In this document: positions 1 to 64,000 of the stretch, in pieces | Layout of the letters: each line of letters starts with the position of its first letter | Numbering within the stretch: position 1 is the stretch's first letter | DNA from: Rhodospirillaceae bacterium | GTDB taxonomy: Bacteria > Pseudomonadota > Alphaproteobacteria > Rhodospirillales > Casp-alpha2 | Length of the DNA stretch: 64,000 nt | Assembly (NCBI GenBank): GCA_018665815.1 | Contig: JABJBP010000070.1 | Coordinates: 1 to 64,000 of the forward strand | Direction: 5' to 3' | Notes under the pieces: generated by a model | What the model saw: the letters and a program-made list of their open reading frames with translations, nothing else | The model's database searches: none | Told to the model about the DNA's origin: nothing | Program-made: the position numbers and the translations under genes

Positions 1-1146
1 CGAAATTTGCGCGTCGGAGAAACCGGCCAGCACGGGCCAGTCGGCGCCGTCCGACGCAAGATAGGTCCGGAGCGCCTGGGCGATATCTTGCTGGACGATA
101 ATCTTAGTGACGATCAGCGCAAAATGATTTTAAGAATCACAGGTGCTGGCCAAGCTCTGATCACGATTCTGAACGATATTCTTGATCTTTCCAAAATTCA
201 GGTCGGAAAGCTTGAGATCGAGTACATCGACTTCGATTTGCACCAGTTGATCAGCGAATCCCTCGATCTTTTCTATCGAAAGGCCAGCGACAAGGGGATT
301 GCCCTCGGCTCGAAGATCGCCACCGATCTGCCCCACGGTTTCATTGGTGACCCGACCCGAATCCGCCAAATCCTGGTGAACTTGATTGGCAATGCCGTCA
401 AATTCACGGAGCGCGGCAGTGTAACTCTTGACGTTAGTGTATCGGAACAAACCGATGAAAGGGTGGCTCTCCAATTCGAGGTCGTCGATACCGGTATTGG
501 AATTCAAGCCGACCACCAAGACGGATTGTTCCAAGATTTTGCGCAGTTGGATGCATCGACGGCGCGCAAGTACGAAGGAACGGGATTAGGTCTCGCCATT
601 TCCAAGCGCTTGACCGAACTGATGGGCGGAGAGATCGGGGTTAAGAGCATCGACGGCAAAGGATCCATTTTCTGGTTTACGGTGCATGGCAGGCCGTCAA
701 ATATGGAAGTTGCGACTACGACGGAGGCAATAAGCGAGAAGGAATACCGGGCGACGCGTTCATTGGATATATTGTTGGCGGAAGACAACGACTTGAACCA
801 GATGATCATGACGGCCGTTCTTTCCAAGTTCGACCACCATATTACCGTCGCGGACAACGGTCGGGCCGCTGTTGAAGCCGTCTCAAAGGATGACTTCGAT
901 CTCATTCTCATGGATATACGCATGCCAGAGATGGACGGCCCCGATGCCACGCGCACCATTCGTCAGCAACCTAATTCAAAAGCCGGCATCCCGATTATCA
1001 CCGTCACGGCGGATGCTGTAGTCGAGAACCGCCAAGACTACTTTGATGCCGGAATGAACGCATGCACCACCAAACCGATTAATCTTCCGGAGCTCTTAGA
1101 TGCCATCAATCGAGTTCTAGATGAGGAAGTTCATATTTCGGAATAG
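1..1146 (+). CDS. Hybrid sensor histidine kinase/response regulator, 5' partial
   Basis: This is the C-terminal part of a two-component hybrid kinase; the gene enters from beyond the left edge. Counting from the first in-frame start at position 7, a kinase ATPase domain shows the N box (ILVNLIGNAVKFT, about 123-135), G1 (DTGIGI, 161-166), F box and G2 (GTGLGLAI, 191-198). A receiver domain follows (254-371) with acidic pocket E259/D260, phospho-acceptor D303 in LILMDIRMPEMDG, and K356. The helix after the H box is recognisable (DILLDDNLSDDQRKM), but the residues before it (GAVRRKIGPERLG) do not give the expected SHEIRTPLNG motif with its phospho-His. Either the 5' end is damaged or the contig edge is unreliable. 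The ATPase and receiver calls are secure; the signal is unknown. Confidence 0.85.
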   Translation, partial: RNLRVGETGQHGPVGAVRRKIGPERLGDILLDDNLSDDQRKMILRITGAGQALITILNDILDLSKIQVGKLEIEYIDFDLHQLISESLDLFYRKASDKGIALGSKIATDLPHGFIGDPTRIRQILVNLIGNAVKFTERGSVTLDVSVSEQTDERVALQFEVVDTGIGIQADHQDGLFQDFAQLDASTARKYEGTGLGLAISKRLTELMGGEIGVKSIDGKGSIFWFTVHGRPSNMEVATTTEAISEKEYRATRSLDILLAEDNDLNQMIMTAVLSKFDHHITVADNGRAAVEAVSKDDFDLILMDIRMPEMDGPDATRTIRQQPNSKAGIPIITVTADAVVENRQDYFDAGMNACTTKPINLPELLDAINRVLDEEVHISE

Positions 1147-1702
1147 CCGGATTTTACGCCCACTGACGGGCATCGCTGATCTCGGTGCGCCCGTATCGGG
1201 CCGATAAAAAAATTCTAAAATCTCTTGCCGAATTAATTCCCGCGGCTATGTCATGGATAGCGGTTTGTACGAACGGGCGAATGCGCTCGCTATTTTATAT
1301 TGTGAATACGAAGTCCAAAGGCCGGTGATTTCAATCTCAAGCGGGATTGGGATGATGTTCTTCGACCGTCGCTCCGGTGGAGCGGCGTAAGCGCAGATTA
1401 TCCCCCGGAGGGAGCAAGGCGATCCCGGGTGCCTAAATCCCAACGAACGCTTCATAACTTCACAAGTAGACAAATGATGACAAAAGGTGATTTTGTGCGA
1501 AATCATGTACACATTTGTACACCGCGTTAAGGCATTGAGTTAAAACGTTTTTGATGATTTTTGTTTGCGAGAATACGTACAAATGATGACTTTTGCTGAC
1601 GGATGCTGACATTCTAAAAATTATCGCATATTCAGGTGCCTGAGGGACGCGGAATTGCCAAACCGCGCCATCCCAATCCTGCCTGAGACTGGATTTACCA
1701 GT
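1147..1702. other. 556-bp intergenic region with a dispersed repeat
   Basis: This lies between the sensor kinase and the converging RraA-like gene. It is AT-richer than its surroundings and holds one copy of a 60-bp repeat (1291-1350). A 45-codon reading frame starting at ATG 1253 runs through the repeat to a stop at 1388-1390 (MDSGLYERANALAILYCEYE...). It has no clear ribosome binding site, and differences from the second repeat copy are not biased to third positions, so I do not call it a gene. The minus-strand frame at 1246-1512 looks random. No terminator was seen. Confidence 0.6.
1291..1350 (+). repeat. Dispersed 60-bp repeat, copy 1
   Basis: This segment matches 51023-51082 at 54 of 60 positions in the same orientation. 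The first 28 bases are identical, and mismatches are scattered after that. Both copies lie in gene-free DNA and both are AT-rich at the left end (TATTTTATATTGTGAATACG). The same reading frame is open through both copies (ILYCEYEVQ..), but the substitutions do not look like coding constraint. The function is unknown: a regulatory or sRNA element, or a mobile-element remnant, are all possible. Confidence 0.75.
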
Positions 1703-2410
1703 TTACTCTTCGCCGGCTTCCAGCCATGCCGCATATTCAGCTTTCGCCGCGTCATTGGGCGGATAGATACCCGGCACCGGTCGGCCCTGGCTGACCCGCA
1801 GTTTAGCGAAGCGTTCATAGCGTTCCTGCTCAAGCCCATCCCGGCCGATGTCTTCGGCCAGCGCCTTCGGGATGACGATGACGCCATCGCCATCGGCCTT
1901 GATGATGTCGCCCGGGATCACCGCGACGCCGCCGCACGATATGGGCGTTTGCAGATCGCCGGCAGCATGGCCGGTGACGCTGGCCGGGGCAGCCGGACCG
2001 GCGGCGAAGACGGGGAAATCGGCGGCCAAGCATTCGTCGAAATCACGCAAGCCACCGTCGGATACCAGACCGGTAACACCGCGCACTTTCAAGCGTTCAA
2101 TCAAGATATCACCGACCACCGCAATATCAGGGCGCCCGCGCCCGTCGATGACCAGAATGGAGCCGGACGGCGCTTCTTCGATCGCAACGCGCGGTGCAAA
2201 ATCGGGTTTGGCCAGCATCTCAGGCGTCGATAAATCCTCGCGCATGGGAATGTAGCGCAACGTATAAGCCTCGCCGACGATGGGCATCATGGGCGTGTTC
2301 AAGGGCTTCGGGCCGACCATGGAAACGTTGCGAATGCCGCGCTTCAGCAATTGCATGCTGACGGTGGCAACGGAGATGGTTTCCAGATTGGCGCGGGTCT
2401 TATCGTTCAT
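1703..2410 (-). CDS. RraA-like family protein (possible HMG/oxaloacetate aldolase fold)
   Basis: A 235-residue protein of the RraA / 4-hydroxy-4-methyl-2-oxoglutarate aldolase superfamily. The family signature is visible: GD at 100-101 followed about 20 residues later by R122-D123 in GLVSDGGLRD, which in aldolase members bind the divalent metal and the 2-oxo acid. The rest (AVIPGDIIKADGDGVIVIPK) is the conserved C-terminal part of the fold. Members include RNase E regulators, HMG/CHA aldolases and many uncharacterised enzymes, and the sequence alone does not decide between them. The R-D pair favours a lyase. It is divergent from the O-GlcNAc-transferase-like gene, with 56 bp between the starts, and appears monocistronic. 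Confidence 0.8.
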   Translation of the reverse strand: MNDKTRANLETISVATVSMQLLKRGIRNVSMVGPKPLNTPMMPIVGEAYTLRYIPMREDLSTPEMLAKPDFAPRVAIEEAPSGSILVIDGRGRPDIAVVGDILIERLKVRGVTGLVSDGGLRDFDECLAADFPVFAAGPAAPASVTGHAAGDLQTPISCGGVAVIPGDIIKADGDGVIVIPKALAEDIGRDGLEQERYERFAKLRVSQGRPVPGIYPPNDAAKAEYAAWLEAGEE

Positions 2411-2466
2411 GGCGGCGCTTATCCTTCCTTGGCTTCCATGCAGGCACGCGCGAGTATACCAGTGAA

Positions 2467-4443
2467 ATGCCTGACATCACGGAAATCGAGCAGCGCTTCG
2501 AAGCGGCGGCCACGCTCCACGAACAAGGACGGCTGGCGGACGCCGAGGCCCATTGCCATGCCATCTTGAACGACGCGCCGTCGCACGCCCCATCGGTCAG
2601 CCTGATGGGTATCGTTTTGTGCATGACGGGACGCGCCGACATGGGCGTGCAATTCATTGCCAAGGCATGCGAACTGGCGCCGGATGAAGTGGCGTTCCAA
2701 AATAATTTGGGCACCGCACTGAGCGGGTTGGGCCACCATGAGGAAGCCATCGGGGCCTTCCAAAAGGCGCTGGCCATGCAGCCTGATTACGCGCCGGCGC
2801 ACAACAACATCGGCGCAGCACTCCGGCCCGCCGGGCGCCTCGATGAGGCGGCGGCGCATTACAGCCGGGCGGTTGAGCTGGCGCCGGACAATGCCGAAGC
2901 CTGGGCCAACTATGCCAATGTGCTGATGGATTTGAACCGCATTGAGGACGCTGGCGATGCCGCCCGCAAGGCTACCGCGCTGTGCCCCGATTACGCTGTC
3001 GGCCACAACAATCTGGGCACCGTTTCGCAACGTCAGGGCCAGTATGGCGCGGCAGAGACAAGTTTTCGGCGCGCATTGGAAATCAGCCCGGATTACGCCG
3101 ATGCGCTCTCAAACTTAGGCGAAGTGCTGAAGGAAACCGGCCGAGCGGCGGAAGCGCTGGAATACTACCAGCGCTCGGTCGACCTCAGTCCCGATGAGCC
3201 GGCAATGGGATCGAACATGCTGCTGGCGATGTGTGCGGCTGAATTACCGCCCGATGAGATTGCCGACGCCCACCGGGCCTGGGGCACCCGCCTTGAGACC
3301 GGGGATACGGAAAACACCTTCGCCGGGCGTGACCGGTCGCCTGACCGGCGGCTCCGGATCGGGTACGTATCGCCCGACTACCGCCGCCACTCGGTGACCT
3401 ATTTCCTGGACCCGATATTCGCGCACCATGATCGCGATACTGTTGAGGTTTTCGCCTATGCCAACATGGCAGAGCCCGGCGACGCGGTGACGGAACGGCT
3501 GAAAGGGCATGCCGGTCACTGGCGCAATATATTCGGCATGGATGATATGGCATTCGCCCAATTGGTCAGCACCGATCAGATCGATATCCTGGTTGATCTC
3601 GCCGGCCATACACGCGCCAACCGCCTCGCCGCCTTCGCTGTGCGCGCAGCCCCGATACAGATGAGTTACTTGGGCTATCCGGCGACCACCGGCCTAACTC
3701 GTGTTGATTGGCGGTTGGCCGACGGATGGACGGACCCGATTGGGGTGACCGAGGCTTTCCACACGGAACATCTCGCGCGCATTGACGGCGGATTTTTGTG
3801 TTGCCGCCCCGATGACGATGCCCCCGCGGTAGCGCCGCCGCCGGCATTGGTGAGCGGTCAGATCACGTTCGGGTCGTTCAATAATCTGGCCAAGGTGACG
3901 CCAGGCGTAGTCGAAACTTGGGCCGCTGTTTTGAACGCCGTGCCCGGATCGCGCCTGATGGTGAAAGCCAAATCTCTGGGTGACGCGGACACGGCCGGTC
4001 GCCTTACTGCGGCGTTCCAGGCGCGCGGCATCGAGGCGGCGCGGTTGAAACTGGTGGGATGGATCACCGAGGGCAACCCGCTGGCCGCCTATGGCCAGAT
4101 CGATATCGGCCTCGATACTTTCCCTTACAACGGCACCACAACAACCTGCGAGGCGTTATGGATGGGGGTGCCGGTGATCACCCTGGGGGGCACATGGCAT
4201 GCGGCCCGGGTCGGCGTCAGTTTGCTCAGCAAAATCAGTTTGAGCGATTGTATTGCCACTGACACCGGCGACTATGTCACTAAGGCCACCTCGCTTGCCG
4301 CCAAGCTGGACAGCCTGACAGAACTCAGAACAGGAATGCGAGACCGCGTCGTGCGTGGAGGATTGACCGATGGCGCGGCCTTCACCCAATCCTTGGAAGC
4401 GACCTACCGCGAGGCTTGGCGGACATGGTGCCGGTACGATTAA
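2467..4443 (+). CDS. TPR-repeat O-GlcNAc transferase-like protein (SPINDLY family, GT41)
   Basis: A 658-residue protein with about six tetratricopeptide repeats (residues ~5-240; motifs such as AHNNIGAALRPAGRLDEAAAHY) followed by a GT41 catalytic region (~285-650). Recognisable family blocks are YVSPDYRRHSV, DLAGHTRANRLAAFAVRAAP, FGSFNNLAKVTPGVVETWA and DTFPYNGTTTTCEALWMGVP, the last being part of the UDP-sugar site. Eukaryotic relatives O-GlcNAcylate or O-fucosylate Ser/Thr of intracellular proteins; bacterial members have few known substrates. There is no signal peptide, so it is likely cytoplasmic. The ATG at 2467 is the first in frame and starts directly in the first TPR. It stands alone on the plus strand. 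Confidence 0.88.
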   Translation: MPDITEIEQRFEAAATLHEQGRLADAEAHCHAILNDAPSHAPSVSLMGIVLCMTGRADMGVQFIAKACELAPDEVAFQNNLGTALSGLGHHEEAIGAFQKALAMQPDYAPAHNNIGAALRPAGRLDEAAAHYSRAVELAPDNAEAWANYANVLMDLNRIEDAGDAARKATALCPDYAVGHNNLGTVSQRQGQYGAAETSFRRALEISPDYADALSNLGEVLKETGRAAEALEYYQRSVDLSPDEPAMGSNMLLAMCAAELPPDEIADAHRAWGTRLETGDTENTFAGRDRSPDRRLRIGYVSPDYRRHSVTYFLDPIFAHHDRDTVEVFAYANMAEPGDAVTERLKGHAGHWRNIFGMDDMAFAQLVSTDQIDILVDLAGHTRANRLAAFAVRAAPIQMSYLGYPATTGLTRVDWRLADGWTDPIGVTEAFHTEHLARIDGGFLCCRPDDDAPAVAPPPALVSGQITFGSFNNLAKVTPGVVETWAAVLNAVPGSRLMVKAKSLGDADTAGRLTAAFQARGIEAARLKLVGWITEGNPLAAYGQIDIGLDTFPYNGTTTTCEALWMGVPVITLGGTWHAARVGVSLLSKISLSDCIATDTGDYVTKATSLAAKLDSLTELRTGMRDRVVRGGLTDGAAFTQSLEATYREAWRTWCRYD

Positions 4444-4496
4444 TAAATTTCATCAAACCCCATGACGCCACCGCCCGGAAGGCTTATATGTGACTC

Positions 4497-4694
4497 ATGA
4501 CTGACATGTTTCCGGTGCTCCTGGTTCTATTCATGCTGCTCACCCTTGGTGTTTTGGTGACCGGCGTGGTGTCCTTTGGCCTGAACGGTGAGTTTTACAA
4601 GCGCAACTCAAACAAGCTGATGCGGCTACGGGTGGTTTTCCAGGCGCTGGCGTTAGTGTTTTTTGCACTCCTGATTTTTACGGTTTTGGCTTAG
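4497..4694 (+). CDS. Small twin-transmembrane protein, HIG1-domain type
   Basis: A 65-residue membrane protein with two hydrophobic helices (~5-27 and ~43-64) joined by a short polar loop containing NGEFYKRNSNKLMRLRVVFQ. The loop and the two-helix layout are typical of HIG1/hypoxia-induced-protein homologues in alphaproteobacteria. Mitochondrial relatives associate with respiratory complexes; the bacterial role is not settled. It ends 3 bp before the adenosyltransferase gene and is probably co-transcribed with it, an arrangement seen in related genomes. Confidence 0.75.
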   Translation: MTDMFPVLLVLFMLLTLGVLVTGVVSFGLNGEFYKRNSNKLMRLRVVFQALALVFFALLIFTVLA

Positions 4695-4697
4695 ATC

Positions 4698-5264
4698 ATG
4701 GTCACACTTTCGAAAATTTACACCCGCGGCGGTGACAAGGGCGAAACGTCCCTGGGAAGTGGCGACCGGGTCGCCAAGCACAGCATTCGGGTCGCCGCCT
4801 ACGGCACATCCGATGAAGCCAACGCGGTAATCGGCATCGCAAGACTGCATGCTGAAGGCGACGCCGACGCGATGCTGGCGCGCATTCAAAATGACCTGTT
4901 CGATTTGGGCGCTGATCTCTGCACGCCTGAAGGCGGTGCACGCAGCGACGGCGCGCTCCGGGTCACAGCGGCGCAGGTCAAGCGCCTGGAAACCGAGATC
5001 GACGCCATGAACGAGGTCCTGGAGCCGTTAAAATCGTTCATCCTGCCCGGCGGCACGACGGCGGGGGCATATTTGCATCTGGCCCGCACCACCGTCCGCC
5101 GCTGTGAGCGCCTGATGACCGAATTGGCCTTGATCGAGCCAGTTAATCCCGAAGCTATAATGTATGCCAATCGGCTTTCCGATCATCTGTTCGTCCTGGC
5201 CCGCCACGTCAATGATGACGGCCGGCTTGATGTTCTGTGGGTACCGGGCGCCAATCGCGAATAG
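4698..5264 (+). CDS. Cob(I)yrinic acid a,c-diamide adenosyltransferase, PduO type
   Basis: A 188-residue ATP:corrinoid adenosyltransferase that makes adenosylcobalamin from cob(I)alamin and ATP. The N-terminal P-loop-like motif KIYTRGGDKGETSLGSG and the GTSDEANAVIGIAR block form the ATP site. The RTVVRRCERLM helix and the C-terminal YANRLSDHLFVLARHVN complete the PduO/CobO-like five-helix fold at the usual length. It has no fused C-terminal domain. The product would serve cobalamin-dependent mutases elsewhere. It starts 3 bp after the small membrane protein gene and lies upstream of the ETF genes. Confidence 0.93.
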   Translation: MVTLSKIYTRGGDKGETSLGSGDRVAKHSIRVAAYGTSDEANAVIGIARLHAEGDADAMLARIQNDLFDLGADLCTPEGGARSDGALRVTAAQVKRLETEIDAMNEVLEPLKSFILPGGTTAGAYLHLARTTVRRCERLMTELALIEPVNPEAIMYANRLSDHLFVLARHVNDDGRLDVLWVPGANRE

Positions 5265-5455
5265 GCGGGCTTGCGGAAACTCACCCGCCAGACCTCACCC
5301 GTGCCATCTTGACCTCCGCCAAACGGCCCCTTATTGTGCAGCGCGATATACGTTGAGAGCCGTGGTTTTATGGGCGGGCAGAGGGTTCGGTTAAGTCTCA
5401 GTTCGCCCCCGCGTCATAAAGATTTTTGACCTCCAAGGATCGTGCAGGATATCCG

Positions 5456-6205
5456 ATGAAAGTACTTGTCGCTGTCAAGCGGGTCGTCGACTACAACGTC
5501 AAGATCCGCGTCAAATCCGACCAGACGGGGGTCGAAACGGCCAACGTCAAAATGTCCATGAATCCCTTCGACGAAATTGCCGTCGAAGAAGCCGTGCGCC
5601 TCAAAGAAGCCGGAACCGCCGATGAGATTATCGCGGTCTCGCTAGGCGCCCAGCAGTCCCAGGAAACTATCCGCACCGCGCTGGCCATGGGCGCCGACCG
5701 GGGTGTGCTGGTCGAAACGGATGAAGAATTGCAACCACTTGCCGTTGCGAAATTGCTGAAAGCGGTTATCGACAAGGAAAGCCCGGATCTGATTATCCTG
5801 GGCAAGCAAGCCATTGACGACGATTCGAACCAAACGGGCCAAATGTTGGCGGCTTTGCTTGGTTGGTCTCAGGGGACTTTCGCCTCGGCACTGAACTTTG
5901 ATGGCGACACGCTCAACGTGACCCGCGAAGTTGACGCCGGGCTGGAAACCATCGCTCTGGCCATGCCCGCCGTAATTACCACCGATTTGCGCCTCAATGA
6001 GCCTCGCTACGCCAGCCTACCTAACATCATGAAGGCGAAGAAAAAGCCCATCGACACCCTGACGCCCGACGAATTGGGCGTCGATGTCACACCGCGGTTG
6101 AAAACCTTGCAAGTCTCGGCCCCGCTGGCCCGCGAAGCCGGCGTGATTGTCGAAACGGTGGCGGAATTGGTGGATAAACTGAAGAACGAAGCGAAGGTGA
6201 TCTGA
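5456..6205 (+). CDS. etfB: Electron transfer flavoprotein subunit beta
   Basis: This 249-residue subunit pairs with EtfA to move electrons from acyl-CoA dehydrogenases to ETF:ubiquinone oxidoreductase. The start is set at the ATG at 5456, because [20 protein letters not shown] is the conserved N terminus; an in-frame ATG 30 bp upstream adds an atypical extension. The ETF signature [11 protein letters not shown], the AMP-site region [24 protein letters not shown] and the C-terminal recognition segment are all present. Its stop codon overlaps the etfA start by one base (TGATG), indicating translational coupling. The acyl-CoA dehydrogenase at 40.3 kb is a likely donor. Confidence 0.97.
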
Positions 6206-7140
6206 TGAACATTCTGGTCCTCGCCGAACACGACAACGCGGAACTCAAACCCGCCACCTTGAACACCGTCACGGCCGCTTCCGAATTGGGAGATGTCACC
6301 ATTCTGGTTGCCGGGTCGGGCTGTGGTGCTGTCGGAGACGCGGCGGCAAAGGTCGCTGGTATCTCGAAAGTTCTCGTCGCTGATGCAGAAATCTATGCCA
6401 ATGGGTTAGCTGAAAATGTCGCCCCACTGTTGGTCGGCCTCGCGGAAAGCCACACGCATCTGTTGGCGCCAGCGACCACATCAGGCAAGAACATCATGCC
6501 AAGGGTTGCTGCCCTTCTTGATGTCGCCCAGATTTCCGAAATCACCGCCGTCGAGAGCGCCGATACTTTCGTTCGTCCAATCTATGCGGGCAACGCCCTG
6601 GCGACGGTGCAATCCACCGATGCGGTCAAAGTTATTACCGTCCGAACAACGGCTTTTGATGACGCCGCCGCCGAGGGTGGTAGTGCGACTGTCGAAGCGA
6701 TCGGTGCAGCGGATGCGCCGGGCTTGTCGAGGTTCGTCGGACAGGAATTGACGGTTTCCGAGCGCCCGGAATTGACCAGCGCCGGGATTGTGATTTCCGG
6801 CGGCCGAGGTATGCAGTCGGGCGATAATTTTCCCATGCTTGAAGACGTCGCCGACAAATTGGGCGCCGCCGTCGGCGCCAGCCGCGCTGCCGTTGATGCC
6901 GGGTTCGTGCCGAACGATTACCAAGTCGGACAAACCGGCAAGGTCGTGGCACCGGATCTTTATATCGCGGTCGGCATTTCCGGTGCTATTCAGCATTTGG
7001 CGGGAATGAAAGACTCAAAAGTCATCGTCGCCATCAACAAGGATGAAGAAGCTCCGATTTTCCAAGTTGCTGATTATGGGCTCGTCGCCGATCTTTTCGA
7101 CGCGGTACCTGAATTATCCGCGGAACTCGATAAATCTTAA
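6205..7140 (+). CDS. etfA: Electron transfer flavoprotein subunit alpha
   Basis: The 311-residue FAD-binding subunit of ETF. The N-terminal half resembles EtfB ([20 protein letters not shown]). The C-terminal FAD domain shows [37 protein letters not shown] and the conserved [22 protein letters not shown]. The length is normal and no key segment is missing. It is coupled to etfB by a 1-nt overlap and followed after 22 bp by the 3-hydroxybutyryl-CoA dehydrogenase gene, giving a beta-oxidation operon. Confidence 0.97.
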
Positions 7141-7162
7141 AAATAATAACGGAACACAAAAC

Positions 7163-8044
7163 ATGAGCGTCGATATCAAGAAGATTGGAGTTATCGGAGC
7201 CGGCCAGATGGGCGGCGGCATCGCCCAGGTATGCGCAGCCGGCGGTTTTGACGTCTATCTCATCGACCAAACCGACGAGGCAGTTTCCACAGGCCTCGCC
7301 AGAATGACGGCGAACATGGACCGCGATGTTTCGCGCGGCCGGCTTTCTGAGGAAGATCGCGACAGCATTTTATCGAAGATCGTGACGGGCACGTCCTATG
7401 AGGGATTTGCGGATTGCGATCTGGCCATTGAGGCGGCGGCGGAAGACGAAGAGATTAAGAAAACTATTCTCCGAACGCTTTGCGATCATCTGCCGGCAGA
7501 CTCGCTCATCGTGACCAATACATCATCAATTTCCATCACCCGTCTAGCCGCACAAACCGACCGACCAGGTCAAATTTGCGGCATGCATTTCATGAACCCC
7601 GTGCCGCGCATGGATTTGGTGGAATTGATTAGAGGTATTGCCACCGAGGAAGATACCTACAAGACAATTCGCACCCTGGCGGAAAAGCTCGGCAAAAAAC
7701 CGGTCAACGCCGAGGATTTCCCGGCCTTTATCGTCAACCGCATATTGCTGCCCATGATCAATGAAGCAATCTACACGCTGTATGAAGGCGTCGGTTCCGT
7801 CCAAGCGATCGACACCGCGATGAAATTGGGCACCAACCATCCCATGGGGCCTTTGGAACTTGCCGATTTCATCGGCCTCGATACTTGTCTTGCCGTCATG
7901 CATGTTCTTCACGATGGCTTGGCGGACACCAAATATCGGCCCTGTCCGCTATTGGTCAAATATGTCGAGGCTGGGTGGCTTGGCCGCAAGACGGATCGTG
8001 GGTTTTATGATTATTCAGGTGATGAGCCGGTCCCAACGCGCTAG
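7163..8044 (+). CDS. 3-hydroxybutyryl-CoA dehydrogenase
   Basis: A 293-residue NAD(P)-dependent dehydrogenase oxidising 3-hydroxyacyl-CoA (Hbd/PaaH type). The Rossmann motif IGVIGAGQMGGGIAQVCA lies at residues ~7-24. The catalytic region MHFMNPVPRMDLVELI carries the active His (first H) and, 12 residues on, Glu of the HAD family, and NRILLPMINEAIYTLYEGV begins the C-terminal helical domain. The reading frame is open 120 bp further upstream inside etfA, but the ATG at 7163 gives the family N terminus. It sits in the etfBA operon, as in many alphaproteobacteria, serving butyrate, polyhydroxybutyrate or phenylacetate metabolism. Confidence 0.95.
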   Translation: MSVDIKKIGVIGAGQMGGGIAQVCAAGGFDVYLIDQTDEAVSTGLARMTANMDRDVSRGRLSEEDRDSILSKIVTGTSYEGFADCDLAIEAAAEDEEIKKTILRTLCDHLPADSLIVTNTSSISITRLAAQTDRPGQICGMHFMNPVPRMDLVELIRGIATEEDTYKTIRTLAEKLGKKPVNAEDFPAFIVNRILLPMINEAIYTLYEGVGSVQAIDTAMKLGTNHPMGPLELADFIGLDTCLAVMHVLHDGLADTKYRPCPLLVKYVEAGWLGRKTDRGFYDYSGDEPVPTR

Positions 8045-8059
8045 CAACGACAACGCGCG

Positions 8060-8635
8060 ATGACGCCAAAGGCTGTCAGTTTTCATGTCGCGCAAAGCCA
8101 AATTCTTGATTTAATGCGAAATGACCCATGGCGGATGACCGCCCTGGCTTCAGTGAGGGCGTTTGGCCTCAAAGACTGGGCGATCGGCGCTGGGTTCGTC
8201 CGCGCCGCCGTTTGGGACGCCTTGTCGAATTATCCAACAGCGACCCCGATTGAAGACATCGATGTCGTATATTTCGATCGGAAACTTGCCAGCGAGCATC
8301 ATGAGAAACGAATCGAACGGCGCTTGAGTAAGTTGTTTCCCGCGCCATGGTCCGTAAAAAATCAAGCGCGCATGCATCGCCGGAATAACAACCTTCCCTA
8401 CCACGACACATCGGATGCCCTCGGCCATTGGCTGGAAACACCAACCTGCGTGGCCGTCCGACTCGATGCCAACGACGATCTCAGGTTGATTGCGCCGCAC
8501 GGTATTGACGATCTTGTCCGGCTTCGAATTCGACCAACTCCGGCAGCGCGCCGAAGGATGCCGGTTTATCGCCAACGATTGCGCCGGAAGAATTGGCGAA
8601 AGAATTGGCCAGCATTGTCGGTTCACATGATTTGA
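8060..8635 (+). CDS. Nucleotidyltransferase-like protein, DUF925/COG3575 family
   Basis: A 191-residue cytoplasmic protein resembling the DUF925 nucleotidyltransferase-like family. Visible family features are DWAIGAGFVRAAVWDAL, the acidic pair in TPIEDIDVVYFD (the probable metal-binding aspartates), ARMHRRNNNLPYHDTSDALGHWLETPT, and the C-terminal GIDDLVRLRIRPTP. Substrate and role are unknown. It starts 15 bp after the dehydrogenase and may be at the tail of that operon. The C terminus is rich in Arg/Lys/Trp, as in relatives. Confidence 0.75.
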   Translation: MTPKAVSFHVAQSQILDLMRNDPWRMTALASVRAFGLKDWAIGAGFVRAAVWDALSNYPTATPIEDIDVVYFDRKLASEHHEKRIERRLSKLFPAPWSVKNQARMHRRNNNLPYHDTSDALGHWLETPTCVAVRLDANDDLRLIAPHGIDDLVRLRIRPTPAARRRMPVYRQRLRRKNWRKNWPALSVHMI

Positions 8636-8693
8636 CGCCGCCTAGGGCCAATGGGATGCTTGGGGTTGCTCAAATCTCTCACAAGGAAATTGC

Positions 8694-9005
8694 ATGGCTC
8701 GCCGCACGCCCGTTCCCTTAATGGCCGCAGCACTCCTGCTCTGTTTATGGGTCGTGACCGCGCGCTCGGGTTCAGTGCCGAGATTCAGATGCGACGAGGA
8801 CTACAAAGAACTTTTGACTGAGATCGAAAACAATCGGAACTTATCCATCGTCGAAATCAATCGCCAGCTCGGTGAGGCAGTCGGCGACCAACGCGAATCC
8901 CTAGAAGCCATGCGCGAACAAACCTGGGACGATGAGGAGGGTCAGAGGGCTCAAGCCAGCCAAATGTGGAGAGATTGCATACGAGCCGCCAAAGGAAAAA
9001 AATGA
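8694..9005 (+). CDS. Small putative exported protein, unknown function
   Basis: I do not recognise this 103-residue protein. It begins with a basic, hydrophobic stretch (residues 1-25, MARRTPVPLMAAALLLCLWV) that reads as a signal peptide or single membrane anchor. A charged, probably helical mature part follows (ELLTEIENNRNLSIVEINRQ), with two cysteines, one near the start and one near the end. It lies 35 bp ahead of the MFS transporter start and is probably co-transcribed with it. A real gene is likely from codon use and the signal-like N terminus, but no function can be assigned. Confidence 0.55.
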   Translation: MARRTPVPLMAAALLLCLWVVTARSGSVPRFRCDEDYKELLTEIENNRNLSIVEINRQLGEAVGDQRESLEAMREQTWDDEEGQRAQASQMWRDCIRAAKGKK

Positions 9006-9039
9006 ACCTCTGGCGTGCCCTGCTTGGCAGGATTTCCGA

Positions 9040-10278
9040 ATGACTAATCCAAATGATCCATCACTCGGGCCGGACAAACCCGAAACATCGCCACGCCAAA
9101 GCACCGCGCTCGTGTTGTTTGTTACAACGATGGTTCAGGCACTCGTGACCATGAATGTTGTCATCCCTGCGGCCATCGCGCCGGAGGTCGCGCAGGCCCA
9201 CGGTGTCCCCTCGTCCCTGATCGGATTGCAAATCGGTCTTGTCTATGGCGGGGCGATGATCTTATCGACCTTGTCAGGGACCTTGGTGAGGCGATGGGGT
9301 GCAATTAGAACGAGCCAAACCGCCCTCATACTTTCTGCATTTGGCGGCGCAATGATGGCAATGCCGTCATTATTCGCATTGATTCCGGGCGCGATGATAT
9401 GTGGCTTCGGTTACGCCCTGACCAATCCACCCGCGTCACACCTGTTGACGCGCGTATCCGGAGGCCGAGGCCGAAACCTTCTCTTTTCCATCAAACAAAC
9501 CAGTGTGCCACTTGGCGGCATTGCCGCGGGCGTCATGGCGCCGCCGGTGGCGCTGACTTTCGGTTGGCAAACGGCGCTTTTCGTCGGTGCCGTGACCGCA
9601 CTGATATTCGCCATGGCCATTCAATACATTCGCGCCACATGGGATGCAGATCGCTCGCCCAGCATTTCGCTCAGGCGCAATCCTGCTTCAGACATGGGAA
9701 TTATGTGGAATGACCCTCGGTTGCGGCTCTTTGCATTTTCCGCTTTTTGTTATTCCGCCGTTCAACTTTGCCTGACGACATTTGCCGTAACCATGCTCGT
9801 GGCAGACCTAGATTTTGGCTTGGTGGAAGCGGGTCTCGTGCTGGCCGTTTTACAGGTTGCCGGCGTCACGGGCCGGCTTTGGTGGGGCTGGCTTGCCGAT
9901 AAAATTTCTGATGGTAATGCTGTCTTGCTCGCGATCGCCGTACTCAGCACAGCCACCGCGCTGGTGACCACGCAACTGACGCCGGGGACGGAACGCTTGG
10001 TCGTGTACGGATTGCTGGCGATATTCAGTTTTGGCGCCGTTGGCTGGAATGGTGTCGCCATGGCGGAAATTGCCCGACTGGCGCCACAGGGCTTGATCAG
10101 CACGGCGACCGGCGCGGTATTGGTCGTCACATTTGCCGGGATCCTCGTCGGCCCCCCTGTGTTCACCGGGTTGCACAGCTTGATCGGCGATTACACGTTG
10201 ACCTTCGGCATGTTCGCTTTGATTTCGGCGATCGGAGGTGGCTTCGTGCTGGCTGCCAGACGGCAAAACTCCGCCTAG
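9040..10278 (+). CDS. MFS transporter
   Basis: A 412-residue major facilitator superfamily permease with about 12 hydrophobic segments. The cytoplasmic loop 2-3 motif is present in degenerate form (GTLVRRWGAIRTSQTAL), and a helix-4/5 region AMICGFGYALTNPPASHLLTRV is typical of the CynX/NreB-like or sugar-phosphate-like groups. The ATG at 9040 was preferred, since the frame extends 108 bp upstream without hydrophobic character and overlaps the preceding gene. Substrate unknown. It converges on ccrM with only 16 bp between stops. Confidence 0.85.
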   Translation: MTNPNDPSLGPDKPETSPRQSTALVLFVTTMVQALVTMNVVIPAAIAPEVAQAHGVPSSLIGLQIGLVYGGAMILSTLSGTLVRRWGAIRTSQTALILSAFGGAMMAMPSLFALIPGAMICGFGYALTNPPASHLLTRVSGGRGRNLLFSIKQTSVPLGGIAAGVMAPPVALTFGWQTALFVGAVTALIFAMAIQYIRATWDADRSPSISLRRNPASDMGIMWNDPRLRLFAFSAFCYSAVQLCLTTFAVTMLVADLDFGLVEAGLVLAVLQVAGVTGRLWWGWLADKISDGNAVLLAIAVLSTATALVTTQLTPGTERLVVYGLLAIFSFGAVGWNGVAMAEIARLAPQGLISTATGAVLVVTFAGILVGPPVFTGLHSLIGDYTLTFGMFALISAIGGGFVLAARRQNSA

Positions 10279-10294
10279 TGCCGCATCGCGTTGA

Positions 10295-11422
10295 TCAGTG
10301 AAGTTCCGCCCGTAACTTTTGCCGATAGAGATCGATGGGTACCATTTCGCCTTTCTGCTGAATGTACCAAAACTGCCATCCGTTGCAGGCTGGCGCTTTT
10401 TGTACAAAGGCGCCGACTTGATGAATAGAGCCGCGGAACCCATCGGTAATTAGTGTCCCATCCGCGCGCACACGAGCGGAATGTCGCCCGCGCTGATCTG
10501 TAAGAACCTGGCCTGGTTGCAGCATGCCCCGCTCAACCAACCATCCAAATGGAATACGAGGTTGTTCTTTTTTTGATTCAATTTTCAACACGTCTTCCTC
10601 TTGTATTCGATTAACCTTAGAAATGCGGTCTTCGGCCAACGCAGCGTAATCTGGGTCGCGTTCGATACCCACGTAATGGCGCCCGAGTTTTTTAGCGACG
10701 GCGCCCGTCGTGCCACTGCCAAAAAACGGATCGAGCACAATGTCGTCAACGTTCGTTGAGGCAATAATGGCGCGGTACAACAGCGCTTCGGGTTTTTGCG
10801 TGGGATGCGCTTTTTTACCATCAATCTTCAAGCGTTCACGACCGGTGCATAACGGCATCAGCCAGTCTGAGCGCATTTGCAAATCGTCATTCAGCGCCTT
10901 CATGGATTCGTAATTGAAACGATATTTGGATTCTTTTGATCGCGCGCACCAAATCAACGTTTCATGGGCGTTGGTGAAACGCCGCCCGCGAAAATTCGGC
11001 ATAGGGTTGGTTTTGCGCCAAATGACGTCATTCAACATCCAAAAACCTAAATCTTGCAAGGCGGTGCCGACACGGAAAATATTGTGATAGCTGCCGATCA
11101 CCCAAAGCGAACCATTGGGCTTAAGGACCCGACGTGCACCTTCAAGCCATTCGCGTGTGAACTGATCGTAAGTGGCGAAACTGTCGAAGCGATCCCAATC
11201 GTTATCGACGCCGTCAACGCGTGAATTGTTCGGCCGGTGCAGTTCGCCTTCCAGCTGAAGATTGTAGGGGGGATCGGCAAATACCATGTCGACGCTGGCT
11301 TCCGGCAGCGACGCCAATTGCTCCATGCAATCACCCATGAGAATGCTATCGGCGTATGCCGGCAGCGGCGCGGGTGCCGACGGAGCAGTACTTGCCCGTT
11401 TACTTTTATGATCTCTGCCCAT
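10295..11422 (-). CDS. ccrM: Cell-cycle GANTC adenine-N6 DNA methyltransferase CcrM
   Basis: A 375-residue beta-class methyltransferase that methylates adenine in GANTC. Catalytic motif IV is DPPYNLQL (50-57) and the AdoMet-binding FxGxG motif is [10 protein letters not shown] (231-240). The C-terminal ~80-residue domain special to CcrM follows ([19 protein letters not shown] ... [13 protein letters not shown]). That C-terminal domain and the flanking motifs are what separate CcrM from restriction-linked methylases; no restriction gene is nearby. In Caulobacter and relatives it marks replication state and controls cell-cycle promoters. The upstream DNA carries a strong cluster of GANTC sites, suggesting autoregulation by methylation. 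Confidence 0.96.
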
Positions 11423-11447
11423 AGTCCGGGCAGCATGGAGAAGCCAG

Positions 11448-11531
11448 GAGTCGCCGTCAAGAACGAAATGGAATCAATGAGTTAGAAGAGATTCGGCGCT
11501 AGATATGGAGTCCCGGAGTCAGTCCGGACTC
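11448..11531 (-). promoter_or_regulatory. Cluster of six GANTC sites in the ccrM upstream region
   Basis: GANTC occurs at 11448, 11471, 11490, 11508, 11516 and 11527, six sites in 84 bp against an expectation of about one per 256 bp. Five lie in the gap between ccrM and rnhB; the last is at the 3' end of rnhB, next to the palindrome AGTCCGGACT (11521-11530). In Caulobacter the ccrM promoter contains GANTC sites whose methylation represses it, so this is the likely control region of ccrM. I could not identify a clear CtrA site. Confidence 0.6.
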
Positions 11532-12142
11532 AAGATGTTGCGGATCGGCGCGAAGCTCCGGCGATGTTCAGGCGTGACACCTAGACGGGCCAGAGCGTTT
11601 TGGTGTTCGCGCGTACCATACCCAGCGTTGTGCTCCCATCCATATCCTGGATAGCGCTCATCCAGCGCTACCATAATTCGATCACGGGTGACTTTCGCGA
11701 CGATTGACGCCGCCGCGATCGACAGGCTTCTGGAGTCCCCTTTGACGACGCATTCCAATTCGCAATTCAAGTCCGGCAGCCGATTGCCGTCAACCAGGGC
11801 GAAATCCGGCGACGGCTCGCCCAGATCACTGACCGCGCGGGCCATTGCCAACATTGTCGCCTGAAGGATATTGAGATGATCAATCTCCGCCACATCGGCT
11901 TCACCGACGCCGATCCTCGCGACCCCTTCAAGGGCACCGAACAATTCTTCGCGGGCACGTGGCTTTAATTTCTTTGAATCATCGAGACGGCTCAACAAGT
12001 CTTTCGGAATGATCTCCGGGTCCAAGACGACCGCGCCGGCAACCACTGGGCCGGCCCAAGGTCCTCGCCCGGCTTCATCAATCCCGACAACGGCATCAGC
12101 ACCTGTCGCCCATGCGCTTTTTTCGAATTGCCAATCAGGCAT
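11519..12142 (-). CDS. rnhB: Ribonuclease HII
   Basis: This 207-residue endonuclease cleaves the RNA strand of RNA-DNA hybrids and starts ribonucleotide excision repair. The N-terminal catalytic motif VVGIDEAGRGPWAGPVVAGAV carries D22 and E23. DDSKKLKPRAREELF, the ALVDGN aspartate and AAASIVAKVTRDRIM complete the RNase HII set, and the C-terminal GYGTREHQNAL segment is also present. It overlaps the antiporter gene by 8 bp at its start, so the two are probably one transcript, and it is followed by ccrM in the same direction, as in several alphaproteobacteria. Confidence 0.97.
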   Translation of the reverse strand: MPDWQFEKSAWATGADAVVGIDEAGRGPWAGPVVAGAVVLDPEIIPKDLLSRLDDSKKLKPRAREELFGALEGVARIGVGEADVAEIDHLNILQATMLAMARAVSDLGEPSPDFALVDGNRLPDLNCELECVVKGDSRSLSIAAASIVAKVTRDRIMVALDERYPGYGWEHNAGYGTREHQNALARLGVTPEHRRSFAPIRNILSPD

Positions 12143-13739
12143 TCTTCCGCCTTGGTCGTGGTGATTTAGCGACGCGCTTCACCGGTTTTTTCTTGGATTG
12201 CGCTTTCTTTGGTGGCGTTTTCTTTTTGGGGGCAGTTTTCGTAACGTGCCGTTTTCTCTTCACTGGAACCGGCTCGGCATCGATTTGAACAGGCGCCTTT
12301 TTGGGCGCTTCGGGCGACTTCAAGTCGAGCTCCAGGGGTAAAATTTCAACCTTGGCAACGCTTGTGTCTTTGGCGGAAGGCGTCGTTGGCGAGATTGGCT
12401 CTGCGGCCTTAGACCCCTTCTCCCGCCGGCGTTTTGCACGCCGGCGCCGGACCCAGAGGGCGGCGATTCGGAGTTGGCGCTGCCAGCCTGAGCGGGCATC
12501 GCCAATCGCCTCGGACACCAATTCGACTTCCGGACCATACATCAACCGCATCAGTTCGCGGGACTCCGTAATCCCGTAACTGACAAGCAATTGCAGGCGC
12601 CGGCCGGCAATCACCCAAATCGGACTGAGCCCCAGGCTCATCACCGTCACCGCAACAACGAGACGGCCCTCACTCTCGGAAATGACCCCTACATCGGTTG
12701 CGATCACCGCCATCAAAAATGAAAACTCACCAACCTGGGAGATCATAATTCCGGCCAGAAAAGCATGATGCCAAGCCTGCCCGAGAAGCCCCAACGCCAA
12801 CACGCTGATCACCGTTTTGAATACCGCGATCAACATAAACAACGCCAAGACAAGTGTCAGATTATCCCAAATGTAATCAAGATCGATCAGCAAACCGATG
12901 GATAGAAAGAACACCATCATCAGCACGCTCTGGATCGGTTGCGTCGCCTGCAACATGGAATGCCGGTTAGTGCTGTTGCCGATAATCAACCCCGCCAAAA
13001 AAGCGCCGTAGGCCGCCGATAAACCCAACACACCGGACAAGGCCGCGAGGCCAAAGCAAAATCCAAGCGCACTGAGTGGTAGAAGGTCGGCATGCCCGGC
13101 AACGACCTCGGAAAAAGGCAAGCGGACCTTTCGACCACCACTGAGATACAATATCAATCCCACCAGGAAGATAACCGAAAACAGAACCTTCGGCACCACC
13201 AGCCAATTAACTTCCTCGCCGCCCATGGCGTTGATGGACAGCATCATGGGTACAACAGCCAAATCCTGGGCGATCAATACGCCAACGGCAATGCGCCCCG
13301 TCCGCGTTCTAAGCTCCCCCAAGCCCTCCAAAATTTTCACGGCAACGGCCGTTGATGATATGGCAACGACAAATCCAAATAAAATTGCCGCCGGCGTACT
13401 CCAGCCGATGACCTTCGCTGCAATCAGCATGACGCCGACGCTCGCCGAAATCTGAATAACCGTCGTCGCCAGGGCCAAACGCCAAACCCGCCGGAAGGCG
13501 CGTAGCGACAATTCCATGCCAATCAAAAACAACAAAAGCAGGACGCCCAGTTCGGCTAGGCTGTCGATGCCGCTCCGATCCTGAACCAACGCCAGCCCGG
13601 ACGGGCCCAGCAACACGCCGGCCACGATATATCCGACGATGGCGGGTTGGCGGACTCGCTCCATAAGCACGCCGCAAATCAGCGCGGCGAGGGCAACGGC
13701 GGCAATTCCCGTGAGCGCGGTATGAGCTTGAGATTCCAT
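12135..13739 (-). CDS. Cation:proton antiporter (CPA2/KefB-like) with basic C-terminal tail
   Basis: A 534-residue membrane protein. Residues ~1-385 form a CPA2 Na+/H+ exchanger domain of about 12-13 helices, including GYIVAGVLLGPSGLAL, LFLIGMELSLRAFRRVWRLA, SSTAVAVKILEGLGELRT and a well-conserved SQVGEFSFLMAVIA helix. There is no TrkA-N nucleotide-binding domain after it, unlike KefB/KefC. Instead there is an arginine-rich stretch (WVRRRRAKRRREKGSK) and then a tail of ~60 residues rich in Lys, Pro and Ala that resembles histone-H1-like C termini. Probable role: K+ or Na+ efflux in exchange for H+. The start codon ATG 13739 precedes helix 1 directly. Confidence 0.85.
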   Translation of the reverse strand: MESQAHTALTGIAAVALAALICGVLMERVRQPAIVGYIVAGVLLGPSGLALVQDRSGIDSLAELGVLLLLFLIGMELSLRAFRRVWRLALATTVIQISASVGVMLIAAKVIGWSTPAAILFGFVVAISSTAVAVKILEGLGELRTRTGRIAVGVLIAQDLAVVPMMLSINAMGGEEVNWLVVPKVLFSVIFLVGLILYLSGGRKVRLPFSEVVAGHADLLPLSALGFCFGLAALSGVLGLSAAYGAFLAGLIIGNSTNRHSMLQATQPIQSVLMMVFFLSIGLLIDLDYIWDNLTLVLALFMLIAVFKTVISVLALGLLGQAWHHAFLAGIMISQVGEFSFLMAVIATDVGVISESEGRLVVAVTVMSLGLSPIWVIAGRRLQLLVSYGITESRELMRLMYGPEVELVSEAIGDARSGWQRQLRIAALWVRRRRAKRRREKGSKAAEPISPTTPSAKDTSVAKVEILPLELDLKSPEAPKKAPVQIDAEPVPVKRKRHVTKTAPKKKTPPKKAQSKKKPVKRVAKSPRPRRKNA

Positions 13740-13762
13740 TGGCCGAGCTTACCACCGCACCA

Positions 13763-15832
13763 TCAAAACACCCGCAAAAGAAAAGCGTACAGTTCGGCCG
13801 TTTCCTTGAGCCGGTCAAACCGCCCAGCTGCGCCGCCATGCCCCGCATCCATATTTGTTTTCAGGCATATCAAATGATCATCCGTCTTCAGCGCACGCAA
13901 CCGTGCCACCCATTTCGCCGGCTCCCAATAGGTCACCCGAGGGTCCGTCAACCCGGCAGTGACGAAGATGTGCGGATAATTCTGCGCGCTCACATTGTCA
14001 TAGGGCGAATAGTCTGCAATTCGATTATATGCCGCACTGCTTTCAATGGGGTTGCCCCATTCGGGCCATTCCGGCGGGGTCAGTGGCAACGTGTCATCAA
14101 GCATCGTATTGAGGACATCGACAAAGGGCACATCGGCCAAAATGGCTTTGAACAAATCAGGTCGGAGATTGGCAATGGCCCCCATGAGCATGCCCCCCGC
14201 GCTGCCGCCATGCGCGGCAATTCGGCCAGATTGCGTCATTCCTGACTGGATCAAAGCCTCGCCAGCGGCAATAAAGTCACCGAATGTGTTCGCCTTGTGC
14301 TGCCCCCGGCCATCCCGATACCACCGATATCCCTTTTCCATACCGCCGCGGACGTGTGCGATGGCATAGACGAACCCACGGTCCACGAGGCTCAGGCGCG
14401 GCGTTGAAAATGCCGACGGCATAGCCATGCCGTAGGCGCCATACCCATAAAGCAAAACCGGTGCCGTGCCATCCAGAGGCGTGTCCTTGCGATACAACAA
14501 GCTGACCGGCACGGTCTCACCATCCGCCGTCGGCGCCTGCAGGCGCCGGGTCACATAACCGTCGGGATCGTGGCCCGACGGGATTTCCTGCTCTTTGCGC
14601 AGTGTCCGCTCACGGCTCGCCATATCGTAGTCATAGACCTGTTCCGGCGTCGTCATCGATGAATAGGTGAACCGCATGGTCGTCGTGTCATATTCATACG
14701 AGCCGCCAAGCCCCAACGAAAACGCCTCCTCGTCAAAAGTGATCGCGTGCTCTTCACGGTCTTTCCCGACAACGATGATCTTTGGAAGCGCGTTCACACG
14801 CTCATAACGGACCCAATGGTTTTTGAAAATTTGTAATCCCAAAATGAGCCGCCCTGGCTCGTGGGCGACCACCTCCGTCCAGTTCTCCGGCCCGGGCGCA
14901 TCGAACGGTGCGGTCATCACTTTGAAATCTTCTGCGCCATTCGCGTTGGTCCGTATCAAAAACCCATCGTCGGTGTCGCTCAGATCGTATTCCGTATTGA
15001 CCACGCGCTCGGCAACCAAACGGGGTGCCTGGTTGGGTTTGTCGGCGTCGATGATCCGAACTTCCGATGTTTGATGATCGTGCGCACTAATCATTAAAAA
15101 TCGCCGGCTTTCGCTCAGAGACACACCGACAAAAAAACCGGCGTCCGGTTCCTTATAGACCCACGGGTCATCGGCCGGGTCAGTGCCCAGCACATGGCGG
15201 CGCACGGCGTGGGGGCGATGATTATCATCAAGGACCGTGTAGAGAACCGTGCGACCATCCGGCGCCCAGGCCAAACCACCGTTGGCATTCTCGATGACAT
15301 CATCAAGCTCCTCACCGCTGGCCAGATCACGAAACCGGATTGCATAAATTTCCGATCCATTCAGATCGACGGCGTAGGCGCATAGTTTGTGGTCGGGGCT
15401 TTGGTCGAAGGCACCGATCTTGAAATACGCCTGGCCTTCGGCTTCCGCGTCGCCATCAAGCATGACCTGTTCAGCGCCGCCGCCCTGAGGCTCGCGGCAG
15501 AAGATCGGGTGCTGACCGCCGTCACGGTAGCGCCGATAATATGCCCAGGGGCCATCGTCCATGGGCACGGAGGCATCGTCTTCATTGACCCGTGCTTTCA
15601 TCTCCGCGAACAACGTTTGCACGTCACTCTGTGCCGGCGCCATGACCGTCTCGGTATAAGCGTTTTCAGCCTCCAGATAAGCGCGGATGGCATCATCGAG
15701 CACATCCGGGTCGTGCATGACCTTTTGCCAGTTATCATCACGCAGCCAGGCGTAGTTATCCGTTCGAGTGTGGCCGTGGCAGGTATCCGTGTGTGGCCGG
15801 ATTTCCGCCATCGGTGCCTTCATTTCCGTCAT
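13763..15832 (-). CDS. ptrB: Oligopeptidase B (S9A prolyl oligopeptidase family)
   Basis: A 689-residue serine peptidase that cleaves small peptides after basic residues. The N-terminal beta-propeller (~10-410) starts with HTDTCHGHTRTDNYAWLRDD. The C-terminal alpha/beta hydrolase domain contains the nucleophile in AAHGGSAGGMLMGAIAN, the acid in the ASP region after VTAGLTDPRVTYWEPAKWVA, and the His in TNMDAGHGGAAGRFDRLKE. No signal peptide is seen, so it is cytoplasmic. Its start overlaps the stop of the upstream deacetylase-like gene by 4 bp (ATGA), so the two are translationally coupled. Confidence 0.94.
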   Translation of the reverse strand: MTEMKAPMAEIRPHTDTCHGHTRTDNYAWLRDDNWQKVMHDPDVLDDAIRAYLEAENAYTETVMAPAQSDVQTLFAEMKARVNEDDASVPMDDGPWAYYRRYRDGGQHPIFCREPQGGGAEQVMLDGDAEAEGQAYFKIGAFDQSPDHKLCAYAVDLNGSEIYAIRFRDLASGEELDDVIENANGGLAWAPDGRTVLYTVLDDNHRPHAVRRHVLGTDPADDPWVYKEPDAGFFVGVSLSESRRFLMISAHDHQTSEVRIIDADKPNQAPRLVAERVVNTEYDLSDTDDGFLIRTNANGAEDFKVMTAPFDAPGPENWTEVVAHEPGRLILGLQIFKNHWVRYERVNALPKIIVVGKDREEHAITFDEEAFSLGLGGSYEYDTTTMRFTYSSMTTPEQVYDYDMASRERTLRKEQEIPSGHDPDGYVTRRLQAPTADGETVPVSLLYRKDTPLDGTAPVLLYGYGAYGMAMPSAFSTPRLSLVDRGFVYAIAHVRGGMEKGYRWYRDGRGQHKANTFGDFIAAGEALIQSGMTQSGRIAAHGGSAGGMLMGAIANLRPDLFKAILADVPFVDVLNTMLDDTLPLTPPEWPEWGNPIESSAAYNRIADYSPYDNVSAQNYPHIFVTAGLTDPRVTYWEPAKWVARLRALKTDDHLICLKTNMDAGHGGAAGRFDRLKETAELYAFLLRVF

Positions 15833-16989
15833 GCCGTCAAAGCCTTTCCCGCGATCTCGCGGACTGCATCACGGACAGGACCCGGGTTGGGCCGGTCCGC
15901 GAGGGTTGTCATCCAATGTTCGAAGGGCTGGCGCCCGCGCCGGTGTTGCCAGTTGACTTCACGCAGCAACGCCTCGGCCTTAGCCGGCAATTGATCCGGC
16001 ACTTCAAAGCCATTAAGTGTCGCCCAAATGCCGCTCCAGCACCGGCCCACGGCATAAGGGTTATACCCGCCGCCGCCCGAAACCAACAGACGCCGGGTCG
16101 CACCGGCCACCAAACCCACGGCCCGCCAAAGCGCGACATTCGACAACCGCAACTTACTTTGCGGATCATCTGCCAACGCATCGGAGCCGGCTTGGACGTA
16201 AATGACGTCCGGCGCAAACTCAATAATCTTCGGTAACACGACGCTTTCGGTCAAAAATTCCAGCTCCGAATCGTTAAAACCTTCCGGTACGGGCATATTC
16301 AGCGCAACCCCACCGGCGCGATCATCGACCCCGCCCGCATCACCAGGCCCGCCGCCTCGGACCATCGGCCAGCGACCGGCTTCATGGATCGACAATGTAA
16401 AGACCCGTGGATCATCAGCGAAGGCATCCTGGACGCCATCGCCGTGATGCGCGTCGAAATCAACATAAAAAACCCGCGATATGCCGTTCGCCAATAATTC
16501 GCGAATACTCAGCACTGGTTCGTTGAAATAGCAGAATCCGCTGGCATGATCGGCGCGGCCATGATGCTGGCCACCACCGGGGCTGTAGAAGATGCCATCC
16601 GCCGCCGCTAGGTGCCGGGCCGCATAAAGACCGCCACCGCAGGCCGTTGCCGGGCGGCGGTACATGCCGTCGAAGATGGGATTGCCGTTGATCCCGATAT
16701 GATGGCGCTGGGCAACGTCAAGGTCCAACCGCCCATCGCGTTCCGCTATCTCAATGGCATCTATATAGGCCGCGTCATGAAAGCCGGCCAGCGCCGCCTT
16801 GTCGGCTCTCGGGCTGTCGACGAAATTCTTCTCATTCAGCCAGCCCAACGCCCGACAGAGATCCATCGCCAACGACACCCGGGGAATGCCCAAGGGATGG
16901 CTAGAGCCGTAGGTAGTGCTCCGATAAACCTCGCTGGCGATGAAACGCGGCGGGAAATGGGTTTCCGGGGCTGGCTTTTTTTCGTTCAT
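15829..16989 (-). CDS. Histone deacetylase-fold amidohydrolase
   Basis: A 386-residue Zn-dependent deacetylase of the arginase/HDAC superfamily. The active-site His pair is H142-H143 in GGGQHHGRADHASGFCYFN. The zinc ligands D177/D179/H181 lie in VFYVDFDAHHGDGVQDAF, with a further Asp in YVQAGSDALADDP, and the Gly-rich loop is VSGGGGYNPYAVGR. Bacterial members deacetylate acetylpolyamines, small amides or acetoin-related substrates; the actual substrate here cannot be read. It is first in a two-gene operon with oligopeptidase B and divergent from the DMT transporter gene. Confidence 0.9.
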   Translation of the reverse strand: MNEKKPAPETHFPPRFIASEVYRSTTYGSSHPLGIPRVSLAMDLCRALGWLNEKNFVDSPRADKAALAGFHDAAYIDAIEIAERDGRLDLDVAQRHHIGINGNPIFDGMYRRPATACGGGLYAARHLAAADGIFYSPGGGQHHGRADHASGFCYFNEPVLSIRELLANGISRVFYVDFDAHHGDGVQDAFADDPRVFTLSIHEAGRWPMVRGGGPGDAGGVDDRAGGVALNMPVPEGFNDSELEFLTESVVLPKIIEFAPDVIYVQAGSDALADDPQSKLRLSNVALWRAVGLVAGATRRLLVSGGGGYNPYAVGRCWSGIWATLNGFEVPDQLPAKAEALLREVNWQHRRGRQPFEHWMTTLADRPNPGPVRDAVREIAGKALTA

Positions 16990-17075
16990 CGGCTAAAGGT
17001 AGTGGGCTGCCGAGGTTCCGCCAAGGGCGCCGGCGGCATATTACTGTCCCCGCAACAACGCGCGAGCATCCTGCC

Positions 17076-17987
17076 TTGATCGAGCTTTGGATTCCCATCA
17101 CGATTTTCGCGGCGTTCATGCAAAACCTGCGCTCGGCCCTGCAAAAACATTTGAAAGGCCGGCTGTCGAACGGTGGCGCGACTTATGTACGGTTCCTTTA
17201 TTCGCTGCCGTTCTCGCTGATTTATCTGTGGGCGGTTTATACCTTCGGCGGTTATGCGATCCCCGAAGCGAACTGGCTGTTCATGCTGTATTGCTTGCTG
17301 GGCGGGCTGTCGCAAATTCTGTTCACCTTTCTTTTGGTTTATCTGTTTTCGTTTCGGAATTTTGCCGTCGGCACGATCTATTCGAAGACTGAAATCGTCC
17401 AGGTGGCGTTTCTCGGTCTGATCTTGCTGGGTGATACCATTAGTGACACGGCGCTGGTCGCCATCGCCATTGGCATGGCCGGCATTTTGACGCTTTCAGT
17501 GGCGCAAACCACGGTGACCTGGAAAAGCCTATTCACCAGTGTGTTCGAAAGACCGACGATGATCGGCCTCGTCTGCGGGGCTTTTCTGGGTGCCTCAGTA
17601 GTGTTTTACCGGGGCGCTTCATTGTCGCTTGGCGATGACCCGGCCATCATGCGCGCCGCTTATGCCCTCGCCGTCTCTGTCAGCATGCAAACCGTGATCA
17701 TGGGCGCCTACCTACTGGCCCGCGAACCAGGGCAAATGACGGCGGTGTTTACGCACTGGAAACCGTCCTTGGCGGTCGGCATTGCCGGCGTTTTGGGCTC
17801 AATCGGCTGGTTCACGGCGTTTTCGCTGCAAAACGCCGCTTACGTACGCGCTCTGGGTCAAATTGAGCTGGTATTCACCTTCATTGCATCGGTATTTTTC
17901 TTCAAGGAAAAGACCAATCGGCTGGAACTCTGTGGGATCGCCCTGGTGGTCGGCGCCATTCTGATCCTGGTTCTGGGCCAGGCATAA
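17076..17987 (+). CDS. DMT-superfamily (EamA) transporter
   Basis: A 303-residue permease with about ten hydrophobic helices in two homologous EamA halves. The start is a TTG at 17076: the first helix (IELWIPITIFAAFMQNLRSALQKHLKG) would be cut by the next ATG, and EamA proteins of this subgroup begin this way. The C-terminal half ends with ALVVGAILILVLGQA after a conserved FFKEKTNRLELCGIALV segment. The substrate is unknown; amino acids and other metabolites are exported by relatives. It is divergent from the deacetylase gene, with 86 bp between starts, and followed by purC. Confidence 0.85.
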   Translation: MIELWIPITIFAAFMQNLRSALQKHLKGRLSNGGATYVRFLYSLPFSLIYLWAVYTFGGYAIPEANWLFMLYCLLGGLSQILFTFLLVYLFSFRNFAVGTIYSKTEIVQVAFLGLILLGDTISDTALVAIAIGMAGILTLSVAQTTVTWKSLFTSVFERPTMIGLVCGAFLGASVVFYRGASLSLGDDPAIMRAAYALAVSVSMQTVIMGAYLLAREPGQMTAVFTHWKPSLAVGIAGVLGSIGWFTAFSLQNAAYVRALGQIELVFTFIASVFFFKEKTNRLELCGIALVVGAILILVLGQA

Positions 17988-18089
17988 AATAGGGCTGAAA
18001 TCTGGGGATAAATTTTGTTTTTTTGGCCTTGAATGACGAGCCGGAACACCGATATTAGACATTTCCATCATTCCAAGAGATTGCAAGCC

Positions 18090-19085
18090 ATGTCCGATCA
18101 AAACACACCCGATACCGCCACTATCATTGCCAATTGCCTGACCGATGCGATGATCCCGGAACTGCCCAACCACACCACGGGCAAGGTTCGCGAATCCTAC
18201 GATCTGCCCGATGGCCGGCGCATCATGGTGGCATCCGACCGCCAGTCGGCTTTTGATTATGTGCTGTCCGCCGTCCCTTACAAAGGTCAGGTTCTGAACC
18301 AAACAGCGGCGTTTTGGTTTGAGGAAACCCGCGATATCTGCCCGAACCACATTATTTCCTTCCCCGACCCCTGCGTCGTCGTCGGCAAGCGCTTGGACAT
18401 GCTGCCGGTGGAAATGATCGTCCGCGATTACATGACGGGCTCAACCGAAACCTCGATCTGGCCCATGTATCAGCGCGGCGAGCGCACCCTATACGGTATC
18501 GATTTCCCGGAAGGCCTGACCAAGAACCAAAAATTGCCGGGCACCATCCTAACGCCGACAACCAAAGGCCAAGCCGGCGAGCACGACGCGCCGATCACGC
18601 CCGAACAAATTGTCGCCGGGGGCGACCTCACCCAAGGGCAATGGGATGAACTGGCTAGGCTTTCCCTGGCCATCTTCGCCCGTGGCCGGGAGATCGCCGC
18701 CAAAAACGGCCTGATCTTAGTCGACACGAAATACGAGTTTGGCGTGGATCCAGAAAGCGGCGAGATCACCTTGGCCGATGAAATCCACACGCCGGATTCC
18801 AGCCGCTATTGGATTGCCGAGACTTATGAGAGCCGCTTGGCGGAAGGCAAGGAGCCCGAAAGCCTGGACAAGGAGTTCCTCAGACTTTGGATCAATGACC
18901 GTTGCGATCCCTATAATGAGCCGATCCCGGATATTCCCGCCTATACGTTGATGGAGTTTTCCGGCAAGTACGTGCAGCTCTATGAAAAAGTCACCGGCAA
19001 GAATTTCGAGTACGCCGCTATGGATCGCCCGGTCATTAAGCGCATCCGCGACAACCTCGCTAAGGAATTCCCGGAATACTTCTAA
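18090..19085 (+). CDS. purC: Phosphoribosylaminoimidazolesuccinocarboxamide (SAICAR) synthase
   Basis: This 331-residue purine-biosynthesis enzyme ligates aspartate to CAIR using ATP. It is the long form: GKVRESYDLPDGRRIMVASDRQSAFD (the family N-terminal signature), EMIVRDYMTGSTETSIW, LILVDTKYEFGVDPESGEI (the substrate-binding SAICAR signature) and DEIHTPDSSRYW are all intact. The ATG at 18090 gives a normal start; an in-frame upstream start at 18033 would add 19 atypical residues. It appears monocistronic and is followed by a sizable dyad (19109-19159). Confidence 0.96.
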   Translation: MSDQNTPDTATIIANCLTDAMIPELPNHTTGKVRESYDLPDGRRIMVASDRQSAFDYVLSAVPYKGQVLNQTAAFWFEETRDICPNHIISFPDPCVVVGKRLDMLPVEMIVRDYMTGSTETSIWPMYQRGERTLYGIDFPEGLTKNQKLPGTILTPTTKGQAGEHDAPITPEQIVAGGDLTQGQWDELARLSLAIFARGREIAAKNGLILVDTKYEFGVDPESGEITLADEIHTPDSSRYWIAETYESRLAEGKEPESLDKEFLRLWINDRCDPYNEPIPDIPAYTLMEFSGKYVQLYEKVTGKNFEYAAMDRPVIKRIRDNLAKEFPEYF

Positions 19086-19108
19086 AGCCGGTTTTTAAAT
19101 TCGTCAGC

Positions 19109-19159
19109 ATGAAAACGTGACCGCAGCCATTTAACGCGGCCGCGTAAACGCGTTTTCAT
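19109..19159. repeat. Inverted repeat with inner palindrome downstream of purC
   Basis: The arms ATGAAAACG (19109-19117) and CGTTTTCAT (19151-19159) are exact reverse complements. They enclose the perfect 12-bp palindrome ACGCGGCCGCGT at 19134-19145. No T-run follows, so it is not a standard intrinsic terminator; it may be a transcript-end structure or a protein-binding dyad. The 273-bp gap between purC and the next gene holds nothing else that I recognise. Confidence 0.4.
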
Positions 19160-19358
19160 CCCCCGGAGGAACGCTGCAACACCCCCCCATGCATCGACAC
19201 GCTCAAGATGAGGAGGAGAACCAAGCATCCGCGACATTCGACACCTCATTGTGATAACCTGCGCGAGCAGCGCTCAATAGTGCAATATTGATACACTCGC
19301 CAAGCAGGCCGGAAAGTCTTGTGGCCGATGTGAGAGTGATTTGAGGGCAACCGGGATA

Positions 19359-20048
19359 ATGAATTACATCCGCGGACACTGGCGCGGCGATCATTCCCTG
19401 GTGTGGTCGTTTTGGGTCAATCTGGCGGCGCACGCCGGGCTGGCGGTCGCGCTGTTTTTTACCGTGACCTACGCCTTCGGCGCCTTCCAATCGCTGCTGG
19501 TCGCCCCGCTGACTGCCGAGAACGACCCGGCATTGGCCATCCGCCATCCCCCCGGCACCTATACGCTCACGCTTTCCACCGATGGTGCGCGCGTCATTCT
19601 GGATGGTGATTTCGAAATCGGCATTACGGCGGCGCTCTCGGCCCTGCTCGACCAACACTCAGACATCAAAGGCGTCGTCCTGCATTCTAACGGCGGGCGG
19701 GTCGCTGCGGGCCGAGGCGTGGCGCAATTGATCAAAACCAAGGGCTTGGACACCTACGTGTTCGAGACCTGCAAATCAGCATGCACGACGGCGTTCATCG
19801 CCGGGGGGACGCGAATTCTTGGCGCCAATGGCCGGTTAGGCTTTCATCAATTCAGCGTCAATGCGGCAAACCACGTTCCCTATATCGATCCCGAGGCACA
19901 GCAGAAAAAAGAACTGGAATTTTATACTGCCCAAAACATTCAACCGGCATTCCTGGATAAAATATTCCGAGCCGCACATTCGGAAATTTGGTTTCCAACG
20001 ACCGATGAACTTCTCGCCTCCGGTGTAGTTCACAAGATCATCAAGTGA
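19359..20048 (+). CDS. Membrane-anchored ClpP/crotonase-fold protein (COG3904-like)
   Basis: A 229-residue protein with one N-terminal membrane helix (~17-40) and an external domain that reads as a ClpP-like fold. VVLHSNGGRVAAGRGVAQLI resembles the oxyanion/GG region, and ETCKSACTTAFIAGG places a serine at the catalytic-Ser position. LGFHQFS offers the His, and the C-terminal VVHKII resembles the usual end. Relatives are annotated as predicted periplasmic proteins without known substrate. ATG 19359 is preferred over the in-frame TTG at 19341, which lies in the purine-rich TTGAGGGCAACCGGG that could serve as ribosome site. Proteolytic activity is not proven by the sequence. Confidence 0.7.
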   Translation: MNYIRGHWRGDHSLVWSFWVNLAAHAGLAVALFFTVTYAFGAFQSLLVAPLTAENDPALAIRHPPGTYTLTLSTDGARVILDGDFEIGITAALSALLDQHSDIKGVVLHSNGGRVAAGRGVAQLIKTKGLDTYVFETCKSACTTAFIAGGTRILGANGRLGFHQFSVNAANHVPYIDPEAQQKKELEFYTAQNIQPAFLDKIFRAAHSEIWFPTTDELLASGVVHKIIK

Positions 20049-20120
20049 CAATCAACCGAACCTTGGCACCGCATCTGACCCTGCTAAGATCGGCACCAAT
20101 CAGTCACGCCGGAGAATATC

Positions 20121-20954
20121 ATGAACATTTCGGAACGCGGATACACTAACCCCGATTTGTTGTGGTCACCCGAGACCTTGATCGCGCGCCTGAATGAGCC
20201 CACTGTAATCGTCATCGACACGCGCCCCGCCGAAGCCTTCGCCGCCGGCCACATTGCCGGTGCGCGGCACTTCGATCTCTATTTCGTCAATTGCGACGAC
20301 ACCGACCCCGCGCCCCTAGCCTCCTGCGCGCGCATGTGGGGGAACTTATTGGGTTGGCGCGGTGTAAAAGCCACCGACACCATCGTCTTCTCGGGCGAAT
20401 TTACAGACATGTGCGTGGCCAGGGGTTACTGGTTCGTGGAATATCTGGGCCACGCCGATGTGCATGTTTTAGACGGCGGCATCAAGGCCTGGGCGGCGGC
20501 GGGCGGCGAGATCACCACCAGCGGCGACATCCCAAAACCGGTGAAGTTCCTGGCCACGCCCACCGAAGATAAGGTCATCACTTACCAGGGCGTCCTCGAC
20601 GCCATCGATAATCCGGATTGCGTGATCGTCGACAACCGCAGCCTGGAAGAATTCATCGGTACCGACAACCGAGCGCATCACGGCGGCGCCATCCCGACGG
20701 CCCGCCACCTCGATTGGGAAGAGCTCTACGATCATCAAACCGGCTGCATGAAACCCGCCGAGCAGCTGCGCGATATGTTCGAAGCCCTGGATGTGACACC
20801 CGACAAAGACGTCACCCTCTACTGCAACACCGGCTACCGCTCAGCCCACGCCTTTTTGGCGTTGCGCCTGCTGGATTACCCGAGGCTTAGAAACTACGTG
20901 GGCTCCTGGCAAGAATGGGGCAACCGCGACGGCCTACCGATCTGGAAGCCGTAA
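20121..20954 (+). CDS. Two-domain sulfurtransferase (thiosulfate/3-mercaptopyruvate type)
   Basis: A 277-residue protein with two rhodanese domains. The first (~15-135) has lost the catalytic Cys (TIVFSGEFTDMCVARG). The second (~155-275) carries the persulfide-forming cysteine C235 in TLYCNTGYRSAHAF. The CNTGYR active-site loop is close to the thiosulfate-type CxxGxR loop rather than the CG[S/T]GVT of 3-mercaptopyruvate sulfurtransferases. It has no signal peptide, so is cytoplasmic or needs no export. It is preceded by a ribosome site in CGGAGAATATC and stands alone on the plus strand. Confidence 0.9.
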   Translation: MNISERGYTNPDLLWSPETLIARLNEPTVIVIDTRPAEAFAAGHIAGARHFDLYFVNCDDTDPAPLASCARMWGNLLGWRGVKATDTIVFSGEFTDMCVARGYWFVEYLGHADVHVLDGGIKAWAAAGGEITTSGDIPKPVKFLATPTEDKVITYQGVLDAIDNPDCVIVDNRSLEEFIGTDNRAHHGGAIPTARHLDWEELYDHQTGCMKPAEQLRDMFEALDVTPDKDVTLYCNTGYRSAHAFLALRLLDYPRLRNYVGSWQEWGNRDGLPIWKP

Positions 20955-21103
20955 TTGTAAAACTCTAAAGAGGAACAGAGCGATTAAAAGGGGAAACGAG
21001 CGATCGAAAGGGCGTAGAATGACTTTCGGTTCAAGCCTTACAGCGGTCATAATTTGCGCCGCAAGTAAACTTCCGAGATTAGCCACGAGCTGCCGCTCAC
21101 GAA

Positions 21104-22081
21104 CTACCTAAGCCACTTAAGCCAACGGAACAGAATAATCATCAATGCGCCTGCAACGAACAGGCCTCCTGTCACCCACCAGAACCCGAGCTTACCCTCA
21201 GCCAGTGGTATGCCACTGACGTTCATGCCGAGCAGTCCAGTGATGAAGCTCAAAGGCAGAATGATGGTCGCGATCAAAGTCAGCGTGTACATGGTCCGGT
21301 TTGTGGCTTCGCCCGCCAAGGCCATCAACTCGTCATGGACGACGCCCGCCCGCTCACGAACCGCATCGAGTTCCTCAACATACCGTGCAGTGGCCGAGGC
21401 TACTTCCCGAAGTTCCAATTTGTACTCCGGCTTTAGCCAAGATTGGTTTTCCATTTGTAAGCGGCCGAGGACATCGCGTTGCGGTGCCAAATGGCGGCGC
21501 AGCATGATGGCTTGATGGCGGATGCTTCTGAGTTCGTCCCGAGCCTGGCGCGGAGACAGTGTCTCAACATTGTCCTCAAGATGATCAAGTTGCTCGCTTA
21601 GGCCATTGATCACCGGCCCCATGCGCTCGACCAACCGGTCCGCGACCATAACCAGGAACTCGCCAGAGGATTTTGGCCCGTTTCCATTCTCGATCCGGTC
21701 GCGGATATCGCGGACACTTCCCAGCTTGCGAATACGGACGGAGATCACCCTCGTCTCCTCCAGCCAAATGCGAAGGCTCACCATGTCTTCAGGATCGGAG
21801 TCCGGGGCGGTGTTGACACCCCGGAGGATCACCAACAAACAATCGCCGGCAGAAACGGCCCTGGGATGGGTTTCCGCCGCCAAAAGGGCGTCGGCGTATA
21901 CCGGGTCGATTCCGATAGCTTCAACCGCTTGTTGACAGGCCATCGACGCGCTCCGGTCGAGATGAAGCCAGACCGTACCGGCTTCAGGGTGAAGGTCCTC
22001 CGACGTGCAACGCTCCAGCATTTTGCCGCCACCCTTGCCATCCAAGATGTAGGCGGCAACGACACCATCGTCATCAATCAT
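21104..22081 (-). CDS. CorA/ZntB-like divalent cation transporter
   Basis: A 325-residue member of the CorA family. A long cytosolic alpha/beta and coiled region ends in two membrane helices, with the signature GMN in ITGLLGMNVSGIPLAEGKLGF between them. The N terminus (DDGVVAAYILDGKGGGKML) and the short GMN loop resemble ZntB, a proton-driven Zn2+ transporter, more than Mg2+-channel CorA. The start at 22081 is supported by GAGG nine bases upstream; the frame is open 147 bp further but the extra residues have no family match. It stands alone. Confidence 0.88.
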   Translation of the reverse strand: MIDDDGVVAAYILDGKGGGKMLERCTSEDLHPEAGTVWLHLDRSASMACQQAVEAIGIDPVYADALLAAETHPRAVSAGDCLLVILRGVNTAPDSDPEDMVSLRIWLEETRVISVRIRKLGSVRDIRDRIENGNGPKSSGEFLVMVADRLVERMGPVINGLSEQLDHLEDNVETLSPRQARDELRSIRHQAIMLRRHLAPQRDVLGRLQMENQSWLKPEYKLELREVASATARYVEELDAVRERAGVVHDELMALAGEATNRTMYTLTLIATIILPLSFITGLLGMNVSGIPLAEGKLGFWWVTGGLFVAGALMIILFRWLKWLR

Positions 22082-22296
22082 TGTTCTAACCTCGATTAAC
22101 ACAGCATCCCACATTACTCTGTCCCTATCTAAAGGTACGGCGAATTTAAGGCTTTTTGCAGCAAAATGAACCGAGTCTTGACTAGCGGCAACAGTGATCG
22201 AAACCGTTCCGCTCCCCTCTTGAAACAAAAAAAATAGGCTGATCGTCTTCTGAACTATACAGGTATCATAGCGACAGGATTGAAATCAGGCTCCAA

Positions 22297-23199
22297 TCAG
22301 ACCCAGGCGGCCAAGGCTTCGGCGCGTTTCAATAACCGTTTGGCGTTCATGTAGATCGGCAGTTCGACTTGCGAGCCGTCAACTTCGACGCGGCCATGGC
22401 CGGCCATTTGGGCGTCCTCGAAGGCCGTGGTGACGCGCTGGGCGTGGGCGATCTCGTCGGTGTTTGGCGTCAGCACGTCATTGATGATGGGGACGTGGGC
22501 AGGGTCGACCAGGCTTTTTGCCTTATAACCGAGCCGCCGGGCGTAGCGGGTATCGGCTTCGACACCTTCCGTGTCCGACCAGGTGAACGGGCAGTCGATG
22601 GCGGGCGTGCCGGCGGCGGCACATTCGACGATGAAGCGTTGGCGGACGTATTGGAGCTCTAGGCCGTCGGGGCCGCGCTCGGCACCCAAATCGGCGGCCA
22701 TGTCTTCTGATGCCACCAGGGCGGCGGTGATGCGCGGTGACACGGTGCAGACGTCATGAGTTTGGATCAGTCCGCGCGCCAGTTCGATATTCGGCACCAA
22801 CTCCGTCGATCCACTTTCAATGCCATGCACCGCCTCCAGGCGTCCGACCTCGACATCAAGGCGTGCCACCTGCGCCGTCTCGGCCACCTTCGGCAAAAGT
22901 ACCGCGTCGGGCCCTGCCGTCATGACGGCGTCCAGGTCGGCCATGCCATCGTCAGATTCCAGGGGATTGACGCGAACGGCGGCGATGATCCCGGCGGCCC
23001 GCCAAGCGGCGAACAATTCACCGGCGCGGGCCCTGGCCACGGGTCGGGCGGCAGGCGGGGTGAAATCTTCCAGTTCTAGAATGAGCACATCGGCGCCAGC
23101 GCTGCCTGCCGCATCCAGCGCCGCCTCATCAACCCCACCGACGAACAGCCATGAACGCCGCAGCTCCGGCGGGCGTCGATGGGGCGTCGTGATGGTCAT
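22297..23199 (-). CDS. HpcH/HpaI-family aldolase, CitE-like (CoA-ester lyase)
   Basis: A 300-residue TIM-barrel lyase of the citrate lyase beta / malyl-CoA lyase group. RSWLFVGGV, ILELEDFTPPAARP (metal-binding acid), AAVRVNPLESDDGMADL (substrate Arg), SEDMAADLGAER (second acid) and RLGYKAKSLVDPAHVPIIN are present in order. It probably cleaves or forms a C-C bond in a short (S)-malyl-, citramalyl- or 3-hydroxyacyl-CoA. It lies 9 bp after the tetra-rhodanese gene on the same strand, so the two are likely co-transcribed. The functional link is unclear. Confidence 0.85.
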   Translation of the reverse strand: MTITTPHRRPPELRRSWLFVGGVDEAALDAAGSAGADVLILELEDFTPPAARPVARARAGELFAAWRAAGIIAAVRVNPLESDDGMADLDAVMTAGPDAVLLPKVAETAQVARLDVEVGRLEAVHGIESGSTELVPNIELARGLIQTHDVCTVSPRITAALVASEDMAADLGAERGPDGLELQYVRQRFIVECAAAGTPAIDCPFTWSDTEGVEADTRYARRLGYKAKSLVDPAHVPIINDVLTPNTDEIAHAQRVTTAFEDAQMAGHGRVEVDGSQVELPIYMNAKRLLKRAEALAAWV

Positions 23200-23208
23200 G
23201 ATCGAGGC

Positions 23209-24798
23209 TTAATGGCCGGGGATAGCAAACACACCGCGTTCCTGGTCATCCAATTGATCGACCAGGCCGATCTCCCATTCCAGGTACTGGCGCATGTGGT
23301 CCTTGTTGCCGCCGTGGCGTTCGGCGGTAAACGCGATGAAATCGATGCGTGCCGAGGCCGGCAGGTCATCGGTTTCCGTCACCGTCTCAAATCCTTCTTC
23401 GGCCCACGCCGGCATGCCCCCAGCTAGCCAAGCGACGGCCCCCGCACCGGCAGCCCGCAAGTCCTCAGCGGCAAGCCTGGCCGCGTCACGATCATCGCCA
23501 ACCAGCACGACGTTGGCGCCGCTTTCCGTGAGCGCCGCGGCAATGTGCGCGCGGGTCGCCCAATCAGCCCCTTCGATATGGCCATCACGGAAGGCGCCGC
23601 TGGCCCGCATATCAATTATCTGGAAGTCGCCGACGGCCACTTCACCGGCGGTGATGTCTTCCAAAGCATCCGCTGCACTTTCTGGGAACACGCCCTCGAC
23701 CGGTCCGGGCTCAAGCCCTTCCGTCCCAATGCCATCCTTCAGCACATGTACGTCCCAGCCCATTTGTTTGAGCCAATGGGCGGTACAAACAGCCGCCACC
23801 TCGGCGTCATCACAAACCACGATGCGCGCGCCGCGAACGCCGACCCAACGGTCGGTGCCCTGAACCAATTGGCCGCCCGGCGCATGCGTACTGCCCTGGA
23901 GATGCCCGGCTTCAAATTCCCCCCAGCTGCGCACGTCAAAGACATAGAGCGTGCGGGTCTCGTCAGTTCGCCATTCATTGATGGTGTCGGTTTCAACGAA
24001 TGACAGCGCGTGGGCGTGGGCCAACGCATCGGCCCGCGCCTTGGCGGCTTCCAATGCCGGTGGCATGACACCACGCGGCGGAAAACGTCGAGCACCGGTC
24101 TCCAATTCGCGGTCCGCCAATGCCCAGCCCTGGGTGCCGTTTTCCAGCGCCACGACCTTGTTCGGCACGCCGAAATTGATCAACGTTTGGGCACCAATGA
24201 TCGACCGCGTCCGCCCGGCGCAATTGATCACCACCGTGGTCCTATCATTGGGCACCATATCGTTGAAGCGCAGCGGCAATTCGGCGTTCGGGCACGACAG
24301 GCCGCCGGGGATATTGAACCGCCCGTATTCCTCCGGCGTGCGGCCGTCGAGGATAACAAAATCGCCACCCTCGTCCTGCATGGCGGCCAGGTCATCGGCC
24401 GATATGTGCGGCGTATCCTGGGCGAGCTCAACCAGTTCGCCGAAGGTTTTGGATGGCAGGTTGACGCCTTCATAAAGCGTATGCCCCGCCGCTGCCCAAC
24501 CGGGCGCACCGCCTTCCAAGCACCGCACATCGCCGTATCCCAGTTTGGCCAGCGCCCCGGCGGCTTTTTCCGAAACCCCGTCACCGGCGTCATAGACGAC
24601 GACCGGCACGGCCTTTCGGGGCACAAACGCGACGATTTCAATTTCCAAGCGGCTGTAGGGTACGTGGGTGGCGAAAAACAAATGCCCGGCGGCGTATTGG
24701 CCGGCCTCGCGAACATCGAGAATCGCCAATTCCGCTTTGCCGGTCAAAGCCGCGTCAAGCGCGCCACGAAGTTCTTCAACGGTGATGCTGGCCGCCAT
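23209..24798 (-). CDS. Tetra-domain rhodanese-like protein
   Basis: A 529-residue cytoplasmic protein with four rhodanese-like domains at about 5-108, 130-232, 266-358 and 383-470, plus a ~60-residue C-terminal tail. Only domain 2 keeps the catalytic cysteine (C193 in VVINCAGRTRSI). The equivalent sites are YDAGDG in domain 1, VCDDAEV in domain 3 (Cys one position early) and VGDDRDA in domain 4. The start at 24798 is chosen because GGAG lies upstream and MAASITVEELRGALD opens domain 1; an extension of 46 codons is possible. It may act as sulfur carrier or a cysteine-desulfuration module. It is divergent from the aldolase gene at 24910 and followed by the CitE-like gene. Confidence 0.88.
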   Translation of the reverse strand: MAASITVEELRGALDAALTGKAELAILDVREAGQYAAGHLFFATHVPYSRLEIEIVAFVPRKAVPVVVYDAGDGVSEKAAGALAKLGYGDVRCLEGGAPGWAAAGHTLYEGVNLPSKTFGELVELAQDTPHISADDLAAMQDEGGDFVILDGRTPEEYGRFNIPGGLSCPNAELPLRFNDMVPNDRTTVVINCAGRTRSIIGAQTLINFGVPNKVVALENGTQGWALADRELETGARRFPPRGVMPPALEAAKARADALAHAHALSFVETDTINEWRTDETRTLYVFDVRSWGEFEAGHLQGSTHAPGGQLVQGTDRWVGVRGARIVVCDDAEVAAVCTAHWLKQMGWDVHVLKDGIGTEGLEPGPVEGVFPESAADALEDITAGEVAVGDFQIIDMRASGAFRDGHIEGADWATRAHIAAALTESGANVVLVGDDRDAARLAAEDLRAAGAGAVAWLAGGMPAWAEEGFETVTETDDLPASARIDFIAFTAERHGGNKDHMRQYLEWEIGLVDQLDDQERGVFAIPGH

Positions 24799-24909
24799 GG
24801 TGTCGTCTCCAGTTTTTTCGTATTCCAATTGTTGTATCGGTCCCGGCTGGCCCGAGCAAGGGTCCGGGGGTAAGCTTAAGCCGCACGCATTATGGCATGA
24901 GGCGCGAAC

Positions 24910-25677
24910 ATGGAAATCACACGTATCAAACGGCAATGGGCCGACGGCAAGCCCGCCCTGAACGGCTGGTTGGGCGGCCCATCACCGTTTAACGCGGAAA
25001 TTATGGCGCACAGCGGCATTTGTTCGGTGACCATCGACATGCAGCACGGGCTGATCGATTTCAGCGATGCCGTCCGCATGCTCACGGCGACCAAGGGCCT
25101 GGATGTGACGCGCATCGTCCGGGTCCCCAGTTTGGATGCTGCGATCATCGGCAAGGTCCTGGACGCCGGCGCCGACGGGGTGATTTGTCCGTTGGTCAAC
25201 ACACCAGCCCAGGCCGCCGATCTGGTCGCGGCGTGCCGCTATCCGCCCGACGGGCGGCGCAGCTACGGCCCGTTCCGAGCAGGGCTGGTGCATGGCCCGG
25301 ACTATTTCGATAAGGCGCGCGGCCGCAGCTTGGCCTTCGCCATGATCGAAACCGCAGAAGCGCTTGAAAACCTCAACGCCATTGCCGCGACGCCTGGCCT
25401 CGATGCATTGTTCGTCGGTCCCGCCGATCTATCCATCAGTCTCGGACACCCGCCGGGCTTCGCGCCCGATGCTGATGTCGTCGTTAAGGCCATCGAACGG
25501 ATCGCCCAGGCCGCCAAGGATGCCGGCATTCACGCAGGCATCTTCACCGGCGGCCCGGATTATGCGCGCACTGTGATCGGTCAGGGGTACACGTTCGTCA
25601 CCATCGCCAAGGACGGCATTGTCCTGGCCGCCGGCACGGGGGCCGCCGTTGCAGCGATGAAGGATTTAACTGACTGA
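24910..25677 (+). CDS. HpcH/HpaI-family class II aldolase
   Basis: A 255-residue metal-dependent pyruvate aldolase resembling 4-hydroxy-2-oxoheptanedioate / 2-keto-3-deoxy-glucarate aldolases. Visible features are NGWLGGPSPFNAEIMA, TIDMQHGLIDFSD (catalytic His in the usual D-x-x-HG), RIVRVP (substrate Arg), FAMIETAEALENL (metal Glu) and LFVGPADLSISLG (metal Asp). It probably cleaves a 4-hydroxy-2-oxo acid to pyruvate and an aldehyde. It is divergent from the tetra-rhodanese and CitE-like genes. A Glu-to-Gln change at DMQHG (usually DxEHG) is the one irregularity. Confidence 0.87.
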   Translation: MEITRIKRQWADGKPALNGWLGGPSPFNAEIMAHSGICSVTIDMQHGLIDFSDAVRMLTATKGLDVTRIVRVPSLDAAIIGKVLDAGADGVICPLVNTPAQAADLVAACRYPPDGRRSYGPFRAGLVHGPDYFDKARGRSLAFAMIETAEALENLNAIAATPGLDALFVGPADLSISLGHPPGFAPDADVVVKAIERIAQAAKDAGIHAGIFTGGPDYARTVIGQGYTFVTIAKDGIVLAAGTGAAVAAMKDLTD

Positions 25678-25686
25678 GTACAGTGC

Positions 25687-26418
25687 CTACTTCGGCAATG
25701 TCATCATATATGTCATCGTGTCCGCCGCCATCTGTGGCCCGACGACGCGCATCGCCGGCATGTCCTCGCCGGGATGGCCATTCAAAATCTTGTGCATCAC
25801 TTCCCATGGGTTGCCCATTTGCTTGCCGAAAGATTTCATGTCCTTCGGTTTCTTCCCATCGCGCCCATGGCAATTCGAGCAAACACTTGCATAGTAGGCA
25901 CCGCCTTTATTGGCATCACCCATCGGTTTCTTTGTGCCGTAATCGATATACTTACGCATGTCGACTTGGCCTTTCGAGACGAAAAGCGCCAAGGCCCCCA
26001 TGTCCTTTTCGGGCATTTTTCCCGCCAGCTCATGAATGGCGTTTCCCAGAACCGCCGTAATCTTGGCGATATTGGCGCCGGCATAGGCGCCAATGCCCGG
26101 TATCCCTGTCTTGTAGGAACCGGACCCATAGGCCCCGTCCTTGCCCATGTAATCCCAACCATGGCAGGACTTACAGTGATGCGTGGTCGCGCCTTTCTTC
26201 TTGGTGTTCGACTTGGGCCACGCCTTGTGCGTGCCCTTTGGTCTCCCACCGCCGCTCAACGTATACCACTTGTCATAAAGTTTGCCGCCACGGACGATGG
26301 CATAAGTCTCGGCCGCCGTCACACCATCGGCGAGAACCGGCGGCGCGTATGCGAAAACCGCGCTGCCGGCGACAAGACCAATCACGCAGCCGAATGGAAT
26401 GAGATTTGAATGTTTCAT
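25687..26418 (-). CDS. Exported diheme cytochrome c
   Basis: A 243-residue periplasmic electron carrier. It has a signal peptide (1-30, MKHSNLIPFGCVIGLVAGSA.., ending APPVLADG) and two heme-attachment motifs, CKSCH and CSNCH, the second in an independent class I cytochrome-like domain with a possible Met axial ligand in its C-terminal part (MPAMRVVGP). It follows the hydroxyproline operon in the same direction but has a separate 163-bp upstream region with several dyads. It could accept electrons from a dehydrogenase such as the D-amino-acid dehydrogenase nearby; that is inference. Confidence 0.85.
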   Translation of the reverse strand: MKHSNLIPFGCVIGLVAGSAVFAYAPPVLADGVTAAETYAIVRGGKLYDKWYTLSGGGRPKGTHKAWPKSNTKKKGATTHHCKSCHGWDYMGKDGAYGSGSYKTGIPGIGAYAGANIAKITAVLGNAIHELAGKMPEKDMGALALFVSKGQVDMRKYIDYGTKKPMGDANKGGAYYASVCSNCHGRDGKKPKDMKSFGKQMGNPWEVMHKILNGHPGEDMPAMRVVGPQMAADTMTYMMTLPK

Positions 26419-26459
26419 AGAAATCCTCCTCGTCCGGCTGTCTAGAAACCGGAATCCAT

Positions 26460-26551
26460 CTTCGGGGAAATTCCCGAAGCAATGATCGGAGGCCTCCGAT
26501 TGGAATAAATTTTAAAGTATTTGTCGCAACATCGCGTTGATCGATATCAAC
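26460..26551 (-). promoter_or_regulatory. Three dyads upstream of the cytochrome c gene
   Basis: Between the epimerase and cytochrome c genes there are three inverted repeats. CTTCGGG/CCCGAAG arms lie at 26460-26466 and 26473-26479. ATCGGAGGCCTCCGAT (26485-26500) is a perfect 16-bp palindrome, and GTTGAT/ATCAAC arms lie at 26536-26541 and 26546-26551. An AT-rich stretch (26503-26525) separates the last two. They could be operator sites or a transcript-processing structure; no U-run follows on the minus strand, so it is not a clear terminator. Confidence 0.45.
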
Positions 26552-26581
26552 TGGATATCAGGTCCACGTAGCGACCCACTC

Positions 26582-27583
26582 CTATGTCACCAAAAACCCA
26601 TGCGCAAAAGGATCGTGGTCGTCGATGGTGATGGTGTTATCGCCATAGATCCGCGCCCAGCCCTCAATGGACGGCACGATGGCATCGAAATTACCGACTG
26701 TCGTTTTCGCCTCGACGCGGCCGGTGAACTGACTGCCAATGATGCTTTCGTGGACGAAGCTGTCACCAACCTCAAGTTCACCTTTTGCCGCCCATTGCGC
26801 CATCCGCGCCGAAGTCCCGGTGCCACACGGTGAGCGGTCGATAGCCTTGTCGCCATAAAAGACGGCGTTCCTGGCATCGGCGCCACGGATCGTCGGCACG
26901 CCTGTCCACATGATATGTGACAGGCCGCTGATTTCCGGTTTGTCAGGGTGCTGAAACTCATAAGTTTCGTTGAGGCGCGCGCGGATTACCGGGCTCAGGC
27001 GTTGAATATCACCGGGGCTCAGGTCCGCCATGTCGCGAAAGTTTTCCTGACGCTCGACGATGGCGTAAAAATTACCGCCGTAGGCCACATCCACGAACAA
27101 TGTGCCAAGCTCCGGCGTGCCAATAATCAGCATTTCAGAATGCAGAAAGCTCGGCACATTGGTGATCCGGACCGCGTCGACGTGGCCGTCCTTCATGATG
27201 TAGGTGGCTTCGATCACGCCCGCCGGCGTATCCAGGCGCAGCATCCCCGTCTCTTTCGGTTCCACCAAGCCGCGCTCAAGCGCCACCGTCACCGTGCCGA
27301 TGGTGCCGTGGCCGCACATGGGCAAACATCCCGAAACCTCGATGAACAAGATACCCAGATCACAATCGGGGCGGGTAGGTTCATACAAGATCGAGCCCGA
27401 CATAACCTCATGGCCACGCGGCTCAAACATCAGGCCCGTACGGATCCAATCGAACTCGGCTTGAAAATGCGCACGCTTTTCCAGCATGGTTGCACCCTCA
27501 AGCACCGGCCCGCCGTCTGTTACGACGCGCACAGGATTGCCGCAGGTGTGCGCGTCGATGCAGGTGAAGGTGCTGTTGGTCAT
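26582..27583 (-). CDS. Proline racemase-family enzyme, probable 4-hydroxyproline 2-epimerase
   Basis: A 333-residue cofactor-independent isomerase. Both catalytic cysteines are present: C90 in GCLPMCGHGTIGTV and C253 in DRSPCGTGTSARMA (numbered from the ATG at 27583). A Cys/Cys pair means a racemase/epimerase, not a trans-3-hydroxyproline dehydratase (Ser/Cys). In this setting the likely reaction is trans-4-hydroxy-L-proline to cis-4-hydroxy-D-proline. It overlaps nothing; the upstream TTG at 27589 is a weaker start. It follows the DAO-type dehydrogenase by 9 bp, completing the epimerase/oxidase/deaminase set. Confidence 0.88.
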   Translation of the reverse strand: MTNSTFTCIDAHTCGNPVRVVTDGGPVLEGATMLEKRAHFQAEFDWIRTGLMFEPRGHEVMSGSILYEPTRPDCDLGILFIEVSGCLPMCGHGTIGTVTVALERGLVEPKETGMLRLDTPAGVIEATYIMKDGHVDAVRITNVPSFLHSEMLIIGTPELGTLFVDVAYGGNFYAIVERQENFRDMADLSPGDIQRLSPVIRARLNETYEFQHPDKPEISGLSHIMWTGVPTIRGADARNAVFYGDKAIDRSPCGTGTSARMAQWAAKGELEVGDSFVHESIIGSQFTGRVEAKTTVGNFDAIVPSIEGWARIYGDNTITIDDHDPFAHGFLVT

Positions 27584-27592
27584 TCTCAAACC

Positions 27593-28843
27593 CTAATCAA
27601 ACCGCGCGATGCGGAACGGTGCCAGATCAATACCCGGGTCTTCGCCGCGCACGAGCGACGCAATCAACCGCCCCGTGGTGGCGCTGCCGGTTAGGCCCAA
27701 GTGGCCGTGGCCGAAGGCGTAGTAAATGTTATCGAAGCGCTGGGATCGGTCAATAACCGGTAGCGAATCCGGTGTCGAGGGCCGGTGCCCCATCCATTCC
27801 GTACCGCCGCTGGTGTTGAGGTCAGGCAAGTAACGATTGGCCAACTTCAACAGCGCCTGGGCACGTGAATAGTTCGGCGGTGCCTTGAGCCCAGCGAACT
27901 CGACCGCACCCCCGATCCGAAGCCCCATGGACATGGGCGTCATGACAAAACGTTCCTCGGCGAAAGTTACCATGGCATTCACTTGAACGTCGGGGCTCGG
28001 CAAGGTGGTGTTGTATCCGCGCTCGGTTTCCAGTGGGCAATAGTCGCCCAGGCGATTGCTGAGATGATGCGACCAGGCGCCGGCGGCGATGACCAGATGA
28101 TCGAAGGCGAGACGGTTTTCGCCGCGCGAGAAAACGGCCGTCGGACGCCCTTCCTTGATTTCGATATCAAACACTTCGCCCGAACAGAATGCGACACCGC
28201 GCTGGCGCAAGTGATCCATGAGGCCGAGCACCAGGGCTTTCGGGTCCGCATAATGCCCCCAATCCTCGGTCCGATAGCCGCACGCGGCTCGCGCGCTCAG
28301 CGCCGGTTCATAGTGTTCAACGCCGGCACGGTCCAAGGCTTCGCAACGATATCCAAGGCGTTCGCGAAGCGCCCATTCGGCGGCGCTGGCGGCCCGCGCG
28401 GCCTCAGATTTATAGACCCATATATGGCCACCGCGTGACAACAGATGCCCGAGCCCGCTGGACTGCAAGATTGTTCCATGGTCTTCGAATGCCGGCGCCA
28501 ACAACGCCGCCATGGCCTGAGCCCCGGCTTCGAACCGATCGGGATTAGCCGCCGCTAGAAACCGCGACATGTAAGGCCACAACCGCCAGGCATAACCGAG
28601 CTTGATCGACAGCGGCCCCAGGGGATCAAACAGGTAGCCCGGCACCTTCCAGGCAACGCCGGGCTCGGCGATGGGCATGAACTCGGTTTGCGCAATGGCG
28701 CCGGCGTTGCCGAACGACGTGCGGTCGCCGTCCGGGTCGCGGTCGATGACGGTGACGTCAAAGCCCGCGCGTTTTAAAAAGAACGCACAGCTGAGCCCAA
28801 CAATGCCCGCGCCGACGACGACAACGTGACGGGTTTCGGCCAT
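27593..28843 (-). CDS. DadA-type FAD-dependent D-amino-acid dehydrogenase
   Basis: A 416-residue flavoprotein of the DAO family. The N-terminal FAD motif is VVVGAGIVGLSCAFFLKRAG (residues ~8-27), then FGNAGAIAQTEFMP, and the C-terminal end is TPDSLPVIDRSQRFDNIYYA ... DLAPFRIARF, typical of DadA. Between the deaminase and epimerase genes it is the best candidate for cis-4-hydroxy-D-proline dehydrogenase, giving delta-1-pyrroline-4-hydroxy-2-carboxylate. It would pass electrons to the quinone pool or to a cytochrome. It lies 6 bp after the deaminase gene and 9 bp before the epimerase gene. Confidence 0.9.
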   Translation of the reverse strand: MAETRHVVVVGAGIVGLSCAFFLKRAGFDVTVIDRDPDGDRTSFGNAGAIAQTEFMPIAEPGVAWKVPGYLFDPLGPLSIKLGYAWRLWPYMSRFLAAANPDRFEAGAQAMAALLAPAFEDHGTILQSSGLGHLLSRGGHIWVYKSEAARAASAAEWALRERLGYRCEALDRAGVEHYEPALSARAACGYRTEDWGHYADPKALVLGLMDHLRQRGVAFCSGEVFDIEIKEGRPTAVFSRGENRLAFDHLVIAAGAWSHHLSNRLGDYCPLETERGYNTTLPSPDVQVNAMVTFAEERFVMTPMSMGLRIGGAVEFAGLKAPPNYSRAQALLKLANRYLPDLNTSGGTEWMGHRPSTPDSLPVIDRSQRFDNIYYAFGHGHLGLTGSATTGRLIASLVRGEDPGIDLAPFRIARFD

Positions 28844-28849
28844 GCCGCC

Positions 28850-29743
28850 TTAGAGGTTGGGCCGGTTGGCTATCGCGGTTTCCACAAGTTCCGTGACCAT
28901 GCGCCGCTCTTCACCTTCCAAAGTGAGGCGTGGCCGACGGACCCATTCCGAGCCCTCGCCGGCGATCTGATTGGCGAGCTTGATCATCTGCACCAGCTTC
29001 ACATCGACATCAAGGTGCAACAGCGGCATGAACCAGCGATAGATTTCCAGCGCTTCATCAACGCGGCCTTCGCGGGCCAGTTCAAACAGGCGCACGGATT
29101 CCTTGGGGAAGCTGTTGACCAGACCGGCGACCCAGCCCTGAGCGCCGAAGAGAACGTTCTCCAACACCAGGTCATCAACGCCGCAGAACATCTGGTAGCG
29201 GTCCTTACACGCGTTATACATGTCGGTGATGCGGCGGCTGTCGTGAGATGATTCCTTAACCGCGATGATGTTGTCGACGTCGGATAACTCAACGAAAGAT
29301 TCAGGCGTCAGATCAACTTTATAGGCGACCCGGTTATTATAGATCATGATCGGCAGATCGGTGGCTTCGGCGACGCCCCGAAAATGTGCCATCGCCTCGC
29401 GCTGGTCCTGCGGATAGACCATGCAGGGCAACACCATCAGGCCGGCGCAGCCGGCGCGCTCGGCCCGGCGCACGTGATCGATGGCCATGTCCGTAGTGTA
29501 TTCGGCAACGCCGGTCAAAACCGGCAAATCGCCCGCTGCCTCGACGGCGGCGGTCAGCACAGCCGCCTTTTCATCGCCGTAGAGCGACGGATTTTCACCC
29601 AAGGTACCCAGCATGACGAACCCCGACACACCGGCATCGATGCACGATTGGATATGGCGGCCCGTCGCGTCCAAGTCCAGCGAGCCATCTTCGGCAAATT
29701 CGGTCATTAGCGCGGGGAAAACCCCGGTCCATTCAACGCCCAT
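28850..29743 (-). CDS. DapA-family Schiff-base enzyme, probable pyrroline-4-hydroxy-2-carboxylate deaminase
   Basis: A 297-residue TIM-barrel of the dihydrodipicolinate synthase/N-acetylneuraminate lyase family. The Schiff-base lysine lies in NIIAVKESSHDSRRI and the helper tyrosine in PIMIYNNRVAYK; the N-terminal GTLGENPSLYGDEK is the substrate-binding loop. In hydroxyproline clusters such a member deaminates delta-1-pyrroline-4-hydroxy-2-carboxylate to 2-oxoglutarate semialdehyde plus ammonia, and its place between aconitase X and the D-amino-acid dehydrogenase supports that here. The assignment to the deaminase is from context. Confidence 0.85.
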   Translation of the reverse strand: MGVEWTGVFPALMTEFAEDGSLDLDATGRHIQSCIDAGVSGFVMLGTLGENPSLYGDEKAAVLTAAVEAAGDLPVLTGVAEYTTDMAIDHVRRAERAGCAGLMVLPCMVYPQDQREAMAHFRGVAEATDLPIMIYNNRVAYKVDLTPESFVELSDVDNIIAVKESSHDSRRITDMYNACKDRYQMFCGVDDLVLENVLFGAQGWVAGLVNSFPKESVRLFELAREGRVDEALEIYRWFMPLLHLDVDVKLVQMIKLANQIAGEGSEWVRRPRLTLEGEERRMVTELVETAIANRPNL

Positions 29744-29781
29744 ATTATGTCTCCTCCCTTAAGCGAGTGATTTTCGCGCGT

Positions 29782-30198
29782 TCAGTCGGCTTCGCCAAGA
29801 CGGATGATGCCGCCTTCGGCAATTTCCGCCCATTGGCCGGTCTCGAAAGCATCAATGTCGCATCGCAAGACTGGCAGCATCGGCAATTCAAGTTCGCCGG
29901 CAACCACGGCGCCGAGCGCCAGAATAGCATCGGCTTTGCTCAAAATGATCGCCGCAGGCGCCATGCCCTCACGGATAAGTTCCAGCATGATCGCGCTTGA
30001 TGACGATGACCCGATGGTGCCCGGCAACACCAGCACCTTGCCCGCAATTGACACACCGCAATCGGGATGCGTGGGCTGAATAATTTTGCCGCTTAGCGGA
30101 TCGACGCCGCCCCAAAAACTGATGGGTTCGGCTAGGCGTAACACCGGGCCAGCCGCGGCGCCGTCGATAATGGCCTCGGCTTGAAGGGTCAAGCCCAT
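29782..30198 (-). CDS. Aconitase X small (swivel) subunit, DUF126 type
   Basis: A 138-residue protein corresponding to the small swivel domain of aconitase X (AcnX). Features are AEAIIDGAAAGPVLRLAEPISFWGGVDP, the conserved PLSGKIIQPTHPDCGVSIAGKVLVLPG and GSSSSSAIMLELIREG, the DUF126 signature region. It starts at ATG 30198 inside the last codons of the large subunit, so translation is coupled; a GTG/other start upstream would give a non-family extension. With the large subunit it would form the heteromeric type of AcnX dehydratase. Confidence 0.88.
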   Translation of the reverse strand: MGLTLQAEAIIDGAAAGPVLRLAEPISFWGGVDPLSGKIIQPTHPDCGVSIAGKVLVLPGTIGSSSSSAIMLELIREGMAPAAIILSKADAILALGAVVAGELELPMLPVLRCDIDAFETGQWAEIAEGGIIRLGEAD

Positions 30199-31445
30199 AT
30201 GGCCTCCTCGCGGACCACATGCCCTACCACCGCTGATTTGACGCAATCGGCCAGCGAGCCGAACACCGGCGTATAGCCCGTATTGGGTTTGGCATAATGG
30301 GCGAACTTACCGGAATTTGTCATCAGGACGCCGGAGATATCCTTCAAAATCGGCGTCACGACGACGCAGGTATCGATGACGAAGATCACACCGCGGGCCT
30401 CCAATATCTCTTTCAGGCCATCCGCTGCGATGGCATCGATGACATGGCGCCCGGTACAGACGTATACGGGCACACGGAAAGTTTCGTCCGCTGCAAGCCG
30501 GGCCAATTCGCGGGTTTCCGGTTCCGAGAAATGCGGGCTGCCGAGCGCTATGCAATCCAGTTGATCACCGATACCGGCGCCCAACCCGTCACGCGCGGCC
30601 CGGACCATCTCCACCGTGACGTTGATTGTCGCCTCGGGCTCATGGCCCTGCAGCGCATCAGACACGGTTGCCGCTTCCGGCGTCACGCCGGCGACATGAA
30701 ACAAGCCAACGGCACCCGTCGATGCCGCCGCCGCCCCCAACGCCTTCAATCGGTCTTCGCTGATATCCGAAGGCAGACCCGTAATCACCCCCACCAAATC
30801 CCCCGCCTCGCGGCCCAGGATCGCGCCCAATACCGGGTAAAACGCATCCAGGCGGCATAATGCGGGGCTTAAATCCGATACGTCCAGAACCAGCCGGGCG
30901 CGGCGGTTTTCGGTTCGATGTAGCCCGACATCCGGGGCGCAGCCGGTGACGGCGCAGCAAATGTCCAAAAAATCGCCGTAGCGTTCCGACCGAGCACCCA
31001 AAACCGAATTTACAAACGCAATGGCATTGCTTTCCCCCCAAGCGACCTGGGCGCCCAGGGCGGGGCGATGGCCAGCTTGATAAGGCGCGCAGGTCCAGGT
31101 CGGCTGACATCCCAATACCAGATAGGCGTCCATCTGACGCCGCGCCATATCGCGGTAATGCGCATCGGCGGCGATCACACCAGGATTCCCGAGATCCAGC
31201 GCACCGGCATTTAGCGTTGCCGGCACCATTATTCCGGCGCCGCCCTCGACGAGTTTTTCGGCAAAATAAACACCGCCGTCGCCGTGATAGAGGCAACTAT
31301 CGATATGCGCCGATGTGATTTTGATCAAGTTCTCGGCGCCTAGAAATTCCGCTGCGCGGGTGACAATCCGCATGGCCATAGCGCGGCCGGCGGACGCATC
31401 ATCGGTGGCCCAGGCCCGTTCAATCTCTGTCAGATGCAGAACCAT
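30189..31445 (-). CDS. Aconitase X large catalytic subunit, probable cis-3-hydroxy-L-proline dehydratase
   Basis: A 418-residue AcnX catalytic subunit (DUF521). Family landmarks are TSAHIDSCLYHGDGGVYFAEKL, WGESNAIAFVNSVLGARSERYGDFLDICCAVTG (with conserved cysteines that may bind a [2Fe-2S]- or Fe-type cluster), LVGVITGLPS and LMTNSGKFAHYAKP. AcnX proteins of this kind dehydrate cis-3-hydroxy-L-proline to delta-1-pyrroline-2-carboxylate in bacteria; others act in the mevalonate pathway of archaea. The hydroxyproline neighbours favour the first. It starts 6 bp after the stop of the flavoprotein gene and overlaps the small subunit by 10 bp. Confidence 0.9.
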   Translation of the reverse strand: MVLHLTEIERAWATDDASAGRAMAMRIVTRAAEFLGAENLIKITSAHIDSCLYHGDGGVYFAEKLVEGGAGIMVPATLNAGALDLGNPGVIAADAHYRDMARRQMDAYLVLGCQPTWTCAPYQAGHRPALGAQVAWGESNAIAFVNSVLGARSERYGDFLDICCAVTGCAPDVGLHRTENRRARLVLDVSDLSPALCRLDAFYPVLGAILGREAGDLVGVITGLPSDISEDRLKALGAAAASTGAVGLFHVAGVTPEAATVSDALQGHEPEATINVTVEMVRAARDGLGAGIGDQLDCIALGSPHFSEPETRELARLAADETFRVPVYVCTGRHVIDAIAADGLKEILEARGVIFVIDTCVVVTPILKDISGVLMTNSGKFAHYAKPNTGYTPVFGSLADCVKSAVVGHVVREEAIWA

Positions 31446-31451
31446 GTCCCG

Positions 31452-32666
31452 TCAGCCGTCATTCGCCCGCGACCCTAAATGGTGCCGCATTGCGGCCCGG
31501 GTCTCTTCGCCGCCTTGGTTGATCAGCATGTCCTTGGCGCGCTCGCGTTGGCGCAGGCGATAGGCGTATTCGTGGGGCATCAGGCCTTGCGGATCATCAA
31601 TTCCCAGTTCCTCAGCCGCATGGGCTGGCCAATCGGCATGCCATAAAAGCTCGCGGGCCAGCGCAATCAAATCGGCCTGACCATTTTGCAAAATTTTCTC
31701 GGCCTGATGGGCATCGGTGATTAGCCCGACGGCGATAGTGGGGATGTCAGCCTCGCGGCGAATGCGTTCGGCGAACCCGACTTGATAGCCCGGCACCCGG
31801 GGAACCAACGGCATATCGGATGGGCCGCCAATGCCGCCTGATGAACAATCGACGTAGTCAATATCGCGGACCTTTAACGCCTTGGCCATGGAGATCGAAT
31901 GTTCAAGCCCCCATTCGCCGCCCTGACCGTCAACACATGAGATCCGATAGAACACAGGACGATCAGCGGGCCAAGCCTCGCGCACCACTTCGGCGACTTC
32001 CAAGGGAAACCGCATGCGTCCCTCAAGATCGCCACCATAGGCATCCGTGCGACGGTTTGAGACCGGCGACAGAAATGCATGCAATAGATAGCCGTGCGCT
32101 CCGTGGACTTCGCAAATCTCATAACCCGCATCAATGGAGCGCTTTGCCGCCTCGCGGAAGGCGTCTAACACTCGGCGGATATCGCCACGATCCATTTCTT
32201 TCGGATCAAAAAATCGGTTTTCCGGATTGAGGCCGCTTGGCGACATACCTTGCCAGGGCGCCAGCCCCGTGGCGTCGTCGTCGGTCAGCGGCGCCCAATC
32301 GTGAACCGCCGTATGACACGACGCCTTGTGCCCGGAATGGCCGATTTGAACGGCCGGGATTGCATCTTGTTCGCGAACAAAATCCGTCAACCGGCGGTAC
32401 TGGGCAATATGACGATCGTCCCAAATACCGGCGCAGGTGTAGGTTTTCCGGCCGATATCCTCGACCGCCGTTTCCTCGCCGAATACGATACCGGCGCCAC
32501 CGACTGCCATCCGACCAATATGCACCATTTGCCAATCCGTCGGCCCGCCATCGACCGAGTGGTATTGGCACATGGGCGAGGCAACGATCCTGTTGCGCGC
32601 TGTCAAACCACGCATACTTAGTGGCTGAAACAATAGCGGATCGGATAGGGATGCTGTCTGGTTCAT
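31452..32666 (-). CDS. Old yellow enzyme-family flavin oxidoreductase, first gene of the hydroxyproline operon
   Basis: A 404-residue FMN-dependent ene-reductase-type TIM barrel (YqjM-like). PLSMRGLTARNRIVASPMCQYHS opens the barrel; HGAHGYLLHAFLSPVSNRRTDAYGG (phosphate/FMN and active region), GLITDAHQAEKILQNGQADLIALARELLW and the C-terminal finger fit the family. The start at ATG 32666 (MNQTASLSDP) replaces an open extension of 30 codons. It is the first gene of the operon, 6 bp before aconitase X. Family chemistry is reduction of activated C=C bonds, which does not match known hydroxyproline pathways. Confidence 0.88.
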   Translation of the reverse strand: MNQTASLSDPLLFQPLSMRGLTARNRIVASPMCQYHSVDGGPTDWQMVHIGRMAVGGAGIVFGEETAVEDIGRKTYTCAGIWDDRHIAQYRRLTDFVREQDAIPAVQIGHSGHKASCHTAVHDWAPLTDDDATGLAPWQGMSPSGLNPENRFFDPKEMDRGDIRRVLDAFREAAKRSIDAGYEICEVHGAHGYLLHAFLSPVSNRRTDAYGGDLEGRMRFPLEVAEVVREAWPADRPVFYRISCVDGQGGEWGLEHSISMAKALKVRDIDYVDCSSGGIGGPSDMPLVPRVPGYQVGFAERIRREADIPTIAVGLITDAHQAEKILQNGQADLIALARELLWHADWPAHAAEELGIDDPQGLMPHEYAYRLRQRERAKDMLINQGGEETRAAMRHHLGSRANDG

Positions 32667-32703
32667 AGGTCTCTGGGTAAATGTTGGCGTGCGAGCGCTC
32701 ACC

Positions 32704-32715
32704 AATATCGATATT
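32704..32715 (-). promoter_or_regulatory. Palindrome upstream of the hydroxyproline operon
   Basis: AATATCGATATT is a perfect 12-bp palindrome, 38 bp upstream of the first gene of the operon (flavoprotein start 32666). Position and symmetry suit an operator for a dimeric regulator such as a GntR- or LysR-type protein, but no regulator gene lies next to the operon. The promoter -35/-10 elements could not be fixed. Confidence 0.35.
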
Positions 32716-32864
32716 CTGATCGCGCCGGGCAAGCCCCGGGCTGGAAATCGCAGCAATTTATGCAGAATAATCTGGTGTGGTTGATTCCCACTACATTAGA
32801 ATTGAGATGATGAGATATTCCGCGCCGAGGGACGGCGGTCAAGTTACGCGCGAGAAGGAATAAT

Positions 32865-33926
32865 ATGGGCGTGTCGGGAACCAAGCGCTGGCTGAGTTCA
32901 ATTCGCGGACGCTTGTATATGGCCTTCGCCGGCGTTGTCCTGCTCGCCGCTGGCACGGCGCTATTTTCCATCATCACCTTTCAACAAGGCGCCGAACAGT
33001 TTAAATCCGCGATTTCCCGAAATACAGCGGCGATCGCCCACGGCGCCCTGATCGCCAGCGCGGAACATCAACTTTCAAAATCCATTCATGCCCTAGCGGG
33101 TTCTTTAACACCGGAAAAGTACGCCGATCAATTGACGTTCATTGGTTTCCATTGGCGTGCATTAAATGGATTACTTGGCTCGGAGGCTATCGTCGACCCG
33201 GTCGTGCGGGAAGGCTTGAGAGAACGCGCCACGGCGATCCGTGAAAGCCTGGATAAACTGAATAATACGGTCGCGCGGCAAATTCAGATTCAGATCCAAT
33301 CAAGAGCCCAAAACCCTCGGCTGGACCGAGCCTTCGAGGCGATCAAGCGGATTTTCGCGCGCATCAATACGACCACGTCCGCCGAAATGATCAATTCCTT
33401 GAGTAAGTTAGCCAGAAACAAACGTCCTATCGGGGGGGGGGAACAAAATTTCGAAACTGCGGCGACAATCCCCTTGACCCACACGTCGCAGTCGGCAACC
33501 AATGGCGCCGATACTGTTTCGCCAATGGAGGAACCCGCTATTTCATCCGAAGATCAAACCATCGAGCAGTCCGACGCGCCTGTCCTTGATGTAGAGAATA
33601 CACTTGAGCGATTGATGGTCCCCAGACCGATCTTTATCGACCTGTTGAACAGTTTCAAAGATAGCTACACCAATGCTGTCGGCGATATTCAAGCCATGAT
33701 CGATGCCGGAACCCGCGAAGACGCCGAGCGCCAGGCGCACAGCCTAAAGGGCGTGTCGGGGTCACTTGGGGCTGAGCAAGTGCACCAAACGGCCGCCGCC
33801 ATCGAAATGGCGATCCAAGAGAATCGGGATGACGACACGGCCGCTGGCCTTGCTGTTCTCGCGGATCAAATCGCCCAAGTGATGGACGTCATTGAAAAAT
33901 TGAGCGCCGGGGACGATACCGCTTAA
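32865..33926 (+). CDS. Membrane-anchored Hpt-domain protein
   Basis: A 353-residue protein. Residues 17-40 form one membrane helix, and 41-180 read as a helical periplasmic sensing region. Residues 190-245 are a polar linker that includes a GGGE encoded by a G10 run. Residues 250-350 form a histidine phosphotransfer domain with phospho-His H292 in AERQAHSLKGVSGSLGAEQV. There is no kinase ATPase or receiver domain and no second membrane helix, so it looks like a TorS/BvgS-type hybrid kinase with its middle removed, or a genuine membrane-bound phosphotransfer protein. It is divergent from the flavoprotein operon. Confidence 0.7.
   Translation: MGVSGTKRWLSSIRGRLYMAFAGVVLLAAGTALFSIITFQQGAEQFKSAISRNTAAIAHGALIASAEHQLSKSIHALAGSLTPEKYADQLTFIGFHWRALNGLLGSEAIVDPVVREGLRERATAIRESLDKLNNTVARQIQIQIQSRAQNPRLDRAFEAIKRIFARINTTTSAEMINSLSKLARNKRPIGGGEQNFETAATIPLTHTSQSATNGADTVSPMEEPAISSEDQTIEQSDAPVLDVENTLERLMVPRPIFIDLLNSFKDSYTNAVGDIQAMIDAGTREDAERQAHSLKGVSGSLGAEQVHQTAAAIEMAIQENRDDDTAAGLAVLADQIAQVMDVIEKLSAGDDTA
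33432..33441 (+). repeat. G10 homopolymer inside the Hpt protein gene
   Basis: Ten consecutive G residues encode Gly-Gly-Gly plus the first base of Glu at residues ~190-193 of the Hpt protein. Homopolymers this long are prone to slippage, giving phase-variable reading frames in some bacteria, and are also a common sequencing error site. The frame is open through it as given. Confidence 0.7.
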
Positions 33927-33997
33927 GTTCGCTGAGCCCATCTTCAAGTTATTGCTGCGAACACCTGTCATTTCATTCAAGGCAATCCATTCGGGCG

Positions 33998-35656
33998 CTA
34001 ATAATTGATGCCATAATCAATACGCGCGCGGGTGTTACTGACCAAACCGTTTTCCATATCGGACAATATGGCTTCCGGAGCCCGGGCACCGGCATCCCCA
34101 TATCCCGCGCCGCCGGGTGTATGGATAATCAACCGTTCACCAGCCCGCACTATTTGAGTTCCCTTGCCACGCAGCGGCGCGCCCGATCCCAATTTGACGG
34201 ATCCCGCTTCGCCGTCACCGCCGCAGGCACGGCCGCGCGGTGGGTGATTGATCCGGTCAAAAGCCGCCAGTAACTCCAGATCGGCGCCAATCGCCGTCTC
34301 GACCTCGATCACTTGACCCAACCCACCGCGGTATGCACCCACACCGCCTGAATCGGTTCGATATTCCTTACGCCAAACGACAATCGGCGCGACGGTTTCG
34401 TTAATCTCAACGGGCGTGCCACGGACCCCCGAGGGAAAAGCCGTCGCCGACAAACCATCCTTGGTCGGGCGCGCACCGGTCCCGCCGTTGGTCACCGCGG
34501 TGATGCAGAAAATACTGGCATCGTTGCTGCCTCGGTCCGTGTCACCCCGAAAGGTCAAGTTCCAAAGACATCCCGCACCTTCGGCGGGTATGCGTTCGGG
34601 CACCGCTTGTGCCAGACACCCAAAAACCGTATCGGGTAACATTTGGCCAATGACATGGCGCGAACAGACGGCCGCCGGATAAGGCGCATTAAGGATCGTG
34701 CCTGCGGGCGCTCTCACCTTATAGGGCGCCAGCGATCCAGCATTATTCGGCACATCGGGCGAAACAATACACGCCAATCCGAAACAACTGTAGGCAATGG
34801 TATAAGCATGCGGCACGTTGACACCGAACCGCACTTGGGCGGACGTGCCGTCGTAATCAACGGAGATGCCCTCGTCATCAATGGTCAGCGCGACCACCAA
34901 TTCCAGCGGTTTATCGTAGCCGTCAATAGTCATTGCGTTGCGGTAAGTGCCCTTCGGCAGCTTACCGATTTCCGACATCACCGCCGCATAGGATTGCGCG
35001 CAAATATAATCCGCCAGGGTATCCAGGGTATCGAGGTCAAATTCCCGCATCATCTCAACCAAGCGCGTGCATCCGATATCATTGCACGCCGCCAGGGAGT
35101 AAACGTCGCCTTCGGTTTCCACCGGCTGGCGGGTGTTTTGGCGGATCATGGCCAACAATGTCTGATCCATGCGGCCCGCATCGGCGAGCTTCAACATGGG
35201 GATGTAAATGCCTTCCATGTGAATATCAGTACCGTCCGGCCCGGTGCCGATGCCGCCGATATCGGTGATATGTGCCGTACACGCCAGCAAGGCCACCAAT
35301 TCACCATCTTTGTAACACGGCGTTGTCAGGACAAAATCGTTGAGATGGCCGGTCCCCAGCCAGGGGTCGTTGGTGATGTAGATGTCGCCTTCGACCATGG
35401 TGTCGATGGGAAAATGATGAATGAAATGCTTTACCGCTTCGGCCATGGAATTTACATGGCCCGGTGTCCCGGTCACCGCCTGAGCCAGCATCCGCCCGCC
35501 GATATCGAAGACGCCGGCGGATAAATCACCACATTCCCTGACGATCGGACTAAACGCGGTGCGCAATAACGCTTGGGCTTGTTCCTCAACAACCGAAATC
35601 AAGCGGTTCCACATTATCTGCATATGAATGGTATCAAGTGCTTCGGTTTTTCTCAT
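33998..35656 (-). CDS. hyuB: Hydantoinase B / oxoprolinase C-terminal subunit
   Basis: A 552-residue HyuB-type subunit. The segment GDLSAGVFDIGGRMLAQAVTG, followed by FVLTTPCYKDGELVALLACTAHITDIGGIGTGP, is the family N-terminal core. The C-terminal half has AVPERIPAEGAGCLWNLTFRGD and GGVGAYRGGLGQVIEVE. With HyuA it forms an ATP-dependent hydantoinase / 5-oxoprolinase / acetophenone-carboxylase-like enzyme that opens cyclic amides or carboxylates ketones. Its start overlaps the HyuA stop by 4 bp. It is the last gene of the minus-strand run that begins with the acyl-CoA dehydrogenase. Confidence 0.9.
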   Translation of the reverse strand: MRKTEALDTIHMQIMWNRLISVVEEQAQALLRTAFSPIVRECGDLSAGVFDIGGRMLAQAVTGTPGHVNSMAEAVKHFIHHFPIDTMVEGDIYITNDPWLGTGHLNDFVLTTPCYKDGELVALLACTAHITDIGGIGTGPDGTDIHMEGIYIPMLKLADAGRMDQTLLAMIRQNTRQPVETEGDVYSLAACNDIGCTRLVEMMREFDLDTLDTLADYICAQSYAAVMSEIGKLPKGTYRNAMTIDGYDKPLELVVALTIDDEGISVDYDGTSAQVRFGVNVPHAYTIAYSCFGLACIVSPDVPNNAGSLAPYKVRAPAGTILNAPYPAAVCSRHVIGQMLPDTVFGCLAQAVPERIPAEGAGCLWNLTFRGDTDRGSNDASIFCITAVTNGGTGARPTKDGLSATAFPSGVRGTPVEINETVAPIVVWRKEYRTDSGGVGAYRGGLGQVIEVETAIGADLELLAAFDRINHPPRGRACGGDGEAGSVKLGSGAPLRGKGTQIVRAGERLIIHTPGGAGYGDAGARAPEAILSDMENGLVSNTRARIDYGINY

Positions 35657-37749
35657 GGCGAAGCCTCCTCATTGCGGTCAATGATGATATAACCGTTGTC
35701 GGCGATATGGGCGGAAAAGGCTGCGGGCACGAAAGTTGACGTGGCCTCTTCGGCGATCACCGCCGGCCCGGACACAGCCGCGCCGGGGCTCAAATCGGGG
35801 CGCCAAAACAACGGAATATCACGGACCTCGCCGCTTTCGGGCTCAAAAATCTGGCGGACACCCACGGCATCGCAGGCGTGGCGTTCTGCGGTCTCTACAA
35901 GGAGCTCGGGCGCGTTATCCGGCGTTGTCAGGGTTAGGCCCCAAGTCAAAACCTCGACCTCGGCATTGGGCAATGTGCGGGCATAGAGCCGGCTGTAGGC
36001 CGCATCAAAGGCATCTTGAAGAATTTGCCCCGCATCATCGCCAAGGGGCTCGGCCGGCAGGGCGACCGCGATTTCGTGGCCCTGGCCCAAGTAGCGCATA
36101 TAGGCCAGGCGCGACCCGATCAACCCTGAACCCGGTGCGCCGGCCCGCACGACCTCAAGGGCTTCGCTGTGCATATCGCGAAAAATCTCATTGACCATCT
36201 CAGCATCGAAATGCCTGAGACGCAGATTGCGGCTACGGACCACTTCGTAAGCGACGGGCGCGCGCAAGAAACCGACCGCCGAGCCGACACCCGCATCCGT
36301 CGGCACGATGATCCGGCTGACCGCGAGCTTTTCGGCGAAGCGCCCGGCATGCAACGGCGCGGAGCCGCCGAACGCGATAACGGTGTAGTCACTGGCCGCG
36401 CGGCCCTGTTCGACCGCATGAACACGGGCTGCATTGGCCATGGTTTCATCGACCATCTCCACAATCCCGAAGGCCGCCATATGACTGCTCAGCCCAAGTG
36501 GTCCGGCCACATCGTTGTTGATCGCCGCTTCCGCTCGGTCCGGCGCCAGGGGCACCTTGCCGGCCGCGAACCGTTGGGGATCAATACGTCCAAGATGAAT
36601 ATCGGCATCGGTGATGGTCGGGCGCTCCCCGCCCTGCCCATACGCCGCCGGTCCGGGATCCGATCCGGCGCTGTCGGGTCCGATGGTAATTCTTTGCATG
36701 GCATCGACCCGGGCGATGGACCCACCGCCGGCGCCGATCTCAACCATCTCAATCACCGGAATACGCAACGGCAGGCCGCTGCCCTTGCGAAATCGCGCTT
36801 GGCGGTCGACTTCAAACTCGCGGGCCTTTTGCGCCTGAAAATCGTCAATCAGGCAAATTTTTGCGGTCGTCCCGCCCATATCGAAGGAAATCACCTTTCG
36901 CAGGCCGAGCTCAGCGGCGATCCGCGTCGCTAAAATCGCCCCTCCGGCAGGCCCCGACTCGACCAATCTAATCGGCAACATCCGTGCCGTCTTCAGATCA
37001 GTCAGGCCGCCACCCGACGTCATCAGTAAAATCGGACACGCCGCCCCCAACGCCTTGAGGCGACTTTCAAGATTTTCCAAATATCGCGCCATCAGCGGTC
37101 GCACATAGGCATTGGCCGTCGCCGTCGTCAGTCGCTCATATTCACGGATTTCCGGACAAACTTCGGATGACAGGGAAACCGAAAGGCCGGGCCGGTGTTC
37201 GTTCAAGATATCGCGTACCCGGCGCTCATGGTCAGGATTCGCATAACTGTGCAGGAACCCGACAGTGACGCTATCGACTTCCATTTCATCAAGCTCGGGC
37301 AACAAATCCACAACCGCCGCTTCATCCAGAGGCTTCAAGACCTTGCCACTGACATCCACACGCTCGGGCACCGTCAATCGACGCTTGCGGGGCACCAAGG
37401 CCTCGGGTTTGTCGATAAACACGTCATACTGATTGAAACGGGTCTCATAGCCGATTTCGAGGACGTCGCGGAACCCTTCGGTCGTGATCAACGCAACCTT
37501 CGCTCCCTTGCGCTCAATGATCGCATTGGTCGCCAATGTGGTGCCGTGAAGGACAACGCTGACATCGCCGGCGTCGGCACCGGTTTCAGCCAATACGTCC
37601 TCGACACCGTTCAGCACTCCTTCTTCGGGCGCCGCCGGCGTGGTCAATACTTTTGCTGTGGCCGATCCGTTCGGCCCCTCTAAAACGACGTCGGTAAACG
37701 TCCCGCCGATATCAACAGCTAGCCTGAACAAGCCCGGTTTTTCGGCCAT
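35653..37749 (-). CDS. hyuA: Hydantoinase A / oxoprolinase ATPase subunit
   Basis: A 698-residue HyuA-type subunit with an ASKHA/actin-like ATPase. The N-terminal phosphate loop is FRLAVDIGGTFTDVVLEGP (residues ~8-26), then ISFDMGGTTAKICLIDDF, GAGGGSIARVDAMQRITIGP and AFGGSAPLHAGRFAEKLAVS. The length and all blocks are normal. The gene lies 6 bp after the DapA-like gene and overlaps hyuB by 4 bp, so these three are one transcript. The substrate is unknown: 5-oxoproline, hydantoins, N-methyl-hydantoin or ketones are possible. Confidence 0.92.
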   Translation of the reverse strand: MAEKPGLFRLAVDIGGTFTDVVLEGPNGSATAKVLTTPAAPEEGVLNGVEDVLAETGADAGDVSVVLHGTTLATNAIIERKGAKVALITTEGFRDVLEIGYETRFNQYDVFIDKPEALVPRKRRLTVPERVDVSGKVLKPLDEAAVVDLLPELDEMEVDSVTVGFLHSYANPDHERRVRDILNEHRPGLSVSLSSEVCPEIREYERLTTATANAYVRPLMARYLENLESRLKALGAACPILLMTSGGGLTDLKTARMLPIRLVESGPAGGAILATRIAAELGLRKVISFDMGGTTAKICLIDDFQAQKAREFEVDRQARFRKGSGLPLRIPVIEMVEIGAGGGSIARVDAMQRITIGPDSAGSDPGPAAYGQGGERPTITDADIHLGRIDPQRFAAGKVPLAPDRAEAAINNDVAGPLGLSSHMAAFGIVEMVDETMANAARVHAVEQGRAASDYTVIAFGGSAPLHAGRFAEKLAVSRIIVPTDAGVGSAVGFLRAPVAYEVVRSRNLRLRHFDAEMVNEIFRDMHSEALEVVRAGAPGSGLIGSRLAYMRYLGQGHEIAVALPAEPLGDDAGQILQDAFDAAYSRLYARTLPNAEVEVLTWGLTLTTPDNAPELLVETAERHACDAVGVRQIFEPESGEVRDIPLFWRPDLSPGAAVSGPAVIAEEATSTFVPAAFSAHIADNGYIIIDRNEEASP

Positions 37750-37754
37750 GGAAT

Positions 37755-38711
37755 TTATATCCCGTTTGGCACCGGCGCACCGGTGGCTTGAAGTTTGTCC
37801 TTTAGGCGGCCGAGCAAGCCATCCAATTCCGCCATGTCATCGGCGTCAAGACTTGGCCCCGGCGCCCGCGCCGCCGCACAAACCAGTGCACTCCGGCGAC
37901 GCAGGATTTCCTTGCGGATCGCCAGCCCCATGCCGATCTGCTGTTCATGCCGGACAATCGGTAGATAACAATCGAACAAATCCTCGCCCGCTTGTTCAAT
38001 ACCCGCGGCGTAGTTTTCATAGACATCAACCAACATGCCAGGAAAGGCGAAACCTGTCATCAACCCATCCGCGCCCCGTGCCAGTTCCTGCGGCACATAA
38101 AGCGCCCCGTTGCCGGTCAAAATACTGACCCGGCGGACGCCGTCGGTCTCCGGTGCACGCCGTATCCGCGTCAGTTTCCGGTGGCCAGGACAATCTTCGT
38201 GCTTAAACATGACGATACGCGGATGATCGGTGATCAACTGATTGACGTTGCCGACTGACATATGAACGGTCGTCGTCGGCGGATAATCCTGTAAACATAC
38301 CGGCGTATCGGCATCAATCTTGCCCATCACATTGTCGAAGTAACCCAGTACCTGCTCGTCGGTTTTCAGACCAGGCATGCCGGCGACCATGACACCCGCC
38401 GCGCCCGCATCCATGGATGCTTTCGACAACGCGGCGAGATTATCGATGCCTGGGTTACTGACGCCGACAATCACCGGCACACGGCCATCGATCCGTTTGA
38501 GATAACGCGCGAGAACGGCTGTCTGCTCGCTGTCGGTCAGCTTCGGCGCCTCGCCCATGATGCCCAGTACGGTCATCCCGTGGACGCCTTCGCCGATATA
38601 AAATTCAACAAGCCGGTCAATGGAGGGAAAATCTACCGCGCCGTTTTCGGCAAAGGGCGTCGCCGCGATAACATAAACCCCGCGCGCGTCTTCGGTTAGT
38701 CGTGTGCTCAT
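37755..38711 (-). CDS. DapA-family aldolase/lyase, unknown substrate
   Basis: A 318-residue TIM barrel of the dihydrodipicolinate synthase family, distinct from the one at 28.8 kb. The Schiff-base lysine is in RIVMFKHEDCPGHRKL and a tyrosine in VCLQDYPPTTTVH. The N-terminal GEAPKLTDSEQTAVL is the substrate loop. It carries a ~20-residue C-terminal extension. It lies between BadI and HyuA, spaced 14 and 5 bp, so it belongs to the same transcript. The substrate is probably a 2-oxo acid product of ring-opening, but that is inference. Confidence 0.82.
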   Translation of the reverse strand: MSTRLTEDARGVYVIAATPFAENGAVDFPSIDRLVEFYIGEGVHGMTVLGIMGEAPKLTDSEQTAVLARYLKRIDGRVPVIVGVSNPGIDNLAALSKASMDAGAAGVMVAGMPGLKTDEQVLGYFDNVMGKIDADTPVCLQDYPPTTTVHMSVGNVNQLITDHPRIVMFKHEDCPGHRKLTRIRRAPETDGVRRVSILTGNGALYVPQELARGADGLMTGFAFPGMLVDVYENYAAGIEQAGEDLFDCYLPIVRHEQQIGMGLAIRKEILRRRSALVCAAARAPGPSLDADDMAELDGLLGRLKDKLQATGAPVPNGI

Positions 38712-38725
38712 GGCCGTCCCGCCAC

Positions 38726-39508
38726 CTATTTCTTAAATTGCCGGAAATCCGGTTTGCGCTTCTCCAGGAAAGCTTTGACGCCTTCTTGGGATTCTTCGGT
38801 CTCATAGTACAACGCCAAGGCCTGCATCCCCATGGATGATATGCCGCGGTGATGTTCCGTCGCTGCGTTGAATGAACGTTTGGCGATAGAGATAGCGGTC
38901 GGGCTTTTCTCCATGATCTCAGCGCACCAACGCTCGACCTCGGCGTCCAGTTCCTCAGCCGGCACGACCGTGTTGATCAGCCCCATCTCCAAGGCTTCGC
39001 GGGCCGTATAGCGGCGGCACAGGCACCAAATTTCACGGGCCTTCTTTTCGCCCACCACTTGAGCCAGATAGGCCGTCCCGAAGCCGGGATCGACGGAGCC
39101 AACTTTTGGCCCGACCTGACCGAACTGGGCGGCTTCCGACGCAATGGTCATATCGCAGATAGCGGCCAATACATTGCCGCCACCGATGGCGTAGCCTTGA
39201 ACCTTGGCGATCACCGGTTTCGGCACATCGCGGATTAGGCTTTGCAATTCCTCCACGGGCAAGCCAATCGTACCGCGGCCGTCATAGGATCCTTCATGCG
39301 CCGATTGATCTCCGCCGGTGCAAAATGCGCGATCACCCGCGCCCGCCAGGACGATAACCCCGATGTCGTCATTCCAACCGGCTCGGTTTAGGGCGTGAAT
39401 TAGCTCTTCGCAAGTTTGGCCACGAAAAGCGTTCATCTTGTCGGGCCGATTGATGGTGATTGTCGCGGCGCCGGCTTTCTCGGCGTAAATGATGTCTTGG
39501 TAATCCAT
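38726..39508 (-). CDS. badI: 2-ketocyclohexanecarboxyl-CoA hydrolase (BadI-like crotonase)
   Basis: A 260-residue crotonase-fold enzyme. The signature DKMNAFRGQTCEELIHALNR, GAGDRAFCTGGDQSAHEGSY, DGRGTIGLPVEELQSLIRD, GYAIGGGNVLAAICDMTIAS and GQVGPKVGSVDPGFGTAYLA is nearly that of BadI from Rhodopseudomonas palustris, which opens the ring of 2-ketocyclohexanecarboxyl-CoA to pimeloyl-CoA; naphthoyl-CoA synthase MenB is the next relative. The start at ATG 39508 gives the 260-residue family length; an ATG at 39523 overlaps badH by 8 bp. It follows badH. Confidence 0.88.
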   Translation of the reverse strand: MDYQDIIYAEKAGAATITINRPDKMNAFRGQTCEELIHALNRAGWNDDIGVIVLAGAGDRAFCTGGDQSAHEGSYDGRGTIGLPVEELQSLIRDVPKPVIAKVQGYAIGGGNVLAAICDMTIASEAAQFGQVGPKVGSVDPGFGTAYLAQVVGEKKAREIWCLCRRYTAREALEMGLINTVVPAEELDAEVERWCAEIMEKSPTAISIAKRSFNAATEHHRGISSMGMQALALYYETEESQEGVKAFLEKRKPDFRQFKK

Positions 39509-39515
39509 TGTTCGT

Positions 39516-40283
39516 CTATCCATTCATGGTCAATCCGCCGGACACACTCAGCACCTGCCCGGTAATGTAAGCCGCATCATCGCTGGCCAGAAAAGCAATC
39601 GCACCGGGCAAATCGTCCGGTTGGCCCAATCGGCCCATGGGGACGGCGCGGCGGAAGGCGTCGGCCAATTTCTCGGGGTTCGCCGCTTCGGCCATGAAAC
39701 TGTCCAAGAGCGCGGTTTCCGTCGGCCCTGGGCATACCACGTTGAAGGTGATCCCTTGGCGGGCGTGCTCGCGGGCAAGGGTCTTTGATAACGCCACGAT
39801 GCCCCCCTTGCACGCCGCGTAGACGGCTTCTCCCGATGAGCCCACTCTAGCCGCATCGGAGGCTACGTTAACGACCCGCCCGTGGCCGCGTTCAACCATA
39901 CCCGGCAGGACCGCGTGATGGGTATTGAGCACACCGCGCAAGTTAATGGCGATAATTTTCTCCCAAAGTTCCGGGTCGGTCTTCAAGAACGGCCGAAAGA
40001 CATCCCAACCGGCGTTGTTGACCAGCACATGAATGGGGCCCAGCGCTTGGCCAGTCTTCATGACAGCCGCCTCGACCGTATCATAATTCGTAATATCACA
40101 ATCAATCGCCGACGCCGTGCCGCCGGCGTTGGAGATTTCCTGGGCAACGGCATCCGCCGCCGCCACGTCGATATCCCAAACGGCGACCATTGCCCCTTCA
40201 ACGCCAAATCGATGACATGTCGCAGCGCCGATGCCGTTGCCACCGCCGGTGACAATCACCACTTTGTCCTTCAGGCCTTGCAT
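39516..40283 (-). CDS. badH: 2-hydroxycyclohexanecarboxyl-CoA dehydrogenase (BadH-like SDR)
   Basis: A 255-residue short-chain dehydrogenase. The coenzyme motif is VVIVTGGGNGIGAATCHRFG (~residues 8-27) and the catalytic Tyr-Lys lies in SGEAVYAACKGGIVALSKT. C-terminal LGQPDDLPGAIAFLASDDAAYITGQVLSVSGG is standard SDR. The combination with badI directly downstream is the reason for the BadH call: it oxidises 2-hydroxycyclohexanecarboxyl-CoA to the keto form in cyclohexanecarboxylate degradation. Alone, the sequence would only say SDR. It lies 26 bp after the acyl-CoA dehydrogenase. Confidence 0.85.
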   Translation of the reverse strand: MQGLKDKVVIVTGGGNGIGAATCHRFGVEGAMVAVWDIDVAAADAVAQEISNAGGTASAIDCDITNYDTVEAAVMKTGQALGPIHVLVNNAGWDVFRPFLKTDPELWEKIIAINLRGVLNTHHAVLPGMVERGHGRVVNVASDAARVGSSGEAVYAACKGGIVALSKTLAREHARQGITFNVVCPGPTETALLDSFMAEAANPEKLADAFRRAVPMGRLGQPDDLPGAIAFLASDDAAYITGQVLSVSGGLTMNG

Positions 40284-40309
40284 CTCGATCTTCTCCTGAG
40301 CGCCCGCGG

Positions 40310-41470
40310 TTACATAGTATCGCGCATTTCGCGGATCATGTTCCGCGCGATCACCAGTTGTTGGATTTGTGTCGTCCCTTCGTAAATACGAAATAGTCGG
40401 GCGTCGCGGTACATGCGCTCAATACCATAGTCGGCAATATAGCCGTTGCCGCCATGGACCTGCACCGCGCGATCAACAACCCGGCCGACCATTTCAGACG
40501 CGAACATCTTGCAACATGCGGCCTGGGTCACAACGTCATCACCACGGTCGCGACACCGTGCCGCATCCAAGGTCATGCACCGTGCCGCATAGGCTTCGAC
40601 TTTCGAATCCGCTAGCATCGCCTGGACCAATTGGAATTCCGCAATCGGTTGGCCGAACTGTTTGCGCTCAATGGCATACGCCAAGGTCGTCTCAATGATC
40701 CGCTCGGCGAAGCCGGCGCAAACCGCCGCCAAATGCAACCGCCCCCGGTCCAACGTCTTCATGGCGGTCTTGAACCCGACGCCTTCCACGCTACCGATAA
40801 TATTCTCAGCAGGTACCCGGCAATCCTCAAAAATCACGTCCGAGATATGCGCGCCCTGCTGGCCCATTTTCTTTTCTGGCTTGCCGAAAGAAAGACCCGG
40901 CGTATCACGTCTGACAATAAACGCGCTAATCCCGCCGGCGCCTTTAATTTCAGTATTGGTGCGCGCCATCACCGTCAGGATGTCGGCCCGCGGCGCATTG
41001 GTGATGAAACGCTTGGTACCGTTCAACAGATAATCGCCACCGTCGGTGTGGGCCGTTGTTTTCAAGGACCCGGCGTCGGACCCGGCATCGGGCTCGGTCA
41101 GGGCGAAGGAGGTGACGTATTCACCGGACGCGATCTTGGGTAGGTACTCGCGCTTCTGAGCTTCCGTGCCGTCGATCACGATGCCTTGTGAGCCGATCCC
41201 GACGTTGGTACCGAAGGCCGAGCGAAAAGCCGGTGACGTCCGGCCCAACTCCAAACAAACAAGCGCTTCCTCTTCCATCGTCAATCCAAGGCCGCCGTAT
41301 TCTTCGGGGATCGACAAACCAAATAACCCCATGTCTTTCATCTCGGCAATAAGATCGTCGGGAACTTTGTCATCTTCGGCAACTTGATGTTCCAGCGGAA
41401 TGAGCCGCTCATCAACAAATCGCCGAACGGTCTCAATCAATTGGTTCAATGTTTCGGGATCTAGGGCCAT
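40310..41470 (-). CDS. Acyl-CoA dehydrogenase, probably cyclohexanecarboxyl-CoA type
   Basis: A 386-residue FAD-dependent acyl-CoA dehydrogenase. FALTEPDAGSDAGSLKTTA is the first signature, and QVHGGNGYIADYGIERMYRD plus LFRIYEGTTQIQQLVIARN is the second, with the catalytic base expected in the IYEGT segment. The start at ATG 41470 is supported by GGAGGACACG upstream; an in-frame open stretch of 56 codons before it is not family-like. With BadH/BadI after it, the likely job is desaturation of cyclohexanecarboxyl-CoA (AliB/BadJ type), with electrons going to the ETF encoded at 5.5-7.1 kb. The substrate is inferred from context. Confidence 0.85.
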   Translation of the reverse strand: MALDPETLNQLIETVRRFVDERLIPLEHQVAEDDKVPDDLIAEMKDMGLFGLSIPEEYGGLGLTMEEEALVCLELGRTSPAFRSAFGTNVGIGSQGIVIDGTEAQKREYLPKIASGEYVTSFALTEPDAGSDAGSLKTTAHTDGGDYLLNGTKRFITNAPRADILTVMARTNTEIKGAGGISAFIVRRDTPGLSFGKPEKKMGQQGAHISDVIFEDCRVPAENIIGSVEGVGFKTAMKTLDRGRLHLAAVCAGFAERIIETTLAYAIERKQFGQPIAEFQLVQAMLADSKVEAYAARCMTLDAARCRDRGDDVVTQAACCKMFASEMVGRVVDRAVQVHGGNGYIADYGIERMYRDARLFRIYEGTTQIQQLVIARNMIREMRDTM

Positions 41471-41691
41471 CGTGTCCTCCGGCGTTGGGACTATGGTTAT
41501 CGCATCGCGCCTGTGGCCGGACAAGCCTGACAGCCCTGGAATCCTGGGCATTTCGCTGTTCGAAACACGCCGATAGCTTCCGAGTTGGTATGTATATACT
41601 GCTGGCGAGGAGGCATTTTCATTGACCTTGCAATGCACATTTCAGATAATGTGACGAAGGCTATAGCAGCCGCTCGTCAGAGGAGGAATTC

Positions 41692-41997
41692 GTGGCAGAA
41701 GACGTACCCGAAGAATATTTCGCCGATCTTATTTCCAACGTGTCTCACGCCAACGGCGTATTCCGCCTGACCTTCGCGCAACAAGAAGTGGACAACACCG
41801 TCAGGCCGGTTGTCCGTGTGTTACTACCGGCCAATCAGCTGCAAAACGCGGTGCGCTCCATCACCGGGGCAGCGACCGAAATCAGGGAAAAAGTCCAAGC
41901 ACAGATGGACGAGCAGGCTGATGGTGTTGAGGCCGGTGACGATGCCATGGGCGAACCCGCCGCCGAAGACGCCAAAGAAACGAAAAAGAAAAAATAA
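41692..41997 (+). CDS. Small cytoplasmic protein, possibly DUF3467-like
   Basis: A 101-residue protein starting with GTG at 41692, supported by a perfect AGGAGG seven bases upstream. Residues ~8-55 (YFADLISNVSHANGVFRLTF .. PVVRVLLPANQLQNAVRSI) resemble the DUF3467 core, with an edge strand and a following helix. The C terminus is acidic then a lysine run (AKETKKKK). It converges on the secretion adaptor gene with 64 bp between ends. Its function is unknown; I am not sure it belongs to the secretion cassette. Confidence 0.6.
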   Translation: MAEDVPEEYFADLISNVSHANGVFRLTFAQQEVDNTVRPVVRVLLPANQLQNAVRSITGAATEIREKVQAQMDEQADGVEAGDDAMGEPAAEDAKETKKKK

Positions 41998-42061
41998 CTC
42001 ACAGCGCTTGATTGCGAGCGGTGCTCAGGCACCAATCCATCCGGTGTCAAACCGCCCGGCA

Positions 42062-43507
42062 TTATCGCTCTTGAACGGCGCTTCCCATGGCATATCGAAT
42101 GGGGTCAATGACATACTGCAGAACGGTTCGCTGGCCGGTATGAATACTGGCCATGACCTGCATGCCCGGAAACAGATTATATTTAACCTTGCCACGGGAA
42201 AAATACGCTTTGTCTGTCTCAATGCGGACCCGGTAAAACGGCTCACCCTCCGGTGATAGCAAGGTATCGGGGCTGACGGTCACGACCTTGCCGTCCAATC
42301 CGCCAAATCGCATGGCATCCGCAGACGCCAATTTGATAATCGCAACCTGCCCCGCCACCACATAGCCGATATCCTGGGTTGGCAATTTGGCTTCGACGAT
42401 CAACCGATCGCCGGCGGGGACAATATCGGCAATGGGGTCACCGGGGCGGACCACGCCGCCAATCGTAAAGACATGCAGCGTCTTGATGACGCCGTCGACA
42501 GGCGAGCGTACCAATGTCCGCTTCAGGCTGTCTTCAAACTTGCGGACGCGTTGGTTCAGCTCCCCAAAATTCAATCTCGCTTCGTCCAGGGCGTTTTGAT
42601 TTTCCTCATCGAACGCGTTTTGAATATTCGCCAGTTCCGCGCGCGCCTCGCTCAGGGCCGATTTAGCCCGCTCCAAAGACGCCCGGTCGGTCTCAACCCC
42701 GCCTTTCAGACGTCGAGATTCTTTCAGCAAATCGAGATGCTGGAATCGATTGGTCAGGGCATCCTTCATCAACTCCTCGCTGATCTTGATCTGTTCATTG
42801 ACCAGCTTCAGGCTTTGCCGACTGGAATTGATGCGCGTGCTGATTTCCTTGATCTCCTGGCCGCGCTGGGCCACGGCTTCGCGTTGGCGCTGAACTTCGC
42901 CACGATGGCGCCGGCGGCGCACATCAAATCGCGTGATCGCCTGCTTAACCAACAAGGGGTGGCTAATCATCAATTCCGGCGGAAAGGTCGGCTTGTCCTT
43001 GCCTTCCGTCAACGCCACCAGCCGGGACAGATCAACATTCAAGGAGCGCAATCGAACCTGCAACTCTGAGACGTCTGCATCGCTGGATGTGGGCTCGAGC
43101 TTCATCAAGGATTGGCCTTTGGTGACAGGGGTCCCTTCGCGGACGAAAATTTTCCGGACAATTCCACCTTCCAGATGCTGGATGGTTTTCACCTGGGTTG
43201 ACGGTATGACTTCGCCGGTGGCCATGCTGACGATATCCAATGTGCTCACAGATGACCAAATCCCGAAAGCCACAACCACAACACCGCAAAGAACGAAGGT
43301 CATATGTGCCGACAATGGGACCCGTTCTGACATGGGATCCGGTCCGACCTTGGGCGGCGGTGCGATCTCTTCAGTTTCCGGTGGTGTTTCCGGAGGCAAA
43401 GGCGCAGCGGCACCCGCAGTATCCGGCATCACGCCCTGCGGTCCTATTGGTGGCCCACCCGAGGGCGGCACAGCAGGTGGGCCCGGGGGAGGCATTGGCT
43501 GGTTCAT
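42062..43507 (-). CDS. HlyD-family type I secretion membrane fusion protein
   Basis: A 481-residue periplasmic adaptor. A proline-rich cytoplasmic leader (1-65, rich in P/G/A) is followed by one membrane helix (~70-90). The biotinyl-lipoyl part and coiled coils follow (LEGGIVRKIFVREGTPVTKGQ; SEARAELANIQNAFDEENQN), then the HlyD/PrtE C-terminal barrel (LVRSPVDGVIKTLHVFTIGG). It would link the inner-membrane ABC exporter to a TolC-like outer-membrane channel, not found in the window. Its start overlaps the exporter stop by 4 bp. The unusually long Pro-rich N terminus is worth noting. Confidence 0.9.
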   Translation of the reverse strand: MNQPMPPPGPPAVPPSGGPPIGPQGVMPDTAGAAAPLPPETPPETEEIAPPPKVGPDPMSERVPLSAHMTFVLCGVVVVAFGIWSSVSTLDIVSMATGEVIPSTQVKTIQHLEGGIVRKIFVREGTPVTKGQSLMKLEPTSSDADVSELQVRLRSLNVDLSRLVALTEGKDKPTFPPELMISHPLLVKQAITRFDVRRRRHRGEVQRQREAVAQRGQEIKEISTRINSSRQSLKLVNEQIKISEELMKDALTNRFQHLDLLKESRRLKGGVETDRASLERAKSALSEARAELANIQNAFDEENQNALDEARLNFGELNQRVRKFEDSLKRTLVRSPVDGVIKTLHVFTIGGVVRPGDPIADIVPAGDRLIVEAKLPTQDIGYVVAGQVAIIKLASADAMRFGGLDGKVVTVSPDTLLSPEGEPFYRVRIETDKAYFSRGKVKYNLFPGMQVMASIHTGQRTVLQYVIDPIRYAMGSAVQER

Positions 43508-45411
43508 TTCTTCACCTGAGCATCGGCATCGATGGCAAACCGCGATATCGCGCCATTTACCCCAACGGCTTCCGTCGCGGTCTCGGGCACAACTTCATCC
43601 GTTTGGTCATTCGCTGAACTCGATTCGCCGGACGCGGTTGCAGCGACGGATTTCTTCTTGGCCTGCGCTAACTCAGTGACTTTTTGATCATCCGCTGGGT
43701 CGGCATCGTTCTCGACCGCCGGCGCTGCAGCGGCAGGCGGCACTGCCACTTGCGCGGCGGCCGGATTGACCTCAGCGGCCGTCGGCACGGGTTTCTCATT
43801 CAAGTCCAGCACTGTATGTGGGCCATTCACGACGTTCGGGTCGTGTGACATGATGATGATGGTTTTGCCCTGCTTCACCAGGGCGCCGAGGATTTGATGG
43901 ACGGCGGCGCAGCCGTCCGCATCCAAGCTTTCCGTCGGCTCGTCAATGATCGCCAGCTGACCGTTTGTGGTCAGGCCCCGGGCCAGGGCAATCCGCCGGC
44001 GAATGCCTTCGGACAAGCGCCAACCGTTGTCCATCACCGGAGTCTCAAAGCCTTGTGGGCTTTCATCAAGAAATTTTCTGAGCCCGCAGGCATCGACGAT
44101 CGCATTCAGGGCAGTGCCATCGATTTCCGGATTGTTGACCCGGAGATTTTGTTCGATGGTGGCATTGAGAAGGGCTGGTTCTTGCGGCAGATAAATCACT
44201 TGGCGACGCCACCATTCCGGTGCGACCTGCTTGAGGTCCAAGCCATCGACCAAAATCTGCCCACGGATCGGCTCCAACAGGCCCATCATCAACCGGCCGA
44301 TCGTTGTCTTGCCGGTGCCGTTCGAGCCGGTGACCACCAGTACGGACCCCGGTTCCATTTTCAAAGACAAACTTTCAAACATTGGTGCGTTGGCGCCCTG
44401 GAACGCGAATGCGGCGTCACGGAACTCAACAGCGCCCGAATACGTACGCAATGCCGAGCCGCTATCCGGTTCCAGCGGCACCTGAGATAACTTGGCAAAC
44501 ATTTCAATGGATTGGCGCGCCTTGGCGAAAGCTGCACCCAATTGAGACAATTTCGAAATCGGCTGTAAGGCACGGGCGGACAGAATGTTGGCGGCAATCA
44601 TCGCGCCGACGTCCATTTCGCCGATCACCACCAAGGTGGCGCCGACGCTGATCACCGCGACACTCAGTAATCCTGTTGAGCTTTGGGTGATCGTTTGCAC
44701 CATGCCCTGGCGGGCATTGATGTCTCGCCTGAGTTTTTGCAAACCATAAATATGATCCGTCCACGAACCGCGCAGCATGTCACCGGCATTGAAGCTTCGC
44801 ACCGTGTCGCCTTCGCGCGTTACGGTACCGAGCAACGCGCTGCCCATGCCCGACGCTTCTTGCATCTCGGCGGTTTGTGCCTGCATGGCCAAGCCGCCAA
44901 GAAGCCCCACCAAGAAGACGGCAATGATGAAGCCCAGGACGATATAGGCGATGATCGGTTGCAGGACATACAGCACGAATACGAACACAAGGGAAAACGG
45001 CACGTCCAATATGGTCGTGATGTTGTTGGCGTTGTAGGCAGTCTCAATGGCCGCCGTGCCACTGACCATTTCCTTGCGCGTTTCAGGCGGAATCTGATCA
45101 ATGGCGGCGACCTTCGCTCGGGTTAACGTGACGAACCCGTTGACCGCGGTTTTCTCATCGGGCCCGACACTGACGCCGCGCGCCAAGCTGGCGCGGGCCT
45201 GGCGGAAAGCGAATTCCAGCGCGATCGCCATGAGGACGCCCGTGGTCAGCGTGATCAGAGTGGCGTCGACCCCTTGCGAGACATAACGATTCAGGACCTG
45301 CATGACATAAAGTGACGAGCCGAGCGCTAGGATATTGATAAACAACGATCCCACCAGCAGCTCGATCGCGATGATCGGCCGCGACAGCATGCGCCGCAGC
45401 AGTTCCCTCAT
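43504..45411 (-). CDS. Type I secretion ABC exporter (PrtD/LapB-like)
   Basis: A 635-residue inner-membrane exporter. The transmembrane domain (~10-300, six helices) has no N-terminal C39 peptidase. The ATPase has Walker A GSNGTGKTT (362-370), signature WRLSEGIRRRIALAR (degenerate LSGGQ) and Walker B LAIIDEPTES (487-496). After residue ~530 comes an alanine/proline-rich tail to the end that has no match known to me. It would export the substrate encoded upstream. It lies 61 bp after the substrate gene and overlaps the adaptor gene by 4 bp. Confidence 0.9.
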   Translation of the reverse strand: MRELLRRMLSRPIIAIELLVGSLFINILALGSSLYVMQVLNRYVSQGVDATLITLTTGVLMAIALEFAFRQARASLARGVSVGPDEKTAVNGFVTLTRAKVAAIDQIPPETRKEMVSGTAAIETAYNANNITTILDVPFSLVFVFVLYVLQPIIAYIVLGFIIAVFLVGLLGGLAMQAQTAEMQEASGMGSALLGTVTREGDTVRSFNAGDMLRGSWTDHIYGLQKLRRDINARQGMVQTITQSSTGLLSVAVISVGATLVVIGEMDVGAMIAANILSARALQPISKLSQLGAAFAKARQSIEMFAKLSQVPLEPDSGSALRTYSGAVEFRDAAFAFQGANAPMFESLSLKMEPGSVLVVTGSNGTGKTTIGRLMMGLLEPIRGQILVDGLDLKQVAPEWWRRQVIYLPQEPALLNATIEQNLRVNNPEIDGTALNAIVDACGLRKFLDESPQGFETPVMDNGWRLSEGIRRRIALARGLTTNGQLAIIDEPTESLDADGCAAVHQILGALVKQGKTIIIMSHDPNVVNGPHTVLDLNEKPVPTAAEVNPAAAQVAVPPAAAAPAVENDADPADDQKVTELAQAKKKSVAATASGESSSANDQTDEVVPETATEAVGVNGAISRFAIDADAQVKK

Positions 45412-45472
45412 GGCACGTCTGCTTCCATCATCTTCTTCATTTCGGCTTATCCATCACAAAGCAACACACGTT

Positions 45473-47305
45473 TTAAAGTGTCCCCTGTTCGCCGACATTC
45501 AGTGTGCGGCGAATTTCATCGGACTTGAACCCAAAAGCCATCGGCCGGCGTGCACCGGGAATCACCGACACGTCGTAAAGTTCTTGAACAATGCCGTCCA
45601 TTTTCAGCCAATGGACGGCGTCACCGGTCCGCGTGTCGATCACATAGAGCGCACATTGCGCCTCTGCGTTCCGTTCGGCCAGGGCATCATCCAGCGGCAG
45701 GCCGGAAAACGTCTTGTTTTCCCGTGGCTTGGACAACCCGACCACGGCGAAGGGCCCGATGAAGCTGAGCCCCCGCAAATATCCCGGGCAAAACGCCGCG
45801 GCATCCTGCACTTTGTCGGCGGCGGTAGAGCCGTTCGTGGTTTCGAAATCGGCGGCGGAATCCAAGGTTGAATTCGTCGCAGCCATGGCATCGCGGGTAA
45901 ATGCCAGCGCTTCGTCGCCGGACGTCACCGCCGCATCGCGCGACGCCTCCGCCGACTTGGCGGCGGTTTCCGCGGTCTCGTTGGCGGCGTTGATATCTGC
46001 CGCCGCCTTAGCGCGCGGCAGGACAACCGCGTCAATACCTTCGTCGGCGGCGGCCGTGGCCACACTCGACTGGGCGTTCGCATTGGAAAGCGATTCCGCT
46101 GCGGCGTCGGCATCCTGTTGGGCGGCGTTGGCGGCTTCCAGAGCATCATCGGCGGAATCAAGCGCATCGCGCGCCAATGCCTTGGCCGCACTCGATGCAT
46201 CCGCGTCATTGATAATGGCATTCGCCGCCGCCTTAATCGCCGTGGTCGCCGCCGCCGCCGTTTGCGGCGTAAACGTCAAATTCAGGTTCTGCGCGGCAGT
46301 GATAATCCCGTTAGCGGCGGTCGTGGCGGCCGTTTGCGCGGCATTCGACGCGGCCAGGGCGTCCGCGGCGGCACTGATGCCATCGGCCTTGAATTGATCG
46401 AGCACGCTTTGGACGGGCGACGGTTTGCTCAGTTCCGTGTTCGCGCCATCCGCCGCGGTCTTCGCTGCCGCAGCCGCAGTCGCGGCATCGGCGGCGGCTT
46501 CCAGGGCATCCAAGGGACTGGCATCGGCGACACCGTCATCGGCACGGCTTTCCGCCGTGGTTTCAGCGGTCTGGGCCTGGGTCGCGATATTGTTCGCCGA
46601 GATCGTGGTTTGGGCCTTGAGCGCGGCGGCTTCCGCCTTCGCTGCCTCTTCGGTGGCGATAACCGCTTGTGCCTGGACCAGCGAGACGGCCATGGAGTTC
46701 TGATCCCCGCCCGGATCGTAGATCATCTCATCCAAGGTCATCCGGCCGCTGTCACCGAGCGAGAACGTCGTCTCATCGGCGAACTCGATACCGAGGGCGG
46801 CATCCTTGCCGGTTTCCAGCACGTCGCCCTGATAGACCGGGTCACCTTCCTTCAGCGTCACGCGGGTGCCGTCGGCGCGGGTCGCTTCGACCTTGCCTTC
46901 GGCGGTGACAACTTTACCGATTGGATCACCGGCACCGGCGGGCGCGGCCTGGGCGTATTGGCCCGGCGCCAGCGGACCGGCGAGTTTGATGGCGAGCTCG
47001 GCCTTAATCAGCTGGCCGCCTTCGGTGATCAGATCAGGGGGGTTCTGGAGCCGGAAGAAATCGCGGACGCTGATCTGTTGACCATCGGCGCCCGTCAGGA
47101 TCAGGTCCGACCCTTGGCGGACAAAGTCCGCACCAAGCACCCAAGCATCAGCAGGCAACACCTGGATGGTGCCGGCCTGCGCTTCGATGATGGAGATCTC
47201 GCCGCGTGGCGCAGAATCCCCCTTGCCTTCTCTGCCCGATGGCCCTTCGTAGTTCAAAGTGCCGCCTCTTTTTTCCAGCTCCGATTCTGTCCTCTCGCCC
47301 CTCAA
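45473..47305 (-). CDS. Chimeric secreted protein: FecR-like retention module + Ala-rich region + TIGR03032-like C terminus
   Basis: A 610-residue protein upstream of the type I exporter. Residues ~128-199 (IGKVVTAEGKVEATRADGT .. FADETTFSLGDSGRMTLDEM) are a FecR-like domain, as in the N-terminal retention part of large type I-secreted adhesins. Residues ~211-505 are strongly alanine-rich with a helical, coil-like rhythm. Residues 506-610 (CPGYLRGLSFIGPFAVVGLS .. MAFGFKSDEIRRTLNVGEQG) are, to my reading, the C-terminal third of TIGR03032/DUF4915 proteins, which are normally longer. No RTX nonapeptides and no typical type I signal are seen. No ATG fits; TTG at 47305 is the frame start and another TTG at 47257 has a better GAGG ahead. 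It may be a true fusion, a decayed gene or an assembly join. Confidence 0.75.
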   Translation of the reverse strand: MRGERTESELEKRGGTLNYEGPSGREGKGDSAPRGEISIIEAQAGTIQVLPADAWVLGADFVRQGSDLILTGADGQQISVRDFFRLQNPPDLITEGGQLIKAELAIKLAGPLAPGQYAQAAPAGAGDPIGKVVTAEGKVEATRADGTRVTLKEGDPVYQGDVLETGKDAALGIEFADETTFSLGDSGRMTLDEMIYDPGGDQNSMAVSLVQAQAVIATEEAAKAEAAALKAQTTISANNIATQAQTAETTAESRADDGVADASPLDALEAAADAATAAAAAKTAADGANTELSKPSPVQSVLDQFKADGISAAADALAASNAAQTAATTAANGIITAAQNLNLTFTPQTAAAATTAIKAAANAIINDADASSAAKALARDALDSADDALEAANAAQQDADAAAESLSNANAQSSVATAAADEGIDAVVLPRAKAAADINAANETAETAAKSAEASRDAAVTSGDEALAFTRDAMAATNSTLDSAADFETTNGSTAADKVQDAAAFCPGYLRGLSFIGPFAVVGLSKPRENKTFSGLPLDDALAERNAEAQCALYVIDTRTGDAVHWLKMDGIVQELYDVSVIPGARRPMAFGFKSDEIRRTLNVGEQGTL

Positions 47306-47756
47306 GAGCGTGCGGAGAAAATTCTTCCTCCGTCGAGTAGTGCCAGTTAGAGGATTATTATAGTCTTCTTAATTAACGTGATTGTAGGGAAACCTGCGCA
47401 AGAAGTCTAAGGAAATCGCCGCTTTTAGGCATGTTTTATTACACGCTTTGTAACCATTGTTAATATGATGAAGCATTGTAAATTTCTAATATAAGGTGTG
47501 AGATCAACAAAATATTACCCTGAAATGTGTTAATTTGAGACGATTGAAAAGCATATTTTTGATGATTAATTTTATAAATTAAATATAATTCATAAATAAA
47601 TTTTATATTTTTACGTGTAAGAATTCACGGATTCAATGAACAGAACAGGTAAATGTGCGCCGGCGGCACAATAGCACTTCCGTCCACCCGAAGACGGGCT
47701 ACAATACCCTGGCATCGCCCCTTTGATGCGACAAATCACCTGGGAGCCCCCGCCGC
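47306..47756. other. AT-rich intergenic region upstream of the secretion cassette
   Basis: A 451-bp gap between the divergent chimeric gene and enoyl-CoA hydratase. Positions ~47360-47640 are far AT-richer than the rest of the window, with runs such as ATTAATTTTATAAATTAAAT near 47565. That composition fits a promoter/upstream-activator or H-NS/MvaT-like silencer target, or a transferred segment. I found no gene, tRNA or terminator there. A ribosome site is not visible for the TTG start of the secreted protein. Confidence 0.6.
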
Positions 47757-48575
47757 ATGGCCATTGAGACCCTGATTTTTGAAACATCCGGCGCCATTGC
47801 GCGGCTCACATTCAACCGCCCCGAACGCCTAAACGCGATCAGCCGCCGAACCATTGCTGAGGCCAACGCGGCCATGGACACTATCGAAGCGGACCCGGCG
47901 CTTCGGGTTGTCGTCCTGAACGGTACGGGGCGGGCATTCAGCGCCGGAATGGATCTCAAAGACGATGCGCAAGCCGCCATCAGCGGCCATGACGCCTGGC
48001 GGCAAATTCTGACGGAAGACCTCAACTTCATCATGCGGTTTTGGGATTGTCCGAAGCCGACCATCGCGGTGACCCACGGGTTTTGCCTGGCCGCTGCGTG
48101 TGAGCTGGCCATGGCCTGCGATATTACCATCGCCGAGGAAGGCACGTTCTTCGGCGAGCCCGAGCTCAAGTTCGGCTCGGTGATTACGGCGATGATCATG
48201 CCGTATCTCACGGGGCCGAAGGTCGCCAAGGAATTGTTATTGGTCGCCGACGACCGTGTCTCTGCCGCGCGCGCGCGCGACGTCGGTTTGGTTAATCATG
48301 TGGTGCCGGTAGGCCAAGGCCTGGCCACCGCCATGGAAATGGCGGGACGCATGGCGGTGATGGACCCAGACGCCGTGCGCCTGACCAAGCAAGCCATCAA
48401 TGGCGCGTTTGATGCCATGGGCCTGCGCCAGGCACTCGAAATCAACCTTGATCTGGCCGTCGAGATCGAAGCCACGGAAACGCCGTCCAGAAAACAGTTC
48501 AAGGAGATCGCCGCCAAGGACGGCCTGAAGGCCGCGCTGGCATGGCGGGAGGGACGAATGAACCAGGATGGATAA
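47757..48575 (+). CDS. Enoyl-CoA hydratase/isomerase (crotonase family)
   Basis: A 272-residue crotonase. The oxyanion and catalytic loops are VVVLNGTGRAFSAGMDLKDD and CPKPTIAVTHGFCLAAACELAMACDI. A Glu occurs in FFGEPELKFGSVITAMIMPY, and the rest is a standard hexamer-forming crotonase. It could be the hydratase missing from the BadH/BadI run (hydration of cyclohex-1-ene-carboxyl-CoA), though a general beta-oxidation role is equally possible. Start ATG 47757; it is followed after 76 bp by the hydrolase on the same strand. Confidence 0.85.
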   Translation: MAIETLIFETSGAIARLTFNRPERLNAISRRTIAEANAAMDTIEADPALRVVVLNGTGRAFSAGMDLKDDAQAAISGHDAWRQILTEDLNFIMRFWDCPKPTIAVTHGFCLAAACELAMACDITIAEEGTFFGEPELKFGSVITAMIMPYLTGPKVAKELLLVADDRVSAARARDVGLVNHVVPVGQGLATAMEMAGRMAVMDPDAVRLTKQAINGAFDAMGLRQALEINLDLAVEIEATETPSRKQFKEIAAKDGLKAALAWREGRMNQDG

Positions 48576-48651
48576 CGGTGCCTATTGCGGCGATGGTGTT
48601 ATGATACCGGCCTAGGCCGCAGGGCCGGCGACGTATAAGGGAGGTTCGAGC

Positions 48652-49419
48652 ATGCCGATATTCGAAAACGGACCGGTGAAAATTCATTATCAGGAAGCCG
48701 GTTCAGGCTTTCCGCTGTTGGTCATTCCCGGCGGTGGCCTGAATGCGACGATTGCCGGCCTCGCCAATCATGCCTTCAATCCGCTTGAGGAATTCAGCGA
48801 CACCTACCGGGTCATCGCGCTCGATTTGCGCAATGCCAATGGCGGTCAGACAGAAGGGCCACTGGAAATCGAGCGAACCTGGGACGGCTTCGTTGACGAT
48901 CAGCTTGGTCTCCTGGCGCACCTTGGCGTTGAGCGGTTCACGGTGTTGGGATTCTGCATTGGCGGGCCGATGATCTGGAATTTGATGAAGCACGCCGGTG
49001 AGCGGGTCGTTGCCGCGACGCTGGTGCACCCCAGTGGCTACACATCGAGCCACCCCGATATCTACTATAACAACAACATCGCCGGCTGGGGACCTGCGTT
49101 CACTCAGCGCCGGCCCGAGGTCACCATGGGGATGGTCTCGGACTACCTCAATAACATGTACACCAAACGCGCCGATTTCGTGTTCACCGTTGATCGTGAC
49201 TTTGTGCGCAATTGCCAGACACCGGTCCTGGTCTTGCCGGACGATATTCCGGCGCACCCTTATGCGGTGGCCATGGAAACCGCGCTGCTGGCGCCGAACG
49301 CACAAGTCAGTCTTTATCCTTGGAAAGAGAACGACCGAAAGATCGCGCTGGCCTTGCGCCACATCCGCGACTTCCTAGCGACCAACGCTCCCGCGGTCTC
49401 GCCTGAGGCGGCGGACTAA
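48652..49419 (+). CDS. Alpha/beta hydrolase with cysteine nucleophile
   Basis: A 255-residue alpha/beta hydrolase. PLLVIPGGGLNATIAG is the oxyanion loop region, and the nucleophile elbow VLGFCIGGPMIWN has Cys102 instead of Ser. Cys at the elbow is known in dienelactone hydrolases, so a thioester or lactone may be the substrate. An aspartate in VLVLPDDIPAHPYAV and a His nearby would complete a triad, but this is less clear. It shares a strand with the upstream enoyl-CoA hydratase and probably a transcript. A ribosome site GGGAGG lies upstream of ATG 48652. Confidence 0.8.
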   Translation: MPIFENGPVKIHYQEAGSGFPLLVIPGGGLNATIAGLANHAFNPLEEFSDTYRVIALDLRNANGGQTEGPLEIERTWDGFVDDQLGLLAHLGVERFTVLGFCIGGPMIWNLMKHAGERVVAATLVHPSGYTSSHPDIYYNNNIAGWGPAFTQRRPEVTMGMVSDYLNNMYTKRADFVFTVDRDFVRNCQTPVLVLPDDIPAHPYAVAMETALLAPNAQVSLYPWKENDRKIALALRHIRDFLATNAPAVSPEAAD

Positions 49420-49520
49420 TATTACGTCCGCTTGTCGGGGCCTGGGCGGACTTCATTCAGAGCCACCTCAAGCTTCTCAAGTTTGCCCTGAGGGGGCATT
49501 GAGCGGTCAATGGCAAGTGA

Positions 49521-50719
49521 TCAGATGCTACAGACGGCGTTGGAAAGTTGTCCAAGCGCTGTTTCAAGTTTGGCACGCGGACAGGCGATGTTGAGCCGGG
49601 CAAATCCAATTCCTTCGTCACCGAAAGCCGGTCCACGAGTGACTGCCCATTTCGCCTCATTCCGGAGGAACGCTGTTAATTCGTCTGGCCGTAATCCCAG
49701 CGCCCTAAAATCAAGCCACATCAGGAATGTTCCCTCCGGCTCGATCAGTTCGACGCGTTGCGTAATTGCGAGATGGTCTCTGACCGCTTTGACGTTGCCC
49801 TGCAAATAATCGCGCACCGCCTCCAACCACGGCGCACCATACCTGTACGCGGCGACCATGGCGGCACTGGCAAAGGCATTGTTCTTGTTCACGGTCAATC
49901 GACTATTCTCGGTCTGAAAAGCGGCGCGCATTTCTTCGTCTTCGACAACCGTAAATGCAGAGCAACACGAGGCGATGTTAAACGTCTTCGCTGGTACAAA
50001 CAGGTGATGCAATTGCCAGCGTGGCGAGCGCTGAGCGACGAGAAGGGCGTGTAGGGGTGATCGGGGAACGCCAAATCCCCATGCATCTCATCGGCGACAA
50101 CGATGACGCCATTTTCGATGCATATATCCCCCAAGGTGCGCAGCTCATCAGCTGTCCAAACCCGGGCAACTGGATTGTGAGGATTGCACAGATAGATCAT
50201 CTTGGTCTGCGGTGCAGCGGCTTTTCTTTCGAGGTCAGCAAAATCCATCGTGTATCGACCATCGTTCAATACCAAGGGATTGGTGATCAGAGTGCGTCCG
50301 TTCTCCCGCAGGATATCGAAGAAATCGAAAAACACTGGTGGCTGAACGATGACCCCGTCGCCGACTTCCGTGAAAATCGAGGCGGCCATGGCCAACGCAT
50401 TCAGCACATTCTGTGCACGAAGGATATGTTCTTGATTGACTTGCCAACCGTGGCGGTCCTGAAGCCATCCCGTCAGCGCAGGTAACAATTCTGCCGGCAC
50501 GGCTTCATAACCAAGGACGCCATGGCCTAAGCGCATCCCCAACGCATCAAGAACCACCGGCGGGGCTTTGAAATCCATATCCGCGACACCGGCTGCAAAT
50601 AAGTCCCGACCATCTTGCCCCAACACCATCGGGTGGGATTTCAGCGCAGGAACTTCACGACGGTCGATATCTTCATCCAACGAAAACGGGCTAAAACATC
50701 TGTCGGTCACGCTGCACAC
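49521..50719 (-). pseudogene. MalY/PatB-type aminotransferase, frameshifted
   Basis: A PLP-dependent fold-type I enzyme (cystathionine beta-lyase / MalY-PatB family) broken into two frames. The first part (from GTG at 50719 or 50710) has MDFKAPPVVLDALGMRLGHG, LRAQNVLNALAMAASIFTEV, MIYLCNPHNPVARVWTADEL and VADEMHGDLAFPD. The second part begins at about 50012 with FVPAKTFNIASCCSAFTVV, where Lys is the PLP lysine. The two join near 49993-50000 if one base is restored: the sequence NCITCL should run on into PAKTFN. A real inactivating mutation or a sequencing error can both explain it. A cysteine/methionine metabolism role is inferred from the family only. Confidence 0.85.
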
Positions 50720-51191
50720 TCTTTGGCCGGTTTCAGGTTAGACGCCGTCGCGGACGCCCGATATGACAGCTCTCAAACCCTATCGCCGATAGCCTGTATT
50801 GGAAACTCCCAAACTTATGAGGTTGCCTCCTCCTGACCGAGGTCACAGCCTCGGTGAATGTCAGGCATTTTGAGCCGACTGACGTTTAGGTTGATGATGG
50901 CAAAAAGGTGGATATGTTTCATTCTACCAATGAGCGGAAAATAAACTAATTTAAGGGTTGTTTATCCTATTTCAGCTTCCTATCTCTCATGCATGCTGTC
51001 CGCGTCGAGCGGAGAAGCACGTTATTTTATATTGTGAATACGAAGTCCAAGAGCCGTCGATTTCAGTCTCAAGCGGGATAGGCACGGAACCGCACTATAT
51101 CTGTCCTTTGGGAAAATTCGGTTCGTTCCGTCATTTTTTTATGAAGAGCTTGATATCACTGGGCTTTTCACCCCGGAAATAACCGGCCGTT
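50720..51191. other. 472-bp intergenic region with hairpins and repeat copy 2
   Basis: This lies between the start of the aminotransferase gene and the end of the acyl-CoA synthetase gene. It contains CTATCG-C-CGATAG (50780-50792), a tight dyad ~70 bp upstream of the aminotransferase start that could be its operator. ACCGAGG-TCACAG-CCTCGGT (50836-50855) is a stem of 7 bp. The second copy of the 60-bp repeat is at 51023-51082. The plus-strand frame at 50958-51182 is open through the repeat but has no family features, so it is not called. Confidence 0.6.
51023..51082 (+). repeat. Dispersed 60-bp repeat, copy 2
   Basis: The second copy of the element at 1291-1350, 54/60 identical and in the same orientation, with the first 28 bases identical. 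It lies in a gene-free stretch between the aminotransferase and acyl-CoA synthetase genes. The right flank diverges after GGGATAGG. Two copies separated by 50 kb with no transposase suggest a regulatory or RNA element, or an old mobile-element remnant. Confidence 0.75.
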
Positions 51192-52856
51192 CTATCCGCT
51201 GCCCTTGCGCTCCACCTCCAACCGCCGAAGCTCCTTACGGTTGATCTTGCCGCTCGAGGTCAGTTCGAATTTGTCGACGTACTCAACCTCGCGGGGGTAT
51301 TTGTAGGCTGCCAATTTTGATTTCACGTGGTTCTGTAATTCCACGGTCAGCTCATCGGTTGCTTGATGGCCGGCAGCTAATCGGATGAAAGCTTTGACGA
51401 CAGCGCCCCGATCGGCGTCCGGACTACCGACGACGGCAGCTTCGGCGACGGCGGCATGACGAACCAGACAATCCTCGACCTCGGCCGGGCCAATCCGGTA
51501 GCCGGCACTTTTGATTAGATCGTCGATGCGGCCCCGGTACCAGAAGTAGCCGTCGTCATCGCGCAAACCCAAATCACCGGTGCGCAGCCAGGGCCCAAGC
51601 CTGAGGTCGGCGGTTTTACCGGGGTCTTTCCAATAGCCCAAAAATTGGGTCACGTCGTCATCGCGGGTCACGATCTCGCCGACCTCGCCGTTCGGCAGCG
51701 GGTTCCCCTCCGCGTCGACCACCGTTGTCGCATGGCCCGGATAAGCCATACCCATGGAACCTTGGCGCGGCTCAAACAGTGCCTTGCAATTGCCGATCAG
51801 ATGATTGACCTCAGTCAGGCCGTAAAACTCATTGCAGACGACGCCCAAATCCTCTTCGGCCCAGCGCAACACTTCGCCCGGCAATGGCTCGCCGCCGGTG
51901 CAGATGACCCGCAACTTGAGGCCCCAACGGTCCGCCGGCACCGGCACCTGGGCCATGCGCTTCAAGGCGGTCGGCGTGAGGAACGTGTGGGTGACGCCTC
52001 GGCGGGCCATGAATTCAAATGACCAGGCAGCGTCGAAGCGGTGTTCGCTGGTCGCCACCGTATGGCCGAACGCCCACGAGATCAGCAGCATATCCAAAAG
52101 CCCGCCGACCCAGGCCCAATCGGCCGGCGACCAGAACACGGCGTCGGGATCATCGCGGTCAAGATTGAACGCGAACGACAGGCTTGGGATATAGGACTGC
52201 AAAATCCGGTGCCCGTGCAGCATCCCCTTCGGCATGCCGGTGGAGCCCGATGTATACATCAACAGCGCCAGGTCATCGGACGATGTGGGGGTTGGCGTGA
52301 ATTCACCGGGGTCGACGGCCAGCAAGTCATCAAAGGCCAATTCATCCCCCGTGGTGGCACCGACGACGATAACTTGGCGAAGCGTCGGAAACGCGCCGAT
52401 GTCGGCGCGGTAGCGTTCCCAGGCTGCATCCTGGGTAATCATAATTTCGGCTTCCGAATGATTGAGAACATGCGCCAAGGTGTCGGGGCCGTATAGTTGC
52501 GATAAGGTCACGGCGATGGCGCCGAGCTTATAGATGGCCAAATGCGCAAGGCCGGTCTCCGGGCGCAAGCCCGTATGAATGGCGACACGGTCTCCCTTGC
52601 CGACACCAAGATTTGCCAAGGCCACAGCCAAGCATGTGGCATCGCGTTCCAGTTCGGCAAAACTCCAAATTTTGGCATTGTGGTCGGCGTCTTCAAAGAC
52701 CATGGCCGGGCGGTCGGGAAATTTTTCGGCATGGCGGGCAACCGTGTCCGCGGCCATGTTGGCGCCTTCGGGCATGACGATCTCATAAGGCGTCGGTCCG
52801 TCGGATTGGCGCAGGTTCAGACTGGCCAGTTTCGCTGGATCAATGACGTAAGCCAT
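51192..52856 (-). CDS. Acyl-CoA synthetase (AMP-forming, medium-chain/aryl type)
   Basis: A 554-residue adenylate-forming ligase activating a carboxylic acid to its CoA thioester. The P-loop-like motif is LLMYTSGSTGMPKGMLHGHRI, the acyl/ATP region EFYGLTEVNHLIG, the hinge WLRTGDLGLRDDDGYFWYRGRIDDLIKSAGYRI, and the catalytic Lys is in LTSSGKINRKELRR. The MACS/benzoate-CoA-ligase-like layout suits an aromatic, alicyclic or medium-chain acid. AGGAGG lies 8 bp upstream of ATG 52856. It is the last gene of the run that starts with the TRAP transporter. Confidence 0.9.
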   Translation of the reverse strand: MAYVIDPAKLASLNLRQSDGPTPYEIVMPEGANMAADTVARHAEKFPDRPAMVFEDADHNAKIWSFAELERDATCLAVALANLGVGKGDRVAIHTGLRPETGLAHLAIYKLGAIAVTLSQLYGPDTLAHVLNHSEAEIMITQDAAWERYRADIGAFPTLRQVIVVGATTGDELAFDDLLAVDPGEFTPTPTSSDDLALLMYTSGSTGMPKGMLHGHRILQSYIPSLSFAFNLDRDDPDAVFWSPADWAWVGGLLDMLLISWAFGHTVATSEHRFDAAWSFEFMARRGVTHTFLTPTALKRMAQVPVPADRWGLKLRVICTGGEPLPGEVLRWAEEDLGVVCNEFYGLTEVNHLIGNCKALFEPRQGSMGMAYPGHATTVVDAEGNPLPNGEVGEIVTRDDDVTQFLGYWKDPGKTADLRLGPWLRTGDLGLRDDDGYFWYRGRIDDLIKSAGYRIGPAEVEDCLVRHAAVAEAAVVGSPDADRGAVVKAFIRLAAGHQATDELTVELQNHVKSKLAAYKYPREVEYVDKFELTSSGKINRKELRRLEVERKGSG

Positions 52857-52901
52857 GGCCTATCCTCCTAGTCTCTGGGTCGATGTTTTGACGGCGCGCG
52901 C

Positions 52902-53342
52902 TCATTGATCTTGGTCTCTCTTAAATACGGCAGCGCCGGACGGATGTGGCGACGCGCCTTGGGCACCGGCTAGCCGGACCCGGGTGCCGACGGCGACAGC
53001 GTCATCAGCATGGGCATCGATCATTCGCCCGAACATGAAATTGTCAGCCCCATCCATGGCGACAAGGACAAAACTTTGGGGCGTCGCATGATCGCCGAAC
53101 GGTGGCACCGCGTCACCGTGTGTGACGGCGGCGACCTGGCCTGCGCCCGATAGGTCGATCGCCTCGGTTTGCGTACCGTCATCCGGACAAACCGGTCTCG
53201 GCGGCATCCGAACATCGCCGCAGGTGGGGCACTTACTGGCCCGGGCACGCCCCACTTCCAGCGCCTCAAAATAGGGTGCCATCTCACCGGTCGCATGGTG
53301 GTAGTTCAATGCCAACACAAGGGGGAAAGATTGCTCAGTCAT
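52902..53342 (-). CDS. DUF35 OB-fold / zinc-ribbon protein, thiolase partner
   Basis: A 146-residue DUF35 protein. A rubredoxin-like zinc ribbon KCPTCGDVRMPPRPVCPDDG (with three of the usual four cysteines) is followed by an OB-fold (SGAGQVAAVTHGDAVPPFGD, FMFGRMIDAHADDAVAVGTR). Such proteins pair with thiolase-like or HMG-CoA-synthase-like enzymes and help channel CoA esters. The start ATG 53342 overlaps the thiolase stop by one base. The fourth zinc Cys is replaced by Asp, so metal binding may be lost. Confidence 0.85.
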   Translation of the reverse strand: MTEQSFPLVLALNYHHATGEMAPYFEALEVGRARASKCPTCGDVRMPPRPVCPDDGTQTEAIDLSGAGQVAAVTHGDAVPPFGDHATPQSFVLVAMDGADNFMFGRMIDAHADDAVAVGTRVRLAGAQGASPHPSGAAVFKRDQDQ

Positions 53343-54529
53343 CAATCCATCCTTTTCATGACATGGACGGCGCTCGACGTGCATATACCGCCGTGGGCGT
53401 CGACAACGCCCAGGCGAAAATCCCGCCCGCTGGCCATTTCAGAGCGGCCGGTCAACATGCGATCCATGTTCACCGCCTGCATGACCCCGACCGCGCCCGG
53501 CGCACCGCCTTGGCCAATCAGGCCGCCAGACAAATTCACCGGCAGCGGGCCGTCCGCAGTGTAGGCACCATCCAGCAACGCCGGCCCGGCCCACCCCGGG
53601 TTCGCCAGCCCCAAAGCTTCAAGGCCTTGGATTTCGGCACCCGTGAAGGCATCGTAAATTTCGGCGACATTGATTTCCGATGCGGGATCGTCAATGCCGG
53701 CCATGGCGTAGGCATCGCGCGCGGCGCGCGCTTTCGCGTCGAAGACGTGCGGCTCAGCACGGTCGCCGAGGCGGGCATGATCGGTGGCGGCGCCACTGCC
53801 GACAATCCGTGAACGCGGCGTGGGCGACGCGGGGGCGTGATCGGGGTGTGCCAGCACGATCGCTGCGGCACCATCGCTAATCAGGCTGCAATCAAGGCGC
53901 CGGTAGGGTGTTGAGACGTTCGGTGAAGTGAGGACATCATCGATGCTCAAGTCCATCGGCTTGTGGGCATTGGGGTTGGCTTTCGCATGGCCGTGATTTT
54001 TCACCGAGACGGCAGCCATCTGTGCCGATGTCGTTCCCAATGCCATCATGTGCATGGAGATCGACAGTGCATAAAGGCTAACCGCCGTGGCACCAGCCAT
54101 TCCATCGATCTCGGCATCGAATGAAAGCCCATAAATCAACTGCACATCCTTGGCCGACAAATGACTAGCGCCGGCCTCAAAGCCAACGACAAGGACGCGC
54201 TTTGCCGTGCCGCCCATGATCTGCGCGAAAGCTGTTCGCAGCGCCGCGCCGCCGCTGCCACCGCCCGCCTCGACCCTAACCGTCGCCACGCCGCTCATGC
54301 CCAACTCATCGGCCACCACAGGACCCGGATTGACCTGCAGGGAAATGAAATCCGTCTCGTTGGCGACGACCAAACTGTCAATGTCCAACGGCGCCAAACC
54401 AGCGTCTTGGAGTGCCGCCCGACCGGCGTGGCGAACCCAGTCACGCCAGTGAGAGCCGTCCTTGTAGCGCCGGAACGGGACCGCGCCGCCGCCCAAAACC
54501 ACCGGTCTGATATCTGCCCCCATGACCAT
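53342..54529 (-). CDS. Thiolase-like protein lacking the catalytic Cys (SCP2 type)
   Basis: A 395-residue thiolase-fold protein that pairs with the DUF35 gene, with which it overlaps by 1 bp. At the nucleophile site, where thiolases read CxSG in VE-A-C-A-S-G, this protein reads VEAGGGSGG (residues 86-94), so the Cys is a Gly. The second-half signature is SGGLIGQGGAPGAVGV, where the usual GHPxGATG His is missing. A Cys persists in GGICTSSAV near the end. It may bind a CoA ester without cleaving, or catalyse another reaction with DUF35. It lies 3 bp after dctM. Confidence 0.85.
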   Translation of the reverse strand: MVMGADIRPVVLGGGAVPFRRYKDGSHWRDWVRHAGRAALQDAGLAPLDIDSLVVANETDFISLQVNPGPVVADELGMSGVATVRVEAGGGSGGAALRTAFAQIMGGTAKRVLVVGFEAGASHLSAKDVQLIYGLSFDAEIDGMAGATAVSLYALSISMHMMALGTTSAQMAAVSVKNHGHAKANPNAHKPMDLSIDDVLTSPNVSTPYRRLDCSLISDGAAAIVLAHPDHAPASPTPRSRIVGSGAATDHARLGDRAEPHVFDAKARAARDAYAMAGIDDPASEINVAEIYDAFTGAEIQGLEALGLANPGWAGPALLDGAYTADGPLPVNLSGGLIGQGGAPGAVGVMQAVNMDRMLTGRSEMASGRDFRLGVVDAHGGICTSSAVHVMKRMD

Positions 54530-54532
54530 CGC

Positions 54533-55849
54533 CTACCCCGCGATCATCTGTTTTGGCAGCCAGGTGGCAAGTTCGGGGAAAATGATCAGCAGCGCCAGAA
54601 CGATCAAATCGAGGATGATGAACGGGATCACGCCCAAGGACACGTCCTTGAACGTCGCCTGCTTCCCCACCGCACCCAGCACGGCGAACAGATTGATCCC
54701 GACGGGCGGCGTGACCACGGATATTTCAATCAGCTTGACCAGGACAATGCCGAACCAGATCGGGTCGATCTGCAGAGCGACGACAACCGGATAGAGGAAT
54801 GGCAACGTAACGACCATCATCGAGGTGGTATCAAGGAAACATCCTAAGACGATATAAAGGATCGACGCCATGATCATGAACTTCACCGGCGTCGAGGCGA
54901 CGGCGGTGATCTGCAATACCATGTCGTCAATGACACCGACCACGGCGAGCATCCTCGACAACAGAAGGCCGCCGATCAAAATGACGAAAATAATACAACT
55001 GATGGACGCCGCATCCTGTAACGCCGGCACCAACCAGCCGCCGCGGATACCACGTTTTTTGACGATCGCAAGACAGAACGCGCCAAAGGCGCCAGCGGCG
55101 CCAGCGGCGGACGGCGGGAACAGGCCGGAGTAAATGCCGCCCAGCACCAACACCATCAAAATCAAGATCGGCCAAACCTGACCGGCGGCCTGCCAGCGTT
55201 CGCTCCAAGTCACCCGGTCGTCAATGGGCGGCGCCAGCGACGGTTTGAAACGCACAATCACGGCGACACCCGCCAGATAGACAACGGCGGTAATCACCCC
55301 TGGAATCACGCCGGCAACCAGCAATTGGCCGACCGATTGTTCCGTCATAATGGCGTAAATGACCATAGTGATCGACGGCGGGATCATCGCTGCGAAACTA
55401 CCAGCGCCAGCGATGGCGCCGATGGACAAGCTCTTGTTGTAACCGTACTTGATCATCTGCGGGAAGGCGATGCGGGTAAAGACGACGGCGTTGACGATGG
55501 TAGAGCCCGATATCGCCGCAAACACGGCGGAACCGACGATCACCGCCTGGTAGAGCCCGCCCCGGAATCGCCGCAGCCACAAATCAGCGGCACGGAAGAC
55601 CTGCGCGGTAATCCCCGACGTTTCCGCCAAAACCCCCATCAGGACGAACATGGGCAGCACCGCAAAAGCGTAATTGTTAACTACCCAAAACGGCAGCACC
55701 CGGAGCTGGCCCATGGTCAACAACGGCCCGGCGCCGAGCAGCATGCCGCCGATGCCGATGGTGCCCATGGCCACCGCCACGGGAATGCCGGCAGCCAGGA
55801 ACACAAACAGAAGGCCGGCGCCCAAATACCCGATGGTCAGGGGTTCCAC
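54533..55849 (-). CDS. dctM: TRAP transporter large permease DctM
   Basis: A 438-residue transmembrane protein with about 12 helices and typical DctM blocks: PVAVAMGTIGIGGMLLGAGP, SGSTIVNAVVFTRIAFPQMI, GAGSFAAMIPPSITMVIYAI and VTLPFLYPVVVALQIDPIWF. It is the sodium-coupled substrate channel of a TRAP system. It starts 13 bp before the end of dctQ region, in the order dctP-dctQ-dctM, and is followed 3 bp later by the thiolase-like gene, so import and metabolism are one transcript. Confidence 0.94.
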   Translation of the reverse strand: MEPLTIGYLGAGLLFVFLAAGIPVAVAMGTIGIGGMLLGAGPLLTMGQLRVLPFWVVNNYAFAVLPMFVLMGVLAETSGITAQVFRAADLWLRRFRGGLYQAVIVGSAVFAAISGSTIVNAVVFTRIAFPQMIKYGYNKSLSIGAIAGAGSFAAMIPPSITMVIYAIMTEQSVGQLLVAGVIPGVITAVVYLAGVAVIVRFKPSLAPPIDDRVTWSERWQAAGQVWPILILMVLVLGGIYSGLFPPSAAGAAGAFGAFCLAIVKKRGIRGGWLVPALQDAASISCIIFVILIGGLLLSRMLAVVGVIDDMVLQITAVASTPVKFMIMASILYIVLGCFLDTTSMMVVTLPFLYPVVVALQIDPIWFGIVLVKLIEISVVTPPVGINLFAVLGAVGKQATFKDVSLGVIPFIILDLIVLALLIIFPELATWLPKQMIAG

Positions 55850-55862
55850 TTGCGGCCCCTAG

Positions 55863-56417
55863 TTAGGAGATGGGCGCATCATGGGCGCCATTCTCGTCAA
55901 TGATCTGGAACTTTGGAATGTAGACGCCGACAACGTCGAATAGGCACTGAACCGTCATCAGCGTCGCGCCGACGCCGAGGATCAGCCGTGCCGGCCAAAG
56001 TGGGAAATTGATCAATCCCGTGGCGTATTCGCCGACCGAGACACTGTGAATTCCGGACTTCCATCCGTACCAAGCAATCAGGCCCCACATGACGGCGCTA
56101 AGGGTGTGTTGGACCGCCTCCATCACCTTCCGGCCGCCGGGCGGCAGCCGATTGACGATCACCTCGACCCGGATGTGATTGCGCCGCGCCTGAGCCAACG
56201 CCGTGCCCAGGAAAACCGTGAACACCATCATCGCTGCCATGAATTCGAACGCAGCCGGTACCGGCTGCGATTGGAGCCCGATGATGTCGAGGTTGGTACC
56301 GATTACATCCGATGCGCCGGCGACCATCATTAGCAACAGGGCGATCCCTGAAAGAAACGCACATGCGCGGCTGAGGCGCAGGACCCACCGGCCGATGGGG
56401 TGGCGGCCCTCGTTCAT
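55863..56417 (-). CDS. dctQ: TRAP transporter small permease DctQ
   Basis: A 184-residue membrane protein with four hydrophobic helices. The N-terminal GRWVLRLSRACAFLSGIALLL is followed by ALAQARRNHIRVEVIVNRLPP, a DctQ hallmark, and YATGLINFPLWPARLILGVG. It works with DctM in the permease complex. It lies between dctP (with a hairpin in the gap) and dctM (13 bp apart). Confidence 0.92.
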   Translation of the reverse strand: MNEGRHPIGRWVLRLSRACAFLSGIALLLMMVAGASDVIGTNLDIIGLQSQPVPAAFEFMAAMMVFTVFLGTALAQARRNHIRVEVIVNRLPPGGRKVMEAVQHTLSAVMWGLIAWYGWKSGIHSVSVGEYATGLINFPLWPARLILGVGATLMTVQCLFDVVGVYIPKFQIIDENGAHDAPIS

Positions 56418-56468
56418 AGTTTCACCTCATGGTCCAGACTTCGGGATCCAATTTTTGGGCGAAGAGGC

Positions 56469-56499
56469 GCCCGGTGCGGTGAACCATACCGCACCGGGC
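56469..56499 (-). other. Strong hairpin between dctP and dctQ
   Basis: GCCCGGTGCGGT and ACCGCACCGGGC are perfect 12-bp arms around a 7-nt loop (GAACCAT as read on the plus strand). No U-run follows in transcript direction. In TRAP operons a stem-loop between the binding-protein gene and permease genes usually stabilises or partly terminates the message, so that binding protein is made in excess. I infer that role here. Confidence 0.7.
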
Positions 56500-56523
56500 A
56501 TCAGGGAGGAGAACTTGAGTTAC

Positions 56524-57543
56524 TTATTTGACGACTTCCCGCCAAATCATGATGGTTTTCTTTGCCGCGTCACCCCGGCCCTTGGCATCCTGGCCTTTGA
56601 TGAAATCACCGAAGAAATCCGGGTTCGCGGCCTTCCAGGCGACTTTGTCAGCAGCCGGGAACTTGCGGAAATTCACACCCTTGCCCTTAAGAGTGCCGAT
56701 GGCTTCCTTACCCGCGGCAACGACCGCATCACGATCCCGCTTGGCGGCTTCGAAGGACACCTGCTGGACAATTTTCTGATTCGCCGGAGACATGGCATCC
56801 CAGATCTTGCGACCGATCCAAACCGCGTTGGTCGGGCCTTCCCAGAGCGTGATGTCGTGGATGTTCTTGGCAACTTCGTAAATCTTGTAGTTGACCATCA
56901 GATCAACCGAGAACGGAATGCAGTCAACGGTGCCGCGGCTGAGGCCTTCATAAAGCTGTGCCAAGCCCAGCGTCACCGGTACACCGCCGGCCGCCTGGAC
57001 CATGCGCGGCATGTCTTTGCCCCAGGTCCGAACCTTTTTGCCTTTCATGTCGGCAAGGCTCTTGATGTGGTCTTTGCAGACCAACTGATAGGGGTTGAGG
57101 TGATGCATGAACAATGCCTTCATGCCGTTGCGCTTGGCTTCCATGTCGAATTCCGGCACTTCGGTCAACAGGCGTTCCATCAACGCGGTCGCTTGATCGA
57201 CCCGTGACATGGCCATGGGAATGGAATTCGGCGCCGCGTGAAACGGCAGTTCGGCAGGGAAGTATCCCGGCGACATGGCCGCCAGTTCAATGGCGCCCTG
57301 TTGGATAAGGCCCAAATTTTCCTTGGCTTTGCCGAGCACGCCAGCCCAGAAGATTTTGATCTTCACTTCACCTTTGGTGCGTTTTTCAATCTCGCTGGCC
57401 CACCATTTGTCGACTTTCGCGCCGGCGGTGTTTTCCGTCCACTGGCTGCTCATCCGCAATTCGGCAGCGGAGACGGCGGTGCTCAAGCCGGCGGCCAAAA
57501 CGGCGGCGGCTGAGACGATCATGGTTTTTCTTAAAATTGTCAT
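56524..57543 (-). CDS. dctP: TRAP transporter substrate-binding protein DctP
   Basis: A 339-residue periplasmic binding protein. It has a signal peptide (1-27, ILRKTMIVSAAAVLAAGLST ending VSAAEL). The conserved region GKKVRTWGKDMPRMVQAAGG has the Arg that binds the carboxylate of the substrate in this family, and TLGLAQLYEGLSRGTVDCI is the adjacent signature. The ligand is likely a carboxylate; the neighbours suggest an aromatic, alicyclic or branched organic acid. A strong ribosome site GGGAGGAAAGA lies before ATG 57543. It is divergent from the LysR gene, which probably controls it. Confidence 0.94.
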   Translation of the reverse strand: MTILRKTMIVSAAAVLAAGLSTAVSAAELRMSSQWTENTAGAKVDKWWASEIEKRTKGEVKIKIFWAGVLGKAKENLGLIQQGAIELAAMSPGYFPAELPFHAAPNSIPMAMSRVDQATALMERLLTEVPEFDMEAKRNGMKALFMHHLNPYQLVCKDHIKSLADMKGKKVRTWGKDMPRMVQAAGGVPVTLGLAQLYEGLSRGTVDCIPFSVDLMVNYKIYEVAKNIHDITLWEGPTNAVWIGRKIWDAMSPANQKIVQQVSFEAAKRDRDAVVAAGKEAIGTLKGKGVNFRKFPAADKVAWKAANPDFFGDFIKGQDAKGRGDAAKKTIMIWREVVK

Positions 57544-57710
57544 TCTTTCCTCCCTTGGAAAGCGGTCGGTGACCGCTCACGTATCCATTTACGACGCGAC
57601 CCTCTGGTCGACGTTATTCGAAGAGGACACCCCGCGCACCGGAATTGATATCCGAGTGCAAAGGTCTTGCTGCCCAATCGGGTTCGCCTCTTGGGTAGAA
57701 GTATGCGGGA

Positions 57711-57778
57711 TAATTTAATATCAGCGCAAATTATATAAATTTATCTGATTATATAAGAAAATTTGATATATTAAATTA
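57711..57778 (+). promoter_or_regulatory. AT-rich dyad in the dctP-lysR intergenic region
   Basis: The 268-bp gap between divergent dctP and the LysR gene has an AT-rich block. TAATTTAATATC (57711-57722) and GATATATTAAATTA (57765-57778) form an imperfect inverted repeat. ATTATATAA occurs as a direct repeat at 57730-57738 and 57748-57756. This is where LysR-type binding sites normally lie. The -35/-10 elements of both genes are not resolved. Confidence 0.45.
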
Positions 57779-57811
57779 CTGCGATCCCAACCTCTTTGAA
57801 GACGGCCGTTT

Positions 57812-58720
57812 ATGAACCTCAAACAAATCGAAGCTTTCGTCCATGCCGCACGATCCGGCGGCGTCAGCGCCGCAGCACGCAAGCTCAACACGACACAGCC
57901 GGCAATCTCGATGCGAGTTAAGGAATTAGAGCGTAGTCTCAACGCCCAGCTTCTTGACCGCTCGCGCCGGCGGATCAGATTAACGCCGCGTGGTCGGGAA
58001 TTTCTTGAATACGCCGAACACATTTTAGCGATGACAGAGGAAGCACGAAGCCGTTTCGGCGCCACCCAATCGGTCAGCGGGCGCATTCGCTTAGGTGTCA
58101 CGGAAACCGTCGCCCTGACGTGGCTGCCGGACTTGGTCAGTCGCATCAACACGGAATTCCCAGAGGTCGTTGTCGAACTGGATGTCGATTTGACAGCCGG
58201 CGTATGGAGCAAGCTGAACGCCGGTGATTTGGAAATCGCCCTGATGCCCGGCCCGGCACAAGGCCCAGGCTTAGTGGCCGCATCGCTTGGCTATATCCGC
58301 TATGACTGGATGGCCAGCACGCGGCTCGATATTCCAGATGGCGAATTGCAGCCTCAAGACCTAGCCCGTTGGCCGATTATCACGCTGGCCCAGGAATCAA
58401 ACCTCCATGACGTTATCGACGTTTGGTTCCATCGCCATAACCTGCGCCCCCGTCGCATTGATGTCTGCAACAGCCTCGGGGTCGTCGCCTCGTTGACCAA
58501 AGCTGGCCTCGGCATCAGCCTGTTGCCGCCTTCGGTTCTCCGCGATGAACGTGACCGTGGCGAGCTTCGTCTGTTGGAAACGGCGCCACGTCTTGATGAC
58601 TTGGAATTTCAGGCCGTATACCCGCGCAATGCGGAAACACCATTAATCAAGTTCGTCGCGGACATGGCCCACGAGGTCAGCACGTTTGGCTTAAAGGCCT
58701 CCGAACGCTCAGTCGGGTGA
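57812..58720 (+). CDS. LysR-family transcriptional regulator
   Basis: A 302-residue LysR regulator. The N-terminal winged helix-turn-helix is MNLKQIEAFVHAARSGGVSAAARKLNTTQPAISMRVKELE (1-40, with TQPAIS as recognition helix). The C-terminal effector domain (~90-295) is of ordinary length. It is divergent from dctP and is the probable regulator of the TRAP/thiolase/ligase operon. It also converges on the DMSP-lyase-family gene, overlapping its end by 12 bp. Confidence 0.95.
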   Translation: MNLKQIEAFVHAARSGGVSAAARKLNTTQPAISMRVKELERSLNAQLLDRSRRRIRLTPRGREFLEYAEHILAMTEEARSRFGATQSVSGRIRLGVTETVALTWLPDLVSRINTEFPEVVVELDVDLTAGVWSKLNAGDLEIALMPGPAQGPGLVAASLGYIRYDWMASTRLDIPDGELQPQDLARWPIITLAQESNLHDVIDVWFHRHNLRPRRIDVCNSLGVVASLTKAGLGISLLPPSVLRDERDRGELRLLETAPRLDDLEFQAVYPRNAETPLIKFVADMAHEVSTFGLKASERSVG

Positions 58721-59299
58721 AGGAACAGGCGCCAGGCACCAGATCGCCAGCAGCGGCGTATCGCCGGCCCGCATGGCATGGACAATGTTCGGCGGATTGA
58801 ACACAAGCCCGCCGCGCCCCGGGCGATGCCAGGGGCCATCTTCCTGGCGCCATTCGCCGTCACTCATGACCACATAAACTTCCGCCGGCGGATGTTGATG
58901 GTCAGGATATTGAATGCCGGGCGCCATCAGGCTGACACCTATCACCACGTCATCACGAACTTCCAGGCCGTTCGGCCCGATGATTTGCGCGTTCGCATGG
59001 CCGTTCTCGAATTCTGGCCGCGCGGCATCGGCGCGTCGGTACCAAGGTAGCGCCGGGGCAAGCGCGGCAACAGCCGTTGCAATGACGGGAACGATACCGG
59101 GCCCCGCAGACGCGTCTTCAAATGCCGGCTCAAGATAACGCAAGACGGGCATGTTCGACGGCGGTGGCGGCGCGTTGGCCGGGCCCGGCGACTTCAACGC
59201 CGTGAATACATGCGCCGCCGCGTCAGCCGCTTCGCCGGGCGGGAATAACGCCGCAGATGCGAGGCCGTCGATTAGCGTTTGGAGGTCAGTATTCCGCAT
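58709..59299 (-). CDS. DMSP lyase-family cupin (DddQ/DddL-like)
   Basis: A 196-residue protein with a C-terminal cupin (~110-196). The metal motif is PDHQHPPAEVYVVMSDGEW (two His and Glu plus Tyr) and the second His is in NPPNIVHAMRAGD. The HxHxxxxxEYY arrangement and WHRPGRGGLVFNPPN match the dimethylsulfoniopropionate lyase family (PF16867), which splits DMSP to dimethylsulfide and acrylate. The N-terminal half is variable in the family. Activity cannot be told from sequence, and other cupins look similar. It converges on the LysR gene. Confidence 0.7.
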   Translation of the reverse strand: MRNTDLQTLIDGLASAALFPPGEAADAAAHVFTALKSPGPANAPPPPSNMPVLRYLEPAFEDASAGPGIVPVIATAVAALAPALPWYRRADAARPEFENGHANAQIIGPNGLEVRDDVVIGVSLMAPGIQYPDHQHPPAEVYVVMSDGEWRQEDGPWHRPGRGGLVFNPPNIVHAMRAGDTPLLAIWCLAPVPSPD

Positions 59300-59429
59300 T
59301 TGCCATCACCATATTCGTCGGCGCGAAAAGCCCCGCACCCGGTTATGTACAATACAATAAGAACGCGTGGGTGAAATACCTCATGGTGCGGCGAATTCAG
59401 GCTCCTCCCGTCGGGTCCGCGGTGATACC

Positions 59430-60398
59430 ATGCGGCTCATGAACGCGCCGCTAATCAGCACCGAAGATTTGGTTTTCGACTACCCGACGAAGCGGGCCTT
59501 GTTCGATATCAACATATCAATACCGCTCGGTGGCATTACCGCCCTGGTTGGGCCCAACGGCGCCGGCAAAACGACCTTGATCAATTGTCTGGTGGGTCTA
59601 CACGCACCCGTGGATGGACGGGTGATTTTCGACAGCCAGGACATCACCGCATCCCCACGCGCAGCGCACAAGAGAATGGGGTATCTGCCAGATTTTTATG
59701 GCCTTTATGATGATCTGACAGTGCGCCAATGTCTTGAACACGGAGCCGAAATGCGCGGCATAAAACGCCGCGACGCCGAGGCCCGTGCGGCGACGGCGGC
59801 GGCACGGCTCAACGTCGCCGATCGGCTGGACGACAAAGTCGGATCCTTGTCACGCGGCCTCACCCAGCGTGCCGCCATCGCCCGGACAATTATTCACGAT
59901 CCAGATTTCCTTATACTTGATGAACCCGCCGCCGGCCTCGACCCGGATGCCCGTCAGCAATTGTCGGCGCTGTTCCGGGGGCTGCATGACGACGGCATGA
60001 CATTGCTGGTGTCGTCGCACATTCTTGCCGAATTGGAAGATTATTGTTCCGATATGATCATCATTCAGGGCGGCCGCGTACTGCGCCACGACGGCGCGTC
60101 GCCTGGCACCCAATCGCGCCGCCGCATCGTTATCGAACTGGCGGAACCGAATGGTAATCTGGAAGCCATCGTGACAGGCGCCGCAGGCGTGGCTCACGCG
60201 GAATTCGACGGCCTGCGCGCGACGGCGTATCTCGATGGCGGCAAGATAGTTCAGTTGACGTTACTTAAGCACTTGGTCGATGCCGGCCTGCCGGTCATCG
60301 GCTTCACCGAAATCAAGGAACGGCTTCAAGACACCTACCAACGCGCCGTGGGCGGGCAAGCAGATACCCAGGCAGATAACAAAGAGAGCGGATCATGA
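59430..60398 (+). CDS. ABC transporter ATP-binding protein
   Basis: A 322-residue ATPase of an ABC-2 type exporter. Walker A is LVGPNGAGKTTLINCLVGLH, the Q-loop region MGYLPDFYGLYDDL, signature SLSRGLTQRAAIARTI (LSxGLxQR form) and Walker B FLILDEPAAGLDPDARQQL. The start is taken at ATG 59430; an in-frame GTG at 59367 is also open, and ATG 59439 lies just inside. It overlaps the permease gene by 4 bp. The substrate is unknown. Confidence 0.88.
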   Translation: MRLMNAPLISTEDLVFDYPTKRALFDINISIPLGGITALVGPNGAGKTTLINCLVGLHAPVDGRVIFDSQDITASPRAAHKRMGYLPDFYGLYDDLTVRQCLEHGAEMRGIKRRDAEARAATAAARLNVADRLDDKVGSLSRGLTQRAAIARTIIHDPDFLILDEPAAGLDPDARQQLSALFRGLHDDGMTLLVSSHILAELEDYCSDMIIIQGGRVLRHDGASPGTQSRRRIVIELAEPNGNLEAIVTGAAGVAHAEFDGLRATAYLDGGKIVQLTLLKHLVDAGLPVIGFTEIKERLQDTYQRAVGGQADTQADNKESGS

Positions 60399-61792
60399 AC
60401 CCGGAATTCCGCCGCCTTTTGCTGACAGAATTTCAAGGCTACCGGCTGATCGCCCTGCCTGTGAGCCTGGGTGCGATTTTCGGGCTAACCTATTATCTCA
60501 ACGATTTCGCCTTCGACAGCGGCTCGAGTTTTGTCGCCACGGCGGGCTATTTTGCCTTGGTTTTCATTTGGGGCACGCGCCAGGCAGCGGACAGTGTGCT
60601 TCAAGAAATCAATCACAAAACCTGGGTGCCGCAACGCATGTCATCGATGTCGGCCTGGGGCATGGGATGGGCAAAACTGGCGGGCAGCACGGCGTTCACC
60701 TGGATCGGCGGGTTCATTTGCTTAGGCGTTTTCGCTGCCTCAAACACCGAATGGTGGAGCACCCAACGCCTTATCATGTCGGTGGCTCTTTATGCCGGCA
60801 CGGGCCTGTTGGCGCAGACCATCTGTTTTCTAGTCAGTCTTTCGGCCATCCAGAAACGCCGCGAGTTTGGGCGAGTTCACGTCGTTTCCTATCAGTTCCT
60901 GGGCATGATTTGCGCCTTGCCGCCTTTGTATATCGGGCTTTCGGTGACCGGCGGCGAAGGCATTCTCGATCTGATCACTTGGCACGGTGAGTATCTCAGC
61001 TTGCCGCAGTTCATGGCGATTTTCACGGCCGCCTTCATTGGCTGGGGGCTGGCCGGTATTTGGGCTTTGATGCGCGCGGAACTGCAAGAACCCGTCGACC
61101 CCTGGCTTTGGGCGGCATTCGTTGTCTTCGCCATGGTCTTTTTCGGCGGCCTGAGAAGCCTGCCCGTCGGCCCGAACACACCCATCGCATTTTACGATTT
61201 CCCATCGATCCCGACGATGGTGCTGATTGCGGGTGTATTCCTAATTTATCTGATTTGCGTAACAGAGGGTAAAAACCGCATTCAACTGCGGCGATTGGAT
61301 GGCGCAATTTCCGGCCGGCAATGGCGCACGGCCTGGATGACAATGCCGCGCTCAATCATCACCGTGCCTCTGGTCGGGTTGGGGGTGTGGATCGCCGCCA
61401 GCAATTTCAGCGACTACACCGTATTGCGCGGCCAAGATCTGCACCTGATTTACGGCGCGACTATTCTATTCGCCTTGCGCGATTTGGGCTTTATTTACTT
61501 TATCTGTTTGGGCCGGCGCGATGGGCGAGGCGAGGGAATCGCGTTGATCGCCTTGGCCTTGCTTTACATCTTGGTGCCGGAAACCATTGGGGTCGAGACG
61601 TTGGATCAGGTGATCCCGCTTTTTTCGCCCTATGGTGAGAACCCGTCGTGGTGGACAGTCATCGCGCCGATGCTGGAAATCGGCATCATCGGTGCGTTAT
61701 TGGCGCGACGCTGGCGCCGTGTGATTCGCGGCCCGGTCGACGCGGGGGATTCCTCTCCCCCGGCGACCGGAAACGCAACAGAACAAACTTAA
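60395..61792 (+). CDS. ABC transporter permease (ABC-2-like)
   Basis: A 465-residue membrane protein with about 12 predicted helices. It works with the ATPase encoded just upstream, whose stop it overlaps (ATGA). Hydrophobic blocks with polar loops such as WGTRQAADSVLQEINHKTW resemble bacterial export permeases of no known substrate. Its length exceeds a minimal permease. No export partner (binding protein) is nearby, so it is probably an exporter. Confidence 0.8.
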   Translation: MNPEFRRLLLTEFQGYRLIALPVSLGAIFGLTYYLNDFAFDSGSSFVATAGYFALVFIWGTRQAADSVLQEINHKTWVPQRMSSMSAWGMGWAKLAGSTAFTWIGGFICLGVFAASNTEWWSTQRLIMSVALYAGTGLLAQTICFLVSLSAIQKRREFGRVHVVSYQFLGMICALPPLYIGLSVTGGEGILDLITWHGEYLSLPQFMAIFTAAFIGWGLAGIWALMRAELQEPVDPWLWAAFVVFAMVFFGGLRSLPVGPNTPIAFYDFPSIPTMVLIAGVFLIYLICVTEGKNRIQLRRLDGAISGRQWRTAWMTMPRSIITVPLVGLGVWIAASNFSDYTVLRGQDLHLIYGATILFALRDLGFIYFICLGRRDGRGEGIALIALALLYILVPETIGVETLDQVIPLFSPYGENPSWWTVIAPMLEIGIIGALLARRWRRVIRGPVDAGDSSPPATGNATEQT

Positions 61793-61806
61793 GCCTGTGG
61801 GGGCGT

Positions 61807-62046
61807 TCAGCCCGCCATGGCCTTTTCAATCGCTTCGTTCAATTTTCCTTCGTTCCAAAGCTTGACCGCGGCGGCCGGCGGCTTGCCACCAGTCATTTCC
61901 TTGATCGTCTCGTTACAGATTTTGGCCTCTTCGGGCGAAGCCTTCTGGGCAGATGCTGGCCTGGCGGCCAACAGCCTAAAATATTTTGCCCGCACGTCTC
62001 CTCCCGACAGCCTGCCCTGCATCGGCACCATGCCTGAACATGACAA
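61807..62046 (-). pseudogene. Small exported protein gene, 5' end apparently lost
   Basis: In the 79-residue minus-strand frame, the C-terminal part (PASAQKASPEEAKICNETIKEMTGGKPPAAAVKLWNEGKLNEAIEKA) reads as a mature secreted protein right after a signal-peptide cleavage site (LLAARPASAQ). The hydrophobic core of the signal peptide is absent: upstream of ~61985 the frame is the antisense of the oxidoreductase remnant at 61988-62182. I infer the gene lost its 5' end at that junction. Function unknown. Confidence 0.5.
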
Positions 62047-62182
62047 TTTATTTGCCGCATTTGGCCATAGTCATTACGGTTTTAGGATGGCACCGAACAC
62101 GAGACATATCGTCGCTGGCGTAGTCAGCGGCGAGCCGAAAAACGTCGACCTGAAACCTTATTGGATCGATCGATTCCGATGA
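61988..62182 (+). pseudogene. C-terminal remnant of a DadA-type FAD oxidoreductase
   Basis: About 65 residues read as the tail of a DAO-family enzyme: TSPPDSLPCIGTMPEHDNLF, AAFGHSHYGFRMAPNTRHIV and NVDLKPYWIDRF. The same blocks close the D-amino-acid dehydrogenase at 27.6 kb (PDSLPVIDRSQRFDN .. DLAPFRIARF). Nothing upstream in frame belongs to the family. Its stop overlaps the start of the next flavoprotein gene by 4 bp (ATGA), as in an intact operon. So the 5' ~350 codons of this gene are missing; loss by deletion or an assembly join is possible. Confidence 0.75.
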
Positions 62183-63282
62183 GTGGAGCGTATGACGCTA
62201 TCATCATCGGCGGCGGGTTGCTGGGATCGGCCATTGGTTTTGGCTTGGCACGCCAAGGGCTTGGCTGCGTTATCCTTGATGAAGGTGATACCGCATATCG
62301 GGCGGCGCGCGGAAACTTCGGCTTGGTTTGGGTGCAGAGCAAAGGCATCGGCAAACCGGTTTACGCCGACTGGACCATGGGCTCGGCGGAGTTATGGCCC
62401 GGGTTCGCTCAGGAACTGACCGAGCGGACGGGCATTGATATTTCATATTATGCCCCAGGCGGCATTGAGATTTGCCTCAGTGAAGCGGAATTCGATGAAC
62501 GGGCCCAGAAAATGGCGTCCCTGACCGGCCACCAGAATGGCCGGTTCAGCCACCAGATGCTGGATCGCAAGGCTATGATGGAGCGCCTTCCCGGTCTCGG
62601 CCCGGACGTAGTCGGTGGATCATTCAGCCCCCACGACGGCCACGTCGGCCCGCTCTTTTTGATGCGCGCCATGCAGCGCGCCTTCGTTGATTTGGATGGC
62701 GTCATCCGCACCGACAGCCGCGTTCATGCGATCAAGCGCGACGGCGACGGGTTCAGTGTAGAAACTCCAGGGGGCACCGTCACCGGAGGCAAAGTGGTGC
62801 TGGCGGCCGGCCTGGGGAACAAAGCGTTGGCGCCAATGGTCAACCTCGACCAGCCGGTGTATCCGCTGAAGGGGCAGGTTCTGGTGACAGAACGGATGGC
62901 GCCGTTTCTCGATATGCCGACAACCCACGCCCGCCAAACCGGCGAAGGCACGATTTTGATCGGCAGTTCGCAGGAAGATGTCGGGTTTGATCTCAGTAGT
63001 GGCCCTGAAGTCATTAAGCGCATCGCGGACCGGGCGCGACGTTGTTTTCCCGTGCTATCAAAAGCCCGCATCGTTCGTACCTGGGCTGCGCTGCGGGTGA
63101 TGACGCCCGACGGCATACCGATTTACGATCAATCGGAAACCATGCCCGGTGCTTTCGCGGCATCGTGCCACAGCGGCGTAACCTTGGCCGCCACTCACGC
63201 CATGACCTTTGCAAAATATGTGGCGGATGGTCACTTGGGTAGCGAGTTGGATGGCCTCAGCGCGGGACGGTTCGATGTTTAA
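62179..63282 (+). CDS. FAD-dependent oxidoreductase, HcnC/opine oxidase beta-like subunit
   Basis: A 367-residue DAO-fold flavoprotein. The FAD motif is DAIIIGGGLLGSAIGFGLARQG (residues ~6-27), with GGSFSPHDGHVGPLFLMRAM and LRVMTPDGIPIYDQ as family features. With the 2Fe-2S and FAD/NAD subunits downstream it forms a three-subunit enzyme of the kind seen in HcnABC, octopine/nopaline oxidase and the heteromeric D-hydroxyproline dehydrogenase. The start at ATG 62179 overlaps the remnant stop. It overlaps the next gene by 8 bp. Confidence 0.85.
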   Translation: MSGAYDAIIIGGGLLGSAIGFGLARQGLGCVILDEGDTAYRAARGNFGLVWVQSKGIGKPVYADWTMGSAELWPGFAQELTERTGIDISYYAPGGIEICLSEAEFDERAQKMASLTGHQNGRFSHQMLDRKAMMERLPGLGPDVVGGSFSPHDGHVGPLFLMRAMQRAFVDLDGVIRTDSRVHAIKRDGDGFSVETPGGTVTGGKVVLAAGLGNKALAPMVNLDQPVYPLKGQVLVTERMAPFLDMPTTHARQTGEGTILIGSSQEDVGFDLSSGPEVIKRIADRARRCFPVLSKARIVRTWAALRVMTPDGIPIYDQSETMPGAFAASCHSGVTLAATHAMTFAKYVADGHLGSELDGLSAGRFDV

Positions 63283-63595
63283 GCGATTGCATCCCGAAAC
63301 TGACGATGAAATCACATTCGATTTCGAGGGCACGTCCATTTCCGCGCGTCCCGGTGACAGCGTCGCCGCGGCCTTACTGGTGGCAAATATCGACACCTTT
63401 CGCGAAACTCCGGTCCGCGGCCGCCCACGCGGGCCGTTTTGCATGATGGGCGCTTGCTTTGATTGTCTGATGGTTATCGACGGCGAAGCCAATCAGCAGG
63501 CATGCCAGATCTTGGTGTCCGATGGCATAAAAGTCGCTCGACAGCTTGGCGCAGCGAAAATTATCAACGATAGCGAGACCGATGATGAGCTATGA
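63275..63595 (+). CDS. (2Fe-2S)-binding subunit, HcnA-like
   Basis: A 106-residue ferredoxin-like subunit. Cysteines in FCMMGACFDCLMVIDGEANQ and QQAC form the usual CxxxxCxxC...C cluster. RPRGPFCMMGACFDC is the motif common to the small subunits of HcnABC/opine oxidases. The start at ATG 63275 (MFKRLHPETDDEITFDFEG) is chosen over an open extension. It overlaps the upstream gene by 8 bp and the downstream gene by 14 bp, indicating a tight operon. Confidence 0.88.
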   Translation: MFKRLHPETDDEITFDFEGTSISARPGDSVAAALLVANIDTFRETPVRGRPRGPFCMMGACFDCLMVIDGEANQQACQILVSDGIKVARQLGAAKIINDSETDDEL

Positions 63596-64000
63596 CCTCA
63601 TTGTCATTGGCGCCGGCCCCGCCGGCATGGCTGCTGCGACGACCGCCTCGACAGGCGGCGCCAAGGTCTTGTTGCTGGACGATCAATCCACCCCCGGAGG
63701 ACAGATCTACCGCGCTATTGAGACCGCAAAAGACGCCGAGGCGGCAATCCTTGGGGATGAATACATGGCGGGGCAACCAATTGTCCGCGCATTTCGTGCA
63801 CAAGGCATTGACTATGTGCCCGACGCTGTCGTCTGGCAGGTTTCAGAGGAACGTGAGGTTGGGTATTCGTCCGGCGGGCGGGCAAAGCTAATATCAGCAC
63901 CGTGGGTGATATTGGCCACGGGTGCAATTGAGCGCCCCTTCCCCATTCCCGGTTGGACATTACCTGGTGTAATGATGGCTGGCGCCGCACAAACCTTGCT
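63582..64000 (+). CDS. NAD(P)/FAD-dependent oxidoreductase, HcnB/opine oxidase alpha-like, 3' partial
   Basis: The first ~139 residues are in the window; the gene runs beyond it. It begins MMSYDLIVIGAGPAGMAAAT, a FAD dinucleotide-binding motif, then GGQIYRAIE, a typical pyridine nucleotide-disulfide-type segment, and WVILATGAIERPFPIPGWTL. It is the alpha subunit of the three-subunit dehydrogenase. Two ATG codons (63582 and 63585) are possible. It overlaps the 2Fe-2S gene by 14 bp. Confidence 0.88.
   Translation, partial: MMSYDLIVIGAGPAGMAAATTASTGGAKVLLLDDQSTPGGQIYRAIETAKDAEAAILGDEYMAGQPIVRAFRAQGIDYVPDAVVWQVSEEREVGYSSGGRAKLISAPWVILATGAIERPFPIPGWTLPGVMMAGAAQTL

Follow-up and report, generated by a model that had tools for sequence, protein, structure and literature searches.

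A positionally conserved GANTC array upstream of ccrM in a Rhodospirillaceae bacterium as a putative methylation-responsive promoter region

The ccrM gene of a Rhodospirillaceae bacterium is preceded by six closely spaced GANTC sites in the stretch of 64,000 nucleotides that was analysed (contig JABJBP010000070.1, hereafter the window). The feature is real and it is conserved in related bacteria. The conserved trait is position, with one or two sites in the spacer between the -35 and -10 elements plus one at -50, while the number six is incidental. The array is probably a methylation-responsive ccrM promoter region, which would allow methylation-dependent autoregulation of the gene via a sigma-70 promoter; promoter function and methylation sensitivity are both deduced from sequence patterns. 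The arrangement has a fixed promoter layout that includes target sites of the encoded enzyme itself, and its double-site form is nearly private to ccrM and occurs in many families. This design points to methylation autoregulation as an old and general feature of the cell-cycle clock.

GANTC cluster and gene neighbourhood

The six GANTC sites that the preliminary description had reported for the segment 11448-11531 are present and start at positions 11448, 11471, 11490, 11508, 11516 and 11527. Its statement that the cluster is far above chance (about 0.3 expected) is also confirmed, the expected number per 84 bp being 0.30 from base composition and 0.095 from the GANTC density of the window. 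The window contains 76 GANTC in total, compared with an average of 279 after dinucleotide shuffling; it is depleted in the motif, which makes the cluster stand out more, and the depletion fits GANTC methylation by CcrM. The next tightest run of six sites in the window spans 267 bp. When the 76 sites were placed at random, under a null that ignores the higher GANTC richness between genes, six sites fell within 84 bp or less in 1 of 20,000 trials. Among 24 pentamers of the same form, GANTC is present in 6 copies in the segment and each of the other 23 in 0 or 1. No other 84-bp stretch with more than three GANTC was detected either in the window or in a genome sample of 578,859 bp (40 contig stretches, about 15% of the genome, 845 GANTC), where the maximum of 3 per 84 bp was reached 4 times.

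The gene downstream of the cluster (10295..11422, minus strand) encodes a DNA adenine methyltransferase of 375 amino acids. Its earlier assignment as ccrM is borne out by the N6/N4 methylase domain (N6_N4_Mtase, PF01555), the C-terminal RAMA domain (PF18755) and the similarity to CcrM, as evident from the close match to PDB 6pbd, the solved Caulobacter enzyme (E 6.8e-154). The product also matches NF050803 with an E value of 6.8e-190 and 630 bits, below the curated cut-off of 830; this cut-off is uninformative here, since none of the 385 genomes of the class passes it and the Caulobacter vibrioides control genome fails as well in a six-frame search. The nearest named records are metagenome-assembled genomes labelled Rhodospirillaceae and Magnetovibrio, with CcrM identities of 79-81%. 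A CcrM match was found in 57 of 61 genomes including that of the window, although one of these (G037) has a short weak match only and the gene is cut by contig ends in three (G004, G014 and G041).

The upstream gene, rnhB (ribonuclease HII; 11519..12142, minus strand), is on the same strand as ccrM. The preliminary description had located one GANTC at the end of rnhB and the rest in the gap. Its placement in rnhB and the gap holds and its count does not: the site at 11527-11531 lies wholly within rnhB, that at 11516-11520 overlaps the stop codon, and four are in the gap. A CPA2-type antiporter gene is located at 12135-13739 of the window; among NCBIfam models it matches MagA best, at a score under the curated cut-off.

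Core promoter and conservation of the sites

Alignment of relatives revealed a conserved block directly before the start codon in most ccrM upstream regions. In the window, this block contains a putative -35 element, TTGACG (11455..11460, minus strand), and a putative -10 element, CATGCT (11432..11437, minus strand), 17 bp apart, followed by a gap of 9 nt to the ATG (11423..11431, minus strand). Thus ccrM appears to be preceded by a core promoter of the sigma-70 type whose -10 box is weak. Given the usual start distance, transcription would begin about 3 nt before the ccrM ATG and yield a near-leaderless mRNA. The distance from the first T of TTGAC to the ATG is 35-38 nt in 59 of 83 loci.

The conservation of this core was evaluated in 129 ccrM upstream regions, which remained after removal of a locus lacking the N-terminus (L054) and of loci with identical upstream DNA. 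The TTGAC-CANNNT core with 17-bp spacing was recorded in 105 of the 129 by a promoter score computed without the GANTC columns; the other 24 fell below the score and were excluded from further counts. Removal of loci that are at least 80% alike reduced the 105 to 72 non-redundant loci. TTGAC is present in 72/72 and CANNNT in 71/72 of these, figures that are partly built in, as both columns belong to the score itself. An earlier anchor on the last TTGAC was replaced by this GANTC-blind score, since it misplaced some loci in which TTGAC also occurs inside TTGACTC at -16.

With sites numbered from the inferred promoter core, the one at -27 (11448..11452, minus strand) is located in the spacer between the -35 and -10 elements, and is found at the same place in 83 of the 105 loci and 55 of the 72 non-redundant ones. 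It lies 8 bases past the first T of TTGAC within the 17-bp spacer, the placement expected of a GcrA/CcrM-regulated sigma-70 promoter. The site at -50 (11471..11475, minus strand) is retained in 63/105 and 44/72 loci, respectively. A further spacer position, -16, is occupied in 40 of the 72 loci; this site, common elsewhere, is absent from the promoter of the window, which has -27 and -50. At least one of the three positions carries GANTC in 68 of 72 non-redundant loci, and none of them is occupied in 4 of the 105 passing loci.

At -27, the N letter is free (A in 19, G in 17, C in 13 and T in 6 of the non-redundant loci), while the four fixed letters G, A, T and C are all intact in 55 of the 72, show a single mismatch in 1 and at least two mismatches in 16. 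A tree of 68 CcrM proteins (four of the 72 being too short) requires at least 12 changes in the presence of the -27 site and, among the 53 members having the site, at least 20 changes of its N letter. By chance alone, a break in one of the four fixed letters would be expected more often than a change of the single N letter. A varying N with four fixed letters kept is the pattern predicted if a methylation target is under selection. For the -50 site, N is A or T in most cases and the flanking bases are conserved (TAA..CATTGAWTCCATTTA), which suggests that a protein may also bind there.

Further upstream, the sites of 113 loci, placed with the cruder last-TTGAC anchor, gather near -69, -87 to -90, -95 to -97 and -106 to -108, and the other four sites of the window lie in or at the edge of these peaks. 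For the site at -69 (11490..11494, minus strand), there are 35 GANTC at offsets -34/-33 in the 113 loci. The site at -87 (11508..11512, minus strand) is weakly conserved, being only at the edge of the -55/-54 offset peak with its exact offset in 2/113 loci. The site at -95, which overlaps the rnhB TGA stop (11516..11520, minus strand), recurs at the same offset in 13/113, and the site at -106, in the last rnhB codons (11527..11531, minus strand), in 7/113, within the offset peak from -71 to -74. The gene rnhB is directly upstream of ccrM in 116 loci and ends in TGA in 71 of them; this TGA forms part of a GANTC in 49 of the 71, as it does at 11516-11521 in the window, against 4.4 expected. The frequent overlap indicates that the array often extends into the upstream gene.

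Four loci of Kiloniella and related bacteria (L109, L113-L115) contain a head-to-tail GACTCGAGTC and one further GANTC downstream of the core promoter; one of them, L109, has nine GANTC within 113 bp. A general helical phasing of the sites is not claimed: the spacer sites are 11 bp apart, but the distance from -50 to -27 is 23 bp.

The number of sites, in contrast to their position, is variable. GANTC counts in 120 bp are 6, 5, 4, 2 and 5 within the genus, and range from 0 to 9 per 200 bp across the 129 upstream regions. The proposal that six sites would give a steep switch is therefore not upheld, and the array as a counting device was rejected, the number being 2-6 within the genus. The alignment with related ccrM upstream regions that had been suggested as a check did reveal conservation of the sites in relatives. 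Of the methylation-dependent promoter envisaged earlier, what stands is an arrangement like that of known methylation-responsive promoters; the steepness ascribed to six sites falls away.

Control by CtrA or DnaA was also considered for the window and was rejected. Between 11381 and 11600 there is no CtrA full site (TTAA-N7-TTAA), nor a TTAA on either strand, and no DnaA box, as neither TTATNCACA nor TCCACA was found. Among the ccrM upstream regions of a class sample of 90 loci, TTAA-N7-TTAA is present in 3.

Distribution of the spacer pattern and of GcrA in Alphaproteobacteria

A search of 385 alphaproteobacterial genomes for the double-site pattern TTGAC-N3-GANTC-N6-GANTC-A, of whose two spacer sites the window carries one, gave 52 occurrences in 51 genomes, and its reversed control had no match in the same 385. 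Of the 52 occurrences, 46 are at ccrM, comprising 29 of 30 fetched loci with ccrM directly downstream, 14 assigned by coordinates and 3 fetched later. Of the six others, four (L365, L371, L364 and L370) are placed as follows: two lie upstream of ftsK in two genomes of the same family, one precedes a ribonucleotide reductase ORF by 286 nt, and one precedes an M23 peptidase. The remaining two lack a clear target. Genome-wide, the bacterium of the window has the strict single-site pattern at one place only, at ccrM. As a class-wide ccrM marker this pattern was rejected, being unspecific in other genomes, whereas the double-site pattern is specific: the single-site pattern occurs in 100 of the 385 genomes and its reversed control in about 19, and ccrM was found in none of 18 fetched single-site loci (the window's own apart) as compared to 12 of 12 fetched double-site loci. 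Some further single-site places are at ccrM by coordinates (G267, G434 and G357). The double-site pattern also offers an easy way to search for ccrM promoters.

CcrM is matched at an E value of 1e-60 or better in 281 of the 385 genomes. The class sample covers ccrM loci of 90 of these 281, drawn from the better-scoring matches; within this sample, the protein that matches Caulobacter CcrM best over its full length is 76% identical to it. The relaxed pattern TTGAC-N2-6-GANTC-N3-7-GANTC was recorded in 52 of the 90 loci, while the same pattern built on 23 control pentamers gave a mean of 0.09 and a maximum of 2. Downstream of TTGAC, the spacer range holds one or more GANTC in 71 of the 90 loci and none in 19.

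A gene for GcrA, the known reader and thereby the candidate one for this promoter, is present in the genome of the window (G000:C36:7022-7345; PF07750, E 6.9e-15); a second profile (A1) also matches it, though the alignment of that profile includes this protein. When GcrA status was read by hand from the Pfam search table for the 90 genomes, one weak match (G061) being taken as positive, the arrangement was not lost without GcrA, as it was found in 13 of 16 GcrA-negative and 58 of 74 GcrA-positive genomes (Fisher p 1.0). The double site was recorded in 8/16 and 44/74, respectively. The independence of the arrangement from GcrA presence weakens the case for GcrA as a necessary reader.

The absence of GcrA was examined further with the second profile, built from 21 GcrA proteins. 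It matched, as it must, two genomes whose GcrA is in the alignment. Outside the alignment, 20 Pfam-positive genomes with weak or varied Pfam scores were chosen, and the profile detected GcrA in all 20, although weakly in one. In 27 Pfam-negative genomes it detected no convincing GcrA; 26 were without a match, and the only one, in G351, is weak and stop-broken (E 0.0016). In three genome families (f138, f139 and f160), GcrA was detected in 0 of 11 sampled genomes by Pfam and by the second profile, while ccrM is present. The ccrM upstream DNA of 10 of these 11 genomes, that of G276 being left out, has the exact double site in 9 and a relaxed one in 1 (G366, by eye). For such GcrA-free lineages there is either another reader, a GcrA that is too diverged to be recognized, or a direct effect of methylation on RNA polymerase. 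They provide natural strains for examining whether methylation can affect RNA polymerase with no GcrA involved.

Proposed mechanism and comparison with known systems

According to the favoured reading, CcrM would methylate the sites of its own promoter, namely those in the spacer at -27, at -50 and further ones into the end of rnhB. Replication would leave these sites hemi-methylated until newly made CcrM restores full methylation, and the activity of the ccrM promoter would depend on whether its own locus has been replicated and re-methylated. In the organism of the window, the methylation state would most likely be read by GcrA. The favoured sign is that the promoter would be active when hemi-methylated and shut down after re-methylation. 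The five sites upstream of the -35/-10 region may act differently or not at all, because in Caulobacter GANTC outside -10/-35 goes with the lowest levels at 40-60 min, and GANTC between them with activation at 40-60 min, in the portion of that study available (PMC4287350).

Autoregulation could also proceed without a reader, if methylation within the spacer and beside the -10 box altered RNA polymerase binding or promoter opening directly, with GcrA as a later or optional addition. This is possible, if rather unlikely. Retention of the double site in the three families without detectable GcrA speaks for it, but another reader protein could have replaced GcrA there, or GcrA may be too diverged for both profiles in genomes that are mostly drafts. 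A broader proposal, that an ancient ccrM promoter shared by much of Alphaproteobacteria senses its own methyl marks directly at RNA polymerase, GcrA being a dispensable later reader, is suggested by the two spacer sites one helical turn apart that GcrA-free lineages keep; it is held with slightly more doubt still.

That an ordinary transcription factor motif happens to contain GANTC, with methylation incidental, is very unlikely. The bias to A or T and the conserved flanks at -50 do resemble a protein-binding box. Against this, N varies freely at -27, where the four fixed letters are almost always either all intact or disrupted jointly; GANTC far exceeds the other 23 like pentamers in enrichment upstream of ccrM; and the promoter of the window has no CtrA full site or DnaA box. 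Least probable of all, and hardly credible, is that chance or composition made the array an extreme case of GANTC-rich intergenic DNA. GANTC is indeed over-represented between genes in CcrM-bearing bacteria, according to the accessible text of PMC3973325; position-specific conservation across families contradicts this explanation, as does the lack of a comparable cluster in 579 kb of the genome. The methylation-responsive promoter region is retained as the preferred reading.

The background available from the cited papers, as far as their accessible text extends, is mostly from Caulobacter. Methylation-sensitive expression of ccrM and CtrA as its activator have been described there: the ccrM promoter has GANTC sites and is transcribed from hemi-methylated DNA under CtrA (PMC2217572, PMC8865702), and its transcription is described as 'most probably' methylation-dependent (PMC3973325). 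GcrA prefers methylated GANTC and protects ctrA P1 from -35 to -10 when this promoter is fully methylated; of five Caulobacter promoters tested, four were reduced in activity by 60-80% when GANTC was mutated, and the fifth stayed fully active (PMC3667746). GANTC is located at -28/-29 in ctrA P1 and at -24 in podJ P2 (PMC4287350), and the CGACTC motif of ftsZ and mipZ has a conserved GANTC needed for maximal, CcrM-dependent activity (PMC3708114). A survey of 2010 counted GANTC in 500-bp promoter regions of cell-cycle genes of the class and noted that ccrM of rhizobia often has CtrA sites; in the part of it available, no conclusion is drawn on methylation control (PMC2877005). Within the literature searched, mostly open and accessible in part, with the early Caulobacter promoter papers outside it, no description was found of a ccrM core promoter that is conserved and has spacer sites at fixed places.

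The promoter of the window resembles that of Caulobacter crescentus ccrM in having the same gene and GANTC in the promoter, a likeness that is drawn from the accessible published descriptions and not from aligned sequence. It differs in that CtrA is described as the activator of ccrM in Caulobacter, whereas the promoter of the window is without a CtrA full site. As far as the available descriptions go, its probable -27 site places it beside the GcrA-linked sigma-70 promoters of Caulobacter (ctrA P1, podJ P2 and mipZ), which have GANTC between -35 and -10. Those promoters drive other genes, while here the driven gene is that of the methyltransferase itself, with up to three fixed sites; and unlike them, the ccrM arrangement is kept in some lineages without detectable GcrA. 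The alignment of the ftsZ/mipZ CGACTC motif, in the text available, covers Caulobacter and four close relatives, whereas the ccrM arrangement extends over many families of the class.
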